From Candidatus Altimarinota bacterium (GTDB lineage Bacteria > Patescibacteriota > Gracilibacteria > BD1-5 > UBA6164), in the NCBI GenBank assembly GCA_028692735.1, contig JAQUWS010000012.1, forward strand, positions 1 through 32,317: a DNA stretch of 32,317 nt, read 5' to 3'. Each line of letters begins with the position of its first letter. Within the stretch, counting starts at the first letter, position 1. The translations under genes were made by a program, and so were the position numbers. Below the pieces are notes generated by a model. The model had not been told where the DNA came from. It saw nothing but the letters and a program-made list of their open reading frames with translations, and did no database searches. Below are positions 1 to 32,317 of this stretch, one piece after another.

Positions 1-656
1 CAGTGATGTATGTGGATTTGATGGGGTTGGAGAAAACCTTGATAATTGTATTTAATTGATATAGTGCAACAAGATACTGAGAAGTAGATAGAAAAGATAG
101 GTGGCAAACCTCTTTATGAGAAAATATAGTTAATTATTATGATGACTCTGTTCGTGAATCATTTGATAAATCATACAATTCATCAATAGATATTAAACAG
201 TATGAATCATGACTAATTTTTTCAACTGTAGGAATGGCAAGAAATTATGTATTAGATAACAAGGATAAATATGATAAATATATTATAATTGGGCATAGTT
301 TGTGAGCTGATAATGCTGTAGAGTTAGCAAATTCTTTAGATGAAGATAATATTAAAATAAATTTACTTTTAACAATAGATTTACAAGCTGTTTATGATAC
401 AACAACAGTTAATGATAATACACTAAAAGCTGTTAATTATTATCAAACAAATTCTTCATCAATCGTTAACTGAGCAGAGTTAAATATAGATAAAAATAAT
501 ACAATCACTAATTTAAGCAATAATGAAATAAATTCTTCTTGTGATTTGTATGCTTGTGATTATTTTCATCAATGAGAAAAATTTTGACATACTTATTTAG
601 ATGATAAATTGGAGAATCAAATTAAATCACAAATAAATAATATTATTAATTATTAA
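1..656 (+). CDS. Alpha/beta-hydrolase (lipase-like) protein, 5' partial
   Basis: The frame enters at base 3 and runs 217 residues to TAA at 654-656 with UGA read as Gly. A short strand (LIIVFNGYSA) is followed at about residues 92-105 by the nucleophile-elbow motif IIIGHSLGADNAVE. GHSLG fits the lipase consensus GxSxG, with Ser99 as candidate nucleophile. A downstream LLTIDLQ strand offers a possible Asp and GHTYLDD near the C-terminus a possible His. This suggests a serine hydrolase of the alpha/beta fold, but the substrate cannot be told. The window begins inside or just before the gene, so the true start is unknown; ATG codons at 6 and 21 are in frame. The next gene follows after 3 bases, so the two are probably co-transcribed. 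The fold call is fairly sure, the catalytic Asp and His are guesses. Confidence 0.6.
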
Positions 657-659
657 ATT

Positions 660-1253
660 ATGAAAAAAATTATATATGTGCTTTTTTTTATATTTGCAGG
701 TTTAATATTTCCATATCTATGAATATTAAGTTTCTCAGATATTGATATAAATAAACTATACATATTATTCCTTGTATTATATTTATTTTCTTGGGTTATC
801 CCATTAATAATTTTTGGAAAGGATATAAATTTAAAATTTATAATAAAAATTATATTTATAAATATAATTTTGTTTTATTTTTTAATTTTAAGTGTATCTT
901 TATTGTTTGACTTTTTTAATGATAATCCAAATAAAAAAATAGATAATCAAAGTATGACTTATTTCAGCCATATAAATATTATACTTTCACAGGAAAAAAA
1001 TATTGAAATCAATAATATCATTGAATATAACATAAAATATAAAGAATGAATAAAGCCTTATAAACACTGTTATTATCTTTCAAAAATTGATAACTGAAAA
1101 TGATATATATTTGCATTTAAATATGAATCAAAAGAAAATATAAATAAAAATGGAAAAGATTACTTTATATACAAAAGTATCCCAGATTACAAAATAACAA
1201 CCGACGAAATGTCTAAAATCCAAGAAACAATAAATAAAGATTGTTCAGAGTAA
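660..1253 (+). CDS. Hypothetical membrane protein, 197 aa
   Basis: I do not recognise the family. Three hydrophobic stretches at about residues 4-24, 33-53 and 60-82 look like membrane segments; the first could instead be an uncleaved signal anchor. The C-terminal half (about 85-197) is polar, rich in Lys, Asn and Ile, and carries two cysteines (in KHCYYLS and NKDCSE). The start ATG lies 3 bases after the stop of the hydrolase gene, which suggests an operon, and there is no Shine-Dalgarno-like sequence. A stretch of 140 bases without a gene follows, ending in the promoter of the next gene. It may partner the upstream hydrolase at the membrane, but only gene order supports that. Confidence 0.7.
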
Positions 1254-1336
1254 AAACCTAATAATCAAGAAAATTCATATAATATCCTAAAGAATATTTT
1301 TTGATAAATCCCTCCCTCTCTCTCAACTAAATCCAT

Positions 1337-1393
1337 TTGACAAATTATAATAAATAAGTATAAACTAAAGCTAATTAATTTATACTTATTTAT
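1337..1393 (+). promoter_or_regulatory. Promoter with inverted repeat over the -10
   Basis: TTGACA (1337-1342) and TATAAA (1359-1364) are separated by 16 bp. A perfect 15-bp inverted repeat has its left arm at 1350-1364, ending on the -10, and its right arm at 1379-1393, ending on the base before the ATG at 1394. The 14-bp centre holds the probable transcription start. Because the left arm lies upstream of the start, this is more likely a DNA operator than an RNA hairpin. Confidence 0.55.
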
Positions 1394-2158
1394 ATGAATA
1401 GAGAAAACAATATACTAGCTCACTTAAAGGAAATAAAATCATTAGAAACTGAATCAAAAGTTATAATAAACTGGTTAGATGAAGTAAAAAGGATTGTACA
1501 AATACTTATTGACATAAAAAACATAGAAACTTCATGAATAGAGATTTTTCAAGAAATTTATGATTTCTTAGATACCTTTAAAAAATGATTAAATAAAGTT
1601 AAAAAATCAGTCAAAAAATCACTTATAGATTCATGATACACTCTTAATCAACAAGAAGAATGAAAGGTGTTTATTTCAAGAGAAAATTTAAAAACTATAA
1701 AATGAATTACCATAGAGAATATAGAAGTAGAGATTTCATTTATTACAAAAGAACTTGACTTAATTCTAGGTAAATTGATAGAACTAAAAAATCACTCTAT
1801 TTGAAGTAAAGGATATAACAAATTAGTTTCAGGTTTAAAACTAAGTATTTATTGAAAAACATGATGTATGTTTCTCTTAAAACGTAGTAAAGACAGATTA
1901 TTTTCAGTAAAAGCATACAATGATAAAAATAAAAATATACTTAAAAAATATGAAGAGATACTGAATAATCTTATAAAGTTTTTAGATGATTTAAGTATAA
2001 TTGATGATAACAAAAACACTGATGAAGAACAATTTGATATTAATGAAAATACTTGATTAAATGCCGAAGAAGAAATTAGATTTAAGATTTGAGAAGTAGC
2101 TGACTTATTAGTAGATAATTTTCCAGAAGAAAAAATTAAAGAAATCATGAAAAAATAA
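1394..2158 (+). CDS. Hypothetical helical protein, 254 aa
   Basis: The family is not recognised. With UGA as Gly the frame is open for 254 residues. The composition (Lys, Glu, Ile, Leu, Asn) predicts mostly alpha-helix, with likely coiled-coil at about 10-75 and 160-200; an acidic Asp/Glu/Asn linker follows at about 200-220. There is no signal peptide or membrane segment, so it is probably cytoplasmic. It begins right after an inverted repeat that overlaps its promoter, and the sigma-like gene starts 18 bases downstream. The N-terminus (LKEIKSLETESKVI) resembles that of the 299-aa protein two genes on (LKSHLQERESLDIESKKVI), so the two may be distant paralogues; this rests on visual alignment only. 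Confidence 0.7.
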
Positions 2159-2176
2159 TTTAGAAAGACCCCAATT

Positions 2177-3298
2177 ATGAATAAAGAAATAGATTACAAA
2201 GTTTTTGATTGATTATATACTCAGAGTTGAAAATCATTAGAAATGAGAAAAAAATTAAAACTAAAAAGGTGTTCAAACTATGCTTTAGCTTCTTTTATTT
2301 ATTTTATCTCAAATAATGTCTACAATATAGTATCTAAAAAAAATGAAGATTTTAGAGAAACCTATAAAAGGGAAGAATTGATACTTGAAGACGCTAAAAA
2401 TGAGTTTATCAATAGAATAAAACCTACTTTATCAAATTTATTAGATGAAAGAAAAGAATTAAATTTGCAAGAAATAAATTTATCAGAGCTAAGTTCACTG
2501 ATTAAAAATAATTTGGAATATGTACTTGAAATGTTTTTATGAAGTGATTTTCATATGGTAGAACCAGAAAAATGACAATACTTTAAACAAGAATTTTTTG
2601 TTCCGTGATTATGAAAAATAAATTTCAGAAAAGAAATAAGAAATCCATGAAAATCAAAAGATGCATATATCCCAATGGAACTTAAAAAAGCTTTTTTAAA
2701 TTCATTTATTGAAGAATTTTTTAGAGGATTACTTATTCCTTCATGAAAAAGAAAAGATAGAATCCCATCTATCTTAGAAAACTTAAATAAAATAAAAAAC
2801 AGAGAAATATCAAAACAAGATATAGAAAATTACAAAAAAATAGTAAATTTTTGTATAAAAAAATCATGAATTAATTTTAGAAATTACGAAAGGGAAGATT
2901 ACTTACAAGATTGACTTTTAGTTATATCTAAAGCATTAAAAAAATTCAAATGAAAATGATTTTCTACACTAGAAAATTATTTGTATATAGTTGTATGAAA
3001 CTATTTCAAGGATTTAAAAAAATACCATTTTGCAAGAAAAAGAATGTGAGATGAAATAAGAACCTTTAGGATGTGAGATAGTGATAATTTGTTTATTGAT
3101 GAATTTTCATTTGAAGTTTGGAAATTATTATGAAGTAGGGAAGCTTGAGATGATATATGATATGTATCACCAGTTGCACTATACCCTATTATGACAAAGG
3201 AATTAAAAAAAATAGATGCTATATTTACTGAAAATATATGAAATCCTCTAGTATCAACATATTACGAACCAGATAAGGAGATAGAAGTTCCTTTTTAA
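2177..3298 (+). CDS. Protein with sigma-70 region-2-like segment
   Basis: 373 residues. Residues about 238-290 contain REDYLQDG, KALKKFKGKGFST and ENYLYIVVGNYFKDLKK. This follows the order and spacing of sigma-70 region 2: the D-x-x-Q-E/D-G turn, the K-A-x-x-K-F helix, the F-S-T turn and the aromatic -10-recognition helix. The first 230 residues are helical and unrecognised. After region 2 there are only about 80 residues and I see no helix-turn-helix that could serve as region 4, so -35 recognition would be missing or done by an unknown fold. It could be a divergent sigma factor, a phage-type sigma or a DNA-binding protein that reused the fold. It lies 18 bases after the helical 254-aa gene, so probably in its operon. 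The similarity is convincing by eye but unverified. Confidence 0.5.
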
Positions 3299-3315
3299 AA
3301 ATATATATATTGTTA

Positions 3316-3362
3316 TTGACAAATAAAAAATAATAATTATATATAATAAGATATTATTATTT
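3316..3362 (+). promoter_or_regulatory. Promoter flanked by A/T inverted repeat
   Basis: TTGACA (3316-3321), a 16-bp spacer and TATATA (3338-3343) precede the 299-aa gene. The arms AAATAATAAT (3328-3337) and ATTATTATTT (3353-3362) are perfectly complementary and bracket the -10. Both arms are pure A/T in an AT-rich genome, so the repeat is weaker evidence than those at 1350 and 12084. Confidence 0.45.
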
Positions 3363-3372
3363 AAACAAGTAT

Positions 3373-4272
3373 ATGGAACAATTAACAAACTTAAAATCAC
3401 ATTTACAAGAAAGAGAATCACTAGATATAGAATCAAAAAAAGTGATATGAAAATTAGCATTATTAAAAAATTTAGTATGACAAATTATAGATAAAACAGC
3501 TATAAGTGAAGAGTTAAACAAGTTGTTTAATAGTTTTAGAGATATTGTAAAAGAGTTTAGAAGACTACATGATGAAGCAAGATGAGAAATCACATGAACA
3601 ATATCAGAAGCTTTGATGTCATTACCTTGAGATCAAAAAAGAACATTGGTTATTGATAGAGATGATATGGCAAAAATTAACAATGAGATATTCAGAGAAC
3701 TAAACGGAGAATTTTTGTGAATTTTAGATAATATTGAAGAAAAATTAACTAAATTAAGTCAATTAGATGCCAATTCAAAAGAATATCAAGAAGTTAAGCA
3801 AAATTTAGATTACTTGCTGTTTTGAATAAAAGAAGTAAATTATAATTGATTTTTTAGTTATAAAACAACACTTGATAATAATTTTTTAAACCAACAACAC
3901 TTTAAAAAACACAAGTTTCAAACAGAAGCTCCAAAACTTATAAAAAAAGTTTTTAAAAATTGAGATAAAGATGCATTATTAAGCATTATATGTGATTATA
4001 TTGAGGCTAAGTTTAAAATAGATAATGTAGAACTATACAAAGATATGTATGAAAAAACTAAAGAGATTATGTTTTTTTTAAAATCACTCAATATTGTTAA
4101 TGAAATTTCAGAAGTAAAACAAGAAGAAAAGCAAATTGATCTATGAGTACAAATAAAAACTTTAATAGATGAAATATCTACAATGGTAGCAAATAAGTTA
4201 CCAGAAAAAGAACAAATAACACTAATAGAGACCATAAATGAATTCAATAAATGAGAGAGAAATAATTGATAA
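3373..4272 (+). CDS. Hypothetical helical protein, 299 aa
   Basis: Not recognised. The protein is predicted to be almost wholly helical with long charged amphipathic stretches (about 10-75, 100-160 and 215-290), no signal peptide and no membrane segment. A short beta-like piece, TLVIDRDDM, lies near residue 90. Its N-terminal pattern resembles the 254-aa protein encoded at 1394-2158, suggesting a small family in this locus. It has its own promoter 30-50 bases upstream, and its last 35 bases overlap the start of the protease gene in another frame, so the two are probably translated from one message. It may be a scaffold or coiled-coil partner, but nothing in the sequence shows a function. Confidence 0.7.
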
Positions 4273-4978
4273 TAATACAAAGGAAAATAGATGTTCTATA
4301 AACAAATATATAGGATATCTTAAGAAAAGTGTTTTTATTATTTTACTTTCAGTATGAATTTCATCTATATCAGAAGCAAAAGAACCTTTAAAATCATGAT
4401 TTTATAGAATCCCAATAAACCAAAATTATAAATTACTTGAATCAAAAAAAATATGAAATCCATGAATACATATAATAAAAGGAGTAAATAAAGCAAACCC
4501 ATTTGAATCAAAAAATTGTAATTATTCATATGTTGAAATAGATTGAAAAATTTATAAACTTTGAGCAAAACATTGTGAAAGTATTTATTGAGTAAATAAA
4601 TATGCTATAAGAGATTATGATTTGGTATTAAAAGAAGCCTGATATAAAGAGTATACGGGTTGATTTTTTAATACATCAAAAGATTCTTTGAATAAACATA
4701 TATGAAATAATTTAAAAGTCGTAGGATGTATATGAAATGAGGAAAACTGTTTTGAGATAAACTGAGTACTTATATCTTTATATATAGACAATACAAATGG
4801 GATTTTTTCATGATATATGAAAGTTAATTCAGATATTTTTAATAAAATAGAAAAATTTTATTGAGTTGATTGATTGAGTTGATCTCCAGTTTTTGATGAA
4901 AATTGAAAAGTACTTTGAGTTATGGCATGATATATCAAAGAGTCAGGAACTATTTCAATCAGCTTTCTAAATAAATAA
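4238..4978 (+). CDS. Membrane-anchored chymotrypsin-like serine protease
   Basis: 246 residues. A charged N-terminus of 30 residues precedes a hydrophobic segment (about 31-46, SVFIILLSVGISSISEA), either a signal anchor or a signal peptide with an ISEA-type end. The mature part shows the S1-like set: LGAKHC (His112, like the TAAHC motif), RDYDLVL (candidate Asp128), and DGLSGSPVFDENGKVLGV, where Ser214 sits in GxSG followed by the usual P-V-x-D-x-x-G-x-V-x-G-V strand. His and Asp are closer than in trypsin, so the Asp assignment is tentative. Cysteines at 94, 113, 164 and 171 could form disulphides outside the cell. The only in-frame ATG that covers the signal region is at 4238, inside the upstream gene; an ATG at 4291 is out of frame. 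Confidence 0.65.
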
Positions 4979-4979
4979 G

Positions 4980-5006
4980 TTGACAAAAAAAGTTTTTATT
5001 TATACT
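4980..5006 (+). promoter_or_regulatory. Promoter of the 182-aa gene
   Basis: TTGACA (4980-4985) and TATACT (5001-5006) with a 15-bp spacer lie just after the protease stop, 28 bases before the next ATG. No inverted repeat is seen around this -10. Confidence 0.5.
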
Positions 5007-5033
5007 AAGCAAGTTATTTTATAATAATCAAAA

Positions 5034-5582
5034 ATGAACGAAAAAAGAATAGAACAACAAGAACAAAAAGAACAAAAAGAATTAATTTTAGATGAAACTT
5101 TTATCTTACTAGAAAATTTGCTAAAAAAGATTATATTTACAGAAAATAATCAAATTATAGAACATACATATTTTACTCCAAAAATAGATGAAGAATTAGC
5201 ATGAAAATTGAATAATTTATATGAAAGAGTAAAAGATGCGGCGATTTCATGATTAGATAAAGATAATAGAGTTATCTATATACTTGTAGAAAATATAAAA
5301 AAACATATTGATTCACTAAATACTATAGATGATTTAAATACTTTTGAGCGTGAATTAAAGACGAAAATACATACATTTATGTTTTGACATGAAAAGTGAA
5401 ATAATAAAAAACATTTTATGATTATGACTCCAAATGTTTTTGATTCTTTTATTGTACCCATTTTGAGTAAGTTATGAGAAAGAAAATGGGGTGTAAATTT
5501 TTTAAATGAAATCTCATCGGAAGTTTTAAATATGGTTGATGCTGTAAAAAAGAAAGTTGCTTGAAATACTTCACTCCAATAA
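5034..5582 (+). CDS. Hypothetical protein, 182 aa
   Basis: Not recognised. The start is Glu/Gln/Lys-rich (RIEQQEQKEQKELI), then a helical region to about 110, a Lys/His-rich turn (FGHEKGNNKKHF) near 120-131, and a C-terminal helix-rich part (SFIVPILSKLGERKWGVNFL). There is no signal or membrane segment. The helix followed by a basic aromatic segment loosely recalls the 254-aa protein at 1394 (CMFLLKRSKDRLFSV), so it may belong to the same local family; this is a weak impression. It has its own promoter and ends in a strong bidirectional terminator shared with the convergent repeat-protein gene. Confidence 0.65.
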
Positions 5583-5615
5583 AAAAAATACTAAATTTAA
5601 TTTAGTATTTTTTTT
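5581..5615. terminator. Bidirectional terminator
   Basis: A 15-bp stem (5581-5595 with 5601-5615, core AATACTAAA/TTTAGTATT) and a 5-base loop carry A-runs on the left and T-runs on the right. It lies between two convergent genes whose stops are at 5582 and 5624, so it can end transcription from both sides. Confidence 0.8.
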
Positions 5616-5623
5616 GTATTTCT

Positions 5624-5827
5624 TTAAAGCGTTTGTAGAACTTGATCTTTTACATCTCAAACAACATTTTGAGGAATAATTTGAGTAAACATTTTTCAAC
5701 CTTTTCAAATATGCATTTTATTTCATTCACAAGTATTAATTTCTCATTGAGGAGTAATTTTAGTAAACATTGCTCAGTCACCTAAAATATGCATTACATT
5801 TCATTCACAAGTTGGATAAGTTTTCAT
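5624..5827 (-). CDS. 67-aa protein of two 26-aa repeats
   Basis: The protein consists of two near-identical 26-residue units at residues 6-31 and 32-57, then a 10-residue tail. Each unit follows the pattern TCEGN-x-MHI-x(5)-MFT-x-I-x-PQ, so each has one Cys, one His and one Glu at fixed places. The glycines in CEGN are UGA codons. The DNA of the units is also similar, which suggests recent duplication. There is no signal peptide. The paired Cys/His could bind metal, but two of each is few and this is a guess. A promoter with an inverted repeat lies just upstream. I do not recognise the family. Confidence 0.65.
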
Positions 5828-5855
5828 AATTTAGTAATATAAAACAATAAAAAAA

Positions 5856-5896
5856 TAAATTGTAAAATATCCTATTTACAATTTAAATTATGTCAA
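5856..5896 (-). promoter_or_regulatory. Reverse promoter with inverted repeat
   Basis: On the reverse strand TTGACA (5896-5891) and TAGGAT (5874-5869) are separated by 16 bp. The -10 lies in the 8-bp centre between complementary 11-bp arms (5856-5866 and 5875-5885; AAATTGTAAA against TTTACAATTT). It serves the 67-aa repeat protein. The geometry recalls the promoters at 1337 and 12062. Confidence 0.5.
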
Positions 5897-5913
5897 AAGA
5901 AAAATAAAAAAAA

Positions 5914-6501
5914 TTATTTTAGAAAATAAAATTTACTTTTTGGTCTAAATTTTTTTGTTAGTATTCAACTATAGTATCTAAGTTTTCAGAAAAATCATCT
6001 TCTTCTATGCAACATATAAATAGAAGAAATTATAGAAAATATAAGTAAAGCATTTGTTATACTTCAACTTATTGAATATCAAACAACTGTGTAATAAAGA
6101 TAATATATAGTAACAAGAAGATAAACTATTCTTAAACTAATTCATTCCATAAAAAATGCAGCAGATAGAGATGTAATAGAACATAATGTGAATAAATAAT
6201 TTAAAGGATCTCAGTTTCAAGTCAATAATCAAATTATTCAATAAAATATAGCAAATATTAAAAAAGCATAAATATTATTTTTAAATTTTATAACTGCAAG
6301 ATTTTTTGATACATCAACAAAATTTATAAGTGATGCTGTAAATAATCAAATTCAATAAAAATGAAATCAATAAAAAAGAGATCATATAGCAAGAAGTAAA
6401 AACATCCTTTTATCTTCTGTTTCAATAAAAGATAGTACAATAAACAGAAGTCAAATAGTTCAGAAAAGTTCCCAACTAATTCTTAATCAATCTATTATCA
6501 T
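5914..6501 (-). CDS. YgjV-like inner membrane protein
   Basis: 195 residues with six or so hydrophobic helices and a basic C-terminal tail (HRRRGFFGKLRYY, then KKFRPKSK). The pattern matches the YgjV family of bacterial inner membrane proteins, whose usual length is about 180: LLLAIGSLFYGFHFYGIG, then TASLINFV, a middle FTLCSITSL and a late LRIVYLLVTIYYLYY. The function of that family is not established. The start ATG at 6501 (MIIDGLRISWELFGTIG) gives a full first helix. Both neighbours on the + strand face away or converge, so it is probably a single-gene unit or shares read-through with the 67-aa gene downstream, 87 bases on. Confidence 0.65.
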
Positions 6502-6535
6502 AAATTACTAGTTAATAAATATTTTATTTATAAAA

Positions 6536-6564
6536 ATTATAACATAAGAAAAAAATAATTACAA
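6536..6564 (-). promoter_or_regulatory. Possible promoter of the YgjV-like gene
   Basis: On the reverse strand TTGTAA (6564-6559), a 17-bp spacer and TATAAT (6541-6536) stand 35 bases before the ATG at 6501. The rest of the 163-base gap between the divergent genes is AT-rich with nothing else recognised. Confidence 0.4.
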
Positions 6565-6664
6565 ATAATGATATAAAACATGTCAATTTAAAAATATTAT
6601 TTAATTTGATTAATTTATGAAAAAATAGATAATAAATATAAATTTTTATTTTTAATGAAAAGTT

Positions 6665-8356
6665 ATGAAAAATAATAATCTAGAATCTAGAATGCAGAAT
6701 ATAGAATTCAGAATAATGACAAAAGATAAAAGACTAAACTTTCTAAACAATAAATTCTGTCAACTAAATTCCACAAAAAAAGCTTTTACATTGGTTGAAT
6801 TAATTGTAACAATTGTAATTATAATTATATTAGGTGCTGTTTCATTTATTTCATTTACATGATATGTTCAAAATTCAAGAGATAGTGCAAGAATAGCTGA
6901 TATAAGTAATATAAGAAAAAATTTGGAGTTACTTATGGTTACCTCATGAAAATATCCTCTTCCAGATTGACCAATAAAAGTTACTTACGAGGGAGATTTA
7001 GTTCGGACACAATGAATAGTTTGAGATAATATGATTCATAATCTTAAAAATTTATCAAAAAAACCACTTGATCCAAAAACATGATTAGATTATATCTATT
7101 CAACTACATTTTATCAAACAGAATATGAATTATTATGAGTTTTTGAATGAACTCCATTGACATATAATTCATTTTTACATCAAGCAAATGCAAGATGAAA
7201 AGATAAATATTTTCCAAAAATTGAATGAACTTACAATTGAGTAATTGTAAAAACAACAAACTATATCGTTCCTACTCCAACAATTATCAATGCTGAATTA
7301 CCAATAAACTGAGAAATAGTGTTAGACTCTGAAAGTATTAAATCACAAGTAGTAACTTGATGAGATAATATGGTTGCTTTATGAAATCAAGCTGCTGAAA
7401 CTTGAGCCTTAGATGATTTCAATTTATATGTTTATAGTTGATCTACTACAAATTTAACATATGCTCAGAAACAAGCAATTGCATCAAATATTATTTCTGC
7501 ATATTCTTGAACATCTTTAGTTTGATGAGGTTGATGAACATATAGTGAGATATTATGATCATCAAGCAGTAGTTATGTAAATGTCGTTGATAATTTATTA
7601 TCAGTTAATACCTACATATCATCAAATACTTCAAATTGTAATTGATGAACAAAAGTTTGAGAAAAATATCCTTTAGTAACATATTCTTATCCAAATATAA
7701 ATCATTGAAGAACATGAGTTTGAACATGACAAATTCTTATTACAAATTGAGAAAAAAACTACACTTCTGATATAAAGTGTTATAACTGAGCAACGTATAT
7801 ATCAAATGAAAATGAAAATTTAGTTTGTAATAATTGGCTTTCAGTACCTCCAATATGTAATACCGCTTGATGATATACTTACAGTTCAACATATAAACAA
7901 TGTGTTCACTATAGTACAACACCAGTTCAAAACCCTACAACTTGTAAAGTATATTTATATATTACTTTTAACTCTTTCTGTGCTGACGATTGAAGAGCTT
8001 ACAATTTAACAGTAGCACCTTGATGAAGTGTTTGATGATCACGGTGTCGTTGATTTGTATTTGCTTGATCAAGAGAAGTTCGGGATAGTTTCTCAGTTAA
8101 ATTTGATAACACTTGTACTATAACTTCATATACTATGTGATGATCAACATCTTCAACTTGTAATATATTACCATGAAATAGTGCTACATGTTGGAATCCA
8201 ATAACAAATAATTCTACATATACTTGTCCTGCATGATATTCAATCTATTCTTGAACTTGTAGAAGTAATACTCCAGATTTATATGCAACTCCAACTTGTT
8301 CAAATGGTACATTTGATGCTGATTCGAATTCTTGTAAGTATGTGTCATGTAATTAA
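6665..8356 (+). CDS. Giant type IV pilin-like protein, 563 aa
   Basis: A 39-residue basic leader ending in NSTKKA is followed by the class III prepilin signature FTLVELIVTIVIIIILGAV, with Glu at +5 after the expected cut before Phe. The -1 residue is Ala, not the usual Gly. After the N-terminal helix comes a pseudopilin-like head (ARIADISNIRKNLELLM, LPDG, KKPLDPKTG-Y-Y), as in type II pseudopilins of 130-200 residues. It then runs about 370 residues further in Gly/Ser/Thr/Asn- and Cys-rich sequence with many Cys (for example TCNILPGNSATC and TCPAGYSIYSGTC), probably disulphide-bonded adhesive modules outside the cell. The segment near IxxYSYPNINHGRTGVGTG recurs in the next gene. It is likely a surface or tip pilin; the role in attachment is inference. 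Confidence 0.8.
6683..6717 (+). repeat. Degenerate heptanucleotide repeat in pilin leader
   Basis: Five 7-bp units of the form GAATNNN (GAATCTA, GAATGCA, GAATATA, GAATTCA, GAATAAT) lie in the leader-coding part of the 563-aa pilin gene, before the prepilin cleavage site. Seven is not a multiple of three, so loss or gain of a unit would shift the frame. Confidence 0.75.
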
Positions 8357-8402
8357 AAAAAAGAATAATTAACTCTATTTTTATTTTTATAATTTATAAC
8401 CA

Positions 8403-10766
8403 ATGCAAAATAATAATCAAGAATACAGAATACAGAATACAGAATATAGAATGCAGAATACAGGACATAAACAAAAACTTCTAAACAATAATTTCTATCA
8501 ACAAAATTCTAATAAAAAAGCCTTTACATTAGTAGAACTAATAGTAGTAATAGTAATCCTAGCAATCTTGTGAACCATAGCATTTATAAGCTACCAATGA
8601 TACAGTAGGAACTCAAGAGATAGTGTAAGAATAGCAGATACAAATACAATAAAAAAGAACCTATGAATATTTGTAGTAGAAACATGATTTTATCCAAATC
8701 CAGATAATAGTGTAAGTATACTATATAGCTGAGCGACACTATGGAACCAATGAACAGTATGAGATACAGTAATAAGAAATATAGAAAATATAAACAAGAA
8801 ACCAACAGACCCATTAACAAATAACGAATACACATATAGTGTAGCAAACAATAGAGTAGAATACCAAATCTGAACAATCCAAGAAAATGGATGATGATGA
8901 GTGGCTATAATAACAGAAAAAACATATGCACTATGAGATAGTAGTACAGTAGCAGAAATATCATGAAACTACAATGAGAGAATACTAAAAGTAAATACAT
9001 GATGATTAAGTTATATACTAGCAATCCCAAGTATAATAACAACAGAGATAATCACACAAGAAGTACAAAACATACTAGATAATGATAGCCTAGTGTATGA
9101 TGGCTACAAAAATATCCCATGATCATATGCAAACCAATGATATACAAGTACATGATGATTTGATTATTCACCAACAAATATAGTAGTGTATAGTGGAACA
9201 ACAATAAACTTTGATGACAATGCAAGTAAAATAGTGTTTATGACAAACCTAAAAAACGCATATAATGGGACAATAATCGGGTCAGAAGAAGTATACAAAG
9301 ATATATTAAATATGAATCCACAAACAGAACAAGATAAAGCAGTAAACCTAGTAAACAACTACATAACAACAAATGTATGATGAATCTCATGAAAGATAAC
9401 AACAGTAGTATTTAAAACATGTACACTAAACTGACAAATACTAAATCACAATCAAACAATAACAACATATAGTGAAAATAGTATACTATACTGAGCAAAC
9501 TATACATGTACAGATAGATCACAAGAAAGAACATGTAATGACTGAACACTAAGTTGAGATGAAGCATACAGCTATACAAGTTGTGTAAAATGAGAACCAA
9601 CAAACTGTAGTGCAAATACAAGCTATACATATAACTGACATACATACTCAATACCAGCTATAAATCACTGACAAACAGCAACAAATATAGATTCACAAGT
9701 GATAAATATCTCAAACTGAACACAAGTATACAAACTAATAAGTATATGATGTAATGACTGAGTCTTAGTAAATGAAACAGAAGAAGCAACACCAACAGTA
9801 ACATGTGATAGTTGATATATACAAAGTTGAAACAATTGTATCCAAGCAACATATACAGTAAGTTGAAGTTTTTGAACAAATGCAAACTGAGCCACAATAA
9901 ATGTATGTTGAACAAATACAACAGCAGATTCAGCTTGAAACTTTACAGCAATAAGAAATTATGGAAGTGTATGTAATAACATAACAGCAACAAGAACATG
10001 ATACAATTGTACAACAACAACTAACTGATCAGCAAATTTAAGTTCTAATATAACAAATATAGCTTGAAATTGTAGTGCAAGTACATACACAGTAACATTT
10101 AATGCCAACGGATGAAGTTTATGAACAACAAGTGTAACAGCAACATATTGATCATCTATGCCAACATTAGCAACAGCCCCAACTTATGCAGGATATACAT
10201 TTAACTGATATTTTAATGCACAAAGCTGATGAACAAAATATTACAATGCTGATAAAAGTAGTGCAACAACATGGAATATAACATCAAATATAACACTTTA
10301 TGCACAATGGATAACTGCAAGTACAGAGTATACATTAAATGTAGTTTCATGACAATGACTATTCAATGCTAATTGAACAATCGTTTTTGTCCCAGTTACA
10401 TCTTCTTTAACAACAAAATCTGCTGCAATGAACTATTGTTTAGATAAATGATATAAGCTTATTGCATGAAACACAACAAATACACATTGTTGGTGGGATG
10501 AAACTACGACATCAATAGCAAAATTGGTAAACACTTGTAACTTGAGTTGAATAATATGAAATTATAATAATTACTCTGTTTCTATGCCAAATTGAACTTA
10601 TACTTGGATTAGTATGGATACAGACATATCTTACTCAGCAACATCATGTTCATATTGAAAATGAACATTAACAGTTAATTCAAATATAGGATCTAGTACT
10701 ATTATTTCATCTTGTTGAACATGGACTACAATAAATGTATGACAATATTTATTGTGTGCAAAATAA
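8403..10766 (+). CDS. Giant type IV pilin-like adhesin with InlB-type repeat, 787 aa
   Basis: The leader (about 40 residues, NSNKKA at the end) and the helix FTLVELIVVIVILAILGTI mark a prepilin with Glu at +5 and Ala at -1. A pseudopilin-like head follows (SVRIADTNTIKKNLGIFVVE, NPDN, KKPTDPLT). Cys-rich modules occupy about 350-560, including YSIPAINHGQTA, shared with the preceding pilin. An InlB/Listeria-Bacteroides-type repeat begins with TVTFNANGGSLGTTSVTATY and ends with YNADKSSATTWNIT-x-N-ITLYAQW, at about residues 575-640. The last 140 residues contain paired Cys and Trp (HCWWDETTTS) and may form another binding domain. It lies 46 bases after the first pilin, probably in one operon, and ends in a terminator. 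Codon use in the first two-thirds is rich in A-ending codons, unlike its neighbours. Confidence 0.8.
8421..8462 (+). repeat. Heptanucleotide tandem repeat in pilin leader
   Basis: Six consecutive 7-bp units (GAATACA three times, then GAATATA, GAATGCA, GAATACA) encode the heptad-like EYRIQNTEYRIQNT in the leader of the 787-aa pilin. Unit-number change would shift the frame before the cleavage site, so this is a candidate phase-variation tract. Confidence 0.85.
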
Positions 10767-10781
10767 TTTTGCTACAATTAT

Positions 10782-10804
10782 AAAAATCAGTAGGGATTTT
10801 TGTT
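10782..10804 (+). terminator. Terminator after the pilin pair
   Basis: AAAAATC (10782-10788) pairs with GATTTTT (10795-10801) around a 6-base loop, 16 bases after the stop of the second pilin gene. The remaining bases to the insertion sequence at 10899 hold no gene I can see. Confidence 0.55.
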
Positions 10805-10898
10805 AAACTAAATTATATAGGAGTGAAAGACTAATTTAATTTTTTATTTTTTATCTTTTTCAATTTTATTCGGATTTATTGGTAGAATATAAAAATAA

Positions 10899-10925
10899 TA
10901 GAATCTAAAGTCAAATGCAACTTTT
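10899..10925. repeat. IS30 terminal inverted repeat, 3' side of transposase
   Basis: It matches the other end at 9 outer and 13 inner bases with a 5-base mismatched middle. The last codons of the transposase lie inside it. Confidence 0.8.
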
Positions 10926-11978
10926 TTTAAAGTTATAAAAAACTTCGTTAGGAGTTAGAAATCATAATCTTTCTCTAGGTCGGTTATTTAGAAGAATTAC
11001 ATATTTTTGTAATTCTTCTTTAGTTAAATAACTAAAATCAGTTCATTTAGGTAAAAATTGTCTTAATAATCAGTTTGTATTTTCATTGGTTCATCTTTGC
11101 CATGGAGAATATGGATGAGCAAAATAAGTAGTCATTTTTGTTTCTCTTTCAATATCATAATGATAAGCAAATTCTCTTCAATTATCAAATGTAATTGTTC
11201 TTCTTTTATACTTTGGTATATTATTAAAATCATTAATTATTGATTCAGAGACACATTTTGCAGTAGAATTTTCAACTATATCAGCAATTAAATATCAACT
11301 TTTTCTTTCAACATTAGTAATAATTACTTTTTTATTTAAGGCTTTCTTTTTTCCAACAACAGTATCAGCCTCCCAATGACCTAAAATAGTTCTTTTTTCA
11401 ATAATTTTAGGTCTTTTATCAATCATTCTTCTATTATCTATCTGATATTTTTCTTTTCTTCTATTTTGATATCTTTTTCATTTTCTACGAAAATATTTTG
11501 AAATTAACTCTCTATGATTAGAATATATATAGTTGTAGATAGAGTCTTTTGAGAGTGGTGATTTATTTTCAAACCTCCATATTCAGCTTATTTGTTTTGG
11601 AGAATAATATTGTTTTATTTTTTCAAGAATAAATCATTCAACTTTTGATCAAGATTTAATTCTACAGTATCGCTTTGAAGCGATACTTTTTCGTTCTACT
11701 CTTTTGTTATGAATAGTTTTAGAATTAAATTGTATTTTCTTTTTTCCTATTTTTACTAGATTATCCTTAACTTTCTTTCAAGTTTTTCAAATCATTCATC
11801 CTATATATTTCCATTTAGTTTGATTATATTTTATATCATTATTTTGAAATAATCTGTAAATAGTAGTTTTATTTCTTCATAAAGCTTTTGCAACTTTTGG
11901 AATACTATATCATTCTTTCAAAAGCACTTCTATTGCAGTTAATTCTCATTCACTCATTTGAGTATTTCATTTATTCAT
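10905..11978 (-). CDS. IS30-family transposase
   Basis: 357 residues. The N-terminal part (8-50) is a helix-turn-helix of the IS30 type (MSEGELTAIEVLLKEGYSIP, then KVAKALGRNKTTIYR). The catalytic core has Asp205 in LGHWEADTVVG, Asp265 in TITFDNGREFA and Glu299 in SPWQRGTNENTNGLLRQF, with 33 residues between the second Asp and the Glu, as in DD(33)E IS30 enzymes. The C-terminal LNNRPRERLGFLTPNEVF is a further family hallmark. Many glycines, including those in DNGREF and QRGTNEN, are UGA, so the gene is adapted to code 25 and would be truncated in an ordinary host. It starts at ATG 11978, 46 bases inside the element end. Confidence 0.92.
11666..11687 (+). terminator. Hairpin inside transposase gene, antisense terminator?
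   Basis: AGTATCGCTT (11666-11675) and AAGCGATACT (11678-11687) form a perfect 10-bp stem with a TG loop. On the + strand it is followed by a T-run, so it resembles an intrinsic terminator for transcription antisense to the transposase. It codes for RKSIASKRYC in the transposase frame. Confidence 0.45.
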
Positions 11979-12023
11979 ATTTACGAATTTAGTATTACTT
12001 CTTTTAGTATATTATATTTTTCT

Positions 12024-12050
12024 AAAAGTTGCATTTCGTGATAGATTCTA
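12024..12050. repeat. IS30 terminal inverted repeat, 5' side of transposase
   Basis: This is the partner of the repeat at 10899-10925. The transposase ATG lies 46 bases inside it, leaving little room for a promoter, which may be partly in the repeat. Confidence 0.8.
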
Positions 12051-12061
12051 ACAAAATACAG

Positions 12062-12115
12062 TTGACAAATAAAAATAAAATATTATAAACGATAAATACA
12101 TTTTTATCGTTTATA
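12062..12115 (+). promoter_or_regulatory. Promoter with inverted repeat over the -10
   Basis: TTGACA (12062-12067), a 16-bp spacer and TATAAA (12084-12089). The -10 is the outer part of a perfect 13-bp inverted repeat, TATAAACGATAAA (12084-12096) and its complement (12103-12115), with a 6-bp centre at the likely start of transcription. It ends 4 bases before the ATG of the CDP-alcohol transferase gene. It is an operator candidate. Confidence 0.6.
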
Positions 12116-12119
12116 TTTT

Positions 12120-12923
12120 ATGAAAAATAAAGAAACACTAAATCAGTGAGGTCAAAATAAAATCAAATCAAATCTTGATAAAAGTTTATGAGTTTTGACA
12201 TCATGAGTAAAAAAATCAATAGACTTCATTATAAATTATTGAAGTGAAATTAAAGACAAAGGATTGAAAAATGCTGAATTTCTAGATTCTTTAAACAAAG
12301 CTTGAATTACACCAAACAACATAACAACTTTTAGATTATTCACATTTTGAATGTGAGTACTAATGTATGAATTATGACATGCAAAAACATGATTAAGTAT
12401 GATGACTTTGTCCTGTGTACTTGATGTAGTTGATTGAAAATTAGCAAGAAAATATCATCAAAAATCAAAATGATGAGAAACTTTTGATGCATGACTTGAT
12501 AAAACAAGTGATATTCTATTGACGACATTAGCTACTATATCATTAAGTGAGTTTTCATCGATAGAAGCACTAATTAACTGACTTATATGAATAGCTAAAG
12601 CAGATCAACACAAAGAATCTCAATTCAGACCATGAAGACCATGACTTGATGAACAACTTGAAATATTTACTGAAAGTATACTTGAAGATGAAAATACTCA
12701 GTATATTAAAAAACCTACTCCATGAGCTGCAAATAAATATTGAAAATACAAAACAGCAATGCAATTTACATCTTGACTTTGAATTTTATGGACTCAAGAA
12801 GTAAATAAACTCATAAGTATGTGAGTTTGAAAGGATGTATTAGAAGTAGTTTTTATTGCTTTATCTTGAGTATCTGTAGTTTTGGCTCAAAAAAGTATAA
12901 ATTGAACAAACGAAAAAAAATAA
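12120..12923 (+). CDS. CDP-alcohol phosphatidyltransferase family protein
   Basis: 267 residues. The complete family signature is present: Asp102-x2-Asp105-Gly106-x2-Ala109-Arg110-x8-Gly119-x3-Asp123-x3-Asp127 (in LDVVDGKLARKYHQ and GGETFDAGLDK). These residues bind CDP and the metal pair and transfer a phosphoalcohol from CDP-activated donors, so the enzyme makes phospholipid in the membrane. Which product (PgsA-, cardiolipin- or inositol-type) cannot be told. Hydrophobic segments flank the site (about 70-102, 130-155, 215-255). About 60 residues before the first helix are polar and rather long for the family. It is transcribed from a promoter with an inverted repeat and closed by a terminator before ftsH. 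Confidence 0.85.
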
Positions 12924-12926
12924 GAT

Positions 12927-12959
12927 AAAAAAGTTTTTTTGCAAAAAAAACTTTTTTTT
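12927..12959 (+). terminator. Terminator after CDP-alcohol transferase gene
   Basis: A stem of A6-G-T7 against A7-C-T8 around a GC-containing loop, ending in a T-run, stands 4 bases after the stop. Confidence 0.7.
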
Positions 12960-12999
12960 ATACAATATATAAGCCTTTAAAACTAACAAAAAATAAAAA

Positions 13000-14865
<1,866 letters not shown>

Positions 14866-14876
14866 TCAATATATTT

Positions 14877-15191
14877 ATGACTTCTAACCTTGATAAAAGA
14901 TTAAGCTATCTTAGAAATGTTGTTTCAAATAATCTTTATTTTGATTATGTAATTTGATGAAAAGTTAAAGAAAATATTTTAGATAAAGTGCAAACAATTA
15001 TTGATAAAAGAGATTATATCACAACTAAAGAAGAGTTCATAAACTATTATCTTGATATAGAACTAAAAAGATTAAGAGATTATGCAAATCATTGGATTGA
15101 TATGAAACAAATGTGATATGATGAGACTATATTAAGTGAGATTAACTACTTAGTTATAGCATGAATAAATCCAAAAGAGTTTAAATGATAA
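14877..15191 (+). CDS. Hypothetical protein, 104 aa
   Basis: Not recognised. A small soluble, helical protein (LDKRLSYLRNVV, ENILDKVQTIIDKRDY, EFINYYLDIELKRLRDYA) without signal or membrane segment. It starts 11 bases after the ftsH stop and ends 11 bases before the next gene, so the three are probably one transcript. It could be related to FtsH activity by position only. UGA is used for Gly at several places, including the penultimate sense codons, so the frame is open only in code 25. Confidence 0.7.
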
Positions 15192-15202
15192 CCTTTTTAT
15201 AT

Positions 15203-15700
15203 ATGAAAACACCAGACATAATAAACCCAACAGTTAGTTCTCCCAGATTATGATTAGCTAAGTGAGTAAAAAAAGAAGTTGATGAAGTTTCTTGAATAAC
15301 TCACAATATATTGACATTTTGCTATGATATAGATAAATGAATAACTGAGATTACTCAATTAATTTCAATAATGCTAAAAAAAGGAAATCCAATTGATGAA
15401 ATTTATGAAATTATAATAAATGATTTAACTTCTATTTGAAATATTCCTTTGCTTTTCATTATCCAAGATAGATTTATGAAACTGTTAAATTTCATAGATA
15501 TAGATAAAAAATATGAAGCAACAATTAAATCATATTTTTCACTATGACATACATTAAGTGAAGTAGAAAATTTTGTGATTATGGATTATGTAGAATCTAA
15601 AATACACTGTTTAAAACTTAAAGATGTTGACTGATTAAAACAACACGCATACAATCATATAAAGATTTGACTTCCAATTGAAAGTGCTTTTAAACAATAA
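15203..15700 (+). CDS. Hypothetical protein, 165 aa
   Basis: Not recognised. It has a polar N-terminus (MKTPDIINPTVSSPRLGLAK), then mixed helical sequence with hydrophobic faces (ITQLISIMLKK, IPLLFIIQDRFMKLLNFI) but no clear membrane segment. There is a single-Cys ESKIHCLKLKD near residue 137 and a C-terminal HAYNHIKIGLPIESAFKQ. It lies 11 bases after the 104-aa gene and is probably the last gene of the ftsH transcript, since a fresh promoter follows at 15719. Confidence 0.7.
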
Positions 15701-15718
15701 AAATATTACAAAATAAAT

Positions 15719-15746
15719 TTGACTTTTGTATATTAATTATTATAAA
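15719..15746 (+). promoter_or_regulatory. Promoter of the 57-aa gene
   Basis: TTGACT (15719-15724), a 16-bp spacer and TATAAA (15741-15746) stand 31 bases before ATG 15778. Confidence 0.55.
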
Positions 15747-15777
15747 AGAATATATTTATTTTTTAATTATAAATTGT

Positions 15778-15951
15778 ATGCATAATAATAATACATTAGG
15801 TGATTTGCTAGCTAGTGTTGATAAAGAAAAAAGACAAGAACTTCTGTCAAGAGTAGATACAATGCAAGAAGCATGAGTTTCAGTTGATGCAATAAAAAGT
15901 ATTGTATGAGATATAATTGAAGATAATATACCACCAGTAATTGGAGAATAA
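15778..15951 (+). CDS. Small acidic hypothetical protein, 57 aa
   Basis: Not recognised. The sequence is compact and well-behaved: LGDLLASVDKEKRQELLSR, then VDTMQEAGVSVDAIKSIVG and an acidic C-terminus ending IPPVIGE. Two amphipathic helices seem likely. It has its own promoter and its own terminator, so it is an independent short transcription unit, which supports it being real despite its size. No signal or membrane segment. Confidence 0.65.
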
Positions 15952-15963
15952 ATAAAATATAAA

Positions 15964-15993
15964 TAACTGATTTTTTTAAAAGTCAGTTTTTTT
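15964..15993 (+). terminator. Terminator of the 57-aa gene
   Basis: AACTGA (15964-15969) pairs with TCAGTT (15983-15988), with further A/T pairing possible in the loop, followed by a T-run. Confidence 0.65.
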
Positions 15994-16054
15994 ATTTTAT
16001 TTTTTTACATTTTTAGATAAATTATAGTTAGTTAATAATTAATTATAAAAACTT

Positions 16055-16666
16055 ATGAATGAATTAGTAAACATTGTAGTAAATCTAGTTTGAGATATGG
16101 GGTATATTTGAATTTTTGTTATGATGACAATTGAATCTAGTTTTATTCCATTTCCATCTGAAATTGCTATGCTTCCTGCTTGATATTTAGTAAGTTTATG
16201 AGATATGAATTTTATGCTAGTTTTTCTAGCATGAACTCTATGAGCATTAAGTTGATCAACGATAAACTATGTTTTAGGTTATTACCTATGAGGACCAATT
16301 ATAAAAAAATTAGTTCATAGATATTGAAAATATATTTTTTTAAAAGAATCTCATTATAAAGAAGCAGAAAAATATTTTAAAAGTCATTGATCTATAACAA
16401 CATTTCTTGGTAGGTTTATACCAGCAGTTAGACAGCTTATAAGTATTCCAGCTTGAATATTTAAAATGAATTTTGTTAAGTTTTTAATTTTTACTTTTTC
16501 ATGAGCAGCTATCTGGAATTTGATTTTGATAACAATTTGATATATAGCATGACAAAATAAAGATTTACTTGAAAAATATAGTAAAGAAAGTTTGTATTGA
16601 GTCATTATAATTGTTATCGTAATCTGATTAGTTTATTATTATATAAATAAAAAAAAGAATAATTAG
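16055..16666 (+). CDS. DedA family membrane protein
   Basis: 203 residues, the normal size. The family hallmarks are IPFPSEIAMLPAGYLV at about 32-47 and the amphipathic stretch FLGRFIPAVRQLISIPAG at about 115-132, with membrane helices at about 10-30, 50-75, 145-170 and 180-200. DedA proteins belong to the SNARE-associated Golgi fold and include undecaprenyl phosphate and phospholipid flippases; the motif Arg in GRFIPAVR is the one found essential in family members. A role in envelope lipid recycling would fit with the nearby murD and CDP-alcohol transferase genes. The Nudix gene starts 4 bases after its stop, so the two form an operon with murD. Confidence 0.85.
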
Positions 16667-16670
16667 TTTT

Positions 16671-17102
16671 ATGAGAGAAAATTTACAACAAAGAGAATGT
16701 AGTAAAGCTGTCTTATTAGACCAAAAATGAAATGTGTATATGGAAATTCATAAAATAGCATGATGAAAATTATGATTTTTTGGAGGTTTTATAGATTTAT
16801 GAGAAACTAAAGAATGGGCATTAACAAGAGAATTACGGGAAGAATTAGCGATATATAAAGAAGTTGAAAAAAAAGATTATATGTGAGAGATTTCTGTTGA
16901 ACACGATGAACTTGGTTGTATTAAAATACATATGTTTAAGATAATCATTTCAAATGAAGTCTGAAAAATAATTTCTCAAAATGAAGATGTCGTTGTAAGT
17001 AGATTTAATTGATACAAACAATTAGATAAAAAATTTTTTATATCAGAAAATAAGCAATTATTTATGTCTCTTATTTCAGATGCATTTAAATTAACTAACT
17101 AA
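16671..17102 (+). CDS. Nudix hydrolase
   Basis: 143 residues. The Nudix box Gly39-x5-Glu45-x7-Arg53-Glu54-Leu-x-Glu57-Glu58 is complete (GFIDLGETKEWALTRELREE), so it should cleave a nucleoside diphosphate linked to some other group with a divalent metal. The usual small residue after the box is not conserved (LAIYK), and the substrate cannot be inferred; mutT-type cleaning of oxidised nucleotides and NDP-sugar cleavage are both possible. No membrane segment. It sits between dedA (4 bases) and murD (3 bases), so it is co-transcribed with them. Confidence 0.85.
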
Positions 17103-17105
17103 ATT

Positions 17106-18812
17106 ATGAATATAAATGAATTAATCAATAAAAAAATCTCAATCTTATGATTTGGTAAAGAAGGGAAATCAACTCTTTCTTTTCTTCAAAAAATCTGATG
17201 TACAGACCTAACCGTGATAGATAAAAACATAAATGATACCATTGTCATCTCGAGCGAAGTCGAGAGATCTGCCGAAGAAACAAATAGTGAAACTTGAAAA
17301 AATGTAGAACAAAATCCCCATACCCCCCTTTATCAAGGGGAAATAGAAAAGATTCCTCAATTAAAGTTTGAATGACAACAAATTAAAAATATAAAATTTA
17401 TAACATGAGATAACTACCTAGATAATCTAGAAATTTTCGATTACATATTTAAATCACCATGAATCAGTCCATACAAAAACGATTTACTAAAATACAAAGA
17501 TAAATTATGGTCACAAACAAAACTTTTTTTTGAACTATACAAGTGAAATATAATATCAGTTACGCAGACAAAAGGGAAGTCTACAACAGTAACTCTGATT
17601 TATGAATTACTTAAAGATGCTTGATACAAAGTAAAATTAGTCTGAAATATCTGAAATCCAGTACTTGATGAAATAGATTTAATTTGAAGTGAAAATGATT
17701 TAAAGAGTAAAGAAAGAATTAAAAATAATGAGTGTACTTTATCGCCCTGTGTCATCCTCGGGCTTGACCAGGGGATCTCTATAAAGGAAAAACAATTAGA
17801 AAAAACTAAAGATACAGATATTCTAGAAAGTAATAATTCAAATGATACTTCTAAAAGTTCTAGTGAATTGATAGATTCCGGATCAAGTCCAGAATGACAA
17901 CCTAGTGATAATTACGATTTCATTATCTACGAACTTTCAAGCTATATGCTTGAAGACTTAGATAATCACCATAGCTTTATAAGTATATTATGAAATATTT
18001 ATGAAGATCACCTTGATTGGCATAATTGATTTGAAAACTATAAAAATTCAAAACTAAATATTCTAAAAAACTCAAAAAATTTACTTATCTGAGAAAATTT
18101 ATCAAAAGAAATTTTTGAAAAAAAATTCTCTAATATCCGTCATTCCTACGAAGGCAGGAAACTATCATATAGTTTTAAAACCTTCTGAGAAAAATCATCA
18201 TATTATGCTCACGATAAAAACATATTTTCAATTGATTGAAAAAAATTAGATTTAATAATAAATCCAAAAATCCCATGAGAACATAACTTAGCAAATTTTT
18301 GTGCTATTTTATGAGTAACCGATATTTTAAAAATAGAGTATAAGATATTTGAACATACTATAAATAATTTTTCATGACTTCCTCATAGACTACAAAATTT
18401 AGGTATATTTAACTGAATTACTTTTATTGATGATGCTATTTCAACAACTCCAGAAAGTACAATAGAAGCTATAAAAACTTTTAAAATAGACTTAGAAACT
18501 ATTTTTTTATGATGAACAGATAGATGATACACTTTTGATAAATTAGTAGAATTTATAGATGAATCAAATATAAAAAATATTGTATTATTTCCTCAAACTT
18601 GAGAAAATATTTTAAAATCATTAAAAAATAAATCAAAATACAATATTTTACAAACAAAATCCATGCAAGAAGCAGTTTTTTTTGCATACAAAAATACTAC
18701 AAAGTGAAAAATTTGTTTGCTTTCAACAGCATCACCAAGTTATTTTTTATGGAAAAATTATGAAGAAAAATGAGACTTATTTAAAAAATTTATTAAAGAA
18801 TATATGAATTAA
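17106..18812 (+). CDS. murD: UDP-N-acetylmuramoylalanine--D-glutamate ligase MurD with in-frame repeat insertions
   Basis: 568 residues, against about 450 for usual MurD. The enzyme adds D-Glu to UDP-MurNAc-L-Ala in the cytoplasm using ATP. Seen in order: an N-terminal Rossmann-like ISILGFGKEGKST; the P-loop TQTKGKST (153-160); VGNIGNPVLDE; YELSSYMLEDL; GEHNLANFCAILG; GLPHRLQNLG; IDDAISTTPESTIEAI; LGGTDRGYTFDKL; and the C-terminal LSTASPSYFLW. The excess length lies in three segments: about residues 46-95, 190-270 and 345-353. These contain five palindromic elements (separate entries) translated in frame, with a higher GC content than their surroundings. The conserved core is intact, so the enzyme is probably functional. 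The 3' end overlaps the convergent transporter gene by 4 bases. Confidence 0.82.
17244..17270 (+). repeat. Palindromic element A inside murD
   Basis: Head GTCAT, stem ATCTCGA/TCGAGAGAT around GCGAAG, tail GATCT. It is translated in frame as VISSEVERS in the N-terminal domain of MurD. Confidence 0.75.
17323..17342 (+). repeat. Element B inside murD (CCCC/GGGG type)
   Basis: CCCCTT (17325-17330) pairs with AAGGGG (17335-17340). It lacks the GTCAT head and so belongs to another repeat type. It is read in frame as TPLYQGE. Confidence 0.5.
17751..17778 (+). repeat. Palindromic element C inside murD
   Basis: Head GTCAT, stem arms around CTTGA, tail GGGGATCT. It is read in frame as VILGLDQGIS in the loop between GNIGNPVLDE and the YELSSY strand. 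Confidence 0.75.
17873..17898 (-). repeat. Palindromic element D inside murD, inverted
   Basis: On the reverse strand it reads GTCATTCTGGA-CTTGAT-CCGGAATCT. In the murD frame the inverted head GAATGAC includes a UGA, read as Gly, which would be a stop in the standard code. Confidence 0.75.
18139..18160 (+). repeat. Palindromic element E inside murD
   Basis: Head GTCAT, stem TTCCT/AGGAA around ACGAAGGC. The usual tail is lost. It is read in frame as RHSYEGRKL near residue 349. Confidence 0.6.
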
Positions 18813-20320
18813 GGGTGAATTTTATTTTTTACAGTCCAAAATAAAATTCAAAGAATAAAAAGTCAAAATATAATAAAAAATCATACATATTGTAATACTC
18901 CTAAAATAATTCATCATAAAAATAATCATATTACATTTGCTAAATTTTGAATTATCTTCAAAGGAGCTGCTGACGCATTTGCATCTATTTCTTTTAAATT
19001 ATTATAACTTGAGAACATTTTATTGTAAGATTCTAAAAAAGTGGCTTGTGCTAAAGCCATACAAGATGCATATCAAACACTATTCATAATTGCAACCAGC
19101 ATTATAATTATAATATTATTTGAATTAGAAAATATTCACATTAGTAAAAGTGAAAGTCATGATAAGACAAGTCAAAAATTTGAAATAGTATAAATTCAAT
19201 GTGTTTTTGCTAATTTACAAAAATAATCTTGTAAGACAAAAGCTGGAATCGCAATTATTGCAAGTAAAATATATCATCATCAATTAATAAAAGAATCTAA
19301 AAATTTAATCAAAAAAGTTGATGCAAAAGTATCCCAAAATCAGAATGTAATCAAAATAATCATTGCCCAATATAATACTAATCAAGTTTTAGATCAAGAA
19401 AGAATTTTATAGATTGATATGAATTCTTTTTTTGTCTCATAAAAAAGAGTTTTTATATCAAATCATGATTGTAGCGTTAATGGTTTTAAAAATAGATAAC
19501 TTGAAGAATCTAGGATTCATTTTAATTCAATTTTGTTAACAGTTTTTATGATATTTTCTTTTACTCAATCAGAAATTTTTATTATATTCTCAGTTTCAAA
19601 GAAAACTTTAAATTTATAAATATCCTGTAAATTTAAAGTTTTTTCTGAATTATCAAAGAAATTTATAGTAAAATAAATAATCAAAATAATAATAAATATA
19701 ACTAAAAATATTATATTGTTTGCAGATAATGACAATATAAATCATGCAAGAATTAATCATAAAAAAGATCAGATTCAAGTTCATAGATTTTTTTTAGCCA
19801 ACATATATGTATATTCTTTTGGATTTACATTGCTTAGTATGTATGAAACCAAAGTTACTTCTTGTAGTTCTTTAGTTATTCAATAACAAAAACATGCAAT
19901 TATCATAAGTATTATATTCAATCATTTTGACAAAAAGAAATCCAATGCAGTTGTGATAATTCATAGATTTGTATGATTTACATTCCTTGCTAAAAAATCA
20001 CTTACTTCATAAGTAAAGTTTATAAATATCAACATTGCAATAATCTCAGTTAAATATGAAATGATAAACAAAGTTTTAGCTCTAAAAAATTTTTGAATTA
20101 TTCAAATCGATATATCAAATAAAAATGAAAACAAATTTCAAATTCATAAAAATACTCAAACTAAAGTAATAGAATTCAATTGAAATGTGAAAAAATAAAA
20201 AACAGAAAAATGAAAAATCATCCAAACCATGTTGGATAAAATGATATTAAAAAAAAGATTTTTCTCTTTATTAGTATTGATTATTCAATTATCAATACTA
20301 ATTACTGCTAATTCAGACAT
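18809..20320 (-). CDS. MFS-like polytopic membrane protein, copy 1
   Basis: 503 residues with about ten or more hydrophobic helices in two halves. A cytoplasmic, Lys/Glu-rich linker of about 80 residues in the middle (DIYKFKVFFETENI, IKTVNKIELKGI) is a common arrangement in major facilitator transporters. Other seen motifs: KELQEVTLVSYILS, GFWDTFASTF, and the late AQATFLESYNKMFSSYN and NASAAPLKIIQNLANVIG. No substrate can be inferred, and no motif is strong enough to fix the family. It is a paralogue of the upstream gene, from which it is separated by 24 bases, so the two probably share a transcript from the 21.9 kb promoter. The stop overlaps the murD 3' end by 4 bases. Confidence 0.65.
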
Positions 20321-20344
20321 ATAATGTATAATATATAAGTATCA

Positions 20345-21877
20345 TTAATTTGTTGCTTCAACTTTTTTTGTTTTTATGTATTTTTTCTCTCTCAAAGACC
20401 AATAAAAAAACCGCAATATAAATAATCAAAAACACATAAAAAATCATAGATAATTAAGTATTGCCAATATTAATCATCAAAGTAAAAGTCAAAATACATT
20501 AGCAAAGTTTTGTACAATTTTTATTGGTGCAGCAGATGCATTAGCATCTATCTCTTTTAAGTTTTTTTGTTCAGCATAAGCTTTGTTGTAAGTATCAAGA
20601 AATACAGATTGTGATAAACTCATACAACATGCATATCAGATACTATTAATCATAGCTAAACTCATCAAAATTATTACACTTCAACTATCAGCAAATACTC
20701 ACATAAAAAACAAAGATACTCAAGAAAGGGCTATTCATAAATTAGCAACACTATATTCTCAAAATTTTTCAGCTAACTTTCAAAAAAAATCTTGAAGTCA
20801 AAAAGCAGGAATAGCTATAACTCACAAAAGCACATAACTATATCATTTTAATAATGAATCCAAAAAATCAACTAAGAATGTAGAAGCAAAAGTATCCCGG
20901 AATCAAAAAGTAAGTATAAGAACTAAACTCCAATAAATTAGTAAAGAATTATGTTTTCAAGTTAAAACTTGATAAGTTGTAATAAATGTCTCTTTAGTTT
21001 CTTTTATAAGCATTTTTAAGTTTAATCATGACTTTAAAGGAGTTGGTTTAATAAAGATATATTTTGAGCTTCATATAATATCTTTCAATTCTATCTTACT
21101 AACACTTTTTACAACTTTATCTTTTATTCACTCAAGCTCTTGTTTATCAAATAAAACTTTAAATTTATAAATATCATTAAAGTTTATAGTTTCAGATGAA
21201 CTATCAAAAAACTTTCTTGTGAAAAATATAATTAATATAATCACTAAAATAACTGAAAAGATAATTAAAAGAGGAGCAAAACTTAAAATAACTCAAGATA
21301 ATAAAAGTCAAAAAAGAGATCAAATTCACATTGCAATATTGTTTTTAGCTATTATACTTGCATATTGATTAGGAGTTGAATTATTAAGTATATATGACAT
21401 AGTTGTTACATCTTGTAACTCTTTTGTTAATCAGTAACAAAAAGATGCAATAAGTAATAGAAAGTAGTTAAATCAATCTCAAACGAAGAAACTAAAAACC
21501 ATTTTTACTTTTTGAGAATCAGTTATGTCTCATAAATCAACGAGAGTTGATGTGTATTGTACAACATTAACAATAAAATTTATAAATATAATCATTGCTA
21601 TTAATTGAGATATACAAGCAATTATATAAAGAGTTTTTGCTTTAAAATAATTTTGAAGAATTCAAATAGGAATATCAAGTAAAAAAGAAAAAAAATTTCA
21701 TATTCATAAAAAAACTCAAACCAAAGCTACAGATTTTAGTTTTAAAGTAAAGAAAAATACTACAGTAAAGTGAAATAACATCCATATAAAATTCAGAGCT
21801 GTAACTGTTAAAAATAAGTTTCTGGATTTTGTTTTATCTAGCTCTTTATCTACTGAAATTACTATTTTTTCTGACAT
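20345..21877 (-). CDS. MFS-like polytopic membrane protein, copy 2
   Basis: 510 residues, laid out like the downstream copy: N-terminal MSEKIVISVDKELDK, hydrophobic helices, a middle linker (NDIYKFKVLFDKQELEG), then a second helical half. Shared motifs include GFRDTFASTFLVDFLDS (GFWDTFASTF in copy 1) and ANASAAPIKIVQNFANVFG near the end. The C-terminus is longer and basic (REKKYIKTKKVEATN). Both genes are intact, so neither is decaying. The divergence between them is large enough to suggest different substrates or an old duplication. An efflux or uptake transporter is likely from the topology; this is inference. Confidence 0.65.
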
Positions 21878-21908
21878 AATATAAACTATTTTAATAAGTA
21901 TTTTCTAC

Positions 21909-21937
21909 ATAATATCACTTTTTATGATTAAAATCAA
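21909..21937 (-). promoter_or_regulatory. Promoter of the transporter pair
   Basis: On the reverse strand TTGATT (21937-21932), a 17-bp spacer and TATTAT (21914-21909) stand 32 bases before the ATG at 21877. Confidence 0.45.
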
Positions 21938-21940
21938 AAT

Positions 21941-21968
21941 TTGAAATTGTTTTGTGATTAAATATAAT
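21941..21968 (+). promoter_or_regulatory. Promoter of rimO
   Basis: TTGAAA (21941-21946), a 16-bp spacer and TATAAT (21963-21968), 28 bases before the GTG start. It stands back to back with the transporter promoter in a 119-base divergent gap. Confidence 0.6.
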
Positions 21969-21996
21969 AAAAAAAATATTTATTAATTTTAAAAAA

Positions 21997-23340
21997 GTGA
22001 AATTTAATTTTAGTGCAATAAATTTATGATGTAATAAAAATCTAGTTGATACAGAATTTGTAATATGAAAAATACTCTCAGAAAATGAAAAAAATAATAT
22101 AAATTTTTTTTCAGATCCATTAGATAAAAAAGTTGAATTTATCATAATAAATACTTGCTGATTTTTATCATCTTCAAGAGAAGAAGCAGAAGAAACTATA
22201 AATTACTATGATGATTTATGAAAAAAAATTATTATCACTTGATGTTACCTCCCAGTTAGAGATAATGAATTTTTACTAAGATTAAAAAATCTATATCTAG
22301 TTTTACCAATGGATGAAGAAATAGAAAATAATATCAAAAAGACATTAAAAGAAAAAGTTGAAAATTTTAAAAACTCAAAAATTAACTCATATTTTCAAAA
22401 AATAAATAAAACTAATATAAATAAAAAAGCTTTTATTTGGAATTGAGATTCACCAAGACTTCCTTTTAATTTATCATTAGGTTATGAATATGTAAAGATA
22501 TCAGAATGATGTGATAACAGATGTAGTTTTTGTATAATTCCTCAAATTAGATGAAATCAGAAATCAAGAGAAATTGAAGATATAGTAAAAGAAATTGAAA
22601 ATCTAGTAAATTTATGAGCAAAAGAAATAGAAATTATATCGCAAGATACAACTAGGTATGGAATTGATTTATACGAGAAACCAAGTCTTTTTGCACTTTT
22701 AGAAGAAATAGAAAAGATAAATTTAGATTTCAAATTTAGACTTTTTTATATGTATCCAGATATTTTAACTCTTGATAATTTGAAAAAACTTAAAAATTTC
22801 AAAAAGTTTATACCATACTTTGATTTACCTTTTCAGCATATAAATCCCAAGATTTTAAAAAGAATGTGAAGATTTTATGACGATAAACATATTACTTCAG
22901 TTCTTGATTTCATAAAAAATAATTTTAAAGACGCTTTCATCCACACAAATTTTATAGTATGATTTCCATGAGAACAAGAAAAAGAGTTTAATGATTTATT
23001 AAACTTTGCAGAAAAATTTGAGTTTGATAGTGTATCTATGTTTTGATATCATGATGAATCACTTGCTGCAAGTAGTAAACTAGATGAAAAAAATGATGAT
23101 AAAACAATAGAAAAAAGAGTAAAAAAACTTGCAAAAGTTTTAGATAAAATATATGAGAAAAAAGAAGAAAATAGAAAATGAAAAGAATTTATAGGATATA
23201 TTTATGATTTTGATGATAAAAATGCTCAAATTAGAGAAGAAAAAAAAGCTCCAGAACTTGATGAACTAGATGTTGTTCCTATAAAAAACATACAAACATG
23301 AATCTTATGAATTTGAGAAAAAGTAAACTACATTAAATAA
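21997..23340 (+). CDS. rimO: Ribosomal protein S12 methylthiotransferase RimO
   Basis: 447 residues. The N-terminal UPF0004 domain has Cys12 (INLGCNKNLVDTE), Cys54 (INTCGFLSSSREEA) and Cys83 (TGCYLP), which bind the auxiliary iron-sulphur cluster. The radical-SAM cluster ligands are Cys172-x3-Cys176-x2-Cys179 in GCDNRCSFCIIPQIRG. IISQDTTRYG and YFDLPFQHI point to RimO and away from MiaB. The C-terminal TRAM-like part (FIGYIYDFDDKNAQ, DVVPIKNIQ) binds the substrate protein. RimO thiomethylates an Asp of ribosomal protein S12. I chose GTG at 21997 because it gives MKFNFSAINLGC, the usual distance to the first Cys; there is no ATG nearby and no Shine-Dalgarno. Confidence 0.92.
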
Positions 23341-23427
23341 ATTCCAAACTAATTTTTTTAGTCAATTTAAAATTACTAAAAAAACTGAAAAAATAAAATT
23401 AAAAAATAATTACAAAAATTATTTTCA

Positions 23428-23750
23428 ACCATCATCCTGCCCCCCCCACAACCATCATCCTGAACGCCACAACCGTCATCCTGAACTTGTTTCAGGATCT
23501 ATAATACATAAACCAACAACAAAACTTACATAAACTGTCATTCTGAACCCCACAACCATCATCCTGAACGCCACAACCGTCATCCTGAATTCCACAACCG
23601 TCATCCTGAATCCCACAACCGTCATCCTGAACTTGTTTCAGGATCTATAATACATAAATCAACAACAAAACTTACATAAACTGTCATCCTGAATCCCACA
23701 ACCGTCATCCTGCCCCCCACAACCGTCATCCTGAACTTGTTTCAGAATCA
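23428..23750. repeat. Array of palindromic and half-palindromic repeats
   Basis: Eleven units begin with GTCATCCTG or a close variant (ATCATCCTG, GTCATTCTG), mostly preceded by CACAACC. Three are full palindromes (23475-23500, 23621-23646, 23725-23749: stem ATCCTGAA, loop CTTG, stem TTTCAGGAT). The other eight stop after the first arm and go straight into the next CACAACC. A larger unit of 146 bp, including an identical stretch with ACAACAAAACTTACATAAACT-like sequence, occurs at the first and second full palindromes. The array fills most of the 446 bases between rimO and the pseudopilin gene. Bases 23341-23427 hold only an AT-rich stem (TTTTTTAGT with ACTAAAAAA) that may be the rimO terminator. 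Confidence 0.85.
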
Positions 23751-23786
23751 TAAAAATAATAAAAATCCATATAAAAGACTAACTTT

Positions 23787-24224
23787 TTACCTCATCATCT
23801 TCCATTCTTTCTCTATAACTCAAACAGATTCCCCATAAACTCACAGGGTCCAGTCCAAAGTATCAACAGTTGAATTAGTGATTTTTCAATACAAATAATA
23901 ATTTATATTGTTTATATTGTTTCAAGTAAAAGTAAAGCTTGTATTATAATTTCAAGTTATACATTTTCATGTCAAAGAGTTTTCAAAATAAAAACTTCAA
24001 GTATTTGTCAAAAAAGAAGAACTTTTTAGTGTATCAAATCAAATTCATTCAATACAATCAATCATATTTGTAATCAAAATGTTTGCATCAAAAAAATTAT
24101 TTGAATTATTTATAATTTTGTTGTTTTCAGCAATAAGTTTATAAATTCAAAATACTGATAAACTTAGTATCATACTAGCAACAACAACTTCTAAAATAGA
24201 AAATCATTTTTTGTTAATATTCAT
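23787..24224 (-). CDS. Small pseudopilin, PilV-like
   Basis: 145 residues. The short leader MNINKKG is followed by FSILEVVVASMILSLSVFGIY: the prepilin signature with the usual Gly at -1 and Glu at +5. The helix continues to about 35, then a short globular part with Asn, Thr and Gly, two Cys (IDCIEG, GKCITG) that may form the pilin disulphide loop, and a Trp-rich end (DTLDWTLGVYG, EKEWKMM). The EVVVASMIL type of helix is usual in PilV/GspI-like minor pilins. It could be processed by the same peptidase as the giant pilins at 6.7-10.8 kb. It lies between the repeat array and the groEL terminator and has no clear promoter. Confidence 0.8.
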
Positions 24225-24291
24225 TGTAAAATGATAAAAATGCTATAATATAATATAAAGATATAAAACATACAAAAAAAGTCAAATAATA

Positions 24292-24323
24292 AAAAGAGCT
24301 AGTTTTTTGAAACCAGCTCTTTT
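24292..24323 (-). terminator. Terminator of groEL
   Basis: AAAAGAGCT (24292-24300) pairs with AGCTCTTTT (24315-24323), with four more pairs inside after one mismatch. It stands 13 bases after the groEL stop in the direction of transcription and has an A/T flank on both sides, so it may work in both directions. Confidence 0.75.
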
Positions 24324-24336
24324 CACATTTCCACAT

Positions 24337-25995
24337 CTAATACATACCCATTCAAGGCATTCACATTCATCACATTCATGCATCGTGTCAGCAAGATCAA
24401 CTACATCATCCATCTTTTTTAGGTATATCAGTAACTGCAGCTTCTGTTGTTAAAAACATTCAAGCAAGACTTATTGCTTCTTCCAATGCAATTCTCTCAA
24501 CTTTTTTCGGATCAATTATTCAAGTATTTACCATATCTACATATATATCTGTTGCAGCATTATAACCAAAATTCACAGATTTTTCTTCTAGGATTTTATT
24601 TATTATTACACTTCCTTCTTTTCAAGCATTTTCAACTATTTGTCTAATAGGATAAGATAATGCTTGTTTAACTATAGAAACACCTATATTTTGATATTCA
24701 TTTCATAAATCCATATCTTCCAAAACTTGAGAAGCTTTCAAAAGAGCAACTCAACCTCAAGCAACAACTCATTCTTCAACTGCTGCTCTTGTAGCATTTA
24801 AAGCATCTTCAATTCTAAGTTTCTTTTCTTTCATTTCTACTTCGCTAGCAGCTCAAACTTTTATTACAGCAACTCAACCAGATAATTTAGCAAGTCTTTC
24901 ATGCAATTTTTCTTTATCATAATCACTTGTTGTATTTTCTATTTCTTGACTAATTTGAGAAACTCTGTTCTTTATTTCAGAACTATCTCATTCTCATCAT
25001 ACAATTATTGTTTTGTCTTTCGCCGCTATTACATTACTTGCTTGTCATAAATCTTCTAGTGTAGCATTTTCAAGTTTCATACCAAGTTCAGATGTAATTA
25101 CATTAGCTCAGACTAAAACTGCTATATCTTTAAGCATTTCTTTTTTTCTATCACCAAATCAAGGAGCTTTTATACCTAATATACTTAATACTCATTTTAA
25201 TTTATTAAGTATAATTGTAGTAAGAGCCTCTCAATCTATATCATCAGCTATGATTACTAAATCTTTTCTTCCAGATTGTACTAATTGTTCAAGTACAGGA
25301 AGTAAATCTTTCATACTTGATATCTTACTATCAGTTATAAGTATAGGAGCATCTTTTATAGAAGCTTGCATTTTTTCAGTATTTGTAACCATATAAGGGC
25401 TTACATAACCTTGATCAAATTGCATACCTTCAGTTACTTCTACATCAAGCCCAAAAGTTTGTCATTCTTCAACTGTTATAACTCAATTATTTCAAACCTT
25501 TTCCATAGCCAAAGCTATAATTTTACCAACTTCTTCATCTTGAGCAGAGATAGTTGCAACTTGAGCAATTTCTTCTTTTGTATTTATTATCTTAGCATTT
25601 TTTACAAGTTCTTCATTTACTCTTTCTCAAGCTTTTCTCATACCGTTTTTTAACTCAACAGAATTAACTCAGTTTTTTATATATCTAAGTCATTCTTTAG
25701 CAAGAGCATAAGTAAGTAGGGTAGCAGTAGTAGTACCATCTCAAGCAAGTTTGTTTGTCTTTTCTGCTGCTTCTTTTACAAGCTCAGCTCATAAAGCTTC
25801 AAATTTATCTTCTAAATCTATTTCTTTTGCAATAGTAACTCCATCGTTTGTAATTTGAGGAGCCCCATATCATTTATCAAGTATTACATTTCTTCATTTT
25901 GGTCACATAGTCACAGTCACAACTTTTGCAACTTTCTCTATTCAACCAAAAATCTTTTGTCTAGCATCATCACTAAATTTTATTTGTTTTGCCAT
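24337..25995 (-). CDS. groL: 60-kDa chaperonin GroEL
   Basis: 552 residues, usual length. Seen: [18 protein letters not shown], the nucleotide site VTVTMGPKGRNVILD and [55 protein letters not shown], and [20 protein letters not shown]. GroEL forms a double heptameric ring in the cytoplasm and, with GroES, folds proteins using ATP. The C-terminal tail is unusual: after DIPKKD it reads GGCSGSCGHDAGMGGMGMP, a Gly-Met tail as in other bacteria but with two Cys and a His inserted; nearly all its glycines are UGA. groEL is downstream of groES, separated by 420 bases filled with palindromic repeats. A separate promoter there cannot be excluded. Confidence 0.97.
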
Positions 25996-26034
25996 AAATC
26001 AATTAGTTAAAAAATAAACTGTTTTTTCTAAATT

Positions 26035-26385
26035 GTCATTCCGTACTCGATACGGAATCTTCCATGTATTGTCCTATCTTGTGTATAATTATTGTTATTC
26101 CTAGCTAAGACTAGGAATCTATAGTTTTACTAAAAATATTTATTTCTCGTAATATACAATACTAATTATTATTTTGTCATTCCGTACTTGATACGGAATC
26201 TTCCTTATATTGTTCTAAATTGTGTATCTAATTGTACCTATATTGTCATTCCTAGCTAAGACCAGTAATATATAGTTTCACTAAACATATTTATTTCTCT
26301 TAAGATACAAATAAGTTTATATCTCATAATTTTTACTAATATGTTTTACCTTGCTAGAGATCCCAGTGTCAAGCACTAGGATGAC
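26035..26385. repeat. Palindromic repeats between groES and groEL
   Basis: Five elements: 26035-26060 (stem ATTCCGTA, loop CTCG), 26094-26120 (stem ATTCCTAG), 26176-26201 (as the first), 26245-26270 (as the second but damaged in the 3' arm), and 26358-26385 (inverted; stem ATCCTAGTG, loop CTTG). The first two plus their spacer recur as the third and fourth, so a block of about 141-151 bp has been duplicated in tandem. They account for most of the 420 bases between groES and groEL; 26271-26357 is AT-rich with nothing else seen. Confidence 0.8.
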
Positions 26386-26415
26386 AAAAAAGAAAACAAG
26401 ATAACAGCGATTATA

Positions 26416-26691
26416 TTATTCAACTATCGCTAATACATACTCAATCCCAATTATCTTAACTTCCTCTCAATCTATCTTTACATCATCTCACGCGTATTGG
26501 CTACAAAGAACCTTATCTCAAATCTTTATACTATCCATATTTGATTCCTTTTTTCCAGGTCAAATTGCAACAACTTCATACATATATGGTTTTTCTTTGT
26601 TTGCACTATCAGGTATATATATACCACTTTTTGTTATACTTTCTTTTTCAATGGCTTTTAAAACCACTCTATCACTTAAAGGTTTCAACAT
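26416..26691 (-). CDS. groS: 10-kDa co-chaperonin GroES
   Basis: 91 residues, the usual length. [17 protein letters not shown] is the conserved N-terminal strand, followed by the mobile loop region [18 protein letters not shown], which binds GroEL (here with GIYIP as the hydrophobic contact). [29 protein letters not shown] and a final [11 protein letters not shown] complete the fold. It caps the GroEL ring. It is the first gene after a promoter overlapped by a CIRCE-like operator, so it is likely repressed by HrcA under normal conditions and induced by misfolded protein. Confidence 0.96.
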
Positions 26692-26718
26692 AGTTATAAA
26701 GTTAATATATAAAATAAA

Positions 26719-26757
26719 TTAGCACCTATATTATATAGGTGTTAATTTTAAAGTCAA
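26719..26757 (-). promoter_or_regulatory. groESL promoter with CIRCE-like HrcA operator
   Basis: On the reverse strand TTGACT (26757-26752), a 16-bp spacer and TATAAT (26735-26730). An inverted repeat TTAGCACCT-N9-AGGTGTTAA occupies 26719-26745. CIRCE is TTAGCACTC-N9-GAGTGCTAA, so the 9-9-9 layout is the same and 7 of 9 bases match in the left arm. The -10 is inside the central N9, so bound HrcA would block polymerase directly. Confidence 0.75.
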
Positions 26758-26808
26758 ATTTTTTACAATCAATTTTTGAAAAAATATATTCATTTACATC
26801 TCAAACTC

Positions 26809-26864
26809 ATTCTTCAAAACAAAAAAATCAGCAAAATTTTGCTGATTTTTTTGTTTTGAAGAAT
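26809..26864. terminator. 56-bp perfect palindrome, bidirectional terminator
   Basis: The two 28-base halves are exactly complementary with no loop bases (centre between 26836 and 26837, core CAGCAAAATTTTGCTG, flanked by A7 and T7 runs). Its last base is the first of the stop codon of the 49-aa gene. It would end transcription from that gene's operon before the groES promoter. Confidence 0.75.
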
Positions 26865-27013
26865 TATATTGGTTTTTCTCATTTTATTATTCTTACTAGA
26901 ATAATAACAATAGCTATTACAATTAAGATGTGTATAAATCCCCCCATTGTATAAGATGTAACTATTCAAAGTAGCCATAAAAGTATTAAAACAGTAGCTA
27001 TTGTAGTTAACAT
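26864..27013 (-). CDS. lmo0937-family small membrane protein, 49 aa
   Basis: Two hydrophobic helices (about 2-18 and 27-43) around LGIVTSYTMGGFIHIL, then a basic RIIKGEKPI. This sequence is characteristic of the lmo0937-type small membrane proteins, whose function is unknown but which are often next to stress genes. Two glycines are UGA. It follows the YtxH-like gene by 17 bases, so both belong to the same transcript, ended by the palindromic terminator. Confidence 0.8.
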
Positions 27014-27030
27014 AATTATATTGTTATGAA

Positions 27031-27348
27031 TTAAGAATTTTTATATTCTTCTTCCATTTCGTTCCACTTATTATTCAAAGCAGAAATAATTGAATTTTTT
27101 GCTTCATCTGTAATTTTTTTTGTTTTGCAATAATCTTCAACTACTGTATTAACCATTTTAGCAAAGTCTTCTTTTGAGACATCTTCAAGTTTATTAAGAT
27201 TTTTCTTTAAATTCTTAACAATTGATTTAAAATCCTCTTTCAAATCATCAGCAATTCCTTTTCAGTCCTTATTTATAGCTACACCTATAACAGTTGCAAC
27301 TGCTAATATTCCACCTAATATAAGTCACTTTCTAAATTTATTTTCCAT
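27031..27348 (-). CDS. YtxH-like single-span protein
   Basis: 105 residues. MENKFRKGLILGGILAVATVIGVAI gives one membrane or signal-anchor helix (about 8-25), followed by a charged helical domain (DDLKEDFKSIVKNLKKNLNKL) and an acidic C-terminal end. The small Gly-rich helix followed by a long charged helix is typical of YtxH-type proteins, many of which are stress-induced; the family call is by general pattern, not by a firm motif. UGA at residue 8 and further on would truncate it in the usual code. It is the first gene of a two-gene unit with the lmo0937-type peptide. Confidence 0.65.
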
Positions 27349-27378
27349 ACAATTATATAGTTAAGAAATAAGAATATA

Positions 27379-27406
27379 ATTATACGTTTTAATTTAGTTA
27401 AAGCAA
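27379..27406 (-). promoter_or_regulatory. Promoter of the YtxH/lmo0937 unit
   Basis: On the reverse strand TTGCTT (27406-27401), a 16-bp spacer and TATAAT (27384-27379), 30 bases before the ATG at 27348. Confidence 0.5.
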
Positions 27407-27546
27407 TAGTTTTATTTATTTAAAGCCAAAAATAGCTATAGGTATCAAAAGAAAATTATTTCCTATTTAATTTCTATTGACTTATTATTTTTTTAGCATA
27501 AATAAGAAAATAATCATTTTTCAAATACAAATTTTCATTAATTGAA

Positions 27547-27945
27547 CTACTCACTAGTAACTCCATCAAAATCAGCTTCATTTGCTTCAGCTTCTTCTTT
27601 TGTAACTCTTACTATCCCATCTTTATGATGAGCAGGGGAGTAGATAGTATACATCTTTAATGATTCATTACTTGATGTATTTATCACATTATGCATTGCT
27701 CAAGCAGGTACTATTATAGCACTTCAGTCACTTACTTCATATTCATTTCAATCTATTATACATTTTCAATTTCATTCTTCAAAACGAAAAAATTGGTCAT
27801 TGTCATTGTGAACCTCCATTCAAATTTCTTCCATAGGTTTTAAACTCATAAGAACTAATTGACAATGTTTTCAAGTGTAAAGAACTTTACGAAAATTGTT
27901 ATTTTCTAAAGTTTCCTTTTCTATATTTGCATTAAATCATTTCAT
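27547..27945 (-). CDS. Cupin-domain protein
   Basis: 132 residues. A single cupin barrel: the first motif in GMEVHNDNDQFFRFEEGNG (His and Glu at the expected places, but Asn in place of the second His), then KCIIDGNEYEVSDGSAIIVPAGAMHNVIN with the second-motif His. KMYTIYSPAHHKDGIVRVTKEEA is a further segment seen in small single-domain cupins of this type. Such proteins are often assigned to sugar isomerase or metal-dependent enzymes, but no reaction can be given here. It probably binds a metal with three of the usual four ligands. It is a single-gene unit between terminators. Confidence 0.8.
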
Positions 27946-27978
27946 ATATTTTTAAATTAGAAAATAAATTACTATTTT

Positions 27979-28005
27979 ATTATACTAAATAATATAAATC
28001 TACAA
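27979..28005 (-). promoter_or_regulatory. Possible promoter of the cupin gene
   Basis: On the reverse strand TTGTAG (28005-28000), a 15-bp spacer and TATAAT (27984-27979), 34 bases before the ATG. The -35 is weak. Confidence 0.4.
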
Positions 28006-28015
28006 GTTTTAAAAT

Positions 28016-28050
28016 AAAAAAAATTAGCAAATAATTTTGCTAATTTTTTT
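28016..28050 (-). terminator. Terminator of the lipoprotein gene
   Basis: AAATTAGCAAA-type arm (28016-28031) pairs with TTTGCTAATTT and T-run (28036-28050) around a 4-base loop. It overlaps the first two bases of the stop codon of the lipoprotein gene. Confidence 0.75.
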
Positions 28051-28801
28051 ACTGATTTGAAATAAAATTGATAGTATTAATAATCTTATCAAAATTATCA
28101 TACCAAGTTTGTATCTCCTCAGGAGCTTTTTTTTCTACAAGAGTTTTATAAAAATCTTTTTGTTTATCAAAAATCCATTTAGTTTCATTTCAACAATTTT
28201 CTTTATCAGTTGTAAAATATTCATTCATAGTTGATTTAAGTATATTTATTGGGGCATATGAAGTAATTACAATTTGTTTATCAAAAAAATAAAACAAAAG
28301 TTTTCTTTCCAAAGTTACACTACATATATCAAAACGAGATAATACTAAAAAATCCTGTCAAAAAAAACTTCATATTTTATCAACTTTTTTTGATTCCGAA
28401 TATGGATTATCATAATTTACTCAATATTTTCATGAAGCTAAATCATTCATATTTTTATTTTCATCAACTTTACTCAAATCTGTTGGTTTATTCTGAACTC
28501 AAATTTTTTTACTTTCAATTTTTATATAAGTTTGTCAAGGTTCTATTGAAAAATCATCGCTTGTAATTAATTCATAGTTAGTTGGATAATTAAATGATAA
28601 TCATATCTCTTTATCATCATATATTTTTCATAAATCAGGTTCTTTTTCTACTTTCTCTATTGCTCAACTTCATGTGATATCCTTTTGAATATCTCAAGAG
28701 TTTATATTAATTGCAGTTTCTTCATTAACTCTTGTTTTTTCTCAACAAGAAGTCAATACAAATATAATTAAAATTGGTATAAAAAATTTTAATTTTGTCA
28801 T
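28049..28801 (-). CDS. Hypothetical lipoprotein, 250 aa
   Basis: A signal peptide MTKLKFFIPILIIFVLTSCG ends in a lipobox (LTSC, Cys19), so the mature protein should be lipid-anchored outside the cytoplasmic membrane. The linker to about residue 55 is acidic and flexible. The domain that follows has EIGLSFNYPTNYELIT near 67-82, a pattern common in small surface beta-sandwich lipoproteins that describe a 'sequence fits a Y-P-x-x-Y strand' type, then FDICSVTLERKLLFYFFDKQIVIT and a second Cys in KENCGNE. A disulphide is possible. No function is recognised. It has its own promoter, and it is divergent from gpmI. Confidence 0.75.
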
Positions 28802-28831
28802 ACAAAAAAATTATTAATAATCGTAAATAAA

Positions 28832-28858
28832 ATTATATTACTAATTTTTTAATTTCAA
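28832..28858 (-). promoter_or_regulatory. Promoter of the lipoprotein gene
   Basis: On the reverse strand TTGAAA (28858-28853), a 15-bp spacer and TATAAT (28837-28832), 31 bases before the ATG at 28801. Confidence 0.45.
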
Positions 28859-28937
28859 CAAATTTTAAAAAATAATTTCACTTTACTTTTTAAAAAAAAA
28901 TCATAATATTTCAACCCTAAAATTTAATAAAATATTT

Positions 28938-30413
28938 ATGAATAAATTAGCACTTATTATCCTTGACTGATTTTGAATAAATGAACAAACTCTTGAAGAA
29001 AATGCTATATTTCAAGCAAAAAATAAACCACATTTTGATAAACTTTTTTGATTTCAAAAATTTACAAGACTACAAGCCAGTTGAAAATCTGTTTGAATAA
29101 TTGATTGATTTATGTGATGATCTGAAGTATGACATCTTACTATTTGATCATGAAAAATCATAAAACAAAATATATTAAAAATCAATGAAAAATTATATAA
29201 TAGTGATTTTCAAGAAATTTATGAATATAAAGAGATGATAGACTATCTAGAAAAAACAAAAAACAATTTACATATAACTTGAATGTTAGGATTTGAATGA
29301 GTACATTCTTATCAACCACATTTATATTGATTATTAAAAATTATTCCAAAAGATATAAAAGTATTTCTACATATTATAACTGATTGAAGAGATTCTCCTA
29401 TAAGAGCATCATATGAATATTTAAAACAATTGTTAGATTTTATAAAAAACTTTGAAAACGTAAAAGTATCAAGTATTTCTTGAAGATACTTTTCTATGGA
29501 TAGAGATAATAACTGGGAAAGAATTGAAAAAACATACAAAGCAATAATTTGAGAAAATCAAACTAAATTATCTCCTCTTGAAATTCTTGAAAAAAACTAT
29601 AAAAATTGAAAATATGATGAATTTATAGAACCAACTTCGTTTTCAGGAAGTGAAAACTTAAAAAAAGATGATGTATTTTTACACTACAATTTCAGATCAG
29701 ATAGATGAACTCAACTTGTAAAATATATTGAAAATCAATTTTGATGAGACCATATCTTTACTATGACAAAATTTTATGATGATTTTAAATGAAAATATTT
29801 CATAAAAAAAGAAGAAATACAAAATACATTAAGTGATATATTATCAAAAAATTGATTTACTCAACTGCATATTGCCGAAACAGAAAAATTTGCACATGTT
29901 ACAAAGTTTTTTAACTGATTAAGAACAACAAAATGAAACAATGAAGAGTTTATACTAGTTCCATCACATAAAATAGAATGATTATATGATAAAGATCCAG
30001 AAATGAGTGCTTTTGAAATATTTGATGTATTTAAAAATGAAATTGATAAATATGATTTTTTTGTGATTAATTTTGCAAACTGAGATTTAGTTGGGCATGC
30101 TTGAGTCTTGGAAGCTTCCATAAAAGCAGTTGAAACTTTGGATAAAATAATTTGAAATATAATCAAATTATGTGACAAAAATAATATAGATTTACTTATC
30201 ACTTCTGATCATTGAAATTGTGAAAAGATGTGAACAAAAGATAATCCATGTAATTCCCATACAACAAACTTAGTTCCATTTTGGTATATAAAAAATTCTG
30301 AGATTATAAAAACAAAAGAATCCTGATGACTTGCAAATATAACACCAACTATTTTAGATATCTTATGAATTGACAAACAAAAAGATATGCTAGAAAGCCT
30401 TTTAATTAAATAA
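28938..30413 (+). CDS. gpmI: 2,3-bisphosphoglycerate-independent phosphoglycerate mutase
   Basis: 491 residues, slightly below the usual 510. It interconverts 3- and 2-phosphoglycerate in lower glycolysis using two Mn ions and a phosphoserine. Seen: LIILDGFGIN with metal-binding Asp10, GGSEVGHLTIGSG with the nucleophile at Ser62 (the exact position known for this enzyme; the preceding Asn of GNSEVGH is Gly here), HIITDGRDSPI, NFRSDRGTQ, NFANGDLVGHAG and ITSDHGNCEKM. In the GDLVGH segment Gly replaces the common Pro. The enolase gene begins 24 bases after its stop, so two successive glycolytic enzymes form one operon. The ATG has no Shine-Dalgarno; a weak TTTACT-(16)-TAATAT upstream may be the promoter. 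Confidence 0.95.
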
Positions 30414-30436
30414 TTTATTTTTTAACTTTTTAAAAT

Positions 30437-31672
30437 ATGTACACTATAAAAAATGTTTATGCCAGAGAAGTTTTAGATTCTAGATGAAATCCTACTATTG
30501 AAGTTGAAATAACTTTAGAAAATTGAAGTTTTGGTAGAGCTATTGTTCCAAGTTGAGCTTCAACTTGAATTCACGAAGCTTTAGAATTAAGAGATTGAGA
30601 TAATAAAAGATACCTTTGAAAATGAGTTTTAAAAGCAGTATCAAATGTAAATGAGACAATAAAAAACGAAATAATTTGAAAAACATTTTCAAACTACAAA
30701 GAATTAGATGAATTACTTATAACTCTTGATTGAACAAAAAATAAACAAAACTTATGAGCAAATGCTATTTTAGGAGTTTCTATGGCTTTTGTTGTAGCAA
30801 CTAGCGATGCTGAAAATAAACAAATATTTGAATATATCTGAGAATGAAATTGAAATATCTTACCAACACCAATGATGAATATACTTAACTGATGAAGTCA
30901 TGCTGATAATAATGTGGATATACAAGAGTTTATGATAGTTCCAGTTTGAGCAAATTCTATAAAAGAATCAGTTAGAATGTGAGCAGAAGTTTTTCATAAT
31001 CTAAAAAAGATTTTAAAAGATAAGGGATTATCAACAAGTGTCTGAGATGAAGGATGATATGCCCCAAACTTAAACTCAAATGAAGAAGCAATACAAGTTA
31101 TACTTGAAGCTATAAACAAAGCTTGATATGATACAGAAAAAATAAAATTAGCACTCGATGTTGCATCAAGTGAATTTTATAAAGACTGAAAATATATTTT
31201 ATCTTGAGAAAATAAAGAACTTTCATCTTCTGAGTTAGTTTCATATTATGAAGATTTAGTTGATAAATATCCTATTATATCTATAGAAGATTGAATGGCT
31301 GAAGATGATTTTGATTGATGGAAAGAATTAACTACAAAATTATGAGATAAAATTATGTTAGTTTGAGATGATTTATTTGTAACAAATATAGAAAGATTGG
31401 ATATGTGAATCAAACAATGATTATGAAATTCAATACTTATAAAATTAAATCAAATTTGAACAGTAAGTGAAACAATAAAAGCAATTGATATGGCAAAAGA
31501 AGCTTGAATGAAATCTATAATCTCTCATAGATCATGAGAAACAGAAGATACTTTTATAGCACACTTAGTAGTTTGAAAAAACACATGATTTATAAAAACA
31601 TGATCTCTTTCAAGAACTGACAGAGTAGCAAAATACAATGAACTTATTAGAATAGAAGAAAAAATTAACTAA
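30437..31672 (+). CDS. eno: Enolase (phosphopyruvate hydratase)
   Basis: 411 residues, close to the usual 420-430. It dehydrates 2-phosphoglycerate to phosphoenolpyruvate with two Mg ions. Seen: AREVLDSRGNPTIEVEI, VPSGASTGIHEALELRD (loop with the catalytic Ser), [43 protein letters not shown] (Asp metal ligand), ISIEDGMAEDDFDGW, VGDDLFVTN, ILIKLNQIGTVSE with the base Lys, and ISHRSGETEDTFIAHL. All conserved catalytic residues I could check are present. Most glycines of these motifs are UGA. It follows gpmI in one operon; I see no clean terminator in the 82 bases before the convergent gene. Confidence 0.97.
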
Positions 31673-31754
31673 TATTTCATAATATTGTCAAATAAAAATA
31701 CAAACACAAACTTGAAAAAAGAAATAAAAAAAAGATAATTATTTTTCTTAGTCT

Positions 31755-32317
31755 TTATTTTAACTCTGTACAAACATGAGTAGTTAAATAAAATTCATAA
31801 TAATTTTCACTTTTTTGTTTTATGGAAATTCAAACTCATATATTTTGAAATTCACTTTTTGCGATTCAATCATAATGAGGTCTAGATGATTGATTTTTTT
31901 CTTTTAAATACATAGAAAATACATCGTCCAATGATTTTTTTAGCTTTTCAGTACAATCTTCATCACTACATTTATAATATCATCTTCAAATACTTTCAGT
32001 ATGGGTAACTCAATTTACCTTTTTACAAACTATTCCTCTATCAGCAAACCGTGAATTTATTTTCCAATAATCATAGTAAGAGTCAGAACTATTTCTCTTA
32101 TGATTTAACTCTCATTTACTAAGAGAAAAATCACTCCATTCTTGTGCAGAATCAATAAGTTTTTCATTGTATGCATAATTATCTCTTCATAAACTATTTC
32201 TTTCTGTGTTATAAAGAGTTAACCGATAATTTCTAACTTCTCAAATATCAATTTTAAATTCTTTAAAATCAGTTGTAGGAGTATATTTTAAATCAAATAC
32301 TTCAGTTTTTATTGTAT
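31755..32317 (-). CDS. Hypothetical protein, 3' part (5' end outside window)
   Basis: The last 186 residues of a protein that continues past the window edge. Not recognised. The piece is polar with many Tyr, Asn and Ser and few hydrophobic stretches (FKIDIGEVRNYRLTLYNTE, DSYYDYWKINSRF, ENYYEFYLTTHVCTEL). Four Cys (GIVCKK, YKCSDEDC, HVCTEL) suggest disulphides, so an extracytoplasmic protein is likely; the missing N-terminus would show this. It converges with enolase. Confidence 0.6.

Follow-up and report, generated by a model that had tools for sequence, protein, structure and literature searches.

The 32,317-nucleotide stretch analysed here (the window) is part of a 1.53-Mb genome in 98 contigs, G000, that uses genetic code 25, in which UGA encodes glycine. 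ORFs of at least 150 codons span 79% of the fetched stretches under this code and 3% under code 11, and the reassignment has been confirmed by proteomics elsewhere in the clade (PMC4032931). On the forward strand, positions 17106..18812 form a reading frame of 568 amino acids, open in code 25, whose best PDB matches are all MurD and whose top 33 Foldseek matches are MurD structures, identifying the gene as murD, for UDP-N-acetylmuramoyl-alanine--D-glutamate ligase. An alignment of 20 MurDs shows the core columns to be conserved, in agreement with the original prediction, which placed five palindromes within an intact murD frame whose conserved motifs they leave undisturbed. All five, labelled A to E, are present; however, they are not five separate elements but two head-to-head dimers and one single hairpin, with B lying inside the first dimer. 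Rfam and tRNA scans of the whole window returned no matches, and hence no known RNA family.

Alignment with 29 relatives delimits three extra segments in this MurD (approximately residues 44-92, 196-267 and 344-356). Nearly all of these relatives lack them, thereby providing element-free orthologous sites, and no conserved, non-palindromic version of the segments occurs among them. The match to relatives breaks cleanly at residues ~43/94 and 192/267, while the third, short insert near 344-356 was revealed by the alignment itself. In an AlphaFold2 model built with 19 relatives (mean pLDDT 77), predicted confidence falls below 50 at residues 43-92, 196-201, 206-267 and 343-354 and exceeds 90 across most of the remainder, and the inserts are placed in loops between core strands or helices. 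Low pLDDT is partly expected for segments to which no relative aligns, so the model supports, without proving, the suggestion that the inserts are exposed, disordered surface loops.

Other murD genes carry palindromes of their own. The sister species G004 has a different dimer at the second murD site, and G072, from another family, has the palindromes GTCCCCCTCAATCGAGGGGGAC and GCCATCCCGATTTAATCGGGATGGC at the first. The site-1 loop is also longer in the murD of G010, and that of G022 contains the palindrome ACTCCCCTTGAAAAAGGGAG in a loop near the C-terminal domain. Given the palindromes of G022 and G072, which belong to other genera, the loops of murD seem to be sites where such elements land repeatedly. 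The MAG contig JAFNPO010000003.1, labelled as the actinobacterium Aeriscardovia, encodes a fragment with 47% identity to the window's murD, possibly through binning contamination.

Composite palindromes in the murD inserts

Each of the first two segments is one composite head-to-head dimer of the form TGTCAT...ATGACA. Insert 1 (17243..17377, forward strand) is a CGTC-type dimer belonging to a 106-bp family, as indicated by family alignment, pattern searches and its absence from the murD of congeners. Its left REP hairpin is element A (17244..17270, forward strand; GTCATCTCGAGCGAAGTCGAGAGATCT), and its right REP (17350..17376, reverse strand) is degenerate and ends in GAA-TGA-C, read as Glu-Gly, segment 1 thus terminating in GAATGAC as well, at 17376. 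The family has at least 12 copies in G000, eleven of them aligning with insert 1, which is itself a 133-bp copy; its extra 27 nt relative to the 106-bp family are shared with its nearest copy (G000:C17:12916-13048) and contain palindrome B (17325..17340; CCCCTTTATCAAGGGG).

Insert 2 (17750..17899, forward strand), which encodes VILGLDQGISIKEKQLEKTKDTDILESNNSNDTSKSSSELIDSGSSPEGQ, is a CGTC-type head-to-head dimer of a 148-bp, mostly genic sub-lineage with in-frame copies in sister species. Element C (17751..17778, forward strand) is its left REP hairpin and element D (17875..17898, reverse strand) its inverted right one, in which CCA-GAA-TGA-C reads Pro-Glu-Gly. It is preceded by an AT-rich lead-in of ~19 amino acids (17694..17749, forward strand), which most relatives also lack and which is possibly the remnant of an older insert. 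Insert 3 (18138..18160, forward strand) is a single REP, element E (18139-18160; CGTCATTCCTACGAAGGCAGGAA), read as RHSYEGR, and its extra residues are missing in relatives. Elements A and E are imperfect hairpins; folded as whole inserts, 1 and 2 have folding energies of -26 and -35 kcal/mol. With the flanking T and A included, multiples of three result for insert 1 (135), for insert 2 (150) and for the 106-bp family (108), but an 89-bp family does not fit, and we rejected an exact multiple of three as a general rule for the insertion unit.

Two further repeats of the window, near 23.4 and 26.0 kb, had been described as sharing this design and do belong to the same superfamily. One is an intergenic or spurious-ORF cluster at 23475..23750 (forward strand), composed of GTCATCCTGAACTTGTTTCAGGATCT and degenerate tandem copies, and the other an intergenic dimer at 26245..26385 that groups with the non-genic copies of the insert 2 family. 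Positions 23419-23751 form a degenerate tandem array in which CAACCGTCATCCTGAAC-type units surround two full hairpins, and the ORF of 110 aa annotated across it is probably spurious.

Copies in the genus and kinship with known repeats

The strict dimer pattern GTCATYC...GRATGAC occurs at 26 places in G000 and at 29, 3 and 34 places in its congeners G001, G003 and G004, respectively, with no match in the congener G002; the reversed pattern, used as a control, gave 0 in all five genomes, and a longer-range pattern found further places. Hairpin-supported GTCAT sites (stem of at least 7, AT first) in the fetched stretches numbered 80, 46, 8 and 31 in G000, G001, G003 and G004, compared with 2, 0, 0 and 0 in reversed sequence. 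A relaxed pattern (GTCATY...RATGAC) was noisy, with 48 matches against 26 reversed, and we therefore limited counting to hairpin-supported copies. Since elements were counted by pattern searches and in the stretches around their matches, not by full genome tiling, genic shares hold for the dimers found by those patterns. More widely, CGTC-type dimers are patchy, occurring in 82 of 154 genomes of the class and 103 of 192 of the phylum, although chance may account for genomes with just one or two matches.

The murD inserts are CGTC-type repetitive palindromes. The CGTC-tagged REPs described by Di Nocera et al. (2013) include RPE-4 (CGTC-4) and RPE-6 (CGTC-1) of R. conorii and are known from Proteobacteria, Chlorobi, Bacteroidetes, Spirochaetes and Thermotogae (PMC3733652). 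The present elements share with them the terminal CGTC/TGTC tag (the base preceding GTC is T in 136 of 162 ends and C in 23), an AT-first stem of ~8-9 bp closed by a loop of 4-5 nt (typically GTC-ATTCCTGC-GAAG-GCAGGAAT), a prevalence of head-to-head dimers and the presence of intragenic copies, with uvrB and uvrD among the hosts. Dimers account for 90 calls and singles for 45 among 135 elements, overlaps included, a ratio that favours dimers because the stretches were picked around them. Unlike the published repeats, those described here reside in Gracilibacteria (Patescibacteria) that read UGA as glycine, about 40% of the dimers are genic, a mostly genic sub-lineage exists, and the 3' tail appears by inspection to be CTN (mostly CTA, CTC, CTT or CTG) where the consensus is CCA.

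Rickettsia palindromic elements had been offered as the precedent, and the parallel holds in so far as these repeats also sit in frame in unrelated protein genes and are compatible with the fold of their hosts. The closest relatives, however, are the CGTC-tagged REPs that include RPE-4 and RPE-6, so that the likeness to Rickettsia may partly be family membership and not analogy alone; Rickettsia uses the standard code, and its elements were compared by their features. REPINs and RAYT-mobilised GTAG REPs likewise have a unit of paired inverted hairpins but differ in tag, which is (C/T)GTC here, and in transposase association, the Y1 transposase being missing in three of the four element-bearing congeners. 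Bacterial MITEs with ORFs, such as ERIC and QMITE1, are also small, non-autonomous inverted-repeat elements capable of in-frame gene fusion (PMC10969869, PMC5896051), whereas our elements have no direct repeats and are used in frame far more frequently. In-frame genic copies, including copies in DNA-repair genes, are known for both the CGTC superfamily and RPEs (PMC3733652; PMC10969869). Our literature search returned no report of such elements in Gracilibacteria or CPR, nor with a reassigned stop codon. New are the host clade, the scale at which dimers are genic, the existence of a sub-lineage that is mostly genic, and an apparent reliance on UGA being read as glycine.

In-frame elements and the UGA codon

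The same elements were expected in other genes, and they are found across the genus and so are not confined to murD: 36 non-overlapping elements lie within ORFs with coding signal on either side, and 32 of these are dimers. Recurrent hosts identified by Pfam are UvrB, with elements at different sites in two species, UvrD (two cases), LigA (two cases at the same site) and HflX (two cases, with different elements at the same site). The remaining Pfam hosts include a Mur ligase that carries two inserts, TatD, PBP, QueA, an ABC ATPase, AcrB, an RsmB/F-type methyltransferase (rsmF) and a TilS-type PP-loop protein (tilS). The elements that match insert 2 from end to end lie in uvrB and a penicillin-binding protein gene of G004 and in a DUF58 gene of G003. 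In G001, tatD and a Mur ligase gene hold shorter versions of 145 bp that also align with it. These relatives of insert 2 sit in frame in the genes of the sister species. Orthologous sites free of the element were also found for the G004 penicillin-binding protein, whose insert is missing in G000-G003, and for ligA, whose insert is missing in G000, G002 and G003. By an ORF-length criterion, 43 of the 102 hairpin-supported dimers of the genus are genic. Where coding sequence flanks a dimer on both sides, the frame is compatible in 29 cases and broken in no more than one (0 broken in a separate count), indicating that gene-breaking insertions are absent or purged.

Several individual genes are of note. 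The Mur ligase of G001 (G001:C43:789-933 and 1467-1557) is MurC-like and contains two in-frame dimers, so that two different cell-wall ligases of the genus have been struck. In an HsdR-like type I restriction gene (G000:C94:3070-3207), tandem RHPEQQN-RHPEQQN units, in frame, run into a palindromic dimer, which suggests local amplification of element ends. At G000:C32:18504-18669, an insert-2-type element lies in gene frame with a second palindrome nested inside it, also in frame, an instance of one selfish element within another.

The original prediction drew attention to element D, whose GAATGAC is readable because UGA is glycine; this observation holds well beyond D. In 28 of the 32 genic dimers the frame used contains at least one TGA, and in 27 the terminal GAATGAC is read GAA-TGA-C, typically as ...PEGQ or ...SEGQ. 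With UGA read as glycine, the terminal GAATGAC becomes Glu-Gly, opening frames that a standard-code host would close: under code 11 the used frame is open in only 4 of the 32 genic dimers, and 17 of the 32 have no open frame in either orientation. Short palindromic elements of selfish appearance have inserted in frame into the loops of murD, whose product is an essential cell-wall enzyme, and into about thirty other Gracilibacteria genes, mostly in frames readable only through UGA as glycine. Of the 102 hairpin-supported dimers of the genus, 82 have an open frame under code 25 compared with 41 under code 11; that is, recoding doubles the number of open-frame elements in this AT-rich genus. Use of the tail TGA (27 observed) exceeds the 19.3 +/- 2.3 expected from an even choice among frames open in code 25, a moderate excess that is an indication and not a test, as copies of the same family are not independent.

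Taken together, these data make a link between codon reassignment and gene-invading palindromes suggestive, though not proven. It is conceivable that recoding is incidental, the phase preference reflecting descent from a few families and the genes of standard-code relatives being entered equally often. Phase is indeed common to the members of a family, and genic CGTC dimers occur both in Rickettsia (PMC3733652; PMC10969869) and in standard-code Patescibacteria, where 8 of 42 dimers seem to lie in genes, a single giant ORF holding five, and none, necessarily, uses TGA; recoding is therefore not required for CGTC elements to reside in genes. However, the genic share in our genus (43/102) and the gain of open frames under code 25 speak against this view, which we consider rather unlikely. 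The giant ORF is a very long standard-code frame of another Patescibacterium (G353:C36:2700-18900) with five apparent in-frame CGTC dimers. A link to recoding would provide a testable case in which a change of genetic code altered which mobile elements a genome tolerates.

The insert 2 family is informative in this regard. In its tree the genic copies cluster (support 0.94) apart from most of the stop-containing intergenic copies, share extra internal sequence, and are all read in one orientation and frame; the cluster also includes two copies without an open gene frame (q_G001C43b and n_G001C20). In the middle parts of insert-2 copies, changes fall at the three codon positions in a ratio of 64:63:51, giving no codon-position signal of purifying selection on the insert peptide, which thus seems unconstrained even though its open frame is maintained. 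We tentatively propose that a niche arose when UGA came to encode glycine, and that this lineage of CGTC dimers (148/145 bp), whose used frame the standard code would close, turned into a mobile element that codes for protein. It would spread between genes with its orientation and frame fixed, and would be distinct from the stop-containing intergenic copies.

Insertion, spread and tolerance

With a probability of roughly 0.85, the murD segments are non-autonomous miniature mobile elements of the CGTC-REP superfamily, tolerated in frame in loops and aided by frames that UGA as glycine opens. We propose that the unit, a linker flanked by two outward-facing hairpins (TGTCAT...ATGACA), would insert repeatedly in this Gracilibacteria genus, both within genes and between them. 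Insertions would be tolerated in surface loops, provided that the host frame is open through the element, and others would be purged; a tolerated element would then be translated as a disordered loop of ~30-50 residues while the enzyme remained functional. We infer that movement occurs by transposition and that the inserts are translated and neutral. If so, these genes offer a natural experiment on enzymes that accept disordered insertions of 30-70 residues, and gene callers and structure surveys applied to Gracilibacteria should meet such inserts often.

The elements have the anatomy of a non-autonomous mobile element, being small and dispersed, with fixed inverted ends, element-free sites and no transposase gene of their own. 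The earlier description of them as mobile accordingly stands as regards multi-copy families and element-free sites, and is inferential as regards the act of transposition, for which neither a transposase nor a target-site duplication was found. Searches for duplications of 2-9 bp at offsets of 0-2 gave none above shuffles. RAYT-type transposition likewise leaves no target-site duplication. The Y1_Tnp profile, representing the sole transposase family screened, had one match in G000 and was absent in the element-bearing G001, G003 and G004; we therefore rejected a RAYT/Y1 transposase as the common cause. Both results agree with the published lack of a transposase associated with CGTC repeats (PMC3733652). 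They are also what would be seen if the elements were copied not by transposition but through exchanges between hairpins, whether by recombination, gene conversion or template switching during replication, as are the tandem copies at C23 and C94 and the nested copy in C32. Against such copying, the exact, recurrent TGTCAT/ATGACA ends and the dispersal to unrelated genes have the look of a defined mobile unit, and we regard it as a possible but doubtful alternative to transposition.

We consider it improbable that the inserts have been domesticated for a function in proteins or mRNAs, such as regulation, slowing or interaction. Different elements do occupy the same loop in different species (murD site 2 of G000 and G004, hflX, ligA), but the middle parts of insert-2 copies have no third-position excess, the host enzymes are unrelated, and the congener G002 is element-free. 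Still less credible is removal of the segments from the mRNA or their bypass by ribosomes, such that they are never translated: the strong end hairpins might permit it, yet almost all of the inserts preserve the reading frame, which neither process needs, and the window contains no known RNA family. That the segments are ordinary lineage-specific expansions of MurD loops with accidental palindromes can be practically dismissed, since the same sequences recur far above chance in unrelated genes and intergenic DNA as multi-copy families, even though loop lengths vary among Mur ligases and the lead-in at 17694-17749 has no recognised repeat. Under the preferred reading of the segments as tolerated, translated mobile elements, tryptic peptides of the insert and junction types VILGLDPGISSK and ELIDSGSSPEGQ are predicted.
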